DNA of 64,000 nucleotides from a virus. Positions 1 through 64,000 of the stretch are shown here, piece after piece. Made by a program: the position numbers and the translations under genes. The stretch spans positions 62,001-126,000 of IMG/VR virus record IMGVR_UViG_3300047378_000694; one strand, written 5' to 3'. Each line of letters begins with the position of its first letter. Position 1 is the first letter of the stretch. The notes below the pieces were generated by a model. That model ran no database searches, was not told the DNA's origin, and saw only the letters and a list, made by a program, of their open reading frames with translations.

Positions 1-71
1 TGTTGGCGAAACTTCACACCTCCGGTGCCTCTAACATCATAAATATCATTTAATATAATTACTCTACTCAT
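1..71 (-). CDS. 5' end of an unidentified gene (runs off the left edge)
   Basis: An ATG on the minus strand begins at 71 and overlaps the TGA of the preceding radical SAM gene in an ATGA arrangement, the usual coupling in this operon. Only 23 residues are visible, beginning MSRVIILNDIYDVRG and running to the window edge with no stop. The hydrophobic start could open a Rossmann-type or B12-binding fold, but this is too little to name a family. It is the last visible gene of the unit that starts with the aldehyde dehydrogenase. Confidence 0.55.
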   Translation of the reverse strand, partial: MSRVIILNDIYDVRGTGGVKFRQ

Positions 72-1591
72 AATAAGTTATTTTTCCTTAAATATTCATT
101 TGCTAGTTGATTATAATTATTAGCGTGTTGTCTAATCCATGTGGTATTATTTTTATCTGCACTAATAATCTCACTGTGTGTAAATCTTAAATTACTAGCA
201 CGACTGTATCCTAAATATGATGTCATAATACGTTTTTGCCAAGCAGTACCTTTTTGTGCTTGCTCGATAATATTTATCATGTCTGACTTTGTCATGTCAC
301 CGTTTTTCCAGTCTTCAACATATATGCCGTTTGCATTCTTTTCAAGTGTAACTGTGTATCCGTATTTTTCAGGATTGCGTTGTATTCTACTATAATCAAT
401 AGTATATTCTTTGTTAGGATCATATCCGCCAATATATAGAGGAGTTATCTCCCAAGCATCAAGCCATGGCTGTGTACTAATCCAATCTACTAGTTCAATA
501 CAACTAGACTTTGTTTCTCCTGGTAATCCTAGTATGAATCCGCTGCCTTGTACTATACTATCTCCCCATGCACTTTTACATTGTTCTAATGCACTTTCGA
601 TAATATAACGTTTGGTTACTTTGCCTATAAGAGGCCCTACCTGATCTGTAACTGTTTCTATTCCCCATTGTATACTGCGGCAGCCACTTTCTTGTATCAT
701 ACTAATCATTTCAGGCTTTTGGTATAACAAATCAAGTCTGCCAAAACCACTCCATGTAATATCAAAAGGTAGGTTAGTAAATACATTGTGTATTAGACTC
801 ATCTTTCGCATGTTTTCGTTGAGCTGATAATCGGTAATCATGTAGTGCTGTGTACCAAAACGTTCGTAGTTTTCTATTAGTACATCTCGCAAATGTGTTT
901 CGTCCAAGGTCCAACTGTTTACTGCTTTTTTAGGGTAGTCACAAAAGGCACAGTTAAAGGGACAACCTCTACTGATTTCTAATGGTAGTGCTTCATGTGG
1001 AAATATATAGTCATCGTCAGTCCAATGTATTTTACTATACCTAAACTCTTGCTCTGTCATGCTACCATAATCAAGTTCTGACTTAACAAAGTTGGTGTCA
1101 GGAAACTGTTCCATTAATCCTAACACACTTTTATCGGCCATACCTCCTACCCATAAGTCTACCATAGGATACTTTTTTTGCAATGCTCTTTTTTGTGCAA
1201 CCTTCTGGCCACCTACAACTATCTTTATATTAGGATATTTGGCTTTTGCATTATCAAACCATTTAGAAACTTCTTCTGGTGAAAAAGGAAAGTATACATT
1301 CCACATATTACTTTTGCGTGTTCTACTATCTGCACTCCAATGTGTTTCCCAGTCTTCTGGCATTAGTGTACTAAAATGTGTACTACTAAATCCTAGAAAC
1401 TTTGTTTGTTTGCTTACATATAAATCTATAGCACGTTTAAACCGTTCTTCAGTAAAATGACTAAAGAAATCTATAACTTTAACGTTGTGTCCTGTTTCAC
1501 GTAGTCTGCTGGCAACTGTGTAGGCGCCTGCATCTCTGCCCCAACCTATACTACCATTGCATTCTGTAAATAGCACTACATCATAAATCAT
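68..1591 (-). CDS. Radical SAM protein with N-terminal B12-binding-like domain
   Basis: 507 residues. The first ~190 residues look like a cobalamin-binding Rossmann domain (GAYTVASRL followed by VKVIDF), but no DxHxxG base-off histidine motif is visible. The radical SAM core follows, with the [4Fe-4S] ligands C210, C214 and C217 in SRGCPFNCAFC. Proteins of this layout (class B type) often methylate unreactive carbons or rearrange carbon skeletons; the substrate here is unknown. It overlaps the GNAT gene by 4 bp, so the two are translationally coupled. It is related to the gene at 6143-7567. Family is secure; reaction is not. Confidence 0.88.
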   Translation of the reverse strand: MIYDVVLFTECNGSIGWGRDAGAYTVASRLRETGHNVKVIDFFSHFTEERFKRAIDLYVSKQTKFLGFSSTHFSTLMPEDWETHWSADSRTRKSNMWNVYFPFSPEEVSKWFDNAKAKYPNIKIVVGGQKVAQKRALQKKYPMVDLWVGGMADKSVLGLMEQFPDTNFVKSELDYGSMTEQEFRYSKIHWTDDDYIFPHEALPLEISRGCPFNCAFCDYPKKAVNSWTLDETHLRDVLIENYERFGTQHYMITDYQLNENMRKMSLIHNVFTNLPFDITWSGFGRLDLLYQKPEMISMIQESGCRSIQWGIETVTDQVGPLIGKVTKRYIIESALEQCKSAWGDSIVQGSGFILGLPGETKSSCIELVDWISTQPWLDAWEITPLYIGGYDPNKEYTIDYSRIQRNPEKYGYTVTLEKNANGIYVEDWKNGDMTKSDMINIIEQAQKGTAWQKRIMTSYLGYSRASNLRFTHSEIISADKNNTTWIRQHANNYNQLANEYLRKNNLL

Positions 1592-2031
1592 GTTGGTTTA
1601 ATCACATAACAGTTCTGTTCGCTAGTTTCAGTTTCAAAAAACTTGCTTGTTTGTTCAAAACCAGCATTTAAATAAGTTTCTAATGCAACTTTCCTTGGCA
1701 GGCTCCAACAGTAAACCATTTCTGCGTTGCGTCCAAGATAACAAGCATGTTTCAACAACTTTGTGCCAATTCCTTTTTTTCTATATTGAGGAAATACAAA
1801 CAACCCTCTACTCCTATAGTGAAATCTACTACTGCAATGTCCGCTATTAACTCCTGCTATTTCGCCATCGACAATATAAGCAAAAAAAGTCGGAGTATAT
1901 TTTTTACTTATACTAGTATAAGGTATATCCTCATATCTCATATTACTCATTGGCAATATTTCTTTTCTGTTAGGCCAGAGATGTTTTTTCCAAATTTCTT
2001 GTATGTCTAAAAATGTAATGTATTCAATCAA
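1588..2031 (-). CDS. GNAT-family N-acetyltransferase
   Basis: 147 residues, a normal size for a single GNAT domain. The acetyl-CoA pyrophosphate-binding loop is visible as YRKKGIGTKLL near residues 82-92, preceded by the beta-strand RSRGLFVFP, and the C-terminal half has the usual SLPRKVALETYLNAGFE region. The start is TTG at 2031: a GGAG lies about 6 nt upstream (near 2038-2041), whereas the first internal ATG would delete the N-terminal strand. It overlaps the aldehyde dehydrogenase by 8 bp and the radical SAM gene by 4 bp. Acyl acceptor unknown. Confidence 0.85.
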   Translation of the reverse strand: MIEYITFLDIQEIWKKHLWPNRKEILPMSNMRYEDIPYTSISKKYTPTFFAYIVDGEIAGVNSGHCSSRFHYRSRGLFVFPQYRKKGIGTKLLKHACYLGRNAEMVYCWSLPRKVALETYLNAGFEQTSKFFETETSEQNCYVIKPT

Positions 2032-3004
2032 TCTGATCTCCTACAACAATATGTTTGGGTACAAGATATTGATATATTTTAAAAAAACTTTGATTGAATG
2101 TATTGCCGCTAGAAGCCATTCCACTGTGTGGCATTTCAACTGGCACAGTTAATGGTTTGTTTACAAAGATAGTTCCCCAACGTGCATGTTCAACTACATA
2201 ACGTTTGGTTGCTAAATCTTTGGTGTATAAATGCAATCCTAATCTATTAGGAAGTTGGTTTATTTGTTTTACAAGATCTTTGATATTTGTATATGTGCTT
2301 ACTGTTGCTGTAGGAGAAAAGTGATCAATATCATTGCACTCTCCTAAGGTAACACCGTCAATTTTTGTTACAGTATCAAGTAGTTTTTCAACAACAAAAA
2401 TATGTTTAGGTGCTGTGCAATCTGCTCCAAGATTGTACTTAACACTCCATTCAAGATTTTCTAATATAAATGCCGAATTACCATCGTTAACAACTGCTAT
2501 ACTTGCTCCGCCTACATCTGCGTTTACATCATGGTGGTTTGATTTAAAATAATCTGCTGTTTTCTTGCTGCCTGTTATATCAACAAAGTCATACTCTTGT
2601 AAATTTATATTGTTGACTATTTTTACACTATTGTATTTGTTTTTCCAGTTATCTAATATCCAAGGCAAGGCACCTACATTACCATCATTTAGTTTAATAT
2701 CAATAGTGCATCCAGCTGCTAGTGCCGGCGCTATTTTCCATAATGCTATAACCAATGGATAGTTCCAAGGAACAACACCTAAACAGTGTCCTTTTGATTC
2801 CCATCTCATACTACTAGTGCATGTCTTAAAGTATTCATATTCAGGCACGGCTATTAGGTTTCGAGCTGCACCAGCATAATATCTACAAATATCAACACTG
2901 ATATTAATAAGAGCAGTAGGTTCTAGTTGTAGAATATATTCTTGATTATCTTCAATAAACTGAGCCAAACTCAAAAGAATTGATTGTTTATCTTGTGGTT
3001 TCAT
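2024..3004 (-). CDS. Compact aldehyde dehydrogenase-like protein
   Basis: 326 residues against about 480 for typical ALDH enzymes. Family landmarks are visible: GVVPWNYP with N81 as the oxyanion asparagine, K104 in the NAD(P)-binding segment, catalytic C196 in GADCTAP, and a C-terminal SGMASSGNTFNQ resembling the usual GGxxxSG region. The general-base glutamate of the ELGG motif appears to be Asp (D163 in ADVGG), with the expected ~33-residue spacing to the cysteine. The ORF begins 6 bp after a perfect sigma70 -10 box, with no Shine-Dalgarno, so the mRNA is probably leaderless. It could be an NAD(P)-dependent acyl or aldehyde oxidoreductase; activity is uncertain given the shortening. Confidence 0.8.
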   Translation of the reverse strand: MKPQDKQSILLSLAQFIEDNQEYILQLEPTALINISVDICRYYAGAARNLIAVPEYEYFKTCTSSMRWESKGHCLGVVPWNYPLVIALWKIAPALAAGCTIDIKLNDGNVGALPWILDNWKNKYNSVKIVNNINLQEYDFVDITGSKKTADYFKSNHHDVNADVGGASIAVVNDGNSAFILENLEWSVKYNLGADCTAPKHIFVVEKLLDTVTKIDGVTLGECNDIDHFSPTATVSTYTNIKDLVKQINQLPNRLGLHLYTKDLATKRYVVEHARWGTIFVNKPLTVPVEMPHSGMASSGNTFNQSFFKIYQYLVPKHIVVGDQID

Positions 3005-3010
3005 ATCTTT

Positions 3011-3039
3011 ATTATATTACAGAAATACAGTTTTGTCAA
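3011..3039 (-). promoter_or_regulatory. Sigma70-type promoter for the ALDH-GNAT-radical SAM unit
   Basis: TTGACA (3039-3034), 17-bp spacer, TATAAT (3016-3011), then 6 nt to the ATG at 3004. Both hexamers match consensus exactly and the spacer is optimal. The expected start of transcription falls at or next to the A of ATG, so the message would be leaderless. The promoter lies inside the 3' end of the upstream oxygenase gene. Confidence 0.85.
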
Positions 3040-3679
3040 GTATTTCAAACCGCAAACTTAGCCCTATTTTATAATCACAATCCATACGACCTGTGCAGTG
3101 TAACTGATTGCTAGGAAATACAAGTATGTTGCCTGGCTTATAATCATATGCAGTACCAGTTAAACCGTAAAACTGTTCTTCATTGCGATAATCATATTTT
3201 AATATTTCATACATATCGTCAGAAATAGGCTGATCGGTACAGCCAATTACTGTTGGGTCTTTGTATGGAAAGTCACGTTTTTTATTAAGGTTAAAATCTT
3301 GTTCAGGTTTCCATATATCACCTAACCATGTTGCACCACTGTAATCAGTACAATGCTGATCAAACACAACAAACTTTTGTTCTGCATTATCACTTACATA
3401 AAGTGGGATTAAAATATTGTAACTATTTTTATTGTTTCCGCTATCTATATGTGTAAAGTAAGGAAAGTCGTGCTTATAAAAATTATCACCTAAGTTTTTG
3501 TCAACAGGTATATATTTTTTTAAAATAGGTTCAAGTATGTGTTGTATATGACTCCAGGGCTGTCCAATTTTAGTCATTCCCATTGTGTCATAGTGTAGAT
3601 GTGTATTATTATTAAAGAAATCGAGAAGGTTATCTACTACGTGGGCAGACAACACAGATTTATACATTTTAACTGTCAT
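3017..3679 (-). CDS. Fe(II)/2-oxoglutarate-type oxygenase
   Basis: 220 residues. The facial triad is visible as H77 and D79 in YFTHIDSG and the distal H194 in NQLHCTG, followed by R210, which is placed to bind the 2OG carboxylate. The protein fits a double-stranded beta-helix hydroxylase. It is the last gene of the unit starting at 8679, lying 3 bp from the nitroreductase. The substrate could be a free metabolite or a side chain. The family resemblance is by motif; no close family name can be assigned. Confidence 0.72.
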   Translation of the reverse strand: MTVKMYKSVLSAHVVDNLLDFFNNNTHLHYDTMGMTKIGQPWSHIQHILEPILKKYIPVDKNLGDNFYKHDFPYFTHIDSGNNKNSYNILIPLYVSDNAEQKFVVFDQHCTDYSGATWLGDIWKPEQDFNLNKKRDFPYKDPTVIGCTDQPISDDMYEILKYDYRNEEQFYGLTGTAYDYKPGNILVFPSNQLHCTGRMDCDYKIGLSLRFEILDKTVFL

Positions 3680-3682
3680 ATA

Positions 3683-4336
3683 TTATTTTATATGATTTAC
3701 TTGTATCTCTTGCTTAGATTTGGTTGGAAAAACAAATTCAGGTTTGCTATGATGCTCTCTGCGTGGTCTTGATTTATTTTTGAAGCCAATCCCCATTAAC
3801 AGTTTGATTGGATTTTTAGCACCAACTATAGTTGCAACTTCTGTTGCGTCAAAACATGCACAACACCCTGTTCCGTAGTGTAGCATACTAGAAATAAGAT
3901 TTGCATATCCTGCTGCAATACCAATTGCCATGTGTGCATCTTTTTCTAAATTTTCCTTTTGAGCAGCCGTTAGTTTACCATCATCATGTGCCCACATTTC
4001 GTCATTTCGATGTACTGTATCAGTAGTATGTCTACTCATATAATCTTCAACTTCAAATGCTAATACTAAGTTTGCTAGTACTTGACTGTTGGTTTCATTC
4101 TTTCCTGTTTCGTAATTTAAAAAACCTGAAGTAGTGTCATGAATATTTTCAATAACTTGTCTATTGGTAATTACATGAACTTTATAAAAGGAAATATTCT
4201 GTTTGCTAGGACAGTTTGTTACACTATGGACTATTAAATCAATGTCATCCTGCGGAATCTGTTTTTGTAAATCCCAGTTGCGTTGACAATGCTGACTTCT
4301 AATAATTGCTTTTTTTACTTCTGTATGGTTCATCAA
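3683..4336 (-). CDS. Nitroreductase-family flavoprotein (copy 1)
   Basis: 217 residues with nitroreductase hallmarks: an N-terminal RSQHCQRNWDL helix carrying FMN-binding arginine/serine residues, NCPSKQN near residues 37-43, and a C-terminal GIAAGYANL plus GTGCCACFD region. It is a clear paralogue of the plus-strand gene at 8815-9450, with most of the N-terminal 45 residues shared. Expected role: FMN-dependent NAD(P)H reduction or dehydrogenation of a small substrate. A GAGGAG precedes the start; TTG at 4336 and ATG at 4333 are both possible. A late-type CATAAATAC lies just upstream, so this gene can be transcribed apart from the early operon. Confidence 0.85.
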   Translation of the reverse strand: MMNHTEVKKAIIRSQHCQRNWDLQKQIPQDDIDLIVHSVTNCPSKQNISFYKVHVITNRQVIENIHDTTSGFLNYETGKNETNSQVLANLVLAFEVEDYMSRHTTDTVHRNDEMWAHDDGKLTAAQKENLEKDAHMAIGIAAGYANLISSMLHYGTGCCACFDATEVATIVGAKNPIKLLMGIGFKNKSRPRREHHSKPEFVFPTKSKQEIQVNHIK

Positions 4337-4352
4337 TAAATTCTCCTCAATG

Positions 4353-4360
4353 TATTTATG
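4353..4360 (-). promoter_or_regulatory. T4-type late promoter (CATAAATA) for nitroreductase copy 1
   Basis: CATAAATAC on the minus strand (4360-4352) is followed by GAGGAG and the start at 4336. The same CATAAATAC precedes the paralogous nitroreductase at 8815. One base differs from the T4 late consensus TATAAATA. Confidence 0.6.
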
Positions 4361-4850
4361 ACAGTATTATGTCAACTGCGTTGTCTACTGTAATATATTC
4401 TGTAGTAGCCATGTTGGGATACTTTTGTAATATGCGTTCAGTTCCTACATACCCAAACTGAGTATATTTTAAATTCAAAGTTGTATCTAACTTAATCAAA
4501 TCGTTGTGTAAAACACGCAATGATTTTTTCTGTATTTGATATTCTAACAAATGTTCATAGTTTTTTAATATTGTTTCGTCTTCTGCTATTACACTACCAA
4601 CATTGATTATTGTTTTATTAGTATCTTTAAACGCATGGAACAGATCTAACAACATATAAGTTTGCCCAAACCCATCATGTGCATTGTTTATAAAAATATC
4701 AACATCATTGCATTGTTTAATAATATGTTTTCTATCAATGTGTTCATTGATATTATATCCTGTGCTTTTACTAAATCCAATAAAGTTTGTGACTGATTCA
4801 GATATAGCTTTTCCTATACCAGATGTATGTCCTGTTATTGCGTATTTCAT
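4356..4850 (-). CDS. Short-chain dehydrogenase/reductase, shortened
   Basis: 164 residues, well below the usual ~250 of classical SDRs. The cofactor loop TGHTSGIG (residues 6-13) and NNAH (55-58, normally NNAG) are present. The catalytic set is placed as expected: S86 in NVGS and Y104xxxK108. The C-terminal substrate-binding region is trimmed. It probably reduces a carbonyl or oxidises an alcohol with NAD(P)H. It overlaps the following 2OG oxygenase by 4 bp (ATGA), so the two are probably made together. Family is secure; substrate unknown. Confidence 0.83.
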   Translation of the reverse strand: MKYAITGHTSGIGKAISESVTNFIGFSKSTGYNINEHIDRKHIIKQCNDVDIFINNAHDGFGQTYMLLDLFHAFKDTNKTIINVGSVIAEDETILKNYEHLLEYQIQKKSLRVLHNDLIKLDTTLNLKYTQFGYVGTERILQKYPNMATTEYITVDNAVDIILS

Positions 4851-5440
4851 TTATCACCCAATATTGTAACTACCAAATGAAGTCTTTCATCTGTACTACC
4901 GTTAAATGCAGTATGAGGAACAACTGTGTTTGTCCAGTACCACTGATTTTGTTTTAGATGCTTACTTTTGTTTTCAATAACCATAAAACACCCGTCTTGT
5001 GTTTTTATTGGATAATGTAATCTAGGAGTATCATCATTGTGCCAAGTTAAACAAGTTTTAGGCCTAGAATTCATTATGCGAATTCTGCCTACTTTATATT
5101 TTTTAGTTACACTATTATACACATCTTCAAATAATGAATCTTTAAACCCTGTACAAAGTACCTCAAAGCTATCTTCCTTTAAAGGAACTTTTCTAGGAGG
5201 TACTATTAGTTTGCCGTGTTCGTTTGTGTAACAGCTATCCCAATCTAAAAACAAACTTCCTCTGCCTGTTAAACAGTTTGACGGATCAGCTTTGGTTGCG
5301 TTTAAACAAATCTGATCGTTTACATCATGATGCCACCATATTTTTTTTTCATCAAGAAGTCTTAAAAATTCTGTATACAAATCGTATACAGGAAGGTTGC
5401 TGAGTTCAATAAAGTTCACTGACTTTCCTTTGTGGTCCAT
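4847..5440 (-). CDS. Aspartyl/asparaginyl beta-hydroxylase-like Fe(II)/2OG oxygenase
   Basis: 197 residues. Candidate iron ligands are H134 and D136 in TWHND and H176 in VPHTAFN, with R186 in ERLHLVV positioned as the 2OG anchor. The pattern (HxD, ~40 residues, PHTAFN, then DERLHLV) resembles the aspartyl/asparaginyl hydroxylase group also represented at 11606, 27136 and 33551. It overlaps its upstream neighbour, another oxygenase, by 25 bp and its downstream SDR by 4 bp. Hydroxylation of a small molecule or a peptide side chain is possible. Confidence 0.75.
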   Translation of the reverse strand: MDHKGKSVNFIELSNLPVYDLYTEFLRLLDEKKIWWHHDVNDQICLNATKADPSNCLTGRGSLFLDWDSCYTNEHGKLIVPPRKVPLKEDSFEVLCTGFKDSLFEDVYNSVTKKYKVGRIRIMNSRPKTCLTWHNDDTPRLHYPIKTQDGCFMVIENKSKHLKQNQWYWTNTVVPHTAFNGSTDERLHLVVTILGDK

Positions 5441-6141
5441 AGTATTATACTTTTCTTGTTTTTAGTACCCGAACTTTTATATGAATCGCTACAATGAAAT
5501 CTACATTGATGCCATAGCATAAGACTATTTTTCTTCCATTCTATTATTTTTTCAATACTCATTCCTTCAAAAAAACTGTAATCTTCATGTTGATTTAAAT
5601 ACCGATTATAATATTCCTGTGTAATAGTAGTTTCTTTTATAAATCCTTGTGAGTTTTTTATTGTGTTAGGTTTTAAGAAACCTGTAAAAATATGACGGCG
5701 TTGTTCCCAGTCTTGATCAGGAAAATAATATTGGTCAAATGTTATAGTAGATGCTGTTCCCCAATTACTATCCTCACTTACAACATCTAAAGGAATACAC
5801 AGTGTTGCATAGGGTAACGCATTTTCTCTAACATCAGCTAAGTTATGATCAGTATGCGTTGGAACAGGATTACCAAGTGTGTTTGAAACTACTGATAGAT
5901 ATACATTGTGAGGTCCTATTATATCTTTTATGCGGTCGCTAAGTAGACTATCAAGCGTACTTTCATAATAGTTAAACTTAGTATACTGTTGTCCTGAATG
6001 TACAACAGGATCGTTTTCTTCAAGCTCGGCTGCTATAGTTTTTATTTTGTCAAACTCGCTGGTACTAAAAAAGTTTTCAAACAACTCAGAAGGAAACATT
6101 GTTTTGTTTTGAGCCTTCATTAGTTCTTTAGAATAATACAT
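5416..6141 (-). CDS. Fe(II)/2-oxoglutarate-type oxygenase
   Basis: 241 residues. H96 and D98 in PTHTDHN form the proximal iron pair, and a late CRFHCSDSY supplies the distal histidine (H216). An AGGAAA lies before the ATG at 6141, and the gene begins 2 bp from the end of the B12-type radical SAM gene. Lying next to a second oxygenase (4847-5440), it may act in series on the same product. Assignment rests on the metal motif and overall length. Confidence 0.7.
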   Translation of the reverse strand: MYYSKELMKAQNKTMFPSELFENFFSTSEFDKIKTIAAELEENDPVVHSGQQYTKFNYYESTLDSLLSDRIKDIIGPHNVYLSVVSNTLGNPVPTHTDHNLADVRENALPYATLCIPLDVVSEDSNWGTASTITFDQYYFPDQDWEQRRHIFTGFLKPNTIKNSQGFIKETTITQEYYNRYLNQHEDYSFFEGMSIEKIIEWKKNSLMLWHQCRFHCSDSYKSSGTKNKKSIILWTTKESQ

Positions 6142-6142
6142 T

Positions 6143-7567
6143 TTAGGTTTCCTGCAACTGGCATTCGATATATTTATTTACAAACTGTTTTGTATTATTC
6201 AATAACAAATCGTAGGATACGTCTATCTCGTATACATTTACAAGATCTGCCATTGAGCATTGTAAAGACGTACTAAATTCTCCTATTCGAAATCCAGCAA
6301 CTTTTTTGTACTGAAAAGACTTGTCGTTTAAATCAAGTGCTACTTGAACTAACTCAGTATGTACTAAATCACCATTTACCCAGTTAACAAGATTATCATC
6401 TGTGAACTGGTATCCATACTTTTCATAGTTTTTTTCAAACTCGCTTACAAACGGAGAGCCGTCTTCGACATTAATAGGATTAATGTATAATGCCCAATGC
6501 CACCAGCAACTCATATCATTATCTATCATCCATTGTAAATCTATTTCTTCTTGTTCTTTATTCCACCCTGGTAAACCTACAATCATTCCCATCCACCAGT
6601 TTGTTTTATCTTTCCATTCTTTTTTTAGTTCTAACAAAAAGGCTTTTGCGTTTTGTCCGTTCCATCCTTTTCCTATTGCTTTTGCACCCTGTGTTTGAAA
6701 AGTTTCAATGCCAAAAAAAGCACTGCGCAATCCAGATTCAGGAAGTAAAGTTATCATTTCAGGATTAGCTGCTAATAAGTCTATTCTTAAATAAGCAACA
6801 TATTCTAACTCAAATGGCAAAGACTTACTAATACGATGAATCATTTGTACTTTATCCAAACTTTCATTAAATGTATCATCGCTAAAATAATATTTGGTAG
6901 TACCAAACTGCTGATAGTTTTGTAATAACTCTGTACGAATATCTTCTTCACGCCTTATATTAGTTCCTTTTTTTCGACCGATTAAAGGAAACTGACAAAA
7001 CTTACATTTAAATATACACCCTCTGCTTATTTCAATACTTAATGTTTCATAGGGCTGAATAGCATCATCATTGTGATACTTTCGTGTAAAATTTTGTATA
7101 TTAAATAGTGGACGCACTTCTATTTTGTTTGATAAGGTATCTAACATTGCAAGTGTTTCATCTTCTGCAAACTGATGTATACGAATCCAGTCGTTATCGT
7201 CTATTACACTAGAATACGAGTTTGATCCTCCAAGTGCCCATTTTATATTAGGATGTGTTTGTTGAAACTTTTCTTTTAAATGTGTTACCCATTTAGGACA
7301 ACAAATGCCGCCGATTTTTACTCCATCATGTACAACTACGTCAATATTCCAAAAAGTAGTACTTACTCCAAATGCAAGTGTATTCTCGTCAACATGTTTG
7401 TTAGCTATTTCTTCTAAAATGTTAGGGCTAATCTTAAAACAAAAGTCTATTACTTTTACAGTATACCCAAAAGAACGTAACCACGAGGCAAGTTGATATT
7501 GTCCGCCGGAACGTACAGCATAATGTTCTGGTTCCTGCATTCCTGCAAAGATAATAAAGTTTGCCAT
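6143..7567 (-). CDS. Radical SAM protein with N-terminal B12-binding-like domain
   Basis: 474 residues, related to the gene at 68-1591. An N-terminal Rossmann-like domain (GGQYQLASWL, YTVKVIDF) lacks an obvious DxHxxG. The radical SAM core has C184, C188 and C191 in SRGCIFKCKFC. A conserved GLPGWNKE lies late in the barrel. The family includes methyltransferases and ring-rearranging enzymes. The start overlaps the stop of the upstream radical SAM gene (TAATG), with GGAAG as ribosome site. The presence of two such genes implies a need for cobalamin, which the phage would have to take from the host. Confidence 0.88.
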   Translation of the reverse strand: MANFIIFAGMQEPEHYAVRSGGQYQLASWLRSFGYTVKVIDFCFKISPNILEEIANKHVDENTLAFGVSTTFWNIDVVVHDGVKIGGICCPKWVTHLKEKFQQTHPNIKWALGGSNSYSSVIDDNDWIRIHQFAEDETLAMLDTLSNKIEVRPLFNIQNFTRKYHNDDAIQPYETLSIEISRGCIFKCKFCQFPLIGRKKGTNIRREEDIRTELLQNYQQFGTTKYYFSDDTFNESLDKVQMIHRISKSLPFELEYVAYLRIDLLAANPEMITLLPESGLRSAFFGIETFQTQGAKAIGKGWNGQNAKAFLLELKKEWKDKTNWWMGMIVGLPGWNKEQEEIDLQWMIDNDMSCWWHWALYINPINVEDGSPFVSEFEKNYEKYGYQFTDDNLVNWVNGDLVHTELVQVALDLNDKSFQYKKVAGFRIGEFSTSLQCSMADLVNVYEIDVSYDLLLNNTKQFVNKYIECQLQET

Positions 7568-8679
7568 TATAACTTCCTTTTAGGAATTTTGCTATCAGCA
7601 CTGCTGACACAACTACCTGTTATACAAGGCATAGCTTTATCAAACAGTTTAAATCCTGTTTCAATATTCCCAAGTGGTACATCGTGACAACTATAACTGC
7701 GTTTAACACTGCCATCAGGTTCTCTAATAATAATACCCTGATATCCTGCATTACAACTCCAACCTTTAAAGTTGTTGAAGTTAAATGCATTAAAACGTTC
7801 TGCTTGATCCATATACCAGTTTTTGCCGTTAGCATCTTTCATTTCAATTTGCATGTGCCACGGTATAGTAGTGTCCAGCTTTCCATCAACACCTGTAGGT
7901 ATTTCAAATGTTGGTTTAGGACGACCTTCCCACTTGCGTTTGCTTTCTGTGTACGCACGTTGTGGCATGCCGTTGTGTAAACGTTTTAGGTCCTCCGGTT
8001 TGTATCCATCAACCACCCTACTAGCAGTAGGGTCTGATTGCGGCTTGAGTGTGACGTTGATTCCTTGCTCGTGGAAGAACAGGGCATTTTCCCAATCTCG
8101 TTCAAACCAGTCTGGAACCATAACCATATTAATTGTAACTTGTACATCGTGTTCTTGACACAGGATTAATTTGTCTGCGAACTCCTGCATCTTCTCCTTT
8201 GTATTTAAGTGCTCTGTGTGCAAACTTGCTGTAATGCTTGCACGGTGGAACGGCTTTACTGCTTCTACATACTGCTCAAACCAACGCATGTTACGACTAC
8301 AGTTACTAGTCATGTGTACGCTGGTATAGTTAGTATTGTCTACGTCATCAGCCAGATGCTGTAGAATGTCCAAGTAGCCAGGATGGAAAGTAGGCTCACC
8401 GCCACTAAGACTAAAATGATAACTATTAAATCCGTTTTCACGTGCTTGCCTCTTTATTTCATCTATGGTCCGTGTGCATAGTTCGGTAGGACGGTGATCC
8501 TTACGGTCGCTGCGGGCATAAGGCCAGCAGTAGGAGCATTTGTAATTACAGAACCTTCCAAGGAGCCAACTAACAGTAAATATATCACGATACAACAGGG
8601 TACGCTGACCAACACTAACAATGTCGTCAAAGGGTATTTTTGTAAAGTCATAATTTGACCATTTTAAATCTTCTGTCAT
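7567..8679 (-). CDS. Radical SAM protein with C-terminal auxiliary-cluster region
   Basis: 370 residues. The cluster ligands are C44, C48 and C51 (CNYKCSYC), followed by the LSGGEPTFHP glycine-rich motif. The C-terminal third has further cysteines in GWSCNAGYQG, RSYSCHD and MPCITGSC, as in SPASM/twitch-type enzymes that bind extra Fe-S clusters. It is the first gene of a seven-gene unit. The ATG lies 5 bp after a consensus -10 box with no ribosome site, so it is probably translated from a leaderless message. Substrate unknown. Confidence 0.87.
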   Translation of the reverse strand: MTEDLKWSNYDFTKIPFDDIVSVGQRTLLYRDIFTVSWLLGRFCNYKCSYCWPYARSDRKDHRPTELCTRTIDEIKRQARENGFNSYHFSLSGGEPTFHPGYLDILQHLADDVDNTNYTSVHMTSNCSRNMRWFEQYVEAVKPFHRASITASLHTEHLNTKEKMQEFADKLILCQEHDVQVTINMVMVPDWFERDWENALFFHEQGINVTLKPQSDPTASRVVDGYKPEDLKRLHNGMPQRAYTESKRKWEGRPKPTFEIPTGVDGKLDTTIPWHMQIEMKDANGKNWYMDQAERFNAFNFNNFKGWSCNAGYQGIIIREPDGSVKRSYSCHDVPLGNIETGFKLFDKAMPCITGSCVSSADSKIPKRKL

Positions 8680-8684
8680 ATTAT

Positions 8685-8713
8685 ATTATAGCATCCGTTT
8701 TGTGTTCTGTCAA
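8685..8713 (-). promoter_or_regulatory. Sigma70-type promoter (perfect consensus)
   Basis: TTGACA (8713-8708), 17-bp spacer ending in TGC, TATAAT (8690-8685), then 5 nt to ATG 8679. The TGn before the -10 also makes it an extended -10 promoter. It drives the unit 8679 to 3017 and predicts a leaderless start. Confidence 0.88.
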
Positions 8714-8782
8714 TATATTTAAGTGTTGAATATTGGTATAAGCAACTTCTTGATAAAAATCTCTTTTACTTTACTTATTACC

Positions 8783-8790
8783 CATAAATA
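8783..8790 (+). promoter_or_regulatory. T4-type late promoter (CATAAATA) for nitroreductase copy 2
   Basis: CATAAATAC ends 24 bp before the ATG at 8815, and AGGAG lies in between. It is back to back with the early promoter of the opposite strand, so this 135-bp gap holds one early and one late promoter. Confidence 0.65.
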
Positions 8791-8814
8791 CTATTAACAT
8801 ATCAGGAGAACCAG

Positions 8815-9450
8815 ATGTTTTTAGATGACGCTAGTACAAATATCAAAAAAGCTGTTATTCGCAGCCAGCATGTTCAAAGAAATTGGGACCTAAGTCAAGA
8901 AATGCACCAGGGTGATATAGATCTTCTTGTTCATGCTGCAACTAATTGCCCAAGTAAACAAAACTTTAAATTTTATGATTTACATGTAATTACAAATAGA
9001 AATAGTATTGAAGAAATTCACAAGAACACCAATGGTTTAGGTATCACAAATGAAGAAACTGGCAATGCAGAATTTACTACAAATAGTCAAGTTCTTGCAC
9101 ATAGTTTATTTATTTTTACTGATACAGTTAGATCACCCAAGTACATAGAAAAGTGGAAAAATCACGATGGTGAATTAGAAAAAAATTGGATTCGAGATCA
9201 ACATATGGCGATTGGAATTGCAGCTGGTTATGTAAATATAATTGCAAGTCAACTAGATTACAGAACTGGTTATTGTGCATGTTTTATTAATGAACCTATA
9301 CAGGAAATCATTGGTTCAAATAACAGTATCGAACTAATGATCGGCGTTGGCATTAAAGACGACAGTTTGGATCGTAAAGTACATCATAAAACTGGTAGAA
9401 TGCTGCACAGTTTTGTCAAAGAACCTATTACAGTACATTACCACAGATAA
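8815..9450 (+). CDS. Nitroreductase-family flavoprotein (copy 2)
   Basis: 211 residues, paralogue of 3683-4336 on the opposite strand. Shared blocks include RSQHVQRNWDL, TNCPSKQN and GIAAGYVN. It is a monocistronic gene with a late promoter and a good AGGAG. Expected to bind FMN as a dimer and use NAD(P)H. The two copies flank a gene set rich in oxygenases and radical SAM enzymes, which fits paralogous reductases with different substrates or timing. A hairpin follows the stop. Confidence 0.85.
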   Translation: MFLDDASTNIKKAVIRSQHVQRNWDLSQEMHQGDIDLLVHAATNCPSKQNFKFYDLHVITNRNSIEEIHKNTNGLGITNEETGNAEFTTNSQVLAHSLFIFTDTVRSPKYIEKWKNHDGELEKNWIRDQHMAIGIAAGYVNIIASQLDYRTGYCACFINEPIQEIIGSNNSIELMIGVGIKDDSLDRKVHHKTGRMLHSFVKEPITVHYHR

Positions 9451-9477
9451 ATTAGTTGTTAACATAAAAACATATTT

Positions 9478-9496
9478 CTGGCTCAATTTGGGCCAG
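9478..9496. terminator. Probable bidirectional terminator hairpin
   Basis: A 7-bp stem (CTGGCTC with GGGCCAG, one G-T pair) closes a 5-nt AATTT loop between the convergent genes ending at 9450 and 9508. T-rich sequence follows on the plus strand and a T5 run follows on the minus strand. It is the only convergent junction in the window with room for a terminator. Confidence 0.55.
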
Positions 9497-9507
9497 ATCT
9501 ACTTTTC

Positions 9508-10260
9508 TTACTTCTTTGTACCTATTTCAACATTCTTAGTACCAAACCCTATTATTGCTCTTTTATATTCTACCGATGATTCAAAATTGTCTGGTATTTT
9601 TCTTGTTGATAAGAACCAACTACTACTGTGCCACCTTGCTGGATCAAACAACATCATTGTTCCTAATTCCCATTTATAAACACTATCAACTTTTAAATTT
9701 GCATACTCTCCAACATATCCGCTTCCAATGGGATTGTATTTTAAAACTTCCTGATCATATTTCCATTCCCACCAATTCGGCGATCCTCGATAATCAACAA
9801 CTTCATTTGTATCTTTATAACGCATTTCCCCTTGTCGGTACATGAGCTTTCGAGGCTCAGTAGCTATTTTGTCATAATTTATAGTATAAGGTTGTCTACT
9901 ATTCCAATCTAAGGGTATTATAACACCTAATACAATTTCATTGTAATGTGTCATTTCTCCATTTCGGCCTTCCCAGCAGTCAGCCTTATTATAATATTGT
10001 CTGTCATAATCAGTATGCAAACCTGCAGGCTCGCCACTATGAAAATATTCTAATCCCCAATCTAAATTTACATCAAAGCACTCATTAAAAAAGTTCTTTA
10101 ATTTTTTATTTTCTTCATGCGGTTCGATTTTACAAAATCTATTAAGGTCATTTGCACCTGTAATTTTTGCATTTTTAGACTTTAATATTTTTTCAAAGTT
10201 TGTTTTGTGAAAATTTAAATCAATTTTATCTATGTTGTGATTTCCAAAGTTTACTTTCAT
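9508..10260 (-). CDS. Fe(II)/2-oxoglutarate-type oxygenase
   Basis: 250 residues. H82 and D84 in LHTDYD and H211 in ARWHSSSWF form a likely metal triad, and R234 could hold 2OG. It overlaps its upstream neighbour by 4 bp (ATGA), so it is coupled to the large protein of unknown function at 10257-11579. The long WWEWKYD insert between the metal motifs may shape a large substrate pocket. Assignment is by motif. Confidence 0.68.
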   Translation of the reverse strand: MKVNFGNHNIDKIDLNFHKTNFEKILKSKNAKITGANDLNRFCKIEPHEENKKLKNFFNECFDVNLDWGLEYFHSGEPAGLHTDYDRQYYNKADCWEGRNGEMTHYNEIVLGVIIPLDWNSRQPYTINYDKIATEPRKLMYRQGEMRYKDTNEVVDYRGSPNWWEWKYDQEVLKYNPIGSGYVGEYANLKVDSVYKWELGTMMLFDPARWHSSSWFLSTRKIPDNFESSVEYKRAIIGFGTKNVEIGTKK

Positions 10261-11579
10261 ACTAATATCTCTTCCTGTGTCTGTTTTGCATTTATAATTT
10301 TCTCTTTGTAATCTAGTGTTGAAAAAATCTTAGACTGATCTAATATACAACTATCAGAAAAAACAAACATATTCTTTTCCTTGGGTAATGCTGTAATTAC
10401 TCTATCTTGTATTTTTGCTCTTTGTTCTAAATTATATATTATACTTGTAGGCTTGTAATGGAAAATATTACTTAACCAAAATAATTTAAATCCTTTTGCA
10501 TTAAAGAATTTTTCAAAAGTGTTTTCATTGTATTGCATAATGTCTATGTGTTTGAAATCAAAAGTTACTGTTTCTCTTAGTTCAGCAAACCATGATTGAA
10601 ATTGTTTTTCGCCTCCAAAAAAATCAAAAAACTCTTTTTCTCTATTACAATCTTCAACAATAGTTCCAGTGTATTTTAATTTAGTTGCAGTGTCTTTTAC
10701 AAAATTTTCGTAATCTATTCCGTTCCATTGATAATATATAGCTTTCATCATTTCTACACTAAACTCATCCCAATCATAAAACAGCAATTTTGTATCGCTG
10801 TCAAATCCTTTATCTTTTAAAACTTTTAAATGATTGAGTCCTGCACAAACTGTTGCAAATCTTTTTATTTTTTTATTTGGAATTTGTTCCAATCTTTGTT
10901 TTTCTGTGTTATATAGATAATATTTTTTAATAAAATTAAAATCAATAATATTTTGAAACTGATCGTCAATTTCATATGGATAAGAATATGCCTTGCTATC
11001 TCGAATACTTTTGTTAAAACTTTTAATAGTAAAGCCTGCATCTAAAAACGATTTAATAAAATTGTATCCTTGTTTTAAATCAGTGTAAAGCTTCTCTTGT
11101 GTGCCAGGAGCAATCCAATAAGGAGTGTAATCGTCATGATGATTCTGTTTAGATCTCAAAGGCACATTGCATAACAATTTTTTTTCTTTATGACCATATT
11201 CGGGGCATCCTATACTTTTCCAAACATCTGCATTAAAATAGAAACATTGATTGTGTAATTCATAGTATCTATCTTGTTTATCTAATATATGTCCTACTAG
11301 CACATCGTCATCATTAATATTTTCTATTAGTTTTGAAATAAACTGTCCATTTACTTCTAAATCATTTCCAATATCAATAATTACTACATGCTTGTGGTCA
11401 CTCCAATTTTCAACAAAATCTAATGCTGACTCCATGTATGTAAAGACTTTGACTTTTACTTGAACACTGATTTCTAAAGCCCAGTATTGCAATAAATTTT
11501 GACAATAAGTCTTAATTTTATTGTTTTTAATTTCTGCGGTGTTGTTTAGAAAGATGACTAAATATTTATTAAGTACCAT
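10257..11579 (-). CDS. Two-domain protein, glycosyltransferase-like N-terminal half (function unknown)
   Basis: 440 residues. The first ~190 look like a GT-A-type nucleotide-sugar fold (HVVIIDIGNDLEVNG, then HNQCFYFN and HDDYTPYWIAPG). The second half has a Rossmann-like pattern (ATVCAGLNHLKVL, LLFYDWDEFS) reminiscent of methyltransferases. It shares HDDYxPxWxxPG and layout with 34266-35414, and in both places the neighbour is an aspartyl-hydroxylase-like gene. The ATG follows a TATAAATA by 5 nt with no ribosome site. The domain readings are inference. Confidence 0.5.
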   Translation of the reverse strand: MVLNKYLVIFLNNTAEIKNNKIKTYCQNLLQYWALEISVQVKVKVFTYMESALDFVENWSDHKHVVIIDIGNDLEVNGQFISKLIENINDDDVLVGHILDKQDRYYELHNQCFYFNADVWKSIGCPEYGHKEKKLLCNVPLRSKQNHHDDYTPYWIAPGTQEKLYTDLKQGYNFIKSFLDAGFTIKSFNKSIRDSKAYSYPYEIDDQFQNIIDFNFIKKYYLYNTEKQRLEQIPNKKIKRFATVCAGLNHLKVLKDKGFDSDTKLLFYDWDEFSVEMMKAIYYQWNGIDYENFVKDTATKLKYTGTIVEDCNREKEFFDFFGGEKQFQSWFAELRETVTFDFKHIDIMQYNENTFEKFFNAKGFKLFWLSNIFHYKPTSIIYNLEQRAKIQDRVITALPKEKNMFVFSDSCILDQSKIFSTLDYKEKIINAKQTQEEILV

Positions 11580-11584
11580 GTTTA

Positions 11585-11592
11585 TATTTATA
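11585..11592 (-). promoter_or_regulatory. T4-type late promoter TATAAATA, near-leaderless
   Basis: Perfect TATAAATA on the minus strand, then 5 nt to the ATG at 11579. T4 late transcripts start about six bases after this box, so the mRNA would begin at or beside the start codon. Confidence 0.7.
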
Positions 11593-11605
11593 AAAGGATC
11601 TTACA

Positions 11606-12286
11606 ATGGATAAATTTATCGAACAATACAACTATCCTGCAAAACAAGTATATGATAAAAACATCGATAGCATCGATAAATTGTATAAGGCAAAGAACAT
11701 ACCGTTTCTTCCTATAGCAGGATTTGAAAATGCTAAATGGGAGAAAATGCTAAAAGAAGCTAAATCATTAAGCGATCAATATGTTACACATAGAGCAAAA
11801 GAAAGTGATGGGTGGCAAAGTTTATGTATACATGGATTAAGTAGTGTACACACTGATCATCATTCTCGGTATGGATTTCCTGATAGAAACAATGCGCCTT
11901 ATAAATGGACTGATATAAGTAACTTCTGTCCAACAATAACACGTTTTTTTAAAAAGTCATTTGGGTACAACTTGTATGACAGAATAAGAATTATGAAATT
12001 GCGTCCAGGTGGTTATATAGATTTACATCAAGATGTATTTGATTTAGACGAAGCAAGATTAGGTCCTATTAATATTGCGTTAAACAACCCAGAAGATTGC
12101 AAGTTTTATATGGAAGATATAGGATATCTACCTTTTCAACAAGGAAGTGTTATTATGCTTAATCTTTATAATAAACATTGTGTGTACAATAATAGTAACG
12201 ATGATAGATATCATTTGATTGTACACGGAAAAAAAGGTACAACGTGGCCCGATAGATTATGGAATAGTTACAAACTACATGCCTAA
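11606..12286 (+). CDS. Aspartyl/asparaginyl beta-hydroxylase-like Fe(II)/2OG oxygenase
   Basis: 226 residues. H141 and D143 (DLHQDVF), H191 (NKHCVYNN) and R201 (DDRYHLIVHG) form the expected set. It is a paralogue of the gene at 33551-34291; both have RIRxMKLxxGG before the first ligand and NNSxxDRxHLI near the end. An AAGGATC precedes the ATG; a possible late box CTAAATA lies near 11558-11564. It is divergent from the two-domain gene at 10257 and overlaps the next convergent gene by 12 bp. Confidence 0.78.
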   Translation: MDKFIEQYNYPAKQVYDKNIDSIDKLYKAKNIPFLPIAGFENAKWEKMLKEAKSLSDQYVTHRAKESDGWQSLCIHGLSSVHTDHHSRYGFPDRNNAPYKWTDISNFCPTITRFFKKSFGYNLYDRIRIMKLRPGGYIDLHQDVFDLDEARLGPINIALNNPEDCKFYMEDIGYLPFQQGSVIMLNLYNKHCVYNNSNDDRYHLIVHGKKGTTWPDRLWNSYKLHA

Positions 12287-13432
12287 ATACTTTAAAGTAT
12301 TTTCTCCTAAGACAGTTTTATCCATTCTGCGTTGTTTTAAAAACCATTCTAAACTATTTTTAGTCTTGGATTTTAAATAACTCATATTTAGATCGTCGTA
12401 GTTATCTAATGTAAATTCTAATTGTTTTTTTACATTATCAAAATTTATATTTTTATAAACTTGATTAATGATATCCTTTGATAAAACCTTATAATCAAGT
12501 TCACTACCATCTGGTTTTAAATCAAACATAAAACTAAAACTCGGCCAACGTTTAAACTCTTCTATAATATCAGGTAAAAATTCAAAATTAATTATAGTGA
12601 CTAAGCCATCAACATTTACCCATGTGCTATTTGGTTTTTGATCGATAAGGTAATCTACATTTTGTTGCACCTTGTTGTACTTATAAGGCCAACGGATAAA
12701 GTCATAGTTAGACCCTATACTATCTATGCTCACTGTTACTTTAGAATCTTTTACCTGTTTTAAATTTTTGATAATCTTTTCATTCATTACTGTACCATTT
12801 GTAGTAAATACAAGTGTTGTGTCAGAACACAATCCTTGATCTATAACTTTGCCTATTTCTGTCCAGTTTTCTGCCAATAGAGGTTCGCCGCCAATAATTT
12901 TAAGTTCGCCTATATTCCTATTTTTTAAAAAATCTGCAACTACTTTAGCAACCTTAGAAGGATTGCCATTTACTTCAGGATCGTGACTCCATTTACCAGG
13001 AAGTTTAGATCTATCTTTATAACCCGATGTAATTTTTTCTATAAGGCTACTAACATTTGGAGCACAAAAAGGACAGGCTAAATTACAAGTGTTGCCAACT
13101 ACAACATCTAAAATATGATAGTCTAGCACAGTTTCTTTAGGAAAAATAAATCTAGGACTTTTTGTAGGGTTATGTTTTTCTACTTCTATACAAGGATGAC
13201 ATGCATCGTGCAATTTGTCAGTATTTTTTTGCCAATCTAAAAAATATAATCTATTGTCGTGAGATTCTAAGTCTTGCCATGTATTACAAACTTGCCATTT
13301 CTTATACTGGTTATCAAACTTTCCTCCATGCATATGACAACAAGGTCTAGTCCTAAAAACTAGATCATTGTCTTGATTTGTGCTAAACTCAAATCTTAAT
13401 GCCTTGTCGATATAAGGACAGAAGCTATCCAT
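12275..13432 (-). CDS. Radical SAM protein with N-terminal twitch-like cysteine region
   Basis: 385 residues from the ATG at 13432, chosen because AAGGA lies 8 bp upstream and only 8 bp then overlap the previous gene. An N-terminal cysteine set (C5, C31, C32, C49, C78, C81) precedes the core ligands C116, C120 and C123 (NTCNLACPFC) and the GGEP motif. This is the N-twitch radical SAM layout common in marine T4-like phages: auxiliary ligands lie before the barrel rather than after it. Last gene of the nine-gene unit from 21598. Substrate unknown. Confidence 0.84.
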   Translation of the reverse strand: MDSFCPYIDKALRFEFSTNQDNDLVFRTRPCCHMHGGKFDNQYKKWQVCNTWQDLESHDNRLYFLDWQKNTDKLHDACHPCIEVEKHNPTKSPRFIFPKETVLDYHILDVVVGNTCNLACPFCAPNVSSLIEKITSGYKDRSKLPGKWSHDPEVNGNPSKVAKVVADFLKNRNIGELKIIGGEPLLAENWTEIGKVIDQGLCSDTTLVFTTNGTVMNEKIIKNLKQVKDSKVTVSIDSIGSNYDFIRWPYKYNKVQQNVDYLIDQKPNSTWVNVDGLVTIINFEFLPDIIEEFKRWPSFSFMFDLKPDGSELDYKVLSKDIINQVYKNINFDNVKKQLEFTLDNYDDLNMSYLKSKTKNSLEWFLKQRRMDKTVLGENTLKYLGM

Positions 13433-14771
13433 TAAATAAATCCTTGTATTGTGGTACAATATCTAATACATTTTGATTTCGTATTTCGTCTAGTTTTTTT
13501 GTTTGATCAACAAAATGACCTAACCATTCTTCACTGTAGTCTTCACTTAACATAAATTTTTCAACTCCGTCAAGTAGTTTTTCAAAGTTTTGTTTTATAT
13601 GGTCGCTGTATTCAGTAGTTCTAATCCATTCTCTAAAGATTTTATAATATTCTGAAACTTGTGCCTTTAGCTCAGGTGGTAAAACTTTTACATTAAAATA
13701 CTTAGGACTATGACACATATGATGTGTTACAATAGGACGAGGACCAGTAATAGGATTGTAACTATCTAATCCGCTATCTTCTAATTTCCATTTCATAAAT
13801 TCAGGAAAATGAAACACATTATAAGGTGTTACTGTAAATGCATACCATGCTTTGAGATTTATATCTGCTTCTTCTAGCTTTTGCATATTGCGATATACAG
13901 CACTCCATTTAGCTGGAGTTCTTTGATAGTCAAATACATCTCCCACGCCATCAATGCTTACTCCAATTCTTACCTGTTTAAACTGCTCCCATAAGTGTAC
14001 AAGTTTATTAGGTACCATGGTTAGATTTGTGTTGTACTCCAATCTTACATTTTTTGACTTGCCACTTGCAACAAGTCTTTCTAAACTTTCAGTGTGTTCA
14101 TCAATAATTAAAGGTTCTCCACCAACAATGTATATTTTTTTGCTGTTTGGTGCATACTTTTCAAAGTTGTCCCAATATCTATTGCTGTTTTGAAACCAAT
14201 CATATTGATCTGTGCTCCAACGACCTTTTGCATTTTTTGTTAATTGAATTTTATCGTGAGTATCTTTGTAATGTGTTCTACCATGTAGTTTAACAAAGTC
14301 GTCATACCATGTGTGACTGTCAGTAGGACCGCACATTCTACATTTAAGGTTGCAAAAGTTTCCGTATCTTATATCAATAAACTCTATATCTTGTTTGCTT
14401 GTATCTATTGTTCCGTCTTCTTGTGTGATAGGTGCCATTTTTTCTAGACTAACATCTCCAAACCACTTACCCCAGTCTTCGTTTTCGTACTCTCGGCGGC
14501 TGCGTATTCCGTTTTTTTCTTCTTGTCTACAACGTTCGCATTCAGGATGCCATTCTCCTTTTAACATACTAGCTCGCACTTCTTTGAGTAATTCAGCATT
14601 TCTTGCTTCGTTCCAATCGTCTTTGCCAGCATTGTATGGAGTGCCATTTTCTTTGCGCATAATACCACGCTGCGGACTGTAACTATTTGTATTACAGCAA
14701 ATCCTTAGGTCACCATTATTACGTAGATTTATGCTATTCCACGGCAGCGGACAAAAAGTACATTTACTCAT
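13425..14771 (-). CDS. Radical SAM protein with N-terminal twitch-like cysteine region
   Basis: 448 residues. N-terminal ligands: C4, C7 (CTFCPLPWNS), C25, C26 (RICCN), C78 and C81. Core ligands: C140, C144, C147 (CNLKCRMC), then VGGEPL. The region DWNEARNAELLKEVR is the family's usual helical segment. AAGGATATAGA sets the start, and the ATG overlaps the upstream stop by 4 bp. It sits between two other members of the same family and probably arose by tandem duplication followed by strong divergence. Confidence 0.88.
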   Translation of the reverse strand: MSKCTFCPLPWNSINLRNNGDLRICCNTNSYSPQRGIMRKENGTPYNAGKDDWNEARNAELLKEVRASMLKGEWHPECERCRQEEKNGIRSRREYENEDWGKWFGDVSLEKMAPITQEDGTIDTSKQDIEFIDIRYGNFCNLKCRMCGPTDSHTWYDDFVKLHGRTHYKDTHDKIQLTKNAKGRWSTDQYDWFQNSNRYWDNFEKYAPNSKKIYIVGGEPLIIDEHTESLERLVASGKSKNVRLEYNTNLTMVPNKLVHLWEQFKQVRIGVSIDGVGDVFDYQRTPAKWSAVYRNMQKLEEADINLKAWYAFTVTPYNVFHFPEFMKWKLEDSGLDSYNPITGPRPIVTHHMCHSPKYFNVKVLPPELKAQVSEYYKIFREWIRTTEYSDHIKQNFEKLLDGVEKFMLSEDYSEEWLGHFVDQTKKLDEIRNQNVLDIVPQYKDLFNG

Positions 14772-16174
14772 TCTATATCCTTAAAAATATCTTTCATCTC
14801 TGGAAATGTTTCATCGAAACTGTTTCCACGTTGCCGATCACATAATCCTAAAAACTCTTTCATCTCGGGCAAGCGTTGGCTCCAGTCTTCGCTTTCCATA
14901 AAACTGAGAATACCATTTAGTCTTTTAATACCATATTCAGCACTTCGCCACTGTTCGTACTCTACTTTACCTTTGTGCCAATCCGGAATACCTAGCTCCC
15001 AATTAGCTTCCCACCAGGGATACCATGCTTCGTATTTTGCTCTGCACTTAGCTTTGAAGTCTGCAGGCAAGCTCTTGACATTTAGATGTGCAGGCCAATA
15101 TACAAAGTGCTGACTAATACCGCCTGCGCCAAATGGCCACATGTTAATCTTTTTAAACTTCTTCTCTAGCTTCCATTGAATAAAGTCTGGCAAGTAATAT
15201 ACATTAAGTGCTTGTACTGCACACGCTATAGTGATTTCAACATTATCTGTAGTTTGTGTATCAAGAATGTGAAATACTTCTTCTTGTCGTTTCCATTCAC
15301 TTGGATAACGAATGTAATCGTTCATCTCTTTAATGCTGTCTATTGAATAGTGGAATCGTACTAATTTGAATTCTTTCCACAGATCAAATAAATCCTCTCT
15401 CCACTCAACTCCGTTTGAGTTATATCGCAGTTCAAGATCTTTTGCATAACCCATTTTAATTGCATGTTCAAGTATTTCATAGTGTTCTTCAATAATAAGA
15501 CTTTCACCACCAGCAAAATAAATTTGTTGCATACTAGGCATCTGTTCATAAAACTGTTGCCAGAATACAGGATTTTGCTTGTGCCAATTATAACTACTGC
15601 CATTAGTGCTGCCTTTGTTGTCCCACTGCATAATCTCTTTGAGTGATTCATTTTTTACTTCAGGAAAAATCTTTTTATAATCCTTTATCCAGCCACTACT
15701 GTCATGTGGACTACACATTACACATGCTAACTGACACTTTGTGCCAAACCGCAAATCAATATATGCTAAGTTAGGCGGAACACTGCCGTCCTCGTTTGTT
15801 TCTTGTAGTATTTTATCTACATCTACACGCTCACTCCAATAGTGTGTTTCCCACATGCGTTTGCTGCGATGTCCAGCAGCTTCTTCTTTGTAGCACTTCA
15901 AGCAACTTGGCGGCTTTTCTCCGTTGAGCATTTGCTTGCGAACATTTTTCATATACTCGCTATTCCATGCTGTTTGAAAATCACTAACGTTTAAGTTGTT
16001 AGGTCTTCCTTCATCATCTTTAAGAATACCTACTTGCCCGCCGTGTGCTTTATCGTTGGTAGGGCCAACTGAACTTGCATTTGCTGTACAACATACTCGC
16101 ATACTACCATCTGGTCTTGTGCTTAGATGCACCCAGGGTAATAAACAAAATGTATCACTTACTTTATTATTCAT
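14768..16174 (-). CDS. Radical SAM protein with N-terminal twitch-like cysteine region
   Basis: 468 residues. Ligands: C10 (FCLLPWVH), C28, C29 (RVCCTANAS), C91 and C94 (CLKCYKEE), then the core C147, C151, C154. The AGGESL motif replaces the usual GGEP. It is closest in this window to 37312-38691: both have CCxANAS, SPHDSS after the core motif and similar length. It overlaps its neighbours by 4 and 8 bp, implying coupled translation. Confidence 0.88.
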   Translation of the reverse strand: MNNKVSDTFCLLPWVHLSTRPDGSMRVCCTANASSVGPTNDKAHGGQVGILKDDEGRPNNLNVSDFQTAWNSEYMKNVRKQMLNGEKPPSCLKCYKEEAAGHRSKRMWETHYWSERVDVDKILQETNEDGSVPPNLAYIDLRFGTKCQLACVMCSPHDSSGWIKDYKKIFPEVKNESLKEIMQWDNKGSTNGSSYNWHKQNPVFWQQFYEQMPSMQQIYFAGGESLIIEEHYEILEHAIKMGYAKDLELRYNSNGVEWREDLFDLWKEFKLVRFHYSIDSIKEMNDYIRYPSEWKRQEEVFHILDTQTTDNVEITIACAVQALNVYYLPDFIQWKLEKKFKKINMWPFGAGGISQHFVYWPAHLNVKSLPADFKAKCRAKYEAWYPWWEANWELGIPDWHKGKVEYEQWRSAEYGIKRLNGILSFMESEDWSQRLPEMKEFLGLCDRQRGNSFDETFPEMKDIFKDIE

Positions 16175-16718
16175 AGTATTGATCTGCTCGCATTACTTCT
16201 CTAAATTTATCAATAATTTGACTATCCTTGAAAAAATCAACTACCTTATTATGCAAAATTGTTTCTATATCTAAAAGCAATATTTTGTTATTCCTAATTC
16301 CCCAATTATAGATAGGAGTAAGTCCTTTACTATCTACTGTTTCATTGCAAACATTCTTCCACATTGTGTTTTTAATTGGATCTGTTTTGAGAAATACAAG
16401 TTGAGGATCCATAATAGCTATATTATAATTGTAAGCAACTCGGTGGTTATCTTTTAATTTTATTGGTGCAGCAAATTGACTTACACAAACAAATTTATTA
16501 ACAATTTTTAATTTTGGTGTAAAAAAGTTTATATTGTTCTCAATTAGTATTTGGTATCTTACTATTTCGCCTTCCAATATATTAGGATTTTCAAATAGTT
16601 TGAAAACAATATTATTATTACCGTTGTAATAAACTTTTTTATTAGTGCCACTGGCTATTAGATTGTACCTTTCTTCTAAAAATTTTTTATTACTTTTATA
16701 GGTAGTTAGATTTTCCAT
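16167..16718 (-). CDS. Small protein-kinase-like fold protein
   Basis: 183 residues from the ATG at 16718; the open frame reaches 16757 with a TTG, but that would overlap the previous gene by 29 bp. LIASGTNKKVYYN followed by VFKLF resembles a kinase glycine loop and beta-3 lysine, and GEIVRYQILIE a C-helix. A late ILLLDIETIL could be the metal-binding strand. No HRD-like catalytic loop is clear, so it may be a pseudokinase or small-molecule kinase relative. The gene at 23537 may be a distant relative. Confidence 0.5.
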   Translation of the reverse strand: MENLTTYKSNKKFLEERYNLIASGTNKKVYYNGNNNIVFKLFENPNILEGEIVRYQILIENNINFFTPKLKIVNKFVCVSQFAAPIKLKDNHRVAYNYNIAIMDPQLVFLKTDPIKNTMWKNVCNETVDSKGLTPIYNWGIRNNKILLLDIETILHNKVVDFFKDSQIIDKFREVMRADQYYE

Positions 16719-16728
16719 TATATAATAC

Positions 16729-17808
16729 TTATTTGAACTGTTCTGCAAAAGGATCAAACTCGATTCCGCATTTCATGCTACACACTTTAAGTTTACCATC
16801 AGCACAACTTGATTTGTTCCAACTGCGTTCAATATCATCAAAGATGCCTGTTTCAAATACTGCTTTCAAGCCGTGTGTTTTTGCATTCAACGCATCTTTG
16901 CCTCCAACAGCATCTATAAAATCCCATATCTGTTCTTGTCTATAATCTTTGTTCCACCACTTGTACATTCTTCCAGCAGTCCAGCAACAAGGAAGTGCCA
17001 ATCCTTCTGCTGTAATAAACAAGTTGCCTTCATCTTTTACTTTGCAGTTGATAGGTACAACATCATAGTATGCATCCATGCTACCGTATTTTTCTAACAG
17101 TGCATCCTGTTTGCTTAGTGCTTTGTTGAGATATTTTTCATCTGGTTTTTTAAGTTCGGCAGTTTTGTTGCCCTTTTTGTCAACTGCTTGATGCGATTCT
17201 TTCTTTTCAGTTTTAGCAGTAACAAATCTTCCAGTTTTCTTTGCTTGAAACCTTTCAAAGCCCATCTCTTTGCTGAGTGCTTCTGCTTCATCTACTTGAT
17301 GCTGATTGTGTTCAAAGATCAAAAAGTCCCAACGAGCTCTACCGCCAGCAGCAATAAAACTTTTCATAGCCCGTTCTACTGCATCCCAGCTAACACCCTG
17401 CCTGTAAATATGATTAGTGTCACTAAGACCGTCCACACTGAAAATAACAGTGCCCATTCTACCAAAGACTTGGGCCAATTCACTCCACCACGCTTCATCT
17501 CTTGCTCCTGCATTAGTATTCATACTCAGCCACATGTCTTTGTTATGCTCTCTAAAGTAACGGAATATTTCTAATGTGTCTCTTGCAACAATAGGATCAC
17601 CCAAGTTACCACACATATATATTGTTTTTAACTGCTTAATAAATTCTGGCTCAAAAATACGTTTACAATCTTCAAGTGTAAGTTCACTGAGATCAATATG
17701 TGGATTTACTGCACCGCCGTTTTGATTGCGATCACACATTGGACAACTAGCTTGACAGTTCTGTGTGTTTTCTAAATGAATTGTTTTAATATCTTTATAG
17801 TTATACAT
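16729..17808 (-). CDS. Radical SAM/SPASM-type protein
   Basis: 359 residues. Core ligands C18, C22 and C25 (NCQASCPMC) lie near the N-terminus. The C-terminal SPASM-like region has cysteines in INCKVKDEGN, LPCCWTAG, SSCADGK and VCSMKCG, enough for one or two extra clusters. SPASM enzymes usually modify peptides or proteins, but glycan substrates exist. It resembles 32484-33512 (shared SCPMCxRN-type start, CGNxGDP, FSVDGL/FAIDGL). It overlaps the SGNH hydrolase by 8 bp. Confidence 0.87.
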   Translation of the reverse strand: MYNYKDIKTIHLENTQNCQASCPMCDRNQNGGAVNPHIDLSELTLEDCKRIFEPEFIKQLKTIYMCGNLGDPIVARDTLEIFRYFREHNKDMWLSMNTNAGARDEAWWSELAQVFGRMGTVIFSVDGLSDTNHIYRQGVSWDAVERAMKSFIAAGGRARWDFLIFEHNQHQVDEAEALSKEMGFERFQAKKTGRFVTAKTEKKESHQAVDKKGNKTAELKKPDEKYLNKALSKQDALLEKYGSMDAYYDVVPINCKVKDEGNLFITAEGLALPCCWTAGRMYKWWNKDYRQEQIWDFIDAVGGKDALNAKTHGLKAVFETGIFDDIERSWNKSSCADGKLKVCSMKCGIEFDPFAEQFK

Positions 17809-18523
17809 TTTCTAATCTCTTTAATGTGTACTTAGCAATTGCTTCATTAGTTTTTGTACCACAGTGCCGATTATCTCTTGCTTTATCTACTCGAGCAATT
17901 TCATCCACTCCATAAAAATCAGCTACCCAATCATTTAATGCAAATTCAATAATAGGTATATCGCATATTTTGTGCGTTAAGTCATAGAAAAATTTAGACA
18001 TTACTTCTAGACTATTATCTTTTACAAAAAACTCAAATACAGATTGATCAGGAATTCGTGCATGTACTACATCAATTCCCTTTTCACCATGCAAAGATAT
18101 TCTATTTTGCTCTGGCCATTGTATAATTGCTGCTTTCGGATTAGGGTATTTGCTAAACAGTAACTTGATCAAATTTGTAAATACACAAGTAGATGATCCG
18201 CCGCATATTCCTAAATTAATAACGGGTATACCTGTTTTTCTTTCGATAATATTACTGTATCGGTCTTCTTCATGCAGATATTGTCCAAATGTATTACTAC
18301 ATCCTAGTGCAACATAGTATTCGTCAGTAGGATAAACTGTTTTACTCCTATACCCTAGTTTGTTAATTGTTGTAACAATAGGATATGTTTTAGAGTCATA
18401 ATATTTCCATGCAGGGCCTAATGATTTTTTTAATTTTTTCCAATTTTGTTTTTCACTTCTAGATTCAAAGGTGTATTCTTCTGAGTCCCTTACTGCAAAA
18501 AATGGCAAATTATCTACTATCAT
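17801..18523 (-). CDS. SGNH/GDSL-type hydrolase or acyltransferase
   Basis: 240 residues. The nucleophile block is LGCSNTFG (S76), followed by the glycine block GICGGSS, and near the C-terminus the D217xxH220 pair in RDNRHCG. The preceding LGYRSK pattern is also present in the paralogue at 46429. SGNH proteins remove or transfer acyl groups, often on sugars. It is one of five in the window. It overlaps both neighbours (8 and 14 bp). No signal peptide is visible, so it should act in the cytoplasm. Confidence 0.8.
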   Translation of the reverse strand: MIVDNLPFFAVRDSEEYTFESRSEKQNWKKLKKSLGPAWKYYDSKTYPIVTTINKLGYRSKTVYPTDEYYVALGCSNTFGQYLHEEDRYSNIIERKTGIPVINLGICGGSSTCVFTNLIKLLFSKYPNPKAAIIQWPEQNRISLHGEKGIDVVHARIPDQSVFEFFVKDNSLEVMSKFFYDLTHKICDIPIIEFALNDWVADFYGVDEIARVDKARDNRHCGTKTNEAIAKYTLKRLENV

Positions 18524-18740
18524 CTAATACCAACTTTACTTCTTTACCAGGTCCTGTTTTGCTAGGCAGATCACCATACTCATTAATATACCAATGCACA
18601 ACTGCCAAGTACCAGTTATGACTGTTATGATGTGCTTCTTTATTGAACATCCATATGTTATTGTTAGTAGCTTCCATGGTGCTTAATGCTCTAGCACTTT
18701 CTAGTTGCATTTCTCTTAGTGTTAAATTACTTATATCCAA
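18510..18740 (-). CDS. Small protein of unknown function (76 aa)
   Basis: 76 residues, starting with a TTG at 18740 that has AGAGG about ten bases upstream; an ATG ten codons later is the alternative. No domain is recognised. The middle is rich in aromatic, His and Asn residues (NNNIWMFNKEAHHNSHNW). It lies between a methyltransferase and an SGNH hydrolase in an operon with four radical SAM genes, overlapping both neighbours, which supports it as real. A small co-encoded substrate or adaptor role is only a guess. Confidence 0.55.
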   Translation of the reverse strand: MDISNLTLREMQLESARALSTMEATNNNIWMFNKEAHHNSHNWYLAVVHWYINEYGDLPSKTGPGKEVKLVLDDSR

Positions 18741-19692
18741 TTAACATAAACCTCTTGTACTTGGGCAGTTCTAATTCGCCACTATATAAAATATTATTCA
18801 TAGGTGCTTTTACTGCAAACTCTTCTATACTTCTAACACAATTAACATGTTCTTGCACTTCATAATAATTATTACTTTGTAATACAACTAATTTACCAGT
18901 AGGAATCTTTGCATACCATTCTTCAAAGTTTTCAATATGTTCGCAACTTGTGTTTATAACAGTATTAGGAGAGTCTGTTAAATTTACCTGACTACCGTCG
19001 CTGCGTTTGACAGCATATGTATGTTGATTATAATTTATATTATATATGTCTTGTATTGATGATTTAAATTTCCAATCTTTCATTACCCAAGGCTTGTTAA
19101 ACACTTCTGCAATATCTACACATCTTGGATCTATGTCGAAAGATCTAACATTATCTAACTTAATGTTACTTTCAAATAACATTACTGCAAGTGTAGCATA
19201 CCATCCTGCACATAAAAACACTGTTCCTAGTTCTACATCCAACTTGTCAAGTTCATTTACTAGCCATAATTTACTTTCTAGCTGCCCTCTACTAAAACAA
19301 TCATTCCATATTTCTGTTTCGTTTACAAAAAAGTTTTTAAAGGCTGCTGTAAATTGTGTATTTACATATCTATCAAGAATTGGCCATAACTTATATATGT
19401 TATCTTCTAATACAAGTTTGCGCAAATCATCATCACCAAGAATTCTAAAAATGCTATGTAAATTTTTTTCTATAACAGCTTTGCGTAGATCTTCAGTATC
19501 GTGACTATCTATAGTTCTAAAAATACTGTGCAAGTTTTCTTCCATTATTGCTTTGCGCAATTCTTCATCTGCATTTAACAATCTAAATAAACTACTTAAA
19601 TCATGATCAATATATACTCTGCGTAGATCTGATAACTTTGAATTAGTCGGATAGAGTAATTCAAATCTATCTAGTAATTCAAATGTTTCCAT
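18727..19692 (-). CDS. SAM-dependent methyltransferase-like protein with N-terminal repeats
   Basis: 321 residues from the ATG at 19692 (AAGGAG 7 bp upstream). Residues ~40-110 hold about three ~27-residue helical repeats of the form DLRKAVIEKNLHSIFRIL. The C-terminal ~200 residues form a Rossmann domain with FLCAGWYATLAVML as a degenerate SAM loop, VRSFDIDPRCVDIA as the acidic strand and INTSCEHIENF later. The gene at 38688 encodes the same C-terminal domain without repeats. The methyl acceptor is unknown; the repeats could bind a partner. Confidence 0.7.
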   Translation of the reverse strand: METFELLDRFELLYPTNSKLSDLRRVYIDHDLSSLFRLLNADEELRKAIMEENLHSIFRTIDSHDTEDLRKAVIEKNLHSIFRILGDDDLRKLVLEDNIYKLWPILDRYVNTQFTAAFKNFFVNETEIWNDCFSRGQLESKLWLVNELDKLDVELGTVFLCAGWYATLAVMLFESNIKLDNVRSFDIDPRCVDIAEVFNKPWVMKDWKFKSSIQDIYNINYNQHTYAVKRSDGSQVNLTDSPNTVINTSCEHIENFEEWYAKIPTGKLVVLQSNNYYEVQEHVNCVRSIEEFAVKAPMNNILYSGELELPKYKRFMLIGYK

Positions 19693-21598
19693 CAAATTGC
19701 TCCTTTAACCAATCAAAGTCGTTTATCTTTTTGAGAGCTTCGGTGTTGCCTTGATTGGCCATGCCATATGCTGCGCCTTCTCTTGCACCTCTAATAGCAT
19801 CCTCTCCATAAGGACGATCTTTTCCTACTGTTGTCCAAATACGCAAACGTTCTTCTGTTTCTTCGTTCTTTTGCCTATCAATTACTTTACTACTAAGTTT
19901 TGTACATTCTCTAAATGCACTTTTAAAACTATTAAATGCATCTGTATTGAATGCAGTAATGTTGCTTATGTCATGCACTGCTTTGAACTTAGTACTAATA
20001 CTAGTTGTCATGTCAGGCTTGCTAGTATCCATATTGATAGTCAAGTCAGTTGGAAATAGTTTTACACCGCCATACCCATATACCATATCATTGATTGGAT
20101 TTTGACTGCGCCATACATGTACCATTTCTTTGTCCCAACGTGCAACTTGGTAATCAAAGTTAAAGTCATCTACAATAGTTGCATCTCCATCAATAATCCA
20201 AAACAACTCTGTGTTGCATAATTTTGCGCCTGCAATATGTGCTTGGTGGATACCTTTTACTCCATGTACACGTTTACATCGAGGAAAGCGTTGAAGTATA
20301 CGTTCATAATTTTCATCAGCATTTGGTTCTTGGTAACTAATAAAAACTATATCATATGGCTTGGGTGTACTAATTGCAATGTTTACTTCTTTTTTGTTTG
20401 CAATAAACTTATAGTCAAACTCTCGCCTACTAAACTTGCCGTTCTTACTACACAATACTATGCCGTCATGATACTTTCCATTAAGATATGCATGGTTAAT
20501 TTTTCTGTCATATGTTTGATCGTGTGTAAAGTAAGTGTCAAATGCAAAACGTGCTGTTGGATTTACATAAGGTGGAATAATCCAAAACATTTCAGTGGGC
20601 GAATTTTGTAACGCATCAAGATAGTCTTCGTATACTTTAGGATAGTACTTTGCATACTCAATCGGTCCACTACCGACTATATCCCATTCTTTACAACCAA
20701 CTATGTGCCGGTGCTCTATTTCTCGCTTGGTCACTTGCTTGTGCTTTGACAACAAAAACAAACCATTGCGTTTATTGTTAACGTGTAAGAAAGAGTGGTT
20801 AGTCATTCTGTCATACGCATTGTCATGTGTAAAATATATATCAGGAAGGTCAACGCTAATATTTGCACTACTCATCCAAAACATTTCTGTTTTACTATTT
20901 TCAAGTGCATACAAATAGTCATCGTATGTATCTATTTCAAAAACATCATAAGTTGTTGCAGTCGAACCAACTATATCCCATTCTTTACGACTTACCAAAT
21001 GTCTAAAGTTTATTTCTTTTTCACTGAGTGATTTTTGTCTTGAACATAAAAATAAGCCGTTGTATATTCTCCGCTCATTAACATCATGTATAAATGCATG
21101 ATTTTCCTTTCGATTGTATGTGTCGTGGTGTGTAAAATAAATGTCCGGTAATGTAGATTTAATATTACGACTATCTATCCAAAACATTTCTGTTTTTGAT
21201 GTTTGCATTGCATGTAAATATTCTTCGTATGTATCTACATAGAAATGATCATATGCAACAGGATTACTTGCTAGTACTTCAACTTTTTTACTTTGTACAT
21301 AAAATCTATGCTGTGTTTCTTTTACATTAAATTTTATATGCTTGGGTATAAGAGATATACCATCGTAGTCTTTGCCATTTAAAAAAACATGTGCAACATC
21401 TTGACTCCAGTCGTCAGGAGTGTAATCAAACTCAAAGTCATTTGCAATTTCTAAATCGTCATACACAATCCAAAGAAATTTAGTTAGGCTAATTTGCTGT
21501 GCTTTTTCAACACTATCGGCTTTTTTTGCAATAAAGACTTTTTGCTTGAGTTTGTTAAACTGTTCTTCGTTGGTTCCTACAAATACAATATCAAACAT
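19679..21598 (-). CDS. Glycosyltransferase with four ~100-residue repeats
   Basis: 639 residues from the ATG at 21598; the frame is open 63 codons further but would run across the promoter and into the divergent gene. Repeats at ~1-112, 113-213, 214-312 and 313-412 share TEMFWI, then YFTHDxxYDRxxNHAFLH, and REWDIVGS-like ends; the first is most diverged. The C-terminal part (~415-639) is a GT-A-like domain with metal motif D470-G-D472 and VHGVKGIHQAH, paralogous to 55285-56214. The repeats look like degenerate copies of the start of the catalytic fold. First gene of a nine-gene early unit. Confidence 0.75.
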   Translation of the reverse strand: MFDIVFVGTNEEQFNKLKQKVFIAKKADSVEKAQQISLTKFLWIVYDDLEIANDFEFDYTPDDWSQDVAHVFLNGKDYDGISLIPKHIKFNVKETQHRFYVQSKKVEVLASNPVAYDHFYVDTYEEYLHAMQTSKTEMFWIDSRNIKSTLPDIYFTHHDTYNRKENHAFIHDVNERRIYNGLFLCSRQKSLSEKEINFRHLVSRKEWDIVGSTATTYDVFEIDTYDDYLYALENSKTEMFWMSSANISVDLPDIYFTHDNAYDRMTNHSFLHVNNKRNGLFLLSKHKQVTKREIEHRHIVGCKEWDIVGSGPIEYAKYYPKVYEDYLDALQNSPTEMFWIIPPYVNPTARFAFDTYFTHDQTYDRKINHAYLNGKYHDGIVLCSKNGKFSRREFDYKFIANKKEVNIAISTPKPYDIVFISYQEPNADENYERILQRFPRCKRVHGVKGIHQAHIAGAKLCNTELFWIIDGDATIVDDFNFDYQVARWDKEMVHVWRSQNPINDMVYGYGGVKLFPTDLTINMDTSKPDMTTSISTKFKAVHDISNITAFNTDAFNSFKSAFRECTKLSSKVIDRQKNEETEERLRIWTTVGKDRPYGEDAIRGAREGAAYGMANQGNTEALKKINDFDWLKEQFDGNI

Positions 21599-21604
21599 AA
21601 TTAC

Positions 21605-21633
21605 ATTATATATGATTCTAAACGGTATGTCAA
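21605..21633 (-). promoter_or_regulatory. Sigma70-type promoter (perfect consensus)
   Basis: TTGACA (21633-21628), 17-bp spacer, TATAAT (21610-21605), then 6 nt to the ATG at 21598. It drives nine minus-strand genes to 12275. No ribosome site is present, so the message should be leaderless. Confidence 0.88.
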
Positions 21634-21646
21634 GTCCAAAAAAACC

Positions 21647-21654
21647 TATAAATA
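21647..21654 (+). promoter_or_regulatory. T4-type late promoter TATAAATA for the fibre/halogenase unit
   Basis: Perfect TATAAATA, followed by AGGAGAG and the ATG at 21672, leaving a leader of about 11 nt. It lies only 14 bp from the -35 box of the divergent early promoter. Confidence 0.85.
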
Positions 21655-21671
21655 ATGTATAGGAGAGTGCC

Positions 21672-23537
21672 ATGGAATTATACGAAGGTGGACAATATAG
21701 AATCGATATTGTTGGAGCAGATAGCTCAATTATTGTAGATAGCAATACAGGAAGAATTAGTGCAAGCCTTTCAAACAGTGTAGACACAATTGTTGTCGAT
21801 ACTGAAGCAGCTAAATTTTACGGATCATTAGTTGGATCAGTTTTTGATAGTACAAATAATATTGCATACGATCCAGATACTAGACAGTTTTCTGGAAAAC
21901 TACGAGGTTCAATGATAGATACATTTGGCGATACTATCATTGACAGTCAATCAGTTAATGTACCTCTCCAAGCAAACATTATCGGAGCTAACGGATATGT
22001 CGGATTTGATTTAGAAACACGCACGTTCAAAGGCAACTTTCATGGCGACCTTAAAGATAGTCTAGACTCTGTTATACTTGCTATGGATGCAGACGAACCT
22101 GTATTACGTGCATCATTAAGCGGAAATATGTATGCATCTAATGGTGCTCAAGTATTTAATACTGCTGATCGATTATTTAAAAATGCAAGTTTACAAGGCG
22201 ATATAATTGACCCAAGTGGTGCTGTACTTCTCGACCACGACAACGGAACGTTTCACGGAGTATTTAGTGGTAGCATACGTAGTATGTCAGACGGCAGTTT
22301 ACTTATTGATCAAACCAACGGACAATACCGTGGCGACTTAGTTGGTAATATTATTGGAAGAAATAGCGGAGACATACTATATAATAACGACAGTGAAAGT
22401 TTTTACGGAACTTTTGTTGGCAATATTTCTGATGAAGCCGGAAATACAATATTGTCAACTAGTATCACTAATCCAAAAGTAAAAGCTAATATTCTCGATG
22501 CTCACGGAGCTGTACTATTAGATTATAACACTGGTATATTTTACGGCGTAGTGAATAATTCAGTGGCTACTTCGCTTGCTGGTAATATTATTCATCCAAA
22601 CACACAAGACACTATTTTTGACGTAGTTAGAGGTGAATTTGAACAACCTATTACTGCAAATGTATACGGTAACTTTACTGGTAACATACTTAACGAAGAT
22701 CAGACTTATGCGTATGACGCTAGTTCTGATATGTGGAGTTCGCGTAGAGTAAGAGCAACAGAACTGTTTGGTCATCTAGATGGATCCTTTGCTGGTAATA
22801 TTACACACAACGACGGAACATTGTTTGATGCAACAACAAAACATTGGTCAAATGTAAGTTTAACTGGATATTTGTTTGACAACAACGGATTGGAAGTATT
22901 TGACCCAAGTGCAAACACACTATCAACTCGTACACTATACTCAGACAATGTTATATGTACTGACATCGACATGGATAGTGTACAAATTAAATCTGATGGT
23001 ATATCAGTTGTAGTTGAATCAATATATAGTAATCCTTGCTTGAGTGGTAAGTTTTTTAGAAATGTTAGTCCAAACATTCCGGATTGGATTCAGCAAGGAG
23101 TACGTCTCGAAGCAGTAGGCGGAACATGGCTTGCGCCTGAATCCGTTGAAGCTGGACATAAACTACCTTCAATTGGCTGGGCAGCAGCAATTGATGTTAA
23201 CGAAGACTACGAAGATAGTACAATGGATAACATGGAGGGAGGTGAGAAATTTGCTCTTGTTGCAAACATATATGGCAGAATTCCTGATGGAGCAACTTTT
23301 GATGTAAATGCTGGAGATCAGCGTGGGGCACCAGGCGAACTTGTTTTTCAAACACAAGCACAAGATTATAGTGTAAATTATATGATCCTCGACAGCGAAG
23401 GTAAACTAGCTACTACACTTAATGAATTTAAAGTATCAGGCGAAACAGGTGTAACACCAAGTAATACAAGCACACCAGATAGCTGGTTACAGGCAACAGT
23501 AAATGGCGAGACAAAATTTATTCCGTTGTATAGTTAA
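21672..23537 (+). CDS. Repetitive fibre-like virion protein
   Basis: 621 residues. Residues ~1-400 consist of ~25-30-residue units of the type LxGxIxDxxGxxIxDxxTxxFxG, alternating Gly, Asp and beta-branched residues, which suggests a beta-solenoid shaft. The C-terminal ~170 residues are less repetitive (LEAVGGTWLAPES, then LNEFKVSGETG) and end like other T4-like phage fibre or wedge proteins. It should be made late and assembled into the particle. Its stop overlaps the next start (TAATG), linking it to the modification enzymes downstream. Exact tail position unknown. Confidence 0.72.
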   Translation: MELYEGGQYRIDIVGADSSIIVDSNTGRISASLSNSVDTIVVDTEAAKFYGSLVGSVFDSTNNIAYDPDTRQFSGKLRGSMIDTFGDTIIDSQSVNVPLQANIIGANGYVGFDLETRTFKGNFHGDLKDSLDSVILAMDADEPVLRASLSGNMYASNGAQVFNTADRLFKNASLQGDIIDPSGAVLLDHDNGTFHGVFSGSIRSMSDGSLLIDQTNGQYRGDLVGNIIGRNSGDILYNNDSESFYGTFVGNISDEAGNTILSTSITNPKVKANILDAHGAVLLDYNTGIFYGVVNNSVATSLAGNIIHPNTQDTIFDVVRGEFEQPITANVYGNFTGNILNEDQTYAYDASSDMWSSRRVRATELFGHLDGSFAGNITHNDGTLFDATTKHWSNVSLTGYLFDNNGLEVFDPSANTLSTRTLYSDNVICTDIDMDSVQIKSDGISVVVESIYSNPCLSGKFFRNVSPNIPDWIQQGVRLEAVGGTWLAPESVEAGHKLPSIGWAAAIDVNEDYEDSTMDNMEGGEKFALVANIYGRIPDGATFDVNAGDQRGAPGELVFQTQAQDYSVNYMILDSEGKLATTLNEFKVSGETGVTPSNTSTPDSWLQATVNGETKFIPLYS

Positions 23538-24217
23538 TGTTTGAATACTATTATAATCATGTGCCAGGTGTTGGCTTGTGTAGAAATAATTTAGTATACA
23601 CTAGTAAAATAGATAGACAAAACAAACTTTTTAGTGTACACTATAAGTATGATCAAATGTATCATATGAACAAATGTTTATCTGAAGATGCACTCGAGAC
23701 AAGATGGCAAAGAGAAATAAAATTTACCAAACAAATGCTTAAATCTTTTCCTGAACATGTTTTAGAAATACAGCACATTGACATGGATACTAGAGAGATT
23801 ATTTTTAATATCGAAGGAGATGACTTTTGGCAACTAGCAAACTGTAATCAAGAAAACTATAATAACATTTTGCCTGGTTGGCAGGATCAAATAATTAGTA
23901 TCTTAAAAAATTACAGACGTGCAGGTATATGGAAATATAGCTTACATCCAAGTAGCTTTTTTGTTGTAGACGGTAAACTAAAAAATATTAATCATTTTTT
24001 CTGCTATAACGACAACGAAGAACATGTAGCAATTACTGAAGTTTTAGATCATATAAGCAATGACCGAAAAGACAAACTACTAAAATATTTAGATGCTAAG
24101 AATATAAAAGTAACAGATAGCGCACCTTGGAGTACGTATGCACAAATTTGCTTAGAAAGTTTTAAATCAAACTACCCAGATAGCTTTATTGAAAGGGCTA
24201 AAGAAATATATGTTTAG
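23537..24217 (+). CDS. Kinase-like (aminoglycoside phosphotransferase-like) protein
   Basis: 226 residues. The C-terminal half has WKYSLHPSSFFVVDGKLKNI, which reads as a degenerate kinase catalytic loop (H-x-S/D-x4-F-x4-G-x-L) followed by the metal-binding strand, and the N-terminal half has LETRWQREIKFTKQML like a C-helix. The usual catalytic Asp is not in place (HPSSF), so it could be a pseudokinase or a fold relative. Translationally coupled (TAATG) to the fibre-like gene. Function inferred from fold pattern only. Confidence 0.5.
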   Translation: MFEYYYNHVPGVGLCRNNLVYTSKIDRQNKLFSVHYKYDQMYHMNKCLSEDALETRWQREIKFTKQMLKSFPEHVLEIQHIDMDTREIIFNIEGDDFWQLANCNQENYNNILPGWQDQIISILKNYRRAGIWKYSLHPSSFFVVDGKLKNINHFFCYNDNEEHVAITEVLDHISNDRKDKLLKYLDAKNIKVTDSAPWSTYAQICLESFKSNYPDSFIERAKEIYV

Positions 24218-24803
24218 TATTAAGGAGTTTTCAGAAGATCTCGACTTAACAAGTTTTTATAACAATGCCAAAGAAAGAGGGTACTACAACAACTGTAATC
24301 AAAAAGTGTTACATGATAATATGAAACATTTAAATGATTATAAAACATATCTTCTATATTGGAATAAGGATGTAGTAGGAAGTGTATGTTTACATAGTCT
24401 TGAAGAACTAAACATATTAGGTGATAATGCTTATCGCATTGGCGTACGAACATGTATGTTGAGCCATTTAATAGATGGTCCTAAAGCATTGTTAGTGCAA
24501 AATTATAGGCGTGCTCCTATGAATCATTATACTAGTCAATTTTTACTACCAATTTGTATTAAATATTGTGGTTCTGATAAGCCATTATATATAAGCACTA
24601 ACGACAATGAAGCAGGTGCACAAATTAAAGTTCATAGGACTTGGGCAACTATTATGAACAAACTAGGATATTTAGAAGATCCCATTGAATTAGATTATAG
24701 AAACAACTTTCAAGATTTTTGGAAATTAAATACAGAATTTTATTTACAAAATTGGAAAAACAATCTTTGGAAAGAAGCTGAATTTTTAGCGGAGGATATG
24801 TAA
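24210..24803 (+). CDS. Putative GNAT-like acyltransferase
   Basis: 197 residues from the ATG at 24210, which overlaps the previous stop by 8 bp; the frame also opens at a TTG at 24189. YLLYWNKDVVGSVCLH, then YRIGVRTCML and LYISTNDNEAGAQIKVHR followed by NKLGYL resemble a GNAT fold with the late C-terminal strand. The pyrophosphate loop RxxGxG/A is not clear. It shares a unit with an adenylating enzyme, so acyl transfer from an activated acid would make sense. Weak family call. Confidence 0.45.
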   Translation: MFSIKEFSEDLDLTSFYNNAKERGYYNNCNQKVLHDNMKHLNDYKTYLLYWNKDVVGSVCLHSLEELNILGDNAYRIGVRTCMLSHLIDGPKALLVQNYRRAPMNHYTSQFLLPICIKYCGSDKPLYISTNDNEAGAQIKVHRTWATIMNKLGYLEDPIELDYRNNFQDFWKLNTEFYLQNWKNNLWKEAEFLAEDM

Positions 24804-25771
24804 TGTATAAAATTTTTATTGACGGTATTCTGTATACTGAAAGCGACAATGATATAATGCGTTCTCATGTAATTGACAAAATTGAAGAATGGGAAGTTAC
24901 TGTAAACACTAGCGGCACTACAGGATATCCACGTAGCGTCACACATAGTAAGGAAGTCACAAGACACATTAGCGAATTTAATGCAGAGTGGTTTGGTTTA
25001 AAAGAATCTAGTAAGATGCTCAGTCTTTACAGCACAAGAGGTATTGCATTTACCGTAATGAGTTTGTATCCTTGTTTATTAGCTAACAGTGAGCTTTACA
25101 TAGAAACCGAAGTTGGTCCAAGGTTTGTAGACAGGGTGCATGAGATACGTCCTACACACGGTTTGATACTTCCTAATATGTGGAGAGTATTACACAAGCA
25201 TCGACGTTGGAATGACTTGGACCTAAGTAGCTATGAGCAGTGTATTATAGGCAGTGACTACACTGCTGTTGGGTGCTTAGAGGATTTACGCAACAAAGGT
25301 GCACAAAAAGTTTACAATGTTTATGGTGCAACCGAAGTTCCGCCAAACGTGCTAATGAGCGAAATACCAAACACATATACACTAGAAGGTAATCCTAATG
25401 TTGATGTTAAAATTGTTGATAACGAAATACATGCACGTTGGAAAATACAAGGCGATTGGTGGCAAAGCGGAGATTTAGTTGAAGAAACAGACGATGGATA
25501 TAAACTTGTAGGACGTAAACTAAATATGTTCAAGTTAGGCGAGTGTGGAGTTAGAGTATACCCAGAACAAGTGGAAATGATAACTGTAAAGGCAGGTGCC
25601 GATCTTGCACTTTGTCGGAATGTTAATGACAAATGTATAATTTACTACACAGGCACAATTGACGAACAAAACGTTTTAGATCAATTGTCTCATTCTGCTG
25701 TAATGAAACAAGTTAAAGAAATCAAAGTAGATAATAACCTGCGTAAAATTGATAGGACGCAAACAATATGA
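24803..25771 (+). CDS. Miniature adenylate-forming (ANL superfamily, AMP-binding) enzyme
   Basis: 322 residues, against ~500 or more in ANL ligases. Core motifs are intact: phosphate loop TSGTTGYPRS (36-45, Arg where Lys is usual), YGATE (174-178), SGD (222-224), GRKLNMFKLGE (237-247), and K315 in LRKIDRT as the C-domain adenylation lysine. It should activate a carboxylate as an acyl-AMP. No carrier-protein gene is visible nearby. It overlaps the halogenase gene by 4 bp. The region before the phosphate loop is reduced to ~35 residues. Confidence 0.85.
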   Translation: MYKIFIDGILYTESDNDIMRSHVIDKIEEWEVTVNTSGTTGYPRSVTHSKEVTRHISEFNAEWFGLKESSKMLSLYSTRGIAFTVMSLYPCLLANSELYIETEVGPRFVDRVHEIRPTHGLILPNMWRVLHKHRRWNDLDLSSYEQCIIGSDYTAVGCLEDLRNKGAQKVYNVYGATEVPPNVLMSEIPNTYTLEGNPNVDVKIVDNEIHARWKIQGDWWQSGDLVEETDDGYKLVGRKLNMFKLGECGVRVYPEQVEMITVKAGADLALCRNVNDKCIIYYTGTIDEQNVLDQLSHSAVMKQVKEIKVDNNLRKIDRTQTI

Positions 25772-27183
25772 AAATTACAGTAGTAGGTGCAGGAACAGCA
25801 GGTGCGTTTGCTGGTGCTTGGGCTAAGAAAAATTTTCCTGATGCAGAAGTTGTACAAATTTATAGCAAAAATATTCCAACAATTGGTGTCGGCGAAAGTG
25901 TTACTCCACATATATGGGCGTTTTTAGAACAGTTTGGCGTTGATCAATCAAAATGGATAAAAAATGTAAATTGTACAACAAAATTAACAAACTGTTTTGA
26001 GAATTGGGCCGACGAAGATCAGCACTTTGGGTTTACACTTAATAAACCAATAGACAAGTTGTATAGTTACGATTTAAATACATATTTAGATTGTAGAAAA
26101 CCTAACTACTTAGATGTTTGTATTGATTTATATAAAGATAAAGATGTAAATAGTTTCCAAGAAACTTACTATGAGTTGTATGACTCAGTTTTGCAAAATC
26201 AAATACCAAAATCAACAAAACAGTCATATGTATTATCGCATCATATAGATGCTAACGAAATGGCAAACTGGGTAATTAATAATATATCTGTGCCCTTAGG
26301 TATAAACTTTATCGAAGGTAAAGTTTCAAACGTTACATGTAGCAGCAATGGTATTAAAAGTGTTACAGTAGATGGTGCAGAAATAGAAAGCGATTACTGG
26401 CTAGATTGCACAGGATTTTCAAGACTATTGATAAACAGTGTTTCGGACGAACTTGCTTTGTATAAAGACAATAAACCTAATACCACTATAGTTATGCCTA
26501 TTAAAAACAAAAATGAAAAAGTTTTTACAAGAACAATACGCAACGAGTTTGGATGGCAATTCAAAATTGCATTACAACATAGGACTGGAACAGGAATTAC
26601 ATTTAGTGATGAATATTTTACAGACGAAGAAGTAAAGAATTATTTACTACAAAACGAGAAAGACAATTTACTAGAACCAAGAGTTTTAAAGTGGACACCT
26701 GCCAGAATGAAAAATCCTAGATCAGGTAATGTTTTTGCAATAGGATTAGCAGCAGGATTTATTGAACCTATGGAAGCTAATGCATTGTATTTAACACTTG
26801 CTACAATTTATAGAGCTGTAGATACAATAAATTTTCAAAATGATAAGTTATTTGACAATATTATTCCACAATGTTTTGATGATGCAGCATTTTTTATTCT
26901 TGCCCATTATACACTTTGTAAAAAAGGAAATGGCAAGTTTTGGAAAGATATGCGTAACTTAGGCATAAAAAATAATCACGAAGACCTAGTATATAAAAAA
27001 TATAAGAACAATACGTTCATGAAAAGTTCAAATTGGAAAACATTATTTCCTGATTATATGTGGGCACATTTAGCAATTGGGTGGGATTGTAACTTAGACA
27101 AATACGGAAATAATAGTTCCAAAGAAGAAAAACAATTAGTGCTCGACTATCTTAAATCCAATAGGCAAAATGTCTTTAATTGA
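25768..27183 (+). CDS. FAD-dependent halogenase (tryptophan halogenase family)
   Basis: 471 residues. The FAD motif GAGTAG (7-12), GVGES (40-44), K72 at the position of the catalytic lysine that forms the chloramine, DCTGFSR and the late GFIEPMEANALYL (with the conserved Glu) are present. The diagnostic WxWxIP is changed to WQFKIA, so activity may differ. Halogenases of this family occur in marine T4-like cyanophages. It acts after a coupled adenylating enzyme in a late unit, so an activated aromatic acid is a possible substrate. It overlaps the convergent gene by 48 bp. Confidence 0.85.
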   Translation: MKITVVGAGTAGAFAGAWAKKNFPDAEVVQIYSKNIPTIGVGESVTPHIWAFLEQFGVDQSKWIKNVNCTTKLTNCFENWADEDQHFGFTLNKPIDKLYSYDLNTYLDCRKPNYLDVCIDLYKDKDVNSFQETYYELYDSVLQNQIPKSTKQSYVLSHHIDANEMANWVINNISVPLGINFIEGKVSNVTCSSNGIKSVTVDGAEIESDYWLDCTGFSRLLINSVSDELALYKDNKPNTTIVMPIKNKNEKVFTRTIRNEFGWQFKIALQHRTGTGITFSDEYFTDEEVKNYLLQNEKDNLLEPRVLKWTPARMKNPRSGNVFAIGLAAGFIEPMEANALYLTLATIYRAVDTINFQNDKLFDNIIPQCFDDAAFFILAHYTLCKKGNGKFWKDMRNLGIKNNHEDLVYKKYKNNTFMKSSNWKTLFPDYMWAHLAIGWDCNLDKYGNNSSKEEKQLVLDYLKSNRQNVFN

Positions 27184-27792
27184 TTTTGCCCAGTGTTGAT
27201 TTGTTGTAAGTCGTACACCTGTTTCTAATACTTCAAAGTTATTCATCACGTTACGATAATCCATTTGATTTAGTATTGGACTAATAAATTTATCAAACAT
27301 ATAACGAGGATTTTCACCTCCAGGGTATATTGAGATATCTTTATACACCCATAGAGATCGTGTTAATAACTGCCTAACTACTAATTGGTATCGAGGATAC
27401 TGTCCAAAGTTAGCAGCACTATGACTTTTGCCAGCATACATTGAATAGTATTTGCCATCAGCTTTAAGAGGATACATTTTGTTTGCATCTAAATCAATTA
27501 ATGAAGCACAATCGCCGCTGATGTTTAAATGATAACGATTATCAACATCAGTGTGTGCAAAATAACATGTTCCCGACTCTTGTTTTATAATCCTTGCTTC
27601 GCCGATATTCTCTAACGGTGCAAGTAATTCGTCAAATACTGTACCTTTATACTCTGGTAGTATTTCCCAAGTGTCATAAAAGAAATCGTTGGTCGGCTTG
27701 TTAAGTACACTTTTGCCAGTCATGGATTGACACATCATAAGAGCTTCTGAAAGTTTAGCAGGAGTTGTTGTGAATTCAGTGTTAGTAATCAT
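27136..27792 (-). CDS. Aspartyl/asparaginyl beta-hydroxylase-like Fe(II)/2OG oxygenase
   Basis: 218 residues. H80 and D82 (YFAHTDVDNRYHL), H124 (GKSHSAANFG) and R134 (YPRYQLVVR) form the set. A helical C-terminal ~75 residues follows, containing YPGGENPRYMFDKF. It is a single-gene unit whose ATG is 5 bp after the last A of a TAAATA late box, with no ribosome site. It converges on and overlaps the halogenase, so read-through of either gene makes antisense RNA to the other. Confidence 0.75.
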   Translation of the reverse strand: MITNTEFTTTPAKLSEALMMCQSMTGKSVLNKPTNDFFYDTWEILPEYKGTVFDELLAPLENIGEARIIKQESGTCYFAHTDVDNRYHLNISGDCASLIDLDANKMYPLKADGKYYSMYAGKSHSAANFGQYPRYQLVVRQLLTRSLWVYKDISIYPGGENPRYMFDKFISPILNQMDYRNVMNNFEVLETGVRLTTNQHWAKSIKDILPIGFKIVEH

Positions 27793-27795
27793 ACT

Positions 27796-27804
27796 GTATT
27801 TACT
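27796..27804 (-). promoter_or_regulatory. Late promoter, leaderless type (TAAATACAGTATG)
   Basis: TAAATAC on the minus strand (27802-27796) is followed by AGT and the ATG at 27792. This TAAATAC-N2-T-ATG arrangement also occurs at 33551, 42250 and 45442 with identical spacing. Confidence 0.65.
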
Positions 27805-27805
27805 A

Positions 27806-27813
27806 GATAAGTA
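27806..27813 (+). promoter_or_regulatory. Possible weak late promoter (GATAAGTA)
   Basis: GATAAGTA, two mismatches to TATAAATA, lies 5 bp before the ATG at 27819 with no ribosome site. The position matches the other near-leaderless late starts, but the box is weak. Confidence 0.3.
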
Positions 27814-27818
27814 ATTGT

Positions 27819-28625
27819 ATGATAAGAGGATTCGAAAACTTACCGTATATTAATTTAGATCCATTTTTAGATATTACTGGATTTCAAAATCTACACGCCG
27901 AGATTGCAAGCGGAATGGCACAAGCACGTGAGTTTGCCAAAGAAGGTACTTGGATGAAGCCAGGATTTAACTTTGACGATATGAGCTATATTGCAAACTG
28001 GAAGCCTGTATATCAAGCATTTGAAGAATACCAGCAATTAGAAGCTAATGATCCAATACGCATCGAAGGTGATAAAATATTTCCTAAAGACTTTAATGAT
28101 TATAAACAACGTAATATATTTGTGCGTTATCTAACAACCACATTAGGTGCATACGATCCTTACATTTATTATGTACTAAAAGAAGAAGGCACAAATATGA
28201 AAGACCGTGCAAACGAAGAAAGAGATGCAACTCCAGAGTCGGCATACTTTCCTAATGTAATGCAATGGGTTAATAAATTAAAAGACGACGGTATAGTTGA
28301 ATACACAGGCCGGGTAATATTTTTTGTAAGTTCTGGAAGTAGTAAGCCTTTTGAACATAGAGATCTCGATGCTGATACACAAGATTACACAGATCATAAT
28401 ATCGAATTTATACATATTCGTCCTAATACAAAACGTGGATTCTATGTGTGGGATCCAGAACATAAACGCAAACACTACATAAACAGTCATGCATGTTTTT
28501 TTAATGATCAAGATTGGCATGGTGGAGAATTTAGTATGGAACAAGAATACGGGTTACGTATTGATTGTAAATTTACAAAAGAGTTCAAAGAGCGTATTGG
28601 CATAGGACACTTGACACATTACTAA
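27819..28625 (+). CDS. Fe(II)/2-oxoglutarate-type oxygenase
   Basis: 268 residues. H180 and D182 (FEHRDLD), H234 (DQDWHGGEF) and R247 (YGLRID) are placed as an oxygenase triad plus 2OG anchor, preceded by the strand TGRVIFFVSSGSS. The N-terminal ~150 residues are helical and unassigned. It is divergent from the other oxygenase at 27136 with 26 bp between starts. It lies next to the halogenase unit and could act on the same product. The next gene has its own early promoter starting in this gene's last codons. Confidence 0.7.
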   Translation: MIRGFENLPYINLDPFLDITGFQNLHAEIASGMAQAREFAKEGTWMKPGFNFDDMSYIANWKPVYQAFEEYQQLEANDPIRIEGDKIFPKDFNDYKQRNIFVRYLTTTLGAYDPYIYYVLKEEGTNMKDRANEERDATPESAYFPNVMQWVNKLKDDGIVEYTGRVIFFVSSGSSKPFEHRDLDADTQDYTDHNIEFIHIRPNTKRGFYVWDPEHKRKHYINSHACFFNDQDWHGGEFSMEQEYGLRIDCKFTKEFKERIGIGHLTHY

Positions 28626-28638
28626 AATGTGTTATAAT
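28611..28638 (+). promoter_or_regulatory. Sigma70-type promoter for the PP-loop/radical SAM unit
   Basis: TTGACA (28611-28616), 16-bp spacer, TGT then TATAAT (28633-28638), then 5 nt to the ATG at 28644. Both hexamers are perfect and an extended -10 TG is present. Predicts a leaderless transcript. Confidence 0.83.
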
Positions 28639-28643
28639 ACAGC

Positions 28644-29339
28644 ATGAAGATCGATAATGTTTACATTCCTTTAGAACAAGAATGGAAAAGAATAGGTATT
28701 AGTCTAAGTGGCGGTGCTGATAGCGCTCTACTAGCATATCTTGTCTTGAGTAATACAAATGCTGATATATATTTTACAACACAAGTACGTATGTGGAAAA
28801 CTAGACCGTGGCAACGATGGATTGCTAAGGATGTTGTTGGTTGGTTTCGAGAAAAATTTAATAATCGTATAGAACACATTGAAGGATTTATACCTCCAGA
28901 GATGGAAGAGCCAACCGAGTACTTAATTAAAGATGAATACGGATCAATGAAGTCCGGCAATCGTGTTATACTGCGTTCACACAACGAATACATTGGTCAT
29001 TTGTATAAACTTGATGCATGGTATGCTGGTGTTACACTAAATCCAACTGAAAAATTTGATGGCAAACTTGATGATAGAGAAACTGCACGTTTACCAATTG
29101 AAATGAAACACATGGGTGCATCTATATGTCATCCTTTTACCAATGTTCGCAAAGACTGGATTATAAAACAATATGTAGATAACAACATAGGCGAACTTTT
29201 AGAAATTACACGCAGTTGCGAAGGCGAGTTTGAAGGCATTGACTATACTACATACACACCATATGAGAAAGTTCCAGTTTGTGGCAAATGTTTTTGGTGT
29301 AAAGAACGTGAATGGGGTATACAAAATGCAATCAAGTAA
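28644..29339 (+). CDS. PP-loop ATP pyrophosphatase, QueC-like
   Basis: 231 residues. The PP-loop SLSGGADSALL (SGGADS at 22-27) binds ATP, and the C-terminal C213-x2-C216-x2-C219 (CGKCFWCKERE) resembles the zinc-binding site of QueC, which makes 7-cyano-7-deazaguanine. Length also suits QueC. However, the middle differs from textbook QueC and no queC/D/E/folE partners are seen here, so another amide- or nitrile-forming or thiolating reaction is possible. It heads a unit with three radical SAM genes and overlaps the first by 14 bp. Confidence 0.72.
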   Translation: MKIDNVYIPLEQEWKRIGISLSGGADSALLAYLVLSNTNADIYFTTQVRMWKTRPWQRWIAKDVVGWFREKFNNRIEHIEGFIPPEMEEPTEYLIKDEYGSMKSGNRVILRSHNEYIGHLYKLDAWYAGVTLNPTEKFDGKLDDRETARLPIEMKHMGASICHPFTNVRKDWIIKQYVDNNIGELLEITRSCEGEFEGIDYTTYTPYEKVPVCGKCFWCKEREWGIQNAIK

Positions 29340-30576
29340 AACATTTTGTATGCACCCGTTTACAGGACTAGCAACTAGAGAAGATGGTGCAATTAAAGTG
29401 TGTTGCCGTAGCCAACCTATTGGATGGATACAAAATGAGAGCTTAGAAAGTGCATGGAACAATGAAAACATGCGTAGAGTACGTCAGCAGGTACTAAACA
29501 ACGAAATGCCTGCTGAATGTGTACCGTGTTTTGACTTAGAAGCACAAGGCGTTGAAAGTTTACGTCAACGTCATATACGTGATAGCTTTCCTGAAAGTAG
29601 AATAAATCTATATCCAAATGCGTTGGACACTCTTAATGACGATTTTACAATGCCTTTTGAGTTGCCAACTATAGAAATTAAAATTAATAACTTATGTAAT
29701 CTTAAATGTCGCATGTGCAATCCTTTAGATAGTACACAATGGAAAGATTGGGAAGAAGTTGAAGAGTTTTACAAAGAAGAAGGCAACTATCTAGTAGATG
29801 CTGTAAGAGGACTAGGACTTACCAAAGCCCCTTATATAGGCATCTTTGAAAAAGACCAAAACTTTTGGTCAAACTTAGAAAAACTGCTACCTTACTTTCG
29901 TAGAGTTGAATTTGCAGGTGGTGAACCGTTGATGGATCCTACTCATTACCGAATATTAGATATGTTAGCACCATACGGAGACAACATAGAAATAAAGTAC
30001 GCTACAAACGGCACAGTGACGGGTATAAAGGGCGGTAGGACAATACACGACTATTGGCCTAAGTTTAAAAAAGTTAGTGTAAACGTAAGCATTGATGGGT
30101 TACATGATGTTTATAGTTATATTAGAGGAAATGGCAACTTTGCTGAAGTAGAAGAAAATGTAAAAGTATTCCAAAGTTTTAAAAATGTAGATTATGTTGT
30201 AGGTGCATGTACAGTACAAGTAGGTAATGTTATGCAATTACCAAAAATTATTGACTATTTCTTAAATAATATGGGTATTGTATTTTATTCGCATAGAGTA
30301 AACTATCCAAATGTACTAAGTGCGCAATGCATGCCAACAGAATATAAATATAAAGTAATTCAACAATTAGAAGAATTACTAACAATAGTAGAACACTGGT
30401 CATGCATGTCTATGCATCCGCAATTATTACCAATGACAATACAACAAATCCAAGACAACATTAATTTTTTAAAGGCACAAGATTTAAGCGATAAATGGAA
30501 TGATACACTTGCATTTAATCGCAGACTAGACAATAGTCGCAGCCAAGGACCTTTTGAAAAAGTATGTTTAGCGTAG
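29326..30576 (+). CDS. Radical SAM protein with N-terminal twitch-like cysteine region
   Basis: 416 residues from the ATG at 29326, which gives a 14-bp overlap and starts just before the conserved KTFCMHPF; the frame is open further upstream. Ligands: C8, C26, C27 (KVCCRSQ), C65, C68 (CVPC), then the core C124, C128, C131 (CNLKCRMC) and AGGEPL. First of a three-radical-SAM set (this gene, then the 298- and 353-residue genes) that recurs inverted at 38691-35374. Confidence 0.87.
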   Translation: MQSSKTFCMHPFTGLATREDGAIKVCCRSQPIGWIQNESLESAWNNENMRRVRQQVLNNEMPAECVPCFDLEAQGVESLRQRHIRDSFPESRINLYPNALDTLNDDFTMPFELPTIEIKINNLCNLKCRMCNPLDSTQWKDWEEVEEFYKEEGNYLVDAVRGLGLTKAPYIGIFEKDQNFWSNLEKLLPYFRRVEFAGGEPLMDPTHYRILDMLAPYGDNIEIKYATNGTVTGIKGGRTIHDYWPKFKKVSVNVSIDGLHDVYSYIRGNGNFAEVEENVKVFQSFKNVDYVVGACTVQVGNVMQLPKIIDYFLNNMGIVFYSHRVNYPNVLSAQCMPTEYKYKVIQQLEELLTIVEHWSCMSMHPQLLPMTIQQIQDNINFLKAQDLSDKWNDTLAFNRRLDNSRSQGPFEKVCLA

Positions 30577-31460
30577 AAAATAGATGGCCGCACTATAGAG
30601 ATAGTGTTAAAGTTGAGTGGAACTTAGGCAAGCGTTGCAATTTAGATTGCACATATTGTCCTGCGGAAATACACGACAATTTTAGCAGTCACAAAGACTT
30701 ATCAACACTGTATAAAACGGTTGATACACTTGCAGAAATTGAAAATGTACGTATAAGTTTCACAGGTGGCGAGCCGTGTGTACACCCACAGTTTGAAGAA
30801 CTAGTAAATTATGCTAGACCTAAAATAAACTGGTTGAGTGTAACTACAAACATTACAAGAAAGCCAGAATATTATCAAGATTTAGATGTTAATTATCTTG
30901 TACTTAGTTTACACTTTGAGGATAAGCAATGGTATGACCGTGTTGAAACAATTAGAATTCTAGCAGGAACATTAGGTGGTGGTAAACACCCAAAAGACTA
31001 CCATGTTATGGTTATGGCACACCACGATTACATGGATGAAGTGAAACTTGCAACTAGAATTTTAATCGAACACAATATTCCATTTAGTCTCAGACGTATA
31101 CGCTGGACAGAACGACATGACTGGTTTGACGATATGCGCTATAACCTAGAAGACCTTGAGTGGATTAAAAGTGTGCAAACTACAGCAAAAGCAAACACAC
31201 TTGTTGATAGTAAAGATTTAGTACATACAAATGACTTACTTAAAAACAAATTAAATATGTTTAAAGGATGGCAATGTAAAGCAGGAATTGAAAGTTTAAT
31301 GATTAATTGGGACGGAGATGTACATCGTGCTACGTGTAGAGTAGGCGGTAGTTTAGGTAATATATACAAAGATACATTTGAAAGACCCGAAGTAGCAGTA
31401 ATTTGTTCAAGAGATTGGTGTACTTGTGCAGCGGATGTAAATATAACGAAATGGAAGTAA
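30564..31460 (+). CDS. Compact radical SAM protein with C-terminal cysteine region
   Basis: 298 residues. Core ligands C25, C29, C32 (RCNLDCTYC), GGEPCVHP, and a C-terminal set GWQCKAG, ATCRVGG, ICSRDWCTC followed by ITKWK. The paralogue at 36398-37315 has the same ending (CTTKWK) and length, and 49293-50264 is more distant. The C-terminal cysteines could bind one auxiliary cluster. It overlaps its neighbours by 13 and 10 bp. Confidence 0.86.
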   Translation: MFSVENRWPHYRDSVKVEWNLGKRCNLDCTYCPAEIHDNFSSHKDLSTLYKTVDTLAEIENVRISFTGGEPCVHPQFEELVNYARPKINWLSVTTNITRKPEYYQDLDVNYLVLSLHFEDKQWYDRVETIRILAGTLGGGKHPKDYHVMVMAHHDYMDEVKLATRILIEHNIPFSLRRIRWTERHDWFDDMRYNLEDLEWIKSVQTTAKANTLVDSKDLVHTNDLLKNKLNMFKGWQCKAGIESLMINWDGDVHRATCRVGGSLGNIYKDTFERPEVAVICSRDWCTCAADVNITKWK

Positions 31461-32512
31461 ACGCAATAAAATTAACTAATCCAGAACCTATGATGATAAC
31501 ATGGGATATTGGAAGACGTTGTAACTTTGATTGTACGTATTGCGAAAGCACAAGACACGACACAGTAAGTCCACCTACTCCAAAACATAATTTAGAACAT
31601 ACACTAAAATTTATTCAAGATTATACAATGTTATACAATCAGCCAAATGCAAATATTGGCTTTACTGGCGGTGAGCCAACTGTTAATCCTGAATTTTGGG
31701 ATCTTGTTGAAAAAATAAACAAGGAAACAGACTTTCAAGTTGGTATGACAACCAACGGTACATTCCACGAAAAGCATATTGACTTCATTAAAAAGAACTT
31801 TGTAGGCGTTACACTAAGCTATCACGCCGAAGGTCCGTATTTTAGTAAAGAACGTATGTTAAAAAATGCACAATTAATTAAAGAAGCAGGCATGTGGGTT
31901 ACTGCAAATGTAATGATGCATACAGATCACTGGAATGAATGTATTGATGCACACGAAAGACTTGTAGCAGCTGGCATTGATAGCAAACCCACAATGATAG
32001 GCGATGGCAATGTTGGTTTTACTGATTGGTTTACTGACACTGACGGTAGCCAACGCAGAACAAGTCATGCATACACAACTGAGCAACAACAATGGTATCT
32101 TAAAGAAAAAGGATTACCTTTAGATTTGGCAGAAAAAGTTGCCGGAGGGTATGAACTACCAAGAGGATGTTGTGGCGCTAGAAGTATACAGGGCAGTTGT
32201 AATGGATGTTGGAACAAAATAGAAGCAGTAAATACAAACTTTAACGGTTGGTATTGCGATGTAAACAACTATTTCTTGCACATTGATGAACACACCGGTA
32301 AAGTATATCATCACCAAACGTGCCAAGCGACATTTACTGAACGTGTTGGACCGATTGGAAGATTATCTAATCCTGAAGGTATACTTGCATATGCTTACGA
32401 AAACAAAGACGCAATTATTACATGTCCAAAACAACGATGCGGATGTGGTATGTGTGTGCCTAAAGCAAAAACACTAGCTATGTTTAAGAAAATTGCTGCT
32501 GAGGGGTTTTAA
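31451..32512 (+). CDS. Radical SAM protein with C-terminal cysteine-rich region
   Basis: 353 residues from the ATG at 31451 (10-bp overlap); an earlier start in the frame would overlap much more. Core ligands C24, C28, C31 (RCNFDCTYC), TGGEPTVNP, then many late cysteines: GCCGARSIQGSCNGCW, WYCDVNN, TCQATF and CPKQRCGCGMCVPK. Paralogue of 35374-36408, which keeps the same cysteine order and the VGPIG motif. Such a cysteine number could hold two auxiliary clusters. Confidence 0.86.
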   Translation: MEVNAIKLTNPEPMMITWDIGRRCNFDCTYCESTRHDTVSPPTPKHNLEHTLKFIQDYTMLYNQPNANIGFTGGEPTVNPEFWDLVEKINKETDFQVGMTTNGTFHEKHIDFIKKNFVGVTLSYHAEGPYFSKERMLKNAQLIKEAGMWVTANVMMHTDHWNECIDAHERLVAAGIDSKPTMIGDGNVGFTDWFTDTDGSQRRTSHAYTTEQQQWYLKEKGLPLDLAEKVAGGYELPRGCCGARSIQGSCNGCWNKIEAVNTNFNGWYCDVNNYFLHIDEHTGKVYHHQTCQATFTERVGPIGRLSNPEGILAYAYENKDAIITCPKQRCGCGMCVPKAKTLAMFKKIAAEGF

Positions 32513-33512
32513 CTATATTGCCGCAAGTCCTTGCACAGGTGTATAATTTTTGCGTAGTCCAATATTTTGTCCAAACTGTTTGATAGCTTGTTTTTGAAAT
32601 TACATCCTCGATACTATTTTTATGTAGACTAGTATCTCCTAATTCATCTATTAAATTTTTGTATTGTTCTTCCACAGTTTTTTTAGCATTGTATAATTTG
32701 TCTTTACGATTATACCAATTATAAGGTATACTTGCTAAAAAACAGCAGGGCATAAGTGTTAAGTGTGCATCAATGTAAACTTCAAATTGTTTTTTTGCCC
32801 AACAATCTATAATGCTTTGATCTACTAAAGTAGGTATTTGTTCTACATCAATACTCTGTTCTGGAATATGTGGTTCTAAAGTATCGACTATATGTCCGTA
32901 ACTATTTAAAACATCAAACGTATTTTCCAATGCAAATCTGCTGCTGTCTTTTACAGTAAAGTATTTAAATTTATAATACTTGCTAACTTCTTTTGCAGCA
33001 TCAACTTGATGTGCATTATGTGCAAAACGTATCATACTCCATTCTGCTGTGCCGCCAGCATTAATAAATGCTCTTGCATTATTCATAATTTTTTTATAAT
33101 CAGTACCAACACGATATCTACTATGAGTGTCGGCTAATCCATCTATAGCAAACACAACCTTGTGTTCAAATGGTAAATGCTTTGGTAAATCTTTCCAAAA
33201 TTGTGTAGATCGTAAACTACCGTTTGTGTGTATATCTACATAGATATTATCATCCTTTATGTAGTCTAACATTTTTACAAAATGAAAGTTTAGTAACGGA
33301 TCACCAAAATTGCCACAGAACGTAATTTTTTTAATTTGTCGTTTTATTGCAGGTGTAAATATGTTTTTAAATTGCTGTATAGTCCAGTCTGATTCTTTAA
33401 GCAACGGATTTGATATTCCACCATGATGATTCCTACTACACATAGGACATTTTGCTTGACATCGATTGCTTATTTCAACATGAATACTTTGTAATTGATT
33501 AATACTAAACAC
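32484..33512 (-). CDS. Radical SAM/SPASM-type protein
   Basis: 342 residues. Core C18, C22, C25 (RCQAKCPMCSRN), then CGNFGDPLLN, FAIDGLADTHSRYR, and a C-terminal set DCWAKKQ, MPCCFLAS and YTCARTCG. Same family as 16729-17808. The start is GTG at 33512, set 4 bp after a perfect TATAAATA, with no ribosome site. It is a single-gene unit that converges on 31451-32512 with a 29-bp overlap. Confidence 0.85.
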   Translation of the reverse strand: MFSINQLQSIHVEISNRCQAKCPMCSRNHHGGISNPLLKESDWTIQQFKNIFTPAIKRQIKKITFCGNFGDPLLNFHFVKMLDYIKDDNIYVDIHTNGSLRSTQFWKDLPKHLPFEHKVVFAIDGLADTHSRYRVGTDYKKIMNNARAFINAGGTAEWSMIRFAHNAHQVDAAKEVSKYYKFKYFTVKDSSRFALENTFDVLNSYGHIVDTLEPHIPEQSIDVEQIPTLVDQSIIDCWAKKQFEVYIDAHLTLMPCCFLASIPYNWYNRKDKLYNAKKTVEEQYKNLIDELGDTSLHKNSIEDVISKTSYQTVWTKYWTTQKLYTCARTCGNIVKTPQQQFS

Positions 33513-33516
33513 TTTC

Positions 33517-33524
33517 TATTTATA
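33517..33524 (-). promoter_or_regulatory. T4-type late promoter TATAAATA (GTG start, leaderless type)
   Basis: Perfect TATAAATA, GAAA, then GTG at 33512. The distance from the box to the start codon is the same as in the TAAATACNNTATG sites. Confidence 0.75.
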
Positions 33525-33538
33525 TGCGCAGTTAATGA

Positions 33539-33546
33539 TATAAATA
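33539..33546 (+). promoter_or_regulatory. T4-type late promoter TATAAATA (leaderless type)
   Basis: Perfect TATAAATA, then CTAT and the ATG at 33551. It is back to back with the minus-strand late box (33517-33524), 14 bp apart, forming a symmetric divergent late promoter pair. Confidence 0.78.
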
Positions 33547-33550
33547 CTAT

Positions 33551-34291
33551 ATGGATCAGATAGAATTTTATAACGCTTACAAAGACGTTAAAATTACCCC
33601 AAAGCCTTTGCCGGATTATAGTTTAGAAGACAAAGTAAAATGGATATTCTCAGGACACGGCTATCATTGGGTTGAGTTTGACTTTACTATGCCAGATTGG
33701 TTGTCTGAAAGTGCATATGCAGATGACTATTATGTTGCACATAGAGATATTTTTTCAGGAGAAGGCTCTCATTATGGTTGGAGTAGTTGTGCGTTACATG
33801 GCATCGATACTGATAAAACAAATGTTTGGCAAACTTACGGTTATGAATCAGAGCCAGACTATCAATGGACAGAACTAGGAAACAAAACTAAAAACATACA
33901 ATCTTTTTTTAATAATACGTTTCCTGCAGAAAGATATGCTAGAATACGTTTTATGAAACTAGCAGCAGGTGGATGGATTTCTCCTCATAACGATTACAGT
34001 CCGATGATAAACATTGATAATTTATTTGATTATCCACTGCCGGTTAACATTGCTATTGATCATCCTAACGATTGTCATATGACTATAAAAGATAACGGGT
34101 GTGTTCCATTTAAATCACATAGTGCATTTATGGTTAATATTTTTAATGACCATAGTGTAATAAACAATAGCAGCAAGGATAGAATTCATTTGATAGCACA
34201 TTGCTACCTTGGAAATAAAAGAAAAGAATTCTGCGAACTTATTGTTAATAGCTACGAGAAACAACATGCAAAAATACAAAGCCAAGTTTAG
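33551..34291 (+). CDS. Aspartyl/asparaginyl beta-hydroxylase-like Fe(II)/2OG oxygenase
   Basis: 246 residues. H146 and D148 (SPHNDYSP), H201 (FNDHSVINN) and R211 (KDRIHLIAH). RIRFMKLAAGG precedes the first ligand as in the paralogue at 11606. The ATG sits where the late transcript should begin. It overlaps 34266-35414 by 26 bp; the paralogous pair 11606/10257 has the same partners but in divergent orientation. Confidence 0.78.
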   Translation: MDQIEFYNAYKDVKITPKPLPDYSLEDKVKWIFSGHGYHWVEFDFTMPDWLSESAYADDYYVAHRDIFSGEGSHYGWSSCALHGIDTDKTNVWQTYGYESEPDYQWTELGNKTKNIQSFFNNTFPAERYARIRFMKLAAGGWISPHNDYSPMINIDNLFDYPLPVNIAIDHPNDCHMTIKDNGCVPFKSHSAFMVNIFNDHSVINNSSKDRIHLIAHCYLGNKRKEFCELIVNSYEKQHAKIQSQV

Positions 34292-35414
34292 TGCATCAAA
34301 AACATGCGTATGTATTGTAAACGATGTTAAAAACTATTCAGTAGACAAGCAAATTGTAATCAATCGTGCAGATTACACTATAAGCAATCTTACTGGAATA
34401 GGTTATGATGTTTTTGAAGATACAAGCATAGATAAACTATTGCAACGTGTAAGTGCTATATACGATTATGCTATTGTGATAAGTGCAGGCACAGAATTTA
34501 TAAATGGCAATGCATTTTTTGAAAATCATCCTAAGCAATATGAATTAATTGCACACATGCTTGATGGTGGCGATGCGTATTACGGAATTCATCCGCAATG
34601 TTTTAGTATTAACTTAACAACTTATATCGACTTAGGTTCTCCAAAGTTTGGTAACGAAGAACCGTTCTCAAGTCATGTACAAAAAAATCCGATGCGTTCG
34701 TACAATAATGTACACGATGACTATCTACCAACTTGGGTCTCACCTGGAAAGATTGAAGGAAAATATAAACACAAACTGCCAGGATGGAATCTTGTTAGTG
34801 CGTTTCTTAACAAACACAAACATATTGAAACTTATAGTGCTGAAGTACGTGAAAATAAATTTTATCTATATACAAAAGGCGAAACAACTAGTTATGTATA
34901 CCAGAAATACAATTATTGTTTAACCACACATGTACACGATACTGCAACGGGCAAGGCTAATAGTTATCCACGTCCATATAACACACCTGTATACGAATTA
35001 GTAACACCTGCTAATAAACATGCTGCTAAATTACGTAGTCCAACAGCACTTGTAAAGTATTACGATTATAATCAAACAGCATTAGATAGTGTTGGCGGAG
35101 GCTTTCATTGCGATCCTATAAACGATCCAGAAAGTTTTGTTAAATGGTTGTCAAAACACGATCCGCAAGGTACAGTAATTGACATGAGTAACATATTCTG
35201 TTACGAGGGCACTGCTATGATGTACAGTTTACAGTATAGAGTACAGCAAGAAAATAAACTGATTGCACTATTACAACAAGAGCTAGGCGATGCTACTATA
35301 ATATTTGATCAACGTGCTGCTGAAGGAATACAGTCTTGGAGAGCAGAAACAGGATTAGTTAAAGATCTACAACTTACTGATTTTGAGAATTTAGATCTGC
35401 CATCATGGCATTAA
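34266..35414 (+). CDS. Large partner protein of the hydroxylase (function unknown)
   Basis: 382 residues from the ATG at 34266; the frame is open upstream to 34209, deep inside the previous gene. It shares an IHPQCFSIN and HDDYLPTWVSPG block and general layout with 10257-11579, including a second half with YYDYNQTALDS and a late MYSLQYRVQ. The first half could be a nucleotide-sugar-binding fold. Conserved linkage to an aspartyl-hydroxylase-like gene argues for a joint job. It overlaps the convergent radical SAM gene by 41 bp. Confidence 0.5.
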   Translation: MQKYKAKFSASKTCVCIVNDVKNYSVDKQIVINRADYTISNLTGIGYDVFEDTSIDKLLQRVSAIYDYAIVISAGTEFINGNAFFENHPKQYELIAHMLDGGDAYYGIHPQCFSINLTTYIDLGSPKFGNEEPFSSHVQKNPMRSYNNVHDDYLPTWVSPGKIEGKYKHKLPGWNLVSAFLNKHKHIETYSAEVRENKFYLYTKGETTSYVYQKYNYCLTTHVHDTATGKANSYPRPYNTPVYELVTPANKHAAKLRSPTALVKYYDYNQTALDSVGGGFHCDPINDPESFVKWLSKHDPQGTVIDMSNIFCYEGTAMMYSLQYRVQQENKLIALLQQELGDATIIFDQRAAEGIQSWRAETGLVKDLQLTDFENLDLPSWH

Positions 35415-36408
35415 ACCGTTCTCGAGTTTTTGCTTTAGGCGCACATATACCGCACCAGCAACTACTTTTTTTGCAGACTATTCCATCACTGTGCATACTG
35501 TTGTATATACTGTCTACATCATTTAGATATCCTATTGGGCCAATATTGCCTTCGTAGTTCATTCTGCAATCTTTGTTGGTAAACACTTCGCCAGTTGTTT
35601 GTCTTATATAAAGAAAGTTGTCAGCAACACTACAAGTCCATCCTTTAAATTTATTTTGGACAAAATTAGTAGTACAACTGCCTGCACACAAATCACGTTT
35701 GCTACAACAGCTACGCCCAGTTGCACTCATGTTTAACCCTTTTACTAGTAAGTGTGCAAGTTTATCTTTGTTTGTTATCTTTCTGCCAATTAGATATTCA
35801 CTCTGTTCTGCATTATAATTCCACCGCATGTCTAACCAATGATGGTCAATTTGCCTACAATTGTATTTTATATTGTGTTGTTTACACCAATCAACCATAT
35901 TGATGCAATCGTCCCATAACTTTGGATGCATCATAATACTTACATGAAAGTTTTTATCTTTTTCTTTACAATACAATATATTTTGTCTAACTAAATTTTT
36001 TTGTTTAGTTGTTGCTTCGGCATGATAGCTTATAGTATAGAAATCAACATATTCACTAGCACGAGCCCATTGCCTACGTCCAACAACAGCATTAGTAATA
36101 AATGCTATACCCATATAAAACTGGTGTTGTTCTTTTTTATTCTTGATGTATTTTAGAATGTCTAATATATTAGGATGAAATAAACTTTCGCCACCTTGAA
36201 TGTTTAAACTTGCTTGTTTTATATTTTTACGCTTAACGTATTCAAATATAAAATCAACAGTATCTAAACATTCAGACTTTAAAGGATGCTCTGTTCTATT
36301 ATCATGCCCATCGCCACAATAGCCGCAATCCAAGTTACACTTTAATGTACTTTCCCATGCAATTTGCATAGGTTGCTGTTCTGCTGGATACAAGGTTTCA
36401 AAATTCAT
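35374..36408 (-). CDS. Radical SAM protein with C-terminal cysteine-rich region
   Basis: 344 residues. Core ligands C24, C28, C31 (KCNLDCGYC), IQGGESLFHP (GGES rather than GGEP), then SCCSKRDLCAGSC, WTCSVAD, DCRMNYEGNIGPIG and CKKSSCWCGICAPK. Paralogue of 31451-32512. Third gene of the inverted radical SAM triplet and last gene of the unit from 42181. It overlaps its upstream neighbour by 11 bp. Confidence 0.86.
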   Translation of the reverse strand: MNFETLYPAEQQPMQIAWESTLKCNLDCGYCGDGHDNRTEHPLKSECLDTVDFIFEYVKRKNIKQASLNIQGGESLFHPNILDILKYIKNKKEQHQFYMGIAFITNAVVGRRQWARASEYVDFYTISYHAEATTKQKNLVRQNILYCKEKDKNFHVSIMMHPKLWDDCINMVDWCKQHNIKYNCRQIDHHWLDMRWNYNAEQSEYLIGRKITNKDKLAHLLVKGLNMSATGRSCCSKRDLCAGSCTTNFVQNKFKGWTCSVADNFLYIRQTTGEVFTNKDCRMNYEGNIGPIGYLNDVDSIYNSMHSDGIVCKKSSCWCGICAPKAKTRERFNAMMADLNSQNQ

Positions 36409-37315
36409 CTATTTTCCATTTCGTAGTACACATTTCGCCAGTGCAGTTACAAACCATTTGATCACAGATTACAGGCGCAATTTTAAATGTGTGATCTCTG
36501 TAGATGTTTTGTCCAATCTCATGTCCGCAATTTCCCCTTACATATCCTGCATGATCTATTTTTGCAATATCAACTCCTAAATGACATATCCATCCTTCGA
36601 ATTGATTAAGATTATTATTTACAAAATAGTTGCCATTATGAACTAGAGTTGCGCCATCAACGAGAACTTGTGTTGTTGCTTTTTTCTTTACACGGTTATA
36701 CCATTCCATGTCAGGTATACGCTTTATAGGCTGTTCCAAGTACTCTAGTTGTTCTTTATTATACTGATGTGTGCCATCAATAATAACAGTTTTTGCAATA
36801 ACTGGAAATTTGTTTAAACTATCTTTTGAACGTTCAACTAATTTCTTTGACTTCTCAAAATTATTTGCATCCATTAACACATCTATGTTTGTTTCGATAT
36901 CTTTTCTATATAACAAATCTGCAACTTCAACTGTATGTTCAACATTACTTTCTTCAGGATGTAAACTAATATGAACTGCATCAAAAATATTATAATTTTC
37001 TTTCCACCAGCGTATGCTTTTGCTTGCATTTGTGCTTACTGTAATTATTATATCTAACTCGTCTTTAAGTGTTCTGCAAAACTTTGGCAAGTCTTTCCAT
37101 AAAGTAGTTTCACCGCCAACTAGATACAGTCGTATACGTCTATTATGAGATCGTAAATATCTCAGTAATGCTGATGACAACTTGTCAGAATCTGGCCACA
37201 ATCTATCACCGGCGTTAGCACCAGGGAAACAATAGCTACACTTAAAGTTGCAAACATTGCCTAGTTCTAATTCTAATGTAAAGTCTGTGTCTAGATTTTT
37301 TATACTGCTTATCAT
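36398..37315 (-). CDS. Compact radical SAM protein with C-terminal cysteine region
   Basis: 305 residues. Core ligands C22, C26, C29 (VCNFKCSYC), VGGETTLWK (GGET in place of GGEP), then GWICHLG, GNCGHE, ICDQMVCNCTGEMC and TKWK. Paralogue of 30564-31460. The altered GGEP motif lies in the SAM-binding region and may be tolerated. It overlaps both neighbours (4 and 11 bp). Confidence 0.86.
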   Translation of the reverse strand: MISSIKNLDTDFTLELELGNVCNFKCSYCFPGANAGDRLWPDSDKLSSALLRYLRSHNRRIRLYLVGGETTLWKDLPKFCRTLKDELDIIITVSTNASKSIRWWKENYNIFDAVHISLHPEESNVEHTVEVADLLYRKDIETNIDVLMDANNFEKSKKLVERSKDSLNKFPVIAKTVIIDGTHQYNKEQLEYLEQPIKRIPDMEWYNRVKKKATTQVLVDGATLVHNGNYFVNNNLNQFEGWICHLGVDIAKIDHAGYVRGNCGHEIGQNIYRDHTFKIAPVICDQMVCNCTGEMCTTKWKIDEF

Positions 37316-38691
37316 AACAAATGTTTTAGTTCAGGAAATACATCCTTGGCGTTTACTCCCCTAATTGTATCAAGTTTGTTTACATACTCTTTAAACCCTG
37401 GTAATAAGTGACTGTTGTCCTGTGCATCCATGTGATTAAGTATAGCTTCCCAGCGGCGCCATCCATAAGGATTTTGTTCCCAGAACACCGGATCTTTAGT
37501 GTAATGATCGTACAAGTACTCTTTAAAATTATAAAATGTTTCTCGTATTTGTTGCTTATCTTCTTTGGGCAATATTTGTATGCTCATAAATGTTGGAATA
37601 TACAACAAGTGCATATTAATTAAGCCGCCTCCGGCTTTAATTCCTTTTATTTCTTCTGTGTTTACTTTACGGAAATTTTGTGATAGTTTCCAATGTATAA
37701 AATCAGGAAGATGCTTGATATTAAATATTTGTATTGCAGTAGCAATGCTAGGACGTATATTATCAGGTGTATTGTCTAGCATGTGTAAATTAGTTTCAAC
37801 AGTATTCCAATCTGTAGGAAACCGTATATAATTGTTGCGTGGCCCAGCTGCATCCATACTCACTCCTACTTTAACAAGTTCAAAGTGTTTCCATAGATCA
37901 ATTAGTTCTTCATCAACTAAGATGCCGTTGGTGTTGTAGCGTAAACGTATGCGTGTATTATATCCTTGTCGTATAATTTCTTCTATAAACTTTTTGTGCT
38001 CTTTAATCATTAATGGCTCGCCGCCAGCAAAATACACTTCACGTAAGTTAGGTATTTGTTTATACAAGTCGTGCCAGAATATTTCTTCTTCGTGCCATTT
38101 ATTATTAAACTCTGCTTTGTCCCATTGCATTTGACGCTTTACTTCAGGATCTTCAAGCTGAGGTTCTAATACTTTCCAATCTTTTACCCACTTGCTGCTA
38201 TCATGCGGGCTACACATAACACACTTAATATTGCAAGTGTGTCCTAAACGCAAGTCTAAATATTGTAATTCGTTTTTGTATCTACCATCTTCTTTAGTAT
38301 CGTTGAGTAATTGAGGAACATCAAGTCCACGTTCCATCCATGTTCCTGTTTCCCATACACGTTTACTTACAACACCCTTTGATTCTTCTTCAAAACACTT
38401 TGTACAACTAGCAGGTATTTTACCATCCATCATAGTGCGTCTTACACCACGCATATACTCACTATTCCAGGCTTCCATAGGAGAACTTTTTGCAAAGTTT
38501 AAATGCTGCCCTGCATCTGTTTTTACAATACCAACAGTATGATCAGTGCCAGCACCACTAGCATTAGCACTACAACACAATCGCATATCGCCGTTGGGCC
38601 TTGTTGCCAAGTGTATCCAAGGCAATGCACAAAACGTCGGAGTAGCTTGTTCAGCAAGCTGCTGTTTAAATAGATTTACAAAATCTGTCAT
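37312..38691 (-). CDS. Radical SAM protein with N-terminal twitch-like cysteine region
   Basis: 459 residues. N-terminal ligands C21 (FCALPWIH), C39, C40 (RLCCSANAS), C96, C99 (CTKC); core C153, C157, C160 (CNIKCVMC); AGGEPL. Closest to 14768-16174. First radical SAM gene of the inverted triplet; overlaps the methyltransferase gene by 4 bp (ATGA). Confidence 0.88.
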   Translation of the reverse strand: MTDFVNLFKQQLAEQATPTFCALPWIHLATRPNGDMRLCCSANASGAGTDHTVGIVKTDAGQHLNFAKSSPMEAWNSEYMRGVRRTMMDGKIPASCTKCFEEESKGVVSKRVWETGTWMERGLDVPQLLNDTKEDGRYKNELQYLDLRLGHTCNIKCVMCSPHDSSKWVKDWKVLEPQLEDPEVKRQMQWDKAEFNNKWHEEEIFWHDLYKQIPNLREVYFAGGEPLMIKEHKKFIEEIIRQGYNTRIRLRYNTNGILVDEELIDLWKHFELVKVGVSMDAAGPRNNYIRFPTDWNTVETNLHMLDNTPDNIRPSIATAIQIFNIKHLPDFIHWKLSQNFRKVNTEEIKGIKAGGGLINMHLLYIPTFMSIQILPKEDKQQIRETFYNFKEYLYDHYTKDPVFWEQNPYGWRRWEAILNHMDAQDNSHLLPGFKEYVNKLDTIRGVNAKDVFPELKHLL

Positions 38692-39290
38692 TTACGTCCT
38701 ATTAACAAAAATCTATTATACAAGGGAAGCTCTAATGTGTCTCTAGTATATACTTTACTTAGTCCGCAAGTTTTTTCAAACTCTTCGAGAGTATTATAAC
38801 AACGTATATGGTCTGGTATATCAACATAATTATTATTTTGTATTGCAATAGCAGTTCCTACAGGCACACGATCTAACCAAGTATCATATTGCTCTTGTGT
38901 AATATGTTCGGTACTAGTATTAATTACTAAGTCTGGTGCATATTCATATTCGTATGTACACATATCACAAGTGACAGCATTAAATTTGCCTTCAATTTCT
39001 TGTCTCTTGCAAATCATGTTAGCAACTTCTTCGCAAGTTGAATCTATATCAATACTACGTATGTCATTTATTTGTAGTTTGCTATTAAATAATAAACTAG
39101 ATAATACCCCGTTCCAGCCACCAAAAATTACAATGTTCTGTTGACGCCAGTGTGAATTATACAGGTGCTCTACAAGCCATACTTTACTTTTTAGTTGACC
39201 TTTCCAGAAACTTTCTAATACGCCATAGTGATTTTCACTGTTACGTACTGCGTCCATCCAAAATGCTACATCATCTAAATCTACTAACAT
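38688..39290 (-). CDS. SAM-dependent methyltransferase-like protein
   Basis: 200 residues, matching the C-terminal domain of 18727-19692: KVWLVEHLY, then VIFGGWNGVLSSLLF as SAM loop, IRSIDIDSTCEEVA as acidic strand, VINTSTEHIT and the ending LPLYNRFLLIGRK. The helical repeats of the other copy are missing. The first glycine loop is not canonical (GGWNG). It lies between putative glycosyltransferases and radical SAM genes. Acceptor unknown. Confidence 0.68.
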   Translation of the reverse strand: MLVDLDDVAFWMDAVRNSENHYGVLESFWKGQLKSKVWLVEHLYNSHWRQQNIVIFGGWNGVLSSLLFNSKLQINDIRSIDIDSTCEEVANMICKRQEIEGKFNAVTCDMCTYEYEYAPDLVINTSTEHITQEQYDTWLDRVPVGTAIAIQNNNYVDIPDHIRCYNTLEEFEKTCGLSKVYTRDTLELPLYNRFLLIGRK

Positions 39291-40360
39291 GTTTTAATCA
39301 TACTTTCTTTGATGCTTTTAAAATGCTTGTAATTATGCTTACGTATATCAAGTGTAGCCCGTTGCAATTCTTCAAGACTGTAGTTACTAATAGTATTATA
39401 CAACGAATTTACTGCTTTGTAAAGTCTTTTTTCTTGGTCAGCTTCATCATAACTTTCATCCCATAAATGATCAAATGTTTTAAATCCTAACTCTTTAAGA
39501 TATTTAAGCGTGTGCTTTGGTCCAATAATAATAAATGCTTGTTTACATACAATAGGCTTCCAAGTTTTTTCGCTAAGGAAAATATGTTCATGAACATTCC
39601 AATGGGGTTCGTAATGTGTTTCTGTTACTACATTAATTAAACTATCTTGATATACTAATCTGTTATAATCGTGTGGACGTGAGCCTCTTGAAAAATCTTC
39701 TGTATCAAAATTCAACGGCAACTTGTGTTTGGTAATTTCTTTTTGTTCATTTATAATATCAAATGTTTCTTCTGTAAAGTTTTTGTAGCTCATTACAATA
39801 CTATCATACATAGTAGGCACTTCTTCATATGTTTCGTATTGCTTGTCTAAACAAGTAACAGTGCCTCTGTCCAATAATCCTAAATAATCCATATATGTTA
39901 CAGTTTGTAAACGATGCGGGTGCGGACGGTTGTTCAAACAACAAAAATAATTTGCTCTGTCATATTTTATTTTATGCAAATTATAATCTATTAAATTATC
40001 ATACACTCTATGATACCACTCAGGATAGTAAACAGTTCTGAAGTTTGGATTATCTGTCCATTTTGCATATTCGTTTTCTGCATTATATAAAGATGTTGCA
40101 AATATAACTTTGTGTTGCAAATTATTTTCACAAACAAATCTGTCAATTTTTGGAAAGCGTCTATATGCATATCCTTCTAGTAAATCATGCAGTATTAAAA
40201 ATACATTAGGTCTTTGTAATTCTTCTATATACTCAAATTTATCACGCTCGCGAAAATAACGTATAAAATAATATTCTCCGTCGCCGTTCCAATTTTCGTA
40301 AGCTAGGTAAGGTAATCCAAAAGGATCAGTACATCTATTGTGTTTCTTATCACTATACAT
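39284..40360 (-). CDS. Putative glycosyltransferase, exostosin-like phage family
   Basis: 358 residues. Features shared with 40353, 43615 and 47259: CLNNRPHPHR in the middle, VTETHYE before FLSEKTWKPI, then IIIGPKHTLKYLKELGFKTF and DESYD. The SEKTWKPI-type motif and late GxP/K block resemble the nucleotide-sugar site of exostosin/GT-B enzymes, but no biochemistry is implied. It overlaps the next copy by 8 bp, consistent with tandem duplication. Confidence 0.55.
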   Translation of the reverse strand: MYSDKKHNRCTDPFGLPYLAYENWNGDGEYYFIRYFRERDKFEYIEELQRPNVFLILHDLLEGYAYRRFPKIDRFVCENNLQHKVIFATSLYNAENEYAKWTDNPNFRTVYYPEWYHRVYDNLIDYNLHKIKYDRANYFCCLNNRPHPHRLQTVTYMDYLGLLDRGTVTCLDKQYETYEEVPTMYDSIVMSYKNFTEETFDIINEQKEITKHKLPLNFDTEDFSRGSRPHDYNRLVYQDSLINVVTETHYEPHWNVHEHIFLSEKTWKPIVCKQAFIIIGPKHTLKYLKELGFKTFDHLWDESYDEADQEKRLYKAVNSLYNTISNYSLEELQRATLDIRKHNYKHFKSIKESMIKTC

Positions 40361-41291
40361 CTTGTACTAAATCCATAGCTAATTCAAAATTATGCTTACG
40401 TATTTTGCGAGTAAGTTTATTTAATTGTTTTAGTGTGTACTTTTTTAATAATATATCCAATTGATCTATTGCTGCATACATTCTTTTGTCATTGTCCATA
40501 GTATCATAAGACTCGTCAAATATATTCCCAAATGTTTCAAAGCCAATATCTCTTAATCTTTTCAAAGTGTACTTTTGTCCAATAATTATAAACATCTGTC
40601 CTGCAAGTATAGGCTTCCATGTTTTTTCACTTAAAAATAATCCCGGTTCATTATAAAACGTTTCACTTGTTAAATTAATCAAAGCTGAATAAATTTTTGG
40701 ATTAAAGTCATTAGGTTTACTATAATCTATTGGGTTAGTTGATTCTACATGGTCTACATGCAAAGGTAATAATTTTTCTGTATCTTGCAGATTTTCTTTT
40801 GATAAAGGACTATTTTTACACCTTTGTACAAAATTAGTATGTGTGTCTTTTTTTAAACTTCTAAAACTAACAATTCCTTTATCAATTAGATTCAAATTAT
40901 GGAGATACGCTAAAGCCTCGCATCTATGTTCGTGCTGTCTGTTATTAAGATTGCAAAACCATTTACTTTTGTAATCACGATGTAAATATATATCGTTGTT
41001 TTTATAAAAAGACCTTATAGATTCGAAATGAGAATTTTTATAGACTATTTGCATTTTAGCTATACAATCATTTTGTTTACACCACTGCTGATAAATTTCT
41101 GCACCGTTCAAGTTAGCTGATTTATATATTATTTTATTGCGGTATTTTAATTTGTGAATCTTTTCAAAATATGTATAAAGAGACCCTTCAGAAGTATCAT
41201 CCACAACTATTGTTGTGTTAGAATCATTTTGTAAGGTTTGCGGTAACTTAAAAAGACCTTGTGGATCAGTTAGGTAATGATTGTTTTCCAA
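40353..41291 (-). CDS. Putative glycosyltransferase, exostosin-like phage family
   Basis: 312 residues, tandem relative of 39284-40360: CNLNNRQHEHR, TSETFYNEPGLFLSEKTWKPI, IIIGQKYTLKRLRDIGFETF and DESYD. Its N-terminus (LTDPQGLFKLP) also matches its neighbour (CTDPFGLPYL). It overlaps the nucleotide-sugar epimerase gene by 22 bp, which fits use of the epimerase product as donor. Function inferred. Confidence 0.55.
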   Translation of the reverse strand: MENNHYLTDPQGLFKLPQTLQNDSNTTIVVDDTSEGSLYTYFEKIHKLKYRNKIIYKSANLNGAEIYQQWCKQNDCIAKMQIVYKNSHFESIRSFYKNNDIYLHRDYKSKWFCNLNNRQHEHRCEALAYLHNLNLIDKGIVSFRSLKKDTHTNFVQRCKNSPLSKENLQDTEKLLPLHVDHVESTNPIDYSKPNDFNPKIYSALINLTSETFYNEPGLFLSEKTWKPILAGQMFIIIGQKYTLKRLRDIGFETFGNIFDESYDTMDNDKRMYAAIDQLDILLKKYTLKQLNKLTRKIRKHNFELAMDLVQDV

Positions 41292-42181
41292 TGGCTAATT
41301 GTCCTATCGACACCTTCTTCGTACGACACTTTAGGCTTCCACCCAGTCTTACTTGTAAGCAAGTTGTGATTACTATTAAGCCACCAAATTTCGCCATGTC
41401 GTGGATCTTTTGTATCCCAGTTGATAGTTCCATTCCACCCTAATTGCTGTTGGATATAATGAGCACAATCTTTAATCTTACGTGGGTCGTCTGGTCCAAT
41501 AGTATAGAAGTTGCCTTTACATGCATCTCTATTTTCAATTACAGCCATCCACGCATCTAGCAAGTCACTGATGTAAATAAAGTTTCTATATGGCTCTGCA
41601 TAGCCTAGATTACAAGTATCTCCTTTTAACATCTGTGCAATAATCTGTTCTGTAATAAAAAAGTCGTTGTCTTTACGTCCGTAACTATTAGTTTGTCTAA
41701 AACTTGCCCACGGAAGACCGTATGCTCTGCCAGCATACTCTAAGTACTTTTCACATCCATACTTAGCAACAGCATAAGGAGCATTTGGATTTGGCTGAGT
41801 ATATTCGTCAAAAGCAACGCTGTCTTTATAAGTTCCGGTTTGTTCTACTTCGTCCGAAATAGGTTGCCAGCCATAAACTTCCATTGTACTTGCAAACACA
41901 AAATACGGTAAAGTGTTAAGTTGTCTACATGCTTCAATAAGATTAACTGTACCAACATAGTTTACTTCACTAAAACTAACTTGTTCATAAAAACTTTTTT
42001 GCACTTCTGTACGTGCTGCTAAATGAACTACAATATCTGGATTAACTTCTTTTACTTCTTGCTGAATACCAGTGTGATGTGTTAAGTCTGTTTTTAATTC
42101 GTGTACTTCTCCAATTGCTTGTAGTCGTGGCAACAAATGTTGTCCTATAAATCCACTTGATCCTGTTAATAATATTTTCAT
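41270..42181 (-). CDS. NAD-dependent nucleotide-sugar epimerase/dehydratase
   Basis: 303 residues from the ATG at 42181 (AAGGAG 6 bp upstream); the frame extends ten codons further. Extended-SDR landmarks: GSSGFIG near the N-terminus, DIVVHLAA, FASTMEVYG with the catalytic Ser/Thr, and the Y-A-V-A-K pair in NAPYAVAKYG. The ending GWKPKVSYEEGVDRTI is typical of GDP- or UDP-sugar epimerases/dehydratases. It makes or reshapes a sugar nucleotide and heads a seven-gene unit with two putative glycosyltransferases. Confidence 0.9.
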   Translation of the reverse strand: MKILLTGSSGFIGQHLLPRLQAIGEVHELKTDLTHHTGIQQEVKEVNPDIVVHLAARTEVQKSFYEQVSFSEVNYVGTVNLIEACRQLNTLPYFVFASTMEVYGWQPISDEVEQTGTYKDSVAFDEYTQPNPNAPYAVAKYGCEKYLEYAGRAYGLPWASFRQTNSYGRKDNDFFITEQIIAQMLKGDTCNLGYAEPYRNFIYISDLLDAWMAVIENRDACKGNFYTIGPDDPRKIKDCAHYIQQQLGWNGTINWDTKDPRHGEIWWLNSNHNLLTSKTGWKPKVSYEEGVDRTISHWKTIIT

Positions 42182-42196
42182 GTCTAACTCCTTACA

Positions 42197-42204
42197 GTAT
42201 TTAC
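42197..42204 (-). promoter_or_regulatory. Late-type promoter (GTAAATAC) for the epimerase unit
   Basis: GTAAATAC is followed by TGT, AAGGAG and the ATG at 42181. One to two mismatches to the T4 late box; it has a short leader with a good ribosome site. Confidence 0.5.
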
Positions 42205-42238
42205 AATCCATTAAGTATATAGTTATTAGATCTGGTGG

Positions 42239-42246
42239 TTAAATAC
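42239..42246 (+). promoter_or_regulatory. Late promoter, leaderless type (TTAAATACATTATG)
   Basis: TTAAATAC, ATT, then the ATG at 42250. Spacing is identical to that at 27792, 33551 and 45442. It supports ATG 42250 over the in-frame GTG at 42235, which lies upstream of the box. Confidence 0.62.
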
Positions 42247-42249
42247 ATT

Positions 42250-42837
42250 ATGTTCGATATAGTAGATAACTTTGAAAAACAAATAGCAGAATTCTTTGGT
42301 GCACCTTATGCTGTAAGCACTGATTGCTGTACTCATGCTGTTGAACTATGTTTGCGTTATAAAAATGCTAAAAGTATAACTGTGCCGCAGCACACATATC
42401 TAAGTATTCCAATGACAGGAAAGAAACTTGGCATCGATGTTCAATGGACTAATGCTAAATGGTCTGAATATTATTATCTTGGTAACAATATTTACGATGC
42501 AGCAGTATTATGGAAACCAAACAGTTATGTATCAGGCAGCTATATGTGCTTGAGTTTTCAATTTAGAAAACATTTAAGTTTAGGGCGAGGTGGTGTAATA
42601 CTGCTTGATAGCAAAGAAGACAGAGATGCACTTATAAAATTAGGATACGATGGTAGGCATCGTAATTGTAGTTGGATGGATCAAGATATTAATAGTATAG
42701 GATATCATTACTACATGACACCCGAAACTGCACAGTTAGGATTAGATAAATTGCCTAATGCAATTGCTACTCCTGCAAAGATGTGGACTTGGGAAGACTA
42801 TCCTAATGTATATCATCGCTTAAAGAATAGTGTTTAA
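42250..42837 (+). CDS. Miniature DegT/DnrJ/EryC1-type aminotransferase-like protein
   Basis: 195 residues, half the ~370-400 of the family. FEKQIAEFFGAPYAVSTDCCTHA matches the N-terminal cofactor region, ITVPQHTYLSI the next strand, and LSFQFRKHLSLGRGG the PLP-lysine motif with K107. IGYHYYMTPETAQLGLDKL matches the dimer region. The C-terminal domain is missing. Full-length members transfer an amino group to keto-sugars. Whether this trimmed form is active, or a binding protein, is open. It overlaps the convergent SGNH gene by 35 bp. Confidence 0.78.
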   Translation: MFDIVDNFEKQIAEFFGAPYAVSTDCCTHAVELCLRYKNAKSITVPQHTYLSIPMTGKKLGIDVQWTNAKWSEYYYLGNNIYDAAVLWKPNSYVSGSYMCLSFQFRKHLSLGRGGVILLDSKEDRDALIKLGYDGRHRNCSWMDQDINSIGYHYYMTPETAQLGLDKLPNAIATPAKMWTWEDYPNVYHRLKNSV

Positions 42838-43618
42838 ATACATCGGCTATTCTGTTGTAGTCTGCATTTGTATTAATTAAGTCATATATCCAATTTTGCA
42901 CTTGCTGATTATTTTTAATATTTTCACGTATACATTTGTCTGTAATTTCTTGCTGTAAATCCATAAACGTTTGTTTGGTTGATCTTTTCATTTTCATGTC
43001 TAACGGTTTATACACATGCTCAATTAATAATTTAAAATGCTTTCGTGTGTCAGGATGAATATCATTTAAATTTCCAAATGCTGGATTATAATCATCCCAT
43101 AAACAAGTTGTAATATCTTTTAGATAAGGATTATATAGTTTTGCAAGATTCATAGCAACATTATATTCGTTGTCAGTTAACGGAATTTCTTTTAAATCGT
43201 GCTCAGCATTAATTGGATCAAAACTATGTGCCTGCCAAAGTATTTTGTCGCCGTACATTTTATTTGCAGCAGCAATTGCAGTTGAATTTCTTACAATGTC
43301 GTTTCCTAAGTTCCAATTTTTTGCATGCCAGTCTCTTTTTCCTCGTTGTGCATGAAAGATACTACCAAAGTTGTCCCATTCGCCAAACGTGTTTATTCGA
43401 TCTTCACGCTCAAACCCTGACCATAAGACAATTATTTTATCTTCGGGTGTAAATTTCCATTTTAAGTCAGCTTCGACCATTCGACTCATAATTCCAACAT
43501 TACCTAATCCAGCAATACCTAAGTTATAATATTCACACCCAAGATCAACTGCCATTATATCAGCCCATGTTGGCCAACAATACTTTGTAAAACTACAACC
43601 AAATGCAAATAATCTCAT
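42803..43618 (-). CDS. SGNH/GDSL-type hydrolase or acyltransferase
   Basis: 271 residues. Nucleophile block FGCSFTKY with S9 at the extreme N-terminus, glycine block LGIAGLGN, then IIVLWSG with the third-block residue, and NDIHPDTRKH as the Asp-His pair. An extra ~75 residues follow. Close paralogue of 44694-45422 (FTPEDKIIVLW and REDR shared). It overlaps the adjacent putative glycosyltransferase by 4 bp. Expected to add or remove acyl groups on a glycan. Confidence 0.78.
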   Translation of the reverse strand: MRLFAFGCSFTKYCWPTWADIMAVDLGCEYYNLGIAGLGNVGIMSRMVEADLKWKFTPEDKIIVLWSGFEREDRINTFGEWDNFGSIFHAQRGKRDWHAKNWNLGNDIVRNSTAIAAANKMYGDKILWQAHSFDPINAEHDLKEIPLTDNEYNVAMNLAKLYNPYLKDITTCLWDDYNPAFGNLNDIHPDTRKHFKLLIEHVYKPLDMKMKRSTKQTFMDLQQEITDKCIRENIKNNQQVQNWIYDLINTNADYNRIADVFKHYSLSDDIH

Positions 43619-44697
43619 AATATTTCCTTAAATGTTAAATTGTTGTCCTTGAGCCAATTATCAAAGTGTTCTTTTTCAGTAAAAACATTTTCTTTGTAAT
43701 TTTCGTGCCAATGGCTATTTTGTGTTGTTGAAAGTAAATGCAATAATTCTTCATCAAACACGTTAGGCGTTTTTAGATACTTACTACAAATTAAATTAAA
43801 GTTATGTTCAATTGCAGGTTTGCATTTTTCTAACAGATTGTTATAATCACTGTCTTTGTGTTTTGCAACTTGCTGAAACATTGCTTCACAACGTTCTTGA
43901 TCATCTTCAATTGTATCAAAACTATAATCAAAAATTTCATCAAACAATTGAAATCCAAGTTCTCGTAATGCAGTATGAAAATTTGGTACACCATATATAA
44001 TAAAAGGACGTTTGTGTATGATTGGCGTATATGTTTTTTCGGTAGTAAATATACATTCAAGATTGCTTTCGCATACTATACTTAACAGACTGCTTTTATA
44101 ATGCGGTGGTGGAACAAATATATCTCCGCTAAATGTTGTTTTCCAGTCTAACATCCTTTGTTTTTTTGGATTTGGAAAATGTTCAAATTTATAATCTTTG
44201 CTAACTTCATATGCGTTCCAAGATACATGTCCATAATCTTGTAATTTAGACTTGTACATAGTGTCAATAAACATACACCTGTGTGGATGCCCTTTACCGT
44301 TTGTTGATACAAATAGTTTATTAATTGTTTCGTGTGTGGCCAAAGGAAGTTTGTGTTGTATTAGTCGACTAATACAGATATTTGCAAAGAAATGCATCAA
44401 GGGTGTTTGTCTTGCATCATTAATATAATAACGATTATTTAAACTGCCTTTGTATGCCGGAGATATTAAGTGTACTTTAACATCAACCGAAGATGCATAT
44501 TTAGAAAACTTCTTCCATGTTTTTGCACTATCAAAAATATAAACTGCTTCGTATTCTTCAAACGATGCAATAATAACTTGTTTGCAATTTGGATGTGCCA
44601 TAGTACGCTTTAAATCTTGAAACATTTTCTCGCTTGTGGCGTGTTTCCACACAAACCACCAAACTGTGCCATTGTTATCTATTGGAAACGGAATCAT
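43615..44697 (-). CDS. Putative glycosyltransferase, exostosin-like phage family
   Basis: 360 residues. STNGKGHPHR, VCESNLECIFTTEKTYTPI, IIYGVPNFHTALRELGFQLF and FDYSFDTIEDDQER follow the plan of 39284 and 40353. It is placed between two paralogous SGNH genes and overlaps each by 4 bp, so the three are made together from the promoter at 45447. This suggests sugar transfer linked to acylation or deacylation. Inference. Confidence 0.55.
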   Translation of the reverse strand: MIPFPIDNNGTVWWFVWKHATSEKMFQDLKRTMAHPNCKQVIIASFEEYEAVYIFDSAKTWKKFSKYASSVDVKVHLISPAYKGSLNNRYYINDARQTPLMHFFANICISRLIQHKLPLATHETINKLFVSTNGKGHPHRCMFIDTMYKSKLQDYGHVSWNAYEVSKDYKFEHFPNPKKQRMLDWKTTFSGDIFVPPPHYKSSLLSIVCESNLECIFTTEKTYTPIIHKRPFIIYGVPNFHTALRELGFQLFDEIFDYSFDTIEDDQERCEAMFQQVAKHKDSDYNNLLEKCKPAIEHNFNLICSKYLKTPNVFDEELLHLLSTTQNSHWHENYKENVFTEKEHFDNWLKDNNLTFKEIL

Positions 44698-45422
44698 TGC
44701 ATAAACTCTCTTGGATTAAACGGATACCCTAACTCATCTAGTACTTCATAAATTTTTCTACCTTTGCGTAATTCGTTTACACAAGTGTTTTGTATATCGA
44801 TCCAATACTGTTCAGTTTTTCTATCTATTTCAATAGGCATTTGTTCTTTTACAATTTGTAGATGTGCAAGGATATCTGGATGTGGATCGTTGTGCAACCC
44901 TTCAAAACTAGGATCTCCTGTTTCTAAATTTTTGTATAGCATATCAATAGTAAAATCTTTAAAATGGTCAAGTAGTGGTAAACCGACAACTGCATCTTCA
45001 TAATGCTGATCAAATCCACACGCTTGGTACATAATCATATCCCCGTATGTTTTGTTTACATAATGCATTGCAGTAATATTTTTTAATGCATCGTGGCTTG
45101 GGCTATTAAATTCTCGCATAAACTTGCTCCATGTACTGCCGCCATTGCCACTAAACATATTTCCATGCTGTAAATAATTGCCGCCCATTAATCGATCTTC
45201 GCGATTCCAACTAGTCCACATTATAATAATTTTGTCTTCGGGTGTAAATTTATGCATCATATTAGCTTCAAGGATACGATAGCTTATACCAACATTACCA
45301 ATTCCAGCCATGCCATAATTATACACCTCGGTTTGATTTTCCAGTTGCTTTTGTATAATTTCAGGCCAGCAGGGCCATAGATAATGTGTAAAGCTACAAC
45401 CAAAAGTAAATAATCTACGCAT
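44694..45422 (-). CDS. SGNH/GDSL-type hydrolase or acyltransferase
   Basis: 242 residues. FGCSFTHYLWP with S10, YGMAGIGNVG, IIMWTSWNRED, and NDPHPDILAH. It shares the first ~75 residues closely with 42803-43618. The start has AAGGAAT and a late TATAAATA 24 bp upstream. The start lies only 19 bp from the divergent amidinotransferase ATG. Confidence 0.78.
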   Translation of the reverse strand: MRRLFTFGCSFTHYLWPCWPEIIQKQLENQTEVYNYGMAGIGNVGISYRILEANMMHKFTPEDKIIIMWTSWNREDRLMGGNYLQHGNMFSGNGGSTWSKFMREFNSPSHDALKNITAMHYVNKTYGDMIMYQACGFDQHYEDAVVGLPLLDHFKDFTIDMLYKNLETGDPSFEGLHNDPHPDILAHLQIVKEQMPIEIDRKTEQYWIDIQNTCVNELRKGRKIYEVLDELGYPFNPREFMQ

Positions 45423-45430
45423 ATAATTCC

Positions 45431-45438
45431 TTAAATAC
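45431..45438 (+). promoter_or_regulatory. Late promoter, leaderless type (TTAAATACTGTATG)
   Basis: TTAAATAC, TGT, then the ATG at 45442. Same geometry as at 27792, 33551 and 42250. Confidence 0.65.
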
Positions 45439-45441
45439 TGT

Positions 45442-46446
45442 ATGAGTATTTATAGCACCAATGAGTGGGATCCACTAAAGAAGGTTTGTGTCGGCGTTGC
45501 TGATTACTGCCGTATACCCGAAATGGACGAAAGTCTAAGAGTTATCAACTACGCTGATAGAAAAGATGTAAGCGATGTTGTTCCTGGATTGTATCCACAA
45601 CAAGTAGTTGACGAAAGCAACGAAGATCTTGAAACATTTGTAAAGTTTCTCGAAGGCGAAAGTGTTGAGGTTGTAAGGCCGCAGCGTACAGAGGATGTAA
45701 AGTATTACAACTACTGTCCAAGAGACACTGTGTTTGTACACGGCAAACGAGCATTAGCTGCGCCTATGGCACTTGAAGCAAGAGCCGAAGAATGGAAACA
45801 CTTGATGCCTGGAGTTGCACCGATTGAGGTAGGACATCGTACGGATCGTACTGGATTATATGACGAGTCGTGTGTAGGCGATCCTGACAAACTAGCACTA
45901 ACAGAAACTGCTCCGTGTTTTGATGCAGCAAATGCTATTCGTGCAAACGATGATATTATGTATTTGGTTAGTAATAGTGGAAACAAAGCAGGTGCTACAT
46001 ACTTGCAAGACTGGATGAATAAACCTGCTAGTAGTTTTGACGAACCTGGAAACTTCAAAGTACATACGCTAGAAGATGTGTATAGTTATATGCACATTGA
46101 CAGCACTATTGCTTTTTTACGTGAAGGGCTATTGCTTGCTAATCCGAGCCGTATCAAAAGCAAGGACGATCTCCCAGGACCGTTCAAAGACTGGGATATT
46201 ATCTGGGCACCAGACGCAGTAGACGCTGGACATTATCCAGGATTGTGCAATAGTAGTATTTGGACATGGAATGTAAACCTGTTTAGTGTCAATCCTAATT
46301 TAGTAGCACTTGAGGAACACCAAGAACCTACACGTAAAGCACTAGAAGCACATGGTATTGAATGTGCTATGCTACCACTACGTCATGCACGTACACTCGG
46401 CGGGTGTTTCCATTGTTGTACATTAGATTTAATTAGAGAAACATAA
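45442..46446 (+). CDS. Amidinotransferase (glycine/inosamine amidinotransferase family)
   Basis: 334 residues, a normal family size. NEWDPLKKVCVG opens the beta/alpha propeller; catalytic residues are D161 (CFDAAN), H218 (MHIDST) and C322 (LGGCFHCC). The enzyme moves an amidino group from arginine to an amine, forming a guanidino compound via a covalent cysteine adduct. Related genes occur in marine T4-like phages. It is a late, single-gene unit near sugar-modifying genes, so guanidination of an amino-sugar is one option. Family is secure. Confidence 0.88.
   Translation: MSIYSTNEWDPLKKVCVGVADYCRIPEMDESLRVINYADRKDVSDVVPGLYPQQVVDESNEDLETFVKFLEGESVEVVRPQRTEDVKYYNYCPRDTVFVHGKRALAAPMALEARAEEWKHLMPGVAPIEVGHRTDRTGLYDESCVGDPDKLALTETAPCFDAANAIRANDDIMYLVSNSGNKAGATYLQDWMNKPASSFDEPGNFKVHTLEDVYSYMHIDSTIAFLREGLLLANPSRIKSKDDLPGPFKDWDIIWAPDAVDAGHYPGLCNSSIWTWNVNLFSVNPNLVALEEHQEPTRKALEAHGIECAMLPLRHARTLGGCFHCCTLDLIRET
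45447..45454 (-). promoter_or_regulatory. T4-type late promoter TATAAATA inside the divergent coding start
   Basis: Perfect TATAAATA on the minus strand, within codons 2-5 of the amidinotransferase gene. It drives 44694, 43615 and 42803 with a leader containing AAGGAAT. Confidence 0.75.
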
Positions 46447-47205
46447 AGTTTGTAAATACTTTTGTGTTTCGATATGAAAGTTAACCCCGTCATGTTCTCT
46501 GTCTCGGGCTTCGTGATTTCCAGTATTTGGAGAGATTTCGTGTATCTTAGTAAACAGCGGAATCTCGATAGGTTCCCAAGAAAAATTAATTACTGGTACT
46601 CCCAAACTTTCCCATACTAAATTAAATCCTTCGATCTGCTGGATAACAGATTTATCACGTTCACCATTATCAACAATATAGCGTCTTTCCCACCATCTTC
46701 CATCGTGCGTTTTAGTTTCACTCATGTCTGCTATTTCAATATCATCTTGCTTTGTAAAACCAAACATTTTCCTGCCAATTTGTGGCCATTGACAGACTAC
46801 TAGCTTAGGCTTTGGTAAATTATTTCTTTTCCATAACAATGCATTTATATACTGCGCTTCAGGGCTAGTTGATTGTTTAGCACAATTATACAAATCTAAT
46901 TTTAAATTTGTTGCAAGCATACTTGCCCATATATCCTCTACATTTAACCCTACGCCCTCAGTATAACTACAACCGAATGTTAGTAAAAAATCTTTATCAA
47001 GACTTTCTATTTCTTTTGTGCGATGACCAAGACTGTTAAACTTATATTCAATAGTTTCTGTGTGATATTGCCAGTCTTTGTTTTTTAATTTTTTACAATT
47101 AAATTTAAATGTTTTTTGATCGTCGCTAGAATAAAAATTTACTGTTTGATTTACAAAAGGTCTATCAACTAACAAATTATAGTTTTTATTAAAACACAGG
47201 TTCAT
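46429..47205 (-). CDS. SGNH/GDSL-type hydrolase or acyltransferase
   Basis: 258 residues. TFGCSYTEGVGL with S80, later VVCQWPQ, and the D-R-E-H pair in ARDREHDGVNFH. An N-terminal ~70-residue part with NSLGHRTKE resembles 17801-18523. GGAG precedes the ATG. Single gene; its end overlaps the convergent amidinotransferase by 18 bp. No secretion signal. Confidence 0.78.
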   Translation of the reverse strand: MNLCFNKNYNLLVDRPFVNQTVNFYSSDDQKTFKFNCKKLKNKDWQYHTETIEYKFNSLGHRTKEIESLDKDFLLTFGCSYTEGVGLNVEDIWASMLATNLKLDLYNCAKQSTSPEAQYINALLWKRNNLPKPKLVVCQWPQIGRKMFGFTKQDDIEIADMSETKTHDGRWWERRYIVDNGERDKSVIQQIEGFNLVWESLGVPVINFSWEPIEIPLFTKIHEISPNTGNHEARDREHDGVNFHIETQKYLQTLCFSN

Positions 47206-47219
47206 TTTAAAATCTCCTA

Positions 47220-47226
47220 CTAAATA
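47220..47226 (+). promoter_or_regulatory. Possible late promoter (CTAAATA)
   Basis: CTAAATA lies 32 bp before the TTG start at 47259, with GGAG in between. Match is partial, so low confidence. Confidence 0.35.
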
Positions 47227-47258
47227 TATACGTACTTAACGAAAATTGGAGTAGTATT

Positions 47259-48608
47259 TTGCATAACTGGTTTAACTGTCTTTATTTCTTACCTCGAAAT
47301 AAATCTAAGCCCGAACTAATTCGAAATGATGGTAACACAACACCATTAACACAGATTGGTAAAATTGAAGGATTAATGGATTTAACTAATGAAAGTTTTA
47401 TTGGAAAATTTACCGAGCCTACTATAATCTACAATGGCACACATAATATTCCAAATTTAGATAAACTTTTTATATCAGATAAGCATACTCAAATTCTAAA
47501 AACCCAAACTATACATTTTTTCTTTTTTGAAGTGTTAACACACTATATTCCAAACAAGCATGGCAGACTTGAACCTCATATTTTAAAAATAGATAACGAA
47601 CCTGAAAAAATGTCACAAATTCGTTGTTATGAATTAGATACGCTAAATGCATGGGCAAAACAACACGATATAGATCTTGTTGTATATTGTACAGATCATA
47701 AAAGTTGGGAGTACTATCAAGATATCTATCCAAATATTACACTACGTTCTCTAGACTTATTTGTAAGTTGGTTTAGCCAACGATTTAATATGCAAGAAGA
47801 ATATAACCGAGCCGGAATGATACCCGGTGATGTATATCCTATTATTCAACACAAGAAAGTTATTAAGAAGTTTTTTAGTGCAGCATGGCGATACGATCCT
47901 ACTAGACATTTTATCAATGCATTTTTAGCAAAAGAAGGAATTACCCAATCGAACGAAGTTAGTTTTTATCATAAAGTTAGCAATGACGATATGATAGCAA
48001 ATATGTGGTTTGACTGGAAAAAATTTGAAAAAAGACATCCGCAAATGGCAAGTGATTTGATTGAAGGTAATGAAATATTACAAACACAAGTTCCGTTGAG
48101 TTTTGAAACAAAAAATCCAATGGCTTGTGATATAACACAATCTGATCCTGATTATAATACACCTGGGCAATATAATAGACGACGAACACAAGATCCCAAC
48201 AGGACATATTCGCGGTGTTTTGTTGCTATTATTAATGAAACAAGAGTAACACAACCATGGCCAAATATTAGTGAAAAAACAATGAATCCAATAAAGGCAT
48301 TTCGACCAATGATTCATGTTGCTGCGCCAGGTACATTAAAATATTTGCAAACTATGGGCTTTAAAACATTTGATGATTTTTATCCCGAAGACTACGACAA
48401 CATCAAATGCACCAGTGACAGATTAGTTTCTATATGCGATACAATTAAGTATGTAAATAGCTTTGATATTAAAGATTTGCGTAAAATGTATGTTAAATTA
48501 ATACCACGAGTAATGCACAACTACGAAGTATTGCAGCACACTTATAAATGGTTTGACGAATACAACTTAAAACTCGATTCCCAAAGTTCATCTGCCCAAT
48601 ATGTATGA
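47259..48608 (+). CDS. Putative glycosyltransferase, exostosin-like phage family (long form)
   Basis: 449 residues from a TTG at 47259, chosen because GGAG sits 7 bp upstream. The late region RCFVAIINETR, ISEKTMNPIKAFRPMIHVAAPGTLKYLQTMGFKTFDDFY matches the SEKTWKPI family. The N-terminal ~200 residues are unique to this copy. It is flanked by two SGNH genes on the other strand, and its end overlaps one by 67 bp, the longest convergent overlap in the window. Confidence 0.55.
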   Translation: MHNWFNCLYFLPRNKSKPELIRNDGNTTPLTQIGKIEGLMDLTNESFIGKFTEPTIIYNGTHNIPNLDKLFISDKHTQILKTQTIHFFFFEVLTHYIPNKHGRLEPHILKIDNEPEKMSQIRCYELDTLNAWAKQHDIDLVVYCTDHKSWEYYQDIYPNITLRSLDLFVSWFSQRFNMQEEYNRAGMIPGDVYPIIQHKKVIKKFFSAAWRYDPTRHFINAFLAKEGITQSNEVSFYHKVSNDDMIANMWFDWKKFEKRHPQMASDLIEGNEILQTQVPLSFETKNPMACDITQSDPDYNTPGQYNRRRTQDPNRTYSRCFVAIINETRVTQPWPNISEKTMNPIKAFRPMIHVAAPGTLKYLQTMGFKTFDDFYPEDYDNIKCTSDRLVSICDTIKYVNSFDIKDLRKMYVKLIPRVMHNYEVLQHTYKWFDEYNLKLDSQSSSAQYV

Positions 48609-49300
48609 GCCGGTAATCGATGATGCCAATACATTTGTCCTTCAACACTATGCCCTTGTGCTAAACAATTTTCAAAAAAGCTATAGCTTTCATCATCCCA
48701 GTATAAGAAATTTTGTTTATCAATTTTACTAGCATAGTACTTGTATCTTTTTGTATTTGAACATGCTTGAAGACTATTTCTAAAAGTATAACTAAAATTA
48801 TTTGCTTTTAAAAAACTTTGTAACTCAATAATATTCATGTATCGATTAATCTGCCACTGCACCGGATTAATAAACAAATGATCACCTAGTATATCTAAAT
48901 TTTTGCGCCAAGCCTTGGGTGCCCAATCAGGATAATGCTGAGGATGCAAATGCAGTACTTTTTTATCTGGAGTATAAGGAATAAATTTATTTAAATTATA
49001 TCTGTTATTGTCCCAATTATCATAAAAATATTCAGTGCGTTCGGCACCAGTCCAGTTAATAAAAAAATGTGTATTTTTAGCACGTTCTGGATTATCAAGT
49101 ATCCAAAGCATAGTAGTACGTTTGATATAATCGTTACTTCCGCCAGGCATGGCAATATTAGTATATTCCCAATTTAACTTTTTAGCAATTTGTGCTGCAT
49201 AACAATTTTGTCTATTATAATTGCCTTCACCAACTCCGCTGCCTTCGATTTCGCTACCGGCGGTATGACTACATCCGTTTACAAGTAGATGACTATGCAT
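48542..49300 (-). CDS. SGNH/GDSL-type hydrolase or acyltransferase
   Basis: 252 residues. VNGCSHTAGSE with S11, then AMPGGSND as glycine block, HFFINWTG, and a C-terminal HHRLPAHTYWADEL carrying the likely catalytic His. It differs most from the other four SGNH proteins. Last gene of the 11-gene unit from 58795, overlapping a radical SAM gene by 8 bp. Confidence 0.72.
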   Translation of the reverse strand: MHSHLLVNGCSHTAGSEIEGSGVGEGNYNRQNCYAAQIAKKLNWEYTNIAMPGGSNDYIKRTTMLWILDNPERAKNTHFFINWTGAERTEYFYDNWDNNRYNLNKFIPYTPDKKVLHLHPQHYPDWAPKAWRKNLDILGDHLFINPVQWQINRYMNIIELQSFLKANNFSYTFRNSLQACSNTKRYKYYASKIDKQNFLYWDDESYSFFENCLAQGHSVEGQMYWHHRLPAHTYWADELWESSFKLYSSNHL

Positions 49301-50264
49301 TAATTGGTTCCTTTGGTATAATAATATCTGTGCCGCAATGACAGTGTTGTTTACTACATATAACAGGTTTCATGTCAAATGTCAAGTCTTTATCTAAAAT
49401 ATTTCCATGAGTGTTGCCAACGCCGCAACTTGCACTTGACATTTCTCCTCTTGGATTGATAAACAATGCATCGTCAACAGAGCATTTCCATCCTGTAAAG
49501 AAGTTCTGTCTATCAGCAATAATAGTGTTGCTGTTTGTTGGCACAATTGTTCCGTTATCATAATGGCTATTACTAATTGCTTTGTTTTGTCTATACGGCT
49601 TTGGTATAGATATTTTAGTTTCAAACTGAGCAGCTTCTAAAAATTTTACTTTATCAGGATCTTTGTATTGCCACGGACCAGCATTAACACTCATTTCGTC
49701 AAACAACGGTGTCCATTCTAAATTGTAATTAGGCACTTCGGCTTTTACACGTTTGCCAAATTCAACTACTTCCCAAAAGCGCTCTTCGTGCATCAACATC
49801 TTTGTGCATAGATAGTCAACTTTGTTGCATAAAAATTGTGCATTTTCAATATAACGATCTTTCTTACAAAATTCTACATGAAAACTAGCAACAATATCGT
49901 CAAACAAGTGACAATGCTTTTCCCAATATCTTACTGGACGTGATAAGTTTGTATTTACTGCTACTGTAAGATTGTCACCTAATTCGTCTTTTAAATATTC
50001 TGTAAGAGGAATAAAGTTTTCCCAGTGTGTAGGTTCGCCGCCGCTGTAAAATATCTTAAAGTATTTGTATCCTTTGTCTTGATACTGCTGAAATATGCCA
50101 CGTACATTTTTCATATATGTATCAAGATTACTGTTGTTACGATTTGATCCTGCCCAATTACCTGGATTGCAGTATGTACATTGAAAATTACAGAAGTTGT
50201 TTACTTGCCACGTTATTGTAGCATATGGTTCTGCCATTGGAGTAATTTTTGTTAAGTTAGACAT
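49293..50264 (-). CDS. Compact radical SAM protein with C-terminal cysteine region
   Basis: 323 residues. Core ligands C25, C29, C32 (FCNFQCTYC), YSGGEPTHW, then GWKCSVDD, SASCGVGNTHGN, ICSKQHCHCG. It is the same type as 30564 and 36398, and again lies directly downstream of an N-twitch radical SAM gene (8-bp overlap). This pairing seems to be a rule in this genome. Confidence 0.86.
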   Translation of the reverse strand: MSNLTKITPMAEPYATITWQVNNFCNFQCTYCNPGNWAGSNRNNSNLDTYMKNVRGIFQQYQDKGYKYFKIFYSGGEPTHWENFIPLTEYLKDELGDNLTVAVNTNLSRPVRYWEKHCHLFDDIVASFHVEFCKKDRYIENAQFLCNKVDYLCTKMLMHEERFWEVVEFGKRVKAEVPNYNLEWTPLFDEMSVNAGPWQYKDPDKVKFLEAAQFETKISIPKPYRQNKAISNSHYDNGTIVPTNSNTIIADRQNFFTGWKCSVDDALFINPRGEMSSASCGVGNTHGNILDKDLTFDMKPVICSKQHCHCGTDIIIPKEPINA

Positions 50265-51540
50265 ATTTTCTTAACCACTCTAGTTCAGGAAACGTACTCC
50301 AAAAGTCTTCTTTACGATGCTGATCAAGTCCATGATTTTTGTCAAAGAACTGTTTTAATTTATCTTTGTTTAACTCGCCTGTGTTCATAAATTGTATCAC
50401 ACTATCAATTTTACCAAGTACATCTTTTACTACTGCTGGATTGTTTGCTATGCGATCTTTAATTTTGTCGTATGCCCATGCTTTATAGTCAATGTATTTA
50501 CTACGTAACTCAATCTTATAATCATTTGGAATATTATCTAAACGCATAAAATCTGGATCAGTTAACATGTTTAATCTACAATTTTCAATATCAACCAATC
50601 CACGTTCAACCCAATCCATATGGAAGTCGGGCCAGTTCCAAGCATTGTACATACTTATTGTTGGTGTTAGTTCAAAATGAATATTAGGCAAGTGTTCAAG
50701 CATTTCTTGTCTATTACGTTCAACAGTATCCCATACTGTGCCAAACCGCATAAACTCAGCTCTTGCACCCATTGCATCTAAACTTGCACTAACTTGAATA
50801 TCTGGAAACTCTTTCCAATAATCAATAATGCTTTTTTGTTTAAATCTTAGATTACTAAAATTAGTTGTATAACGTAGTCGCACATCAGTTTTACCAATAT
50901 CAATCCAATGATCTAATATTTTATAATGTTCGTCTGTAATAAGCGGCTCGCCGCCTGCCCAATATACTTCTTCAACATCTGGCAAGTATTGCTGTAGTTC
51001 GTTCCAAAAGTCTTTGTGCTTTGCTACATTAACAATATTACTGCCATTATTTTTAAGTATGTTAGCAACTTCATGTTTTCCATATAGCTCGCCATGTTCT
51101 TGTGCGTGTAGACTACTCAATTCAGGTCCACATGTTCTACACTTCATATTACATATGTTACTAAATCGTATATCCATATACGCCATACGCATTTCATCAA
51201 TGCTGCCATCTGCGTTTGTTTTTTCAACTAGATCAAAATGTTTATCGCCGAACCACTGATTATGATTTTTACGCAGTGTCCAGATGTAAGTACTATCTTC
51301 GAGTTCGTAGCAACGTCTGCAACAATCTAGTTTTTCACCATTAAGCATTGCTAAACGTAGTTCTTTGTATTTGTCACTATTCCAAACTTCTTTGATACTA
51401 TTTTCTTTAACATTGCCAAAAGGCTGATCGCTATCCGCAATACAGCAAGGCATTGCCCTGCCATCGGGCCAGGCGTGCATATGTATCCACGGAAGAATAC
51501 AAAATGCTTTGTTGCGTTTTAGTAAATTATCTTTATCCAT
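50257..51540 (-). CDS. Radical SAM protein with N-terminal twitch-like cysteine region
   Basis: 427 residues. C14 (FCILPWIH), C32, C33 (PCCIADS), C73, C74, C77 (CCRRC); core C130, C134, C137 (CNMKCRTC); AGGEPL. Very like 51533-52750 around the core (DIRFSNICN in both). Overlaps both neighbours by 8 bp. Probably a tandem duplicate. Confidence 0.88.
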   Translation of the reverse strand: MDKDNLLKRNKAFCILPWIHMHAWPDGRAMPCCIADSDQPFGNVKENSIKEVWNSDKYKELRLAMLNGEKLDCCRRCYELEDSTYIWTLRKNHNQWFGDKHFDLVEKTNADGSIDEMRMAYMDIRFSNICNMKCRTCGPELSSLHAQEHGELYGKHEVANILKNNGSNIVNVAKHKDFWNELQQYLPDVEEVYWAGGEPLITDEHYKILDHWIDIGKTDVRLRYTTNFSNLRFKQKSIIDYWKEFPDIQVSASLDAMGARAEFMRFGTVWDTVERNRQEMLEHLPNIHFELTPTISMYNAWNWPDFHMDWVERGLVDIENCRLNMLTDPDFMRLDNIPNDYKIELRSKYIDYKAWAYDKIKDRIANNPAVVKDVLGKIDSVIQFMNTGELNKDKLKQFFDKNHGLDQHRKEDFWSTFPELEWLRKYV

Positions 51541-52750
51541 TTATCATTGATGCCAGTTCAGGAAATGTTTCTACAAAATTTTCATTTCGTATTTTATCTC
51601 TTCTTACAGTATTATGTATAAATTCTTTGCCGTTTTGTTCCCAGGTATGATCGCTATTGGCAAAATTCAATGCATTTTGTATATGCTGTGTACACCAAAA
51701 GTCATCCTTAATTTCATTAATAACTTTTAATAATCCAAGTGTGCCTTGTTCTTTTAATTCTAAAGGAAGATTTTGCGCACTGTAAAAACTAGGATTTAAC
51801 AAATGGTAAATGCTAATGTAATCGTGCTTACGTAATAAGTCTTTATCAATCATATATCTAAAAAAGTCACCAAGTGTAACATAATTTAAATTACTCAATA
51901 CGCAATTGAATTGGTAGTTGATAAAATCAACATCTCTAATTGTACGTAAATTATTTTCTACTGTAAACCAATGAGTACCGTTGCGAATATATTCGGCCTT
52001 TGGACCAAAGTGATCTAAACTAGCACTAACTTCAATTTCTTTAAAATTACTCCACATGTCAAGTATGTCGTATTTTTTGTATCTAAAGTTACTCATGTTT
52101 GTATTGTAGCGTAATGTAATATCTTTACAACTACCATTAGCAATCATTTCATTGAGTATTGTATAGTGTTCGTCTGTAATAAGTGGCTCGCCGCCAGCAA
52201 AGTATGCTAATTCAATATTAGGTATCTGTTCTAATACTTGATCTAATAATTTGCCACTACTATCTGCATGTTGTACAACTTTAAATCCTGGAGGGGGCGC
52301 ATCGTGTTCTTTGTGTTCTTGTCCCCACTTGCTACTAAATTCACTGCCACAGGTTCTACACTTAAAATTACAAATGTTACTAAAGCGTATATCGTAATAT
52401 GCCATTGTAAATTTATCTAAGCTGCCGTCTTGATTAGTATAGGGTACTAATTCTTCGTACTTGTCTGCAAATTTCTCAATACTATATTTTCTAAAACTGT
52501 AAGGAGAACTTTCTTCGTGTTTATAACAAAATGTACATGCTTCGTTTTTACGACCAGCTAACATATCGAGTCGCAACTGTTTCATCCGTTCAGTATTAAA
52601 TGCTTGTTCTAATGTTGTGTCTTTTACATTAGCAAAAGGTTCAACATAGTCGCTACTACAACACGGATATACATCTCCCTTGGGTGTTACATTTAAGTGT
52701 AGCCAAGGAAACATGCAAAACGTTCCATTTCCTAAATGTTCTTCCTTCAT
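51533..52750 (-). CDS. Radical SAM protein with N-terminal twitch-like cysteine region
   Basis: 405 residues from the ATG at 52750, which gives an ATGA overlap with the gene before it; a TTG five codons upstream is less likely. C12 (FCMFPWLH), C30, C31, C72, C75; core C127, C131, C134 (CNFKCRTC); AGGEPL. Adjacent copies share IRFSNICN and the GSE/GPE-SS stretch after the core. Confidence 0.88.
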   Translation of the reverse strand: MKEEHLGNGTFCMFPWLHLNVTPKGDVYPCCSSDYVEPFANVKDTTLEQAFNTERMKQLRLDMLAGRKNEACTFCYKHEESSPYSFRKYSIEKFADKYEELVPYTNQDGSLDKFTMAYYDIRFSNICNFKCRTCGSEFSSKWGQEHKEHDAPPPGFKVVQHADSSGKLLDQVLEQIPNIELAYFAGGEPLITDEHYTILNEMIANGSCKDITLRYNTNMSNFRYKKYDILDMWSNFKEIEVSASLDHFGPKAEYIRNGTHWFTVENNLRTIRDVDFINYQFNCVLSNLNYVTLGDFFRYMIDKDLLRKHDYISIYHLLNPSFYSAQNLPLELKEQGTLGLLKVINEIKDDFWCTQHIQNALNFANSDHTWEQNGKEFIHNTVRRDKIRNENFVETFPELASMING

Positions 52751-53913
52751 ATCTTGTCCAACCAATCAATAATATAAGAATTAAGATAATCTCGATAGTT
52801 TTGATTTCTATTTTTATCAAACTGCATTACTTCTTCTTTAATTTCTTTCCATTTGTCTTTATCGTAGTCATTGTACTTATTGTCTTCCATGCATTGCACT
52901 ATGTAGTTTTCAAGATTTTCAGTTTGATAAACTGTATCTAATATCATTTCTCTTGCCATAAGCAATATTGGTATTGGTAAATGACATATATCAATATTAC
53001 GTTTAGCAGGAAAAACATTTGTAATTATAAAATTGTTAATTGGATATTGTTTTGCCCAATACTGTGTGTTGCGTATATCTAACACATTATATATAGATAC
53101 TACATAATTAATTTGTGCTGTATATTTTTTTACTTTGTCAAAAAAATTCTTAAGGCTATTTTCTAATATTTGAAATGCAAAAGGGTATCTCACATATTCA
53201 TAAATTTTACGTACACCGTCAATACTAAATGTAACATTTACATGTTTAAACTTGCTTAATCTATCTACATTAGCATTATTAAATTTTGTAGCATTAGTGT
53301 GTAGTTCTAAAGTAATATTATGTGCTAGATTATTTTCTATACAATAATCCAGCAACTCTAAATATTCATTTGATAACAAAGGCTCGCCACCGCTGACACG
53401 TATATTTGTTATTTTGTGTAGTACAGGATACAACACAGAAATATCATGCGGAGCAATATCAGGAACACTATCCCACCAATATTTGTAACCATCTTGTTTA
53501 AATTTTTCTGCATCTTTGTTGAGTTGATTGCTCAATGCCGGATGACACATTCTACATCTAAGATTGCACTTATTACCTAAGTGTATATCTAGCCATTCTA
53601 GTTCATTGTTTACATTTGTATCTAACATTAGTCTAGGACTAGTTCCGTGCTTTTCTGCTTCATAGCAACCATTGCAAGCCTTTGGATATTCTCCATTTAG
53701 CATTTGTGTACGAATATTTTGCAGTTGCGGTAGATCGAATAATTTCTCTACATCATTGTGTATATCTTTTGCTGTGTTTAACGGATCAGGGTTCAACGGA
53801 CTTGCCATATTGCAGCAAGGATTTACACACTGAATACCTTTGCTATTCCAATGACTAATAGCAAGTTGTTTAAAAGGATAATAACAATATGAATTATCTT
53901 TAGAAGGTATCAT
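52747..53913 (-). CDS. Radical SAM protein with N-terminal twitch-like cysteine region
   Basis: 388 residues from the ATG at 53913 (AAGGA 6 bp upstream); the frame is open to 54030 but that part lies inside the previous gene. C10 (CYYPFKQ), C29, C33, C34, C80, C83; core C116, C120, C123 (CNLRCRMC); SGGEPL. The shortest N-twitch copy in this operon. Confidence 0.87.
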   Translation of the reverse strand: MIPSKDNSYCYYPFKQLAISHWNSKGIQCVNPCCNMASPLNPDPLNTAKDIHNDVEKLFDLPQLQNIRTQMLNGEYPKACNGCYEAEKHGTSPRLMLDTNVNNELEWLDIHLGNKCNLRCRMCHPALSNQLNKDAEKFKQDGYKYWWDSVPDIAPHDISVLYPVLHKITNIRVSGGEPLLSNEYLELLDYCIENNLAHNITLELHTNATKFNNANVDRLSKFKHVNVTFSIDGVRKIYEYVRYPFAFQILENSLKNFFDKVKKYTAQINYVVSIYNVLDIRNTQYWAKQYPINNFIITNVFPAKRNIDICHLPIPILLMAREMILDTVYQTENLENYIVQCMEDNKYNDYDKDKWKEIKEEVMQFDKNRNQNYRDYLNSYIIDWLDKI

Positions 53914-55285
53914 TTGCTTCCTTGCATAGCGCAAAGAAGTCTGCCATTTCCGGAAATGTTTTTTCAAAATCGAGATTGCGTCTGCGATCATGTTCCTTGA
54001 AAAAGTTCCAAAAATCTTTGCGACCTTCACGTACTTTGTTTACATCATAAGTTGTATTTTTCATGTAGTCAACTACTCGGCGAAACTTTTCATATTCCAT
54101 TTCGCTAAAATGTTCTTTACTGCCTTCTTTGGTGTTATCTTTAATAAATTGTAAATGACTTTCCATGTACGGCAAATACGTTTCTTTAGGCAAAATATTA
54201 ATATCGTGCTGCAAAGGCTCTTTTAGATAAGGAGTATCAAAGTGTATACGCTGCCAACGTCCACTATCTACATTATTATACTTACGTCTTTGTTCTAATA
54301 TTTTTTCTAGCAATGTTTCAAATGTTGTTACACTAAACAAACTAAACGTAATCATATATGTTACTGGTGCTGTTGTGCTTTGCATAAAATAATCAAAGTT
54401 GCGTTCAAACACATTAAGATCAAGTCCGTCTCTAATATACTCAGCACGTTCGTTCCATGTGTCTAAACTTGTAAACAACTTAAATGATTTAATTTTATTT
54501 TGTGTAAGCAAACTGTTCACACTATCAGTAAACTTAGCCAGCTGACGTTCTTTGCCGCCAAAGTTACTGTTTACATTAAGTTCAAGATTTGGCTTAGGTT
54601 CTTTTTCAAGTTCGTCAAATAGTCTATATGTACTTTTTTGCATCGTAGGCTCACCGCCTGTAACACGTAAAATGTTTAGTGTTTTACTAACTTCAGGCCA
54701 CCAGTTCCACCATGCACGTACATATGGATTGCTGTCTTCTTCATATACTTTAAACCAGTCAACATCGCATCTATGATTCTTTGCCATATCGTAAGGACCG
54801 TGTTGTCTAATTTCTTGGTGAAAGCGACTGCTTGCTTTTGGATGACAATAACTACACCGGAAGTTACACTCATTACCAAACGAAACTTCAATATACTCAG
54901 GATTTACATTAAAGTCCCAAGGATTAAATTTAATTTCTTGCAAACGTTGTTCGTTATAGATACTACCACTGCGAATGTGTCTATCACTAATATAGTCATC
55001 GCCCATATTTTCAATATTCCAGCAATAGTTACAACCAACACATTGCTTGCCTTCTAACATCTCTTTGCGTTCTTGTTTTTTATGTTTGGTGTTGTGTAAC
55101 GCACTTGGATTGGTTAACAGTTCGTCAACATCGATCTTGTGTGGTGCTGGATGATAACAACTATGTGTTTCACCTGTTTGTAAATATATTGTTGTATGAT
55201 ACCATTTTGCAAAACAAAAAGTCGGCGAAAAATGCCGAGTAGTAATATCATTAATGTGTTTTACTCTATCTGTTTGATTTGACAT
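53900..55285 (-). CDS. Radical SAM protein with N-terminal twitch-like cysteine region (divergent)
   Basis: 461 residues. The N-terminal cysteine set differs from its relatives: C24 (FCFAKWYH), C43 (HSCYH, a single Cys where CC is usual) and C82, C85, C88 (CVGCNYC). Core C140, C144, C147 (CNFRCSYC), TGGEPTM. The start overlaps the glycosyltransferase stop by one base. The changed N-terminal ligands may alter the auxiliary cluster. Confidence 0.86.
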   Translation of the reverse strand: MSNQTDRVKHINDITTRHFSPTFCFAKWYHTTIYLQTGETHSCYHPAPHKIDVDELLTNPSALHNTKHKKQERKEMLEGKQCVGCNYCWNIENMGDDYISDRHIRSGSIYNEQRLQEIKFNPWDFNVNPEYIEVSFGNECNFRCSYCHPKASSRFHQEIRQHGPYDMAKNHRCDVDWFKVYEEDSNPYVRAWWNWWPEVSKTLNILRVTGGEPTMQKSTYRLFDELEKEPKPNLELNVNSNFGGKERQLAKFTDSVNSLLTQNKIKSFKLFTSLDTWNERAEYIRDGLDLNVFERNFDYFMQSTTAPVTYMITFSLFSVTTFETLLEKILEQRRKYNNVDSGRWQRIHFDTPYLKEPLQHDINILPKETYLPYMESHLQFIKDNTKEGSKEHFSEMEYEKFRRVVDYMKNTTYDVNKVREGRKDFWNFFKEHDRRRNLDFEKTFPEMADFFALCKEANDTF

Positions 55286-56214
55286 TATCGACCTTTGCGT
55301 GGTATCCTTGACGGATTTTGATATAGTGTTTTAAAGAAATGACTTTGCTGTGCATTTAGACATTCTTCGGCAATCGGAATTTCAAGTTCGTTAATTAACA
55401 TACTTCCAAGTTCTTCAATTGTTTCATTTAGATTTTCTTCAGTTACTTCTAACGATTCCCAATACCGATTGAGCCATTCAAAGTCACGAACATTTACAAA
55501 GTCCCAATCTGTACACATTGTTTTGTATAAGCCTTCTCTAGCACCGTATATTGCCCAACGTCCGTTTTCTGCATCTGCGCCAATCATTAGCCAGACATAC
55601 AATCGGTGTAAGTTTTTCCAATGATTTTTCTTAAACGCATCTACACTAGGCTTCATGCCTCTATCAAGTGCCATTTTAACACCTTCTCTAAATCCGGCAC
55701 GCCATGCTTGGTGTGGTGTATGATTATTCATAATTTCACTGTGGCACTGATTAATCTGGATATATTCCATATCCCAACAAAAGTCAACTTGTGCATGTGG
55801 ATTATTTGGGTCTGCATTTTCATGTGTGCGCATGTTAAGCACTTTTTCTTTAGGCCAACACTTAATACCGCCATTGCCATACATTAATCCGTTGATAGTG
55901 TTTTTTGCACTCCAACTTACTACACAGTCTTCAAACTTAATTGCCTTATTCCAATGTGCATCTTCGTGTGAATCTAAATCAAACTCTCTGCCAAGAAACT
56001 CTGCATTAACAATATTATCGCCATCAATAGTAATAAAGCGATCAGTTTCGCTTAGTTCGGCACAAGCCTTGTGTGCAGCGTCTGAGCCTTCGACTCCATG
56101 CACACGTTTAGCCCAAGGAACTTTACTACACAAATCTGCATAATTTTTTTCTGCATTTGGCTCGTCATAACTTAGATAAATGATATCATAATCTAAAATA
56201 CGGAATTTGCTCAT
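55285..56214 (-). CDS. GT-A-type glycosyltransferase
   Basis: 309 residues. DIIYLSYDEPNAEKNY at the start, VHGVEGSDAAHKAC, then metal motif D64-G-D66 (TIDGDNIV) and GNGGIKCWP. It is paralogous to the C-terminal domain of 19679-21598 and lacks that protein's repeats. It should transfer a sugar from a nucleotide donor, with a divalent metal. Coupled to neighbours by overlaps of 4 and 1 bp. Confidence 0.78.
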   Translation of the reverse strand: MSKFRILDYDIIYLSYDEPNAEKNYADLCSKVPWAKRVHGVEGSDAAHKACAELSETDRFITIDGDNIVNAEFLGREFDLDSHEDAHWNKAIKFEDCVVSWSAKNTINGLMYGNGGIKCWPKEKVLNMRTHENADPNNPHAQVDFCWDMEYIQINQCHSEIMNNHTPHQAWRAGFREGVKMALDRGMKPSVDAFKKNHWKNLHRLYVWLMIGADAENGRWAIYGAREGLYKTMCTDWDFVNVRDFEWLNRYWESLEVTEENLNETIEELGSMLINELEIPIAEECLNAQQSHFFKTLYQNPSRIPRKGR

Positions 56215-56783
56215 AGTAAAACCTCGTGATAATATTCTTCGAATCTCTTTATAGTATAAATGCTAATTGCATTTGCGTCAAGTTCTAAATCACTTGAAAA
56301 TTCAAATTTAAGAACATCGTTTGCTAAATCGGCTGTGTTAACACTAATAAACTGATGCAGTACATGCGGATCATTTTTATTTGTAATACTAAATCCTAAC
56401 TGACTTTTATATACAAGTTTACCTTTGCGTAAATTATCAGATATAGCTTCGTCAAGTTTTATTTGCCAACAACTATTTTTTATATCTTGTGTAATAGTAA
56501 TATCAGGACGAGATAAGGAAATATTTGGAATTTGATATATTTGATCGTTAATATCAAACCGATGTTCGTCTTCGATAAATCGATGCATTAATTTATGTGC
56601 TTTTGTTAAATTATCAAATATTACAACATAATTACTTACAACTTCTTTGCCAGTAATTAAATTAGCAACTTCGTCATAGTCAACTTTGATATAATTACTA
56701 CCCTCCTTGAAACTGTTGCCAATTTGAGTAATTGAGCCTTCTTCATCGAAATATACATATCGTGTTGTTGATAATTGTAGCAT
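56211..56783 (-). CDS. Hypothetical protein (190 aa)
   Basis: 190 residues, acidic and rich in beta-type sequence (RYVYFDEEGSITQIG at the start, VVIFDNLTKAHK in the middle). No known domain recognised. It is placed between two glycosyltransferases, overlapping them by 1 and 4 bp, so it may be an accessory protein for glycan or virion decoration. No membrane segment or signal peptide. Confidence 0.6.
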   Translation of the reverse strand: MLQLSTTRYVYFDEEGSITQIGNSFKEGSNYIKVDYDEVANLITGKEVVSNYVVIFDNLTKAHKLMHRFIEDEHRFDINDQIYQIPNISLSRPDITITQDIKNSCWQIKLDEAISDNLRKGKLVYKSQLGFSITNKNDPHVLHQFISVNTADLANDVLKFEFSSDLELDANAISIYTIKRFEEYYHEVLL

Positions 56784-57622
56784 TATATTCCTAGTTGTGT
56801 TTCGTATGTTTTTATAATTTTTTCATTACAAAAATTATCTTCTGTATAATGAAAAATACCTTTTTGTGTGTAATTTCCAATTGTTAGTTGACACTTGTTA
56901 TTTAAGTAAACACCTAGCTGTTGTTGCCAGTTGTTGACATATAATTTATCCCAATTTTGGTTGTGTAATTTCATGTGAGTGAACGTAGGATAACTTGTGT
57001 TTAGTGTAACGTTGTGTTCGCATCCTAAAATTTTTGTAGCAATTGCACAACTGACGTCCATACTTGGCCATTTTTGGAAATACTTACCGCCGGCATATTG
57101 CCCATAAAATAGTTCCCAATTGTGCATAATAAGTTCAACTAATTTAAAAAATTCATGTGCAGTATTGCTTTTTTTAAACCAATGACACCCAACATATATA
57201 TTAGGCAAATGATGATTTCTAAATGCTTTTCTGTAATATGTATTATCAGCTATATCGCCACGGTATGTCAACACCTTATTTACAAAATACAAATCTTTGT
57301 TTTTCATTAAATCGTGCCAATGTGAAATATCAGATAACACCAGCATATCAGTATCAATTACTACTGTTTCATCAAATGGAGTCGCATGATATATTTTCCA
57401 TCTATTTTCAATTTTCCATTGACTGCTTTCAGCTTCGTCTTTCCACGGAATGTCAACAACATGATCAAATAACTGTTTGTATTTTTCTGGAATCTTGTCG
57501 TTTGTAATTAGTGCAATTTTACTTTTTGGATTTGTTAGTTTAATGCTCATAGCTGCAACACTAGCTTGTTGTACGTAATCAACTTCGCTATTTTGTGCAA
57601 ACATTGTAAAATTAATACTCAT
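56783..57622 (-). CDS. GT8-like glycosyltransferase
   Basis: 279 residues from the ATG at 57622 (AGG 7 bp upstream; a TTG precedes it). ALITND near residues 37-42, VVIDTDMLV with D90 and D92 as the DxD metal site, and later YVGCHWFKKS follow the GT8/glycogenin-like plan. Paralogue of the neighbour at 57612. Likely retaining sugar transfer from a UDP donor; acceptor unknown. Confidence 0.78.
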   Translation of the reverse strand: MSINFTMFAQNSEVDYVQQASVAAMSIKLTNPKSKIALITNDKIPEKYKQLFDHVVDIPWKDEAESSQWKIENRWKIYHATPFDETVVIDTDMLVLSDISHWHDLMKNKDLYFVNKVLTYRGDIADNTYYRKAFRNHHLPNIYVGCHWFKKSNTAHEFFKLVELIMHNWELFYGQYAGGKYFQKWPSMDVSCAIATKILGCEHNVTLNTSYPTFTHMKLHNQNWDKLYVNNWQQQLGVYLNNKCQLTIGNYTQKGIFHYTEDNFCNEKIIKTYETQLGI

Positions 57623-58454
57623 CAATCATCCTATTCAAACTAAATTTATTCATGATATGAACATTACAATCCTTTATGTAAAGCGGAAAATAATCTACTC
57701 TATCTTTCTTTTGCATCAATAACTTAATAGTATTATCCTTAATTTCATAACATACATCTTTATCAGTTGAATAATACTTTTTACCAGGCATTTGTCCAAT
57801 AAAGTTTCCTGACATATGTCCGTTGAGTATATGTGCTGCAATACTAAATGCAAAGTCATTTCTAAATGTTAATGATTGTATTCTATATAGATTACGATAG
57901 TGTGCCCAATTATCTTTTATATGTGTAACTAAATTAAAGTACATTTTAGTTTTTGGAGATTTTTTAAAATAGATAATAGTTGCCCAATAAAAATCAATAC
58001 CGTTAGGAGAAATGTGATTAAATTCAGCAGTATCTCGCCAACCCGATAAATCAACTGCATCTTTGTACAACAAAAGATCATTATGTTGTTCGAAGCAATG
58101 TTTTAGTGTATCATTACATAATATGTAATCAGTGTCCATTACGATAGTTTCGTCATAAGGAGACAGATCGTAAACTTTATCTCGACTAGCATTTTTCCAT
58201 TGTAACTTATATTCTGTATGAGCACCGTCTCGAAATGTTTTATAATTGTTTATACTAGAATTGTCAATTTCAACGATGTTATCAAACACAGATACTTTAT
58301 CTTTATAATTTTCATAAAGATATCCACTGTTACTTGTAACTAGAGTAACAGGTATTTCTAAGTAGTTTTTTATTCGTTCTGCACAAAATATTGCTTGTTT
58401 TATATAATCGACTTGATTGTTATTACATGCAATTAAAAGAGCACCTTTGCTCAT
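57612..58454 (-). CDS. GT8-like glycosyltransferase
   Basis: 280 residues. ALLIACNNNQVDYIKQA at the start, VTLVTSNSG, TIVMDTDYIL with D107 and D109, then ATIIYFKKSPKT. It is a tandem paralogue of 56783-57622; both have VDYxxQA near the N-terminus. Overlaps the 114-residue gene by 4 bp. Part of a three-glycosyltransferase block feeding into six radical SAM genes. Confidence 0.78.
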   Translation of the reverse strand: MSKGALLIACNNNQVDYIKQAIFCAERIKNYLEIPVTLVTSNSGYLYENYKDKVSVFDNIVEIDNSSINNYKTFRDGAHTEYKLQWKNASRDKVYDLSPYDETIVMDTDYILCNDTLKHCFEQHNDLLLYKDAVDLSGWRDTAEFNHISPNGIDFYWATIIYFKKSPKTKMYFNLVTHIKDNWAHYRNLYRIQSLTFRNDFAFSIAAHILNGHMSGNFIGQMPGKKYYSTDKDVCYEIKDNTIKLLMQKKDRVDYFPLYIKDCNVHIMNKFSLNRMIDEY

Positions 58455-58795
58455 GTTTCGATAATACCTTCAACTGATCTATTTGATATAAGTTTGTCGT
58501 ATTCGACAAAGTACTTGTTGCTTGCTTGAAAGTATGTGTTACTAATACCTTCTTGAAAATTATCAATTTCTACATTTACTGGAATGTTATTATTGTCAGT
58601 AATTACAATTTCGTCTTGACCAGAATTTTTCATTGAATAACAAAATGTAATCAACTCCTTCGTAGCTGTAAAAGTTCCACCTTTATAATAATAAAGTAAA
58701 TCTTCTTGATATTTTTCTTTTAATATGCGCCGCTGATTGTCTAGAGTAATCATATAATTACTAAATTCAAGTGCTTTTTGTAGCCGTTCGTCCAT
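58451..58795 (-). CDS. Small hypothetical protein, first gene of the 11-gene unit
   Basis: 114 residues. N-terminal helix (LQKALEFSNYMITLDNQRRILKEKYQEDL) then beta-type sequence (GGTFTATKELITF, EIVITDNNNIPV). No family recognised with certainty; small proteins of this look occur in marine T4-like phages. GGAG precedes the ATG. It is the one early unit in this window with a real leader. Confidence 0.62.
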   Translation of the reverse strand: MDERLQKALEFSNYMITLDNQRRILKEKYQEDLLYYYKGGTFTATKELITFCYSMKNSGQDEIVITDNNNIPVNVEIDNFQEGISNTYFQASNKYFVEYDKLISNRSVEGIIET

Positions 58796-58817
58796 TACAA
58801 ATCTCCATTATCGTTTT

Positions 58818-58846
58818 ATTATATACGATAAATGAACAAATGTCAA
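58818..58846 (-). promoter_or_regulatory. Sigma70-type promoter (perfect consensus) of the 11-gene unit
   Basis: TTGACA (58846-58841), 17-bp spacer, TATAAT (58823-58818). A leader with GGAG leads to the ATG at 58795, so this early message is not leaderless, unlike the other four. Confidence 0.88.
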
Positions 58847-58849
58847 CGA

Positions 58850-59884
58850 TTATTCTGGTTGTGGATTTGCGTCTTCGAGTGTGTGTATGTTTGTAATATT
58901 AGTGCCATTTACAGGACCTGTATTATCTACCGCAGTATAGGTTGCACTATTGTAAGTAAATGAACTGTCAGCATCATATGTAGTTACAGAACTATTAAGT
59001 GTACCGTTTACTGTTTCGTCAATTGGATCGTCATCGCCGCCTGGATCAACACCTTGGCCACCTGTACCAGTATCGCCATCAACAAAGCGAATTTTTAAAC
59101 GTAGTTTGTCAGCAGTAAAATATCCAAGTATATCATAACGGTTATCTGAGTATACTCCACTGCCCGTTTTACGAAACAGTATTCTGTATTCAGTTGTTGA
59201 AAGGTCTTTTAACCCTCTGTATACTGTTCCTGAATCGGCACTAGTATTGCATTTATCTATTTTAATTGTACCACAGGCCGATAGTAGATCAGCCCAGTCT
59301 AACGACTTAGCTCCAGATGCGCCTGTGAGAGAAGGATTGAAATAAATGCGTCCGCCGCTGTCAATCCATTTTTGCATACGATTTGCAGTACTAAAATTAA
59401 TTGTCAAAATGTGATGCAGTGTAGCATTATTTGCAGCTACACCCCAATTTGAAGTTCTTCCGGCGCCGGCACTAGCAGCAAGAGCAAAACTAGCATCAGG
59501 AAATCTTAGATGGTCTGCATCAACACTAAACGAAAATGCTTCAATGCTAGTTGCTACTGCTTCGTAATCGTTATAACCCATTTGTGCAGAGTTTGCTACT
59601 GCACTTTGAGATCCATCAGATTGATCATGTGCTAAAGAAGTATCTGCGCCAATTGTTTGTCCAGTTGCCGGAGGTGTAAGTGCAGGCAAGCTATCATTTT
59701 GATGCACGTATGCACTGGTTAGATCTAAAAATAAATTAACATGCTCATCATCTTCAACAGTAGTATCGTCTACTTGATCAGCACAACGTATTGTCTGACC
59801 GTACAAGGTGTCATACACATTATCAACCGAGTCTTTGATACTATTGTAGTTTGCTGCTGTAATTGATCCACCGACAGCTACCAT
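58850..59884 (-). CDS. Virion/tail-fibre-type structural protein
   Basis: 344 residues. N-terminal MVAVGGSITAANYNSIKDSV and mid-protein YVHQNDSLPALTPP match the neighbour at 59886 (YAHQNNSLPAL), as does a TINFSTANRMQKWIDSGG segment (the neighbour has TFSNADQLRAFFNSGG). The later beta-rich part varies. Such proteins are found in tail or fibre gene clusters of T4-like marine phages. AGGAG sets the start. Exact particle position not clear. Confidence 0.7.
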   Translation of the reverse strand: MVAVGGSITAANYNSIKDSVDNVYDTLYGQTIRCADQVDDTTVEDDEHVNLFLDLTSAYVHQNDSLPALTPPATGQTIGADTSLAHDQSDGSQSAVANSAQMGYNDYEAVATSIEAFSFSVDADHLRFPDASFALAASAGAGRTSNWGVAANNATLHHILTINFSTANRMQKWIDSGGRIYFNPSLTGASGAKSLDWADLLSACGTIKIDKCNTSADSGTVYRGLKDLSTTEYRILFRKTGSGVYSDNRYDILGYFTADKLRLKIRFVDGDTGTGGQGVDPGGDDDPIDETVNGTLNSSVTTYDADSSFTYNSATYTAVDNTGPVNGTNITNIHTLEDANPQPE

Positions 59885-59885
59885 G

Positions 59886-60818
59886 CTATACTCCTAGTGT
59901 TTGTGTATTTGTATAAACCGGAGATACAACTTCAACATAGTCGCTTGATAATGCGTTTGAATAAGTTGCACGTTGTTGTTCTACAATACTTCTAAATGTG
60001 CCGCCTACTGGTTCGTCAATGCCAGAAGCACCATTGCCTGGATCTAATGGTTCTCCGTCAGTGTACGATACTTTAAAAGTTATTTTAGTTGATGTACTAT
60101 TCATTTTTGCTTGATAGGTGATATTATTATTTTCATATGCACCTGCTCCTGGTTCGTAATACCATATATTAACATAGTTTCCGCCTGGTGTCAAGTCATA
60201 AGCACCAATATTATAATCAGTACCAGAGCCAGCAACTGTATCTGTATAACTAAACTTTACAACTCCTACAGTAGTGCAGATGCTATTCCAGTTTGAATAT
60301 TTTGCACCAGATCCATCAGATATTGACGAGCGAGTTCTTACTTCGCCGCCACTATTAAAAAATGCACGTAACTGATCAGCATTACTAAAAGTTACTTCCC
60401 ATTCGTGTATAATGACAGGAGTTCCAGGCTGCCCCCAATCAGTGCTGCGGTTTACTGCTAGTTTAGATTCAGTTGATACTTGATTAATATTATAGCTTAA
60501 GGCATTGGTTTCAACGTCAACTGCAATTGATTCGTATTCGGCGTATACACTATCAGTAATATCGTCACTTGTAACAATATCAGTTAACGCCGGAAGACTA
60601 TTATTTTGATGTGCATATGCTTTTGTTAAATCAGTTTTAAGAGTTTGCATATGAGTAGAATTAACCACAGTTGGGCTATTATTTACATTTGTAGGCAAGC
60701 TACTACTTGAAACAGCTTGTCCATATCCAAATGTTGTTGATCCGATACCCAATACTTTGCTTGCTCTTGCTTGTATTTGATTGTACCTTGCAACAGAGAT
60801 AATATCTCCGACAGCCAT
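59886..60818 (-). CDS. Virion/tail-fibre-type structural protein
   Basis: 310 residues, tandem paralogue of 58850-59884 with the same N-terminal and central blocks (SVARYNQIQ, YAHQNNSLPALTD, RAFFNSGGEVRTR). The C-terminus differs. AGGAG precedes the ATG and a perfect late TATAAATA lies 23 bp upstream of it. Late expression supports a particle role. Confidence 0.72.
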   Translation of the reverse strand: MAVGDIISVARYNQIQARASKVLGIGSTTFGYGQAVSSSSLPTNVNNSPTVVNSTHMQTLKTDLTKAYAHQNNSLPALTDIVTSDDITDSVYAEYESIAVDVETNALSYNINQVSTESKLAVNRSTDWGQPGTPVIIHEWEVTFSNADQLRAFFNSGGEVRTRSSISDGSGAKYSNWNSICTTVGVVKFSYTDTVAGSGTDYNIGAYDLTPGGNYVNIWYYEPGAGAYENNNITYQAKMNSTSTKITFKVSYTDGEPLDPGNGASGIDEPVGGTFRSIVEQQRATYSNALSSDYVEVVSPVYTNTQTLGV

Positions 60819-60841
60819 ACGATTCTCCTATTTTATGTGTA

Positions 60842-60849
60842 TATTTATA
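60842..60849 (-). promoter_or_regulatory. T4-type late promoter TATAAATA with leader
   Basis: Perfect box on the minus strand, then a leader containing AGGAG and the ATG at 60818. The box overlaps the last codons of the upstream structural gene. Confidence 0.82.
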
Positions 60850-62338
60850 CCTTTAAAATACACTCTACTAATTTTTCGGCTTCGTCGCTGTTTGTTTCTA
60901 ATGCTACACCTACTAACGATCCACCGTTGATTGCAGTATTTGCACATCCATTATCGTGTACATATACTGCCTGTCCTTTTTTAACTGGTCCAGTAATACG
61001 CACCGGAACACGGCCTTTAAGACCAATGTATTGTCCTTCGGCTTCACTATTCATCATAATTGCAGGGTCAGTTGATACAACACCTATTGCTATACAACCC
61101 ATACTAGTTGCTTCTACTTCATACTCTTCGTGTGAAGAAACACAAACTACTGTTCCAGGAATTAATTCTTCTGCTGTTGTATACTTTTCTGCTAAATCAG
61201 CATAACGTGCCTGTGTTGCTGTTCCAGTAAAAATATTTGCAGTTAAATTACCGCTTGCATCTCTGGCTGCAATTGTATTATTATTTGCACTAGTCGACGC
61301 ACTTCGATAATTTCCTGATACTTCTAGTGTATTTGCTTGTGTTGCTGTTCCAGTAAATGTTGTAGCATACATATTAACTAATGGGTTAGATGATGTGCCT
61401 ATGGTACTAGTTGTAATTCCAGGAAAAATTGCTGTATCTGTAATTATCCAACGATCAGAATCAGCATTGTTTGAGATACGTATTTCGTCTCTATGCATTT
61501 GCATTCTTGGTGTTTCATTGTCTGCGCCAATTTTTACTGTTAAGTCAGTGCCATCGCCTAATGTAAATCCAGCATCGCTAAAATTTGCAATGCTGCTAAA
61601 GTTTAACGAGCCAGTCTGAACAAAATCACTTGGACTGTATGTGTTTGTTCCGTCAGTAAGTTTTAGTGATGCGCTTGATGTACCCCAATAATAATTTACA
61701 TTACCCCTTGAGTCGGTGTTTGATTTACCCGAAACATCAACTGCTCTTAGTGTATATCCTGCTTTGATAGTAGTCCAATCACTCGATGACCATTCATCAC
61801 TTAGTTCAGGTTGCGTAGCATTTACTGTAAATTCTGCCTCGCTAATTATTCCAACAATAAAATCATCTGCATATGCTGCAATTACATTACGATCAACATT
61901 TGCACTATCTTTAAGTTTGATTGTTTTCATTTCAGTTACTTGAGCAGCAGTTGCCTGCGGTCCAATTAAGTTCCATTCATTGTTTGAATTTTTACCATAT
62001 AACTGATTGGTTGTAGAATTCCACCATAGATCACCTTCTGCAAAACCTACAGGCTGCAAATCACTGACTTCGGCACCAGCTGTTGTTTTAAAATTAGTTC
62101 CATCATATACTTTTAATCTTTCAGCAGTTGCATCATACCATAGTTGGCCTGTAATTGCTTTTGTAGGTGCAGCAGTTCCTTGGAAGTTTTCTAGTAAGAA
62201 TAAAAAGTTTTCGTTTTGTTGCTCGCCATAACCAGCAAAGTTTTTACCAATTAACTTTAATTCGGTCGTGTTATCAACTGTTCCATCTTCAACTGTAACT
62301 AGTTGTGAACCATTATATTTGTTAATTATATAAGCCAT
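60845..62338 (-). CDS. Large virion/fibre protein with C-terminal processing-type domain
   Basis: 497 residues. Repeated modules of the type GQLWYDATAERLKVYDGTNFK and GDLWWNSTTNQLYG occupy the N-terminal third. The middle is beta-rich with TFTGTATQAN and IFTGTATQAR repeats. The C-terminal ~130 residues (ADLAEKYTTAEELIPGTVV, AIGVVSTDPA, GRVPVRITGPVKKGQ) look like the conserved end domain of phage fibre proteins, some of which self-cleave. A late GATAAATA lies upstream. Cleavage is not shown here. Confidence 0.75.
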   Translation of the reverse strand: MAYIINKYNGSQLVTVEDGTVDNTTELKLIGKNFAGYGEQQNENFLFLLENFQGTAAPTKAITGQLWYDATAERLKVYDGTNFKTTAGAEVSDLQPVGFAEGDLWWNSTTNQLYGKNSNNEWNLIGPQATAAQVTEMKTIKLKDSANVDRNVIAAYADDFIVGIISEAEFTVNATQPELSDEWSSSDWTTIKAGYTLRAVDVSGKSNTDSRGNVNYYWGTSSASLKLTDGTNTYSPSDFVQTGSLNFSSIANFSDAGFTLGDGTDLTVKIGADNETPRMQMHRDEIRISNNADSDRWIITDTAIFPGITTSTIGTSSNPLVNMYATTFTGTATQANTLEVSGNYRSASTSANNNTIAARDASGNLTANIFTGTATQARYADLAEKYTTAEELIPGTVVCVSSHEEYEVEATSMGCIAIGVVSTDPAIMMNSEAEGQYIGLKGRVPVRITGPVKKGQAVYVHDNGCANTAINGGSLVGVALETNSDEAEKLVECILKV

Positions 62339-62364
62339 GTATATCTACCCTTTTTATGTTACAG

Positions 62365-62372
62365 TATTTATC
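62365..62372 (-). promoter_or_regulatory. Late promoter (GATAAATA) for the 497-residue fibre protein
   Basis: GATAAATAC on the minus strand, a leader with AAAAAGGG and then the ATG at 62338. One mismatch to TATAAATA. Confidence 0.68.
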
Positions 62373-64000
62373 TAAACGCTGCTTGTTAGGTCTTCTTGCC
62401 AAACCCAAGCGCCTGCTACTACTGCAAATCGTTTTAATGTCCTAGTTACAGTTAGTGTTACTGTATCGCTAACATCAGTAAAACTAAAATCAGTAACAAC
62501 CGATTGGTTCTGTACGCCCGCACTGTCAACTGCTGTAAAACTTTTTGAAACTCCATCGGTTGCATTATAGGTATACGCACCTGCATAACTTGTACAATGT
62601 ACTCTAGCATTTACTCCGTTATTTTTTGTAGTAGACGGACATAAATCGTTTACTAATAATGCAAGTTGAATGTCAGTTAATCCAGTTGAGTCAACACTAA
62701 GTTCAATATCGTGTTCTTTATAGATATCGTCGACATATTTTTTATGAGCTGCATCGTTGTCAGTACCAGGTGTTGCTAAGTTTCGAATCTTTGTTGTACC
62801 CGACATAGTTATATCACCGTTGATATTTAGACTCATATCGTTGGTACAAGCAATAGTTGACCCATTTAAATTAATATTGTCAACATCAAGAATTGATAGT
62901 GTACCAATACTTGTAAGACCGCTTGCTGTTGTAACACTTGAATGCAGTTCATTAATAGTTAGTATATCGGTTCCGTTAATTTTATAACCAAGGCCATCAG
63001 CAACATCAATGTTCACACTCGAAGTCCAAGAGTTAGTAGAATTTTTCCAAATAAGTTCTTTGTCAAGCCCTGACGATTTTAAAATTATACCACCTTCGTT
63101 GGCTTGGGCATCGGTTAACAACGAACTATCGTCATTGATGCCAAGTTCAATTTGTTTGTCTTGTACTCTTAAATTAACTACTTCAAGTGCAGTGTTCGAA
63201 CCTTTAACTGTTAGATTGCCTTCAATAATTACATCACCGTTTGATGCAGTAGTGCCGACATGTAATGCTGCTTGTGGCGCAGAATTAAATATACCAACAT
63301 GTTGGTTACTTGTTTCAATTTTAAACGAGCTTGACTGAGCACCAGAACTTGACGTTTGAATATCAATATTTGCATCGTCACGTAAAGCAGTAAGAACAAT
63401 ATCTCTATCTACTGATGTAGTATCGGTTGCTATACTAAATCGTGATACATCGCCTGTTAAGAATCCTCTATCATTGTTAATATGTAGATGCTGATTGGTA
63501 GTTTGATAAGTTGCAATTGGCAACGAAGGACTTACTTGCAAGAAACTTGCAGCACTATAAGAAATGCCTCCGGAAATTAAATTATCTGCATTAGTAGCAC
63601 TACCATTCCAATAAAAGTCACTATATGTTGGAACAATATTTACACCTTGTTTAATAGCATACGGTGTTGGAAATCCGGTTAGTAATACAGCGTTTACATC
63701 AATTACTGCTGGAGTAAATGCTTCTTTACTCACAAGAGCAACAGTACTGTTGCCAACACTCCAGCGTCCAACAATTTTGTCAACGCCGTAAATATCAACC
63801 AATGTAATAGCATCGTATTCTGTTTTGCCTTGTGTTCGAGTATAGCTCGGTCCTGCTAAAAATTCTGTAGTACCATCACTAAAATAAAGTTGTTTATTAG
63901 TTGCGTCAATCCACAAATCGCCTGCAACCATCTCAGGCTTTAGAGCTGCATAAGTTGTAGTATCGGTGCCTCGGAATTGTGTTCCGTCCCATACTTTTAA
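62372..64000 (-). CDS. Large virion/fibre protein, partial (start beyond right edge)
   Basis: 542 residues are visible; the reading frame continues to the window edge (LKVWDGTQFRGTDT before the first internal ATG), so the ATG at 63931 is internal. GDLWIDATNKQLYFSDG repeats the module seen in 60845-62338. The middle has a phage-fibre-type segment (DVIIEGNLTVKGS, then NEGGIILKSSG, KELIWKNSTNSW). Near the end TKIRNLATPGTDNDAAHKKY resembles a fibre attachment or trimer segment. Part of the late structural block. Confidence 0.75.
   Translation of the reverse strand, partial: LKVWDGTQFRGTDTTTYAALKPEMVAGDLWIDATNKQLYFSDGTTEFLAGPSYTRTQGKTEYDAITLVDIYGVDKIVGRWSVGNSTVALVSKEAFTPAVIDVNAVLLTGFPTPYAIKQGVNIVPTYSDFYWNGSATNADNLISGGISYSAASFLQVSPSLPIATYQTTNQHLHINNDRGFLTGDVSRFSIATDTTSVDRDIVLTALRDDANIDIQTSSSGAQSSSFKIETSNQHVGIFNSAPQAALHVGTTASNGDVIIEGNLTVKGSNTALEVVNLRVQDKQIELGINDDSSLLTDAQANEGGIILKSSGLDKELIWKNSTNSWTSSVNIDVADGLGYKINGTDILTINELHSSVTTASGLTSIGTLSILDVDNINLNGSTIACTNDMSLNINGDITMSGTTKIRNLATPGTDNDAAHKKYVDDIYKEHDIELSVDSTGLTDIQLALLVNDLCPSTTKNNGVNARVHCTSYAGAYTYNATDGVSKSFTAVDSAGVQNQSVVTDFSFTDVSDTVTLTVTRTLKRFAVVAGAWVWQEDLTSSV

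Follow-up and report, generated by a model that had tools for sequence, protein, structure and literature searches.

Putative acid-activating, acyl-transferring and halogenating enzymes are encoded together in a late gene unit of an uncultured T4-like phage and recur in other phages

Genes for a shortened AMP-forming ligase (mini-ANL), a GNAT-fold acyltransferase-like protein and a flavin-dependent halogenase lie side by side in an uncultured phage and are found together, in varying order, in many marine phages unrelated to it. Their recurrent adjacency, the exchange of part of the set as one block and the motifs kept by the enzymes argue for a functional cassette with the ANL at its core, and the sequences suggest that the marine phages carrying it make a halogenated acyl product. 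Phage halogenases as such are already well known (PMC2984593, PMC3037559, PMC10452541). The ANL-GNAT-halogenase module is apparently unreported, as our literature search found neither a report of such a module in a phage nor one of an ANL or GNAT partner.

The window, i.e. the whole 64,000-nt stretch of DNA analysed here, covers positions 62001-126000 of a 170,115-bp IMG/VR virus record. By inspection, the open reading frames (ORFs) of the record include replication genes of T4 type and apparent homologues of gp20, gp21 and gp22, and its DNA polymerase is 49% identical to the counterpart in Sinorhizobium phage Phosso; judged by its genes, the source virus is an uncultured T4-like phage. Five ORFs on the plus strand at 21672-27183 encode, in this order, a fibre-like protein, a kinase-like protein, a GNAT-like protein, an ANL and a halogenase, with successive overlaps of 1, 8, 1 and 4 bp, and the ORF coordinates thus confirm the gapless unit with overlaps of 1 to 8 bp described in the first-pass annotation. 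For the genes of the unit dN/dS is well below 1 in the non-saturated comparisons, indicating purifying selection. Among 50,697 cultured-phage records we found no DNA-level match to the five-gene region and no match to the fibre-like, kinase-like and GNAT genes. The features of the unit and its surroundings are the following:

21605-21633, minus strand: perfect sigma-70-type promoter (TTGACA-17-TATAAT), pointing away from the unit, to the gene at 19679-21580
21647-21654, plus strand: TATAAATA, a late promoter motif of T4 type, 17 nt upstream of the fibre ATG
21672-23537, plus strand: fibre-like repeat protein, 621 aa (homologues in L014, 85%, and L027, 36%)
23537-24217, plus strand: predicted pseudokinase of protein-kinase fold, 226 aa
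24210-24803, plus strand: predicted GNAT-fold acyltransferase-like protein, 197 aa
24400-25790, plus strand (edges to about 100 bp): block replaced in comparison with the sister phage L014, covering all but the first third of the GNAT gene and the whole ANL gene
24803-25771, plus strand: mini-ANL (AMP-forming ligase, PF00501), 322 aa, N-terminal subdomain missing
25768-27183, plus strand: flavin-dependent halogenase (PF04820)
27136-27792, minus strand: 2OG-Fe(II) beta-hydroxylase, convergent with the halogenase and outside the unit
27819-28625, plus strand: 2OG-type oxygenase, by motif only, outside the unit

For six of the ten genome-wide copies of TATAAATA, a gene start follows within 60 nt; among 55 permuted control words the average is 6.5%, and none reaches 60%. 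The motif is therefore a real start-associated one, and its sequence fits a T4-type late promoter, which supports the proposal that the unit is expressed late together with the fibre-like gene. The site is identical in L014, ATAAATA variants are located upstream of the fibre homologues in L034, L043, L045 and L059, and the motif is absent at the L027 and L030 loci. The sigma-70-type promoter of the divergent gene is also present in the L014 sequence. This divergent gene (19679-21580, minus strand) encodes a repeat-containing protein of 633 aa, compared with 737 aa in L014 (L014 2-2215), a difference that seems to reflect repeat units lost or gained between the sister phages.

The fibre-like protein has nine G-x-hydrophobic-x-G repeats, compared with 0.15 in shuffled sequences, and no family match in the profile search; from these repeats the name fibre is likely to be right. 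For the product of 23537 the AlphaFold2 (AF2) model was uninformative (pLDDT 52), although kinases led the fold search, and the sequence profile was used instead. It matched the TTK kinase (E 3e-5), so the kinase-like reading holds as regards ancestry, but not catalysis: KYSLHPSS stands in place of HxDxxxxN and INH in place of the catalytic residues of DFG, and the HxD, N and DFG-D residues are replaced throughout the family, which makes this protein a pseudokinase. Of 44 loci with a gene of the broader GNAT family, 19 hold the pseudokinase-GNAT pair, and in some twenty other contigs the GNAT gene adjoins a fibre homologue. No homologue of the fibre or the pseudokinase was detected in the remote ANL modules, and both genes are therefore a local setting rather than part of the core module.

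The AF2 model of the 24210 product (pLDDT 89.8) is led by GNAT structures among its PDB matches, 22 of which have E <= 0.001, and as predicted by this model the protein folds as a GNAT, in line with the earlier assignment. The best matches by E-value or TM-score include two acyl-transferring enzymes, the N-acyl amino acid synthase FeeM (2g0b, E 3.3e-4) and the siderophore N-acyltransferase NcdE (9nij, TM-score 0.56); identity to FeeM and to siderophore N-acyltransferases is 10-11%, so that the family placement is by fold only. Members of the family give weak FeeM and Acetyltransf_1 matches, the former in 11 of 25, and by inspection the Q/RxxGxG/A pyrophosphate-binding (acetyl-CoA) loop is not visible in the family alignment. 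An upstream TTG at 24189 was rejected as the start; homologues align from the ATG at 24210. A fatty-acid desaturase-like gene with an HRLxSHRSF motif (by eye) is located between the fibre homologue and the GNAT gene in L059 (4218-4982, minus strand) and L066 (4217-4981, minus strand), a neighbour that hints at a GNAT family handling fatty acyl groups.

The product of 24803 matches PF00501 with E 1.7e-16 and 60.4 bits (cut-off 29.9), over profile positions 170-359 of 384 only. It shares with acyl-CoA synthetases and adenylation domains the motifs A3 (TSGTTGYPR at 36), A5 (YGATE at 174) and A7 (SGD at 222), and its C-terminal domain is present, with the A8 hinge (GRKLNMFKLGECG at 237) and the A10 lysine (NNLRKIDR at 311). 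Unlike known PF00501 enzymes, it is without a full N-terminal subdomain (A1, A2), with about 150 residues missing. The family match and these later core motifs support the carboxylate-activating function predicted for it. Ala stands where amino-acid adenylation domains have the Asp (235 in PheA numbering) that binds the alpha-amino group, in an EntF alignment of moderate quality, and the acid is therefore probably not an alpha-amino acid. The best NCBIfam match is a long-chain-fatty-acid--CoA ligase (E 3e-18), far under every curated cut-off, and the closest known enzymes include the short AMP ligases of the DVU_1553 family (about 331 aa). A peptide-pattern search of genome contigs confirmed no cellular relatives. 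The short ANLs of L082-L095 (226-238 aa) nearly all stop at the A8 GRK hinge or shortly beyond it. The C-terminal A10 lysine domain is missing from these remote ANLs consistently across many phages, so that their conserved function may be something other than adenylation.

The halogenase appears to be a working one, as it matches PF04820 with E 1e-65 and 222.8 bits (cut-off 21) and keeps both catalytic residues, K72 and E336. It also matches solved tryptophan halogenases (E 1e-42), and its FAD-binding GxGxxG motif is GAGTAG at position 7. Its GWxWxIP region reads GWQFKIA, with Phe for the second Trp and Ala for the Pro. In halogenase relatives of 357-360 aa from L083, L085, L087 and L089, Asn replaces the essential Glu and a GWLW motif is present. 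Neither a Flavin_Reduct-type reductase (PF01613) nor a carrier-protein gene (PF00550) was found in the record, and the host must therefore supply reduced flavin and any carrier. Two nitroreductase-family proteins are encoded in the window (3683-4336, minus strand, and 8815-9450, plus strand, the second under the Pfam cut-off) and are possible flavin-reducing partners of the halogenase.

Comparable phage enzymes are known from other gene settings. VirX1 of cyanophage Syn10 (PDB 6qgm) is likewise a phage-borne halogenase of the PrnA/RebH type, matches the window halogenase with E 9e-27, and halogenates many test substrates (PMC8407142), but its locus differs, the Syn10 neighbours being annotated only as hypothetical and the annotation holding no ANL or GNAT. 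In Pelagibacter phage HTVC008M and Synechococcus phage Sf-CH11, the halogenase is situated among structural or packaging genes beside 2OG oxygenases, as here, although no ANL or GNAT is annotated alongside and the enzymes are about 28-30% identical to that of the window. A halogenase in a late structural unit is thus not in itself a novelty, as the late structural operons of these two phages already contain one.

Two 2OG oxygenases had been noted just beyond the unit. That at 27136-27792 was confirmed (E 5e-20), but on the minus strand, and the one at 27819-28625, the product of which has no PDB or Pfam match, is recognised by its H180-D182-H234-R247 set only. The 170-kb record as a whole has 21 radical SAM matches, of which 18 exceed the Pfam cut-off and several carry SPASM domains; most of them lie at window positions 1-55000, and the number appears extreme for a phage. 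An aldehyde dehydrogenase at 2024-3004 (minus strand) is, at 326 aa, shorter than its family and begins at profile position 48, and a 4581-aa ORF (L011 3955-17697, minus strand) is located downstream of the window.

The conservation of the linkage, on which the earlier interpretation itself was staked, was observed both in close relatives and in remote loci. L014 and L027 keep the full order of fibre, pseudokinase, GNAT, ANL, halogenase, convergent 2OG enzyme and 27819 homologue. The strongest evidence came from the remote loci. Next to a different halogenase type (L004 type, 26% identical to that of the window), an ANL is directly or nearly adjacent, downstream, in 8/8 loci, six of which show a 4-bp overlap with the halogenase, and a remote GNAT type (L021 type) has an ANL nearby in 15/15 loci, with a halogenase as well in 10. 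Altogether, with the window type counted, an ANL stands beside a halogenase in 21 contigs and beside a GNAT only in 5 more, counts that include several near-copies and hence fewer independent lineages. Both GNAT-ANL without halogenase and halogenase-ANL without the window GNAT family occur. Since only the window type and L056, out of the 44 broader-family GNAT loci, are accompanied by an ANL, ANLs are not simply common in such regions. In L019, L051 and L057, a halogenase, a second pseudokinase-like gene, a 27819-type oxygenase, a pseudokinase and a GNAT are clustered without an ANL. The order of the genes varies between phages (gnat-ANL-hal, gnat-hal-ANL, ANL-gnat-hal and hal-ANL), and we therefore rejected the first-pass reading of the gene order as a reaction order; the late timing, the enzyme identities and the linkage are supported, while the reaction order and a need for the fibre and kinase-like genes are not.

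A comparison with L014 further indicates how the module changes. In a sliding comparison, the DNA identity of the window to L014 changes abruptly: it is >90% up to about 24400, mostly 45-73% (about 60%) up to about 25790 and about 85-95% thereafter. Correspondingly, the window ANL is 46-48% identical to the L014 and L027 ANLs, as against 92% for the window and L014 halogenases. After the same GNAT breakpoint, L030 has a TauD-family oxygenase (PF02668, E 7e-18) and a gene without assignment in place of the ANL and halogenase. The window ANL is instead 73% identical to the ANLs of L003 and L004, the neighbouring halogenase of which is only 25-26% identical to that of the window. The trees are likewise discordant: window, L014 and L027 are grouped in the halogenase tree with support of 100/100, and never in the ANL tree (0% of bootstraps), where the window ANL is nearest to L096/L097, phages with the other halogenase type. 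Placed on the halogenase tree, the ANL link requires at least two to three changes. That the distal GNAT gene and the whole ANL gene were replaced as one block suggests, from the sequence comparison, that the two proteins share one substrate.

Our preferred explanation, to which we give about an even chance, is a late, swappable tailoring cassette in which the ANL activates an acid, the GNAT transfers the acyl group and the halogenase halogenates. The mini-ANL would convert a carboxylic acid to an acyl-AMP and hand it to CoA or to a host carrier, the GNAT-fold protein would move the acyl group onto an amine acceptor, and the halogenase, supplied with reduced flavin by a host reductase, would halogenate an electron-rich ring of the same product. 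We infer that all three steps concern a single product and that acid activation, acyl transfer and ring halogenation are the simplest chemistry for the cassette. Against this explanation stand the missing N-terminal subdomain of the ANL, the absence of a clear acetyl-CoA loop in the GNAT, the reliance on host partners, the remote ANLs without the A10 lysine domain, and the pairs that do without either the halogenase or the window GNAT family. Bacterial natural-product clusters, e.g. that of pyoluteorin, combine an ANL with a flavin halogenase in carrier-bound halogenation. The phage unit likewise pairs an acid-activating enzyme with a flavin halogenase, but it is phage-borne, has no carrier protein in the record and includes a GNAT as a third partner.

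The ANL and GNAT could also form a functional unit of their own that acylates a protein, the fibre or a host lipid or amine, the halogenase being a separate late enzyme sharing the slot. The five contigs with GNAT-ANL and no halogenase, the joint exchange of GNAT and ANL while the halogenase stayed, and the lone halogenases of many phages would fit this; we nevertheless consider it rather unlikely, as the halogenase-ANL pair occurs without the window GNAT family in 8/8 loci and the adjacency persists though the order changes. A distinctly unlikely reading is that the enzymes modify the fibre or another virion protein by halogenating or acylating its side chains, while the pseudokinase serves as a binding scaffold. 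The fibre gene is indeed first in the unit behind the late motif, GNAT relatives adjoin fibre homologues elsewhere, and the HTVC008M and Sf-CH11 halogenase genes lie within structural operons, but late timing alone would explain this co-location, and no homologue of the window fibre was detected in the remote modules (L083-L095, L096-L103).

There is only a slim chance that one member has been misread, the ANL being a non-adenylating binding domain or the halogenase an oxygenase. The loss of the A10 lysine domain in remote ANLs and the Asn at the essential Glu in L083-type halogenases point that way and limit the cassette claim, but the window enzymes keep the A3-A10 motifs, K72 and E336. That unrelated late genes have merely accreted, adjacent without joint function, is very unlikely: enzyme genes and gene exchange abound in the window region, but the adjacency holds across three halogenase lineages that are deeply separate, with the gene order shuffled and the trees in conflict.

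Marine phages commonly carry flavin halogenases. In the tailoring cassette that we favour, the ANL must recognise a specific acid and the GNAT an acceptor, which turns the question of the natural halogenase substrate into ordinary enzyme assays. As a tentative extension, the module may be a mobile one of marine T4-like phages that decorates the virion or frees a halogenated acyl compound in lysis, with its ANL/GNAT specificity half swapped like a host-range determinant. Should the product prove real, phages would themselves be producing halogenated organic compounds in the sea.
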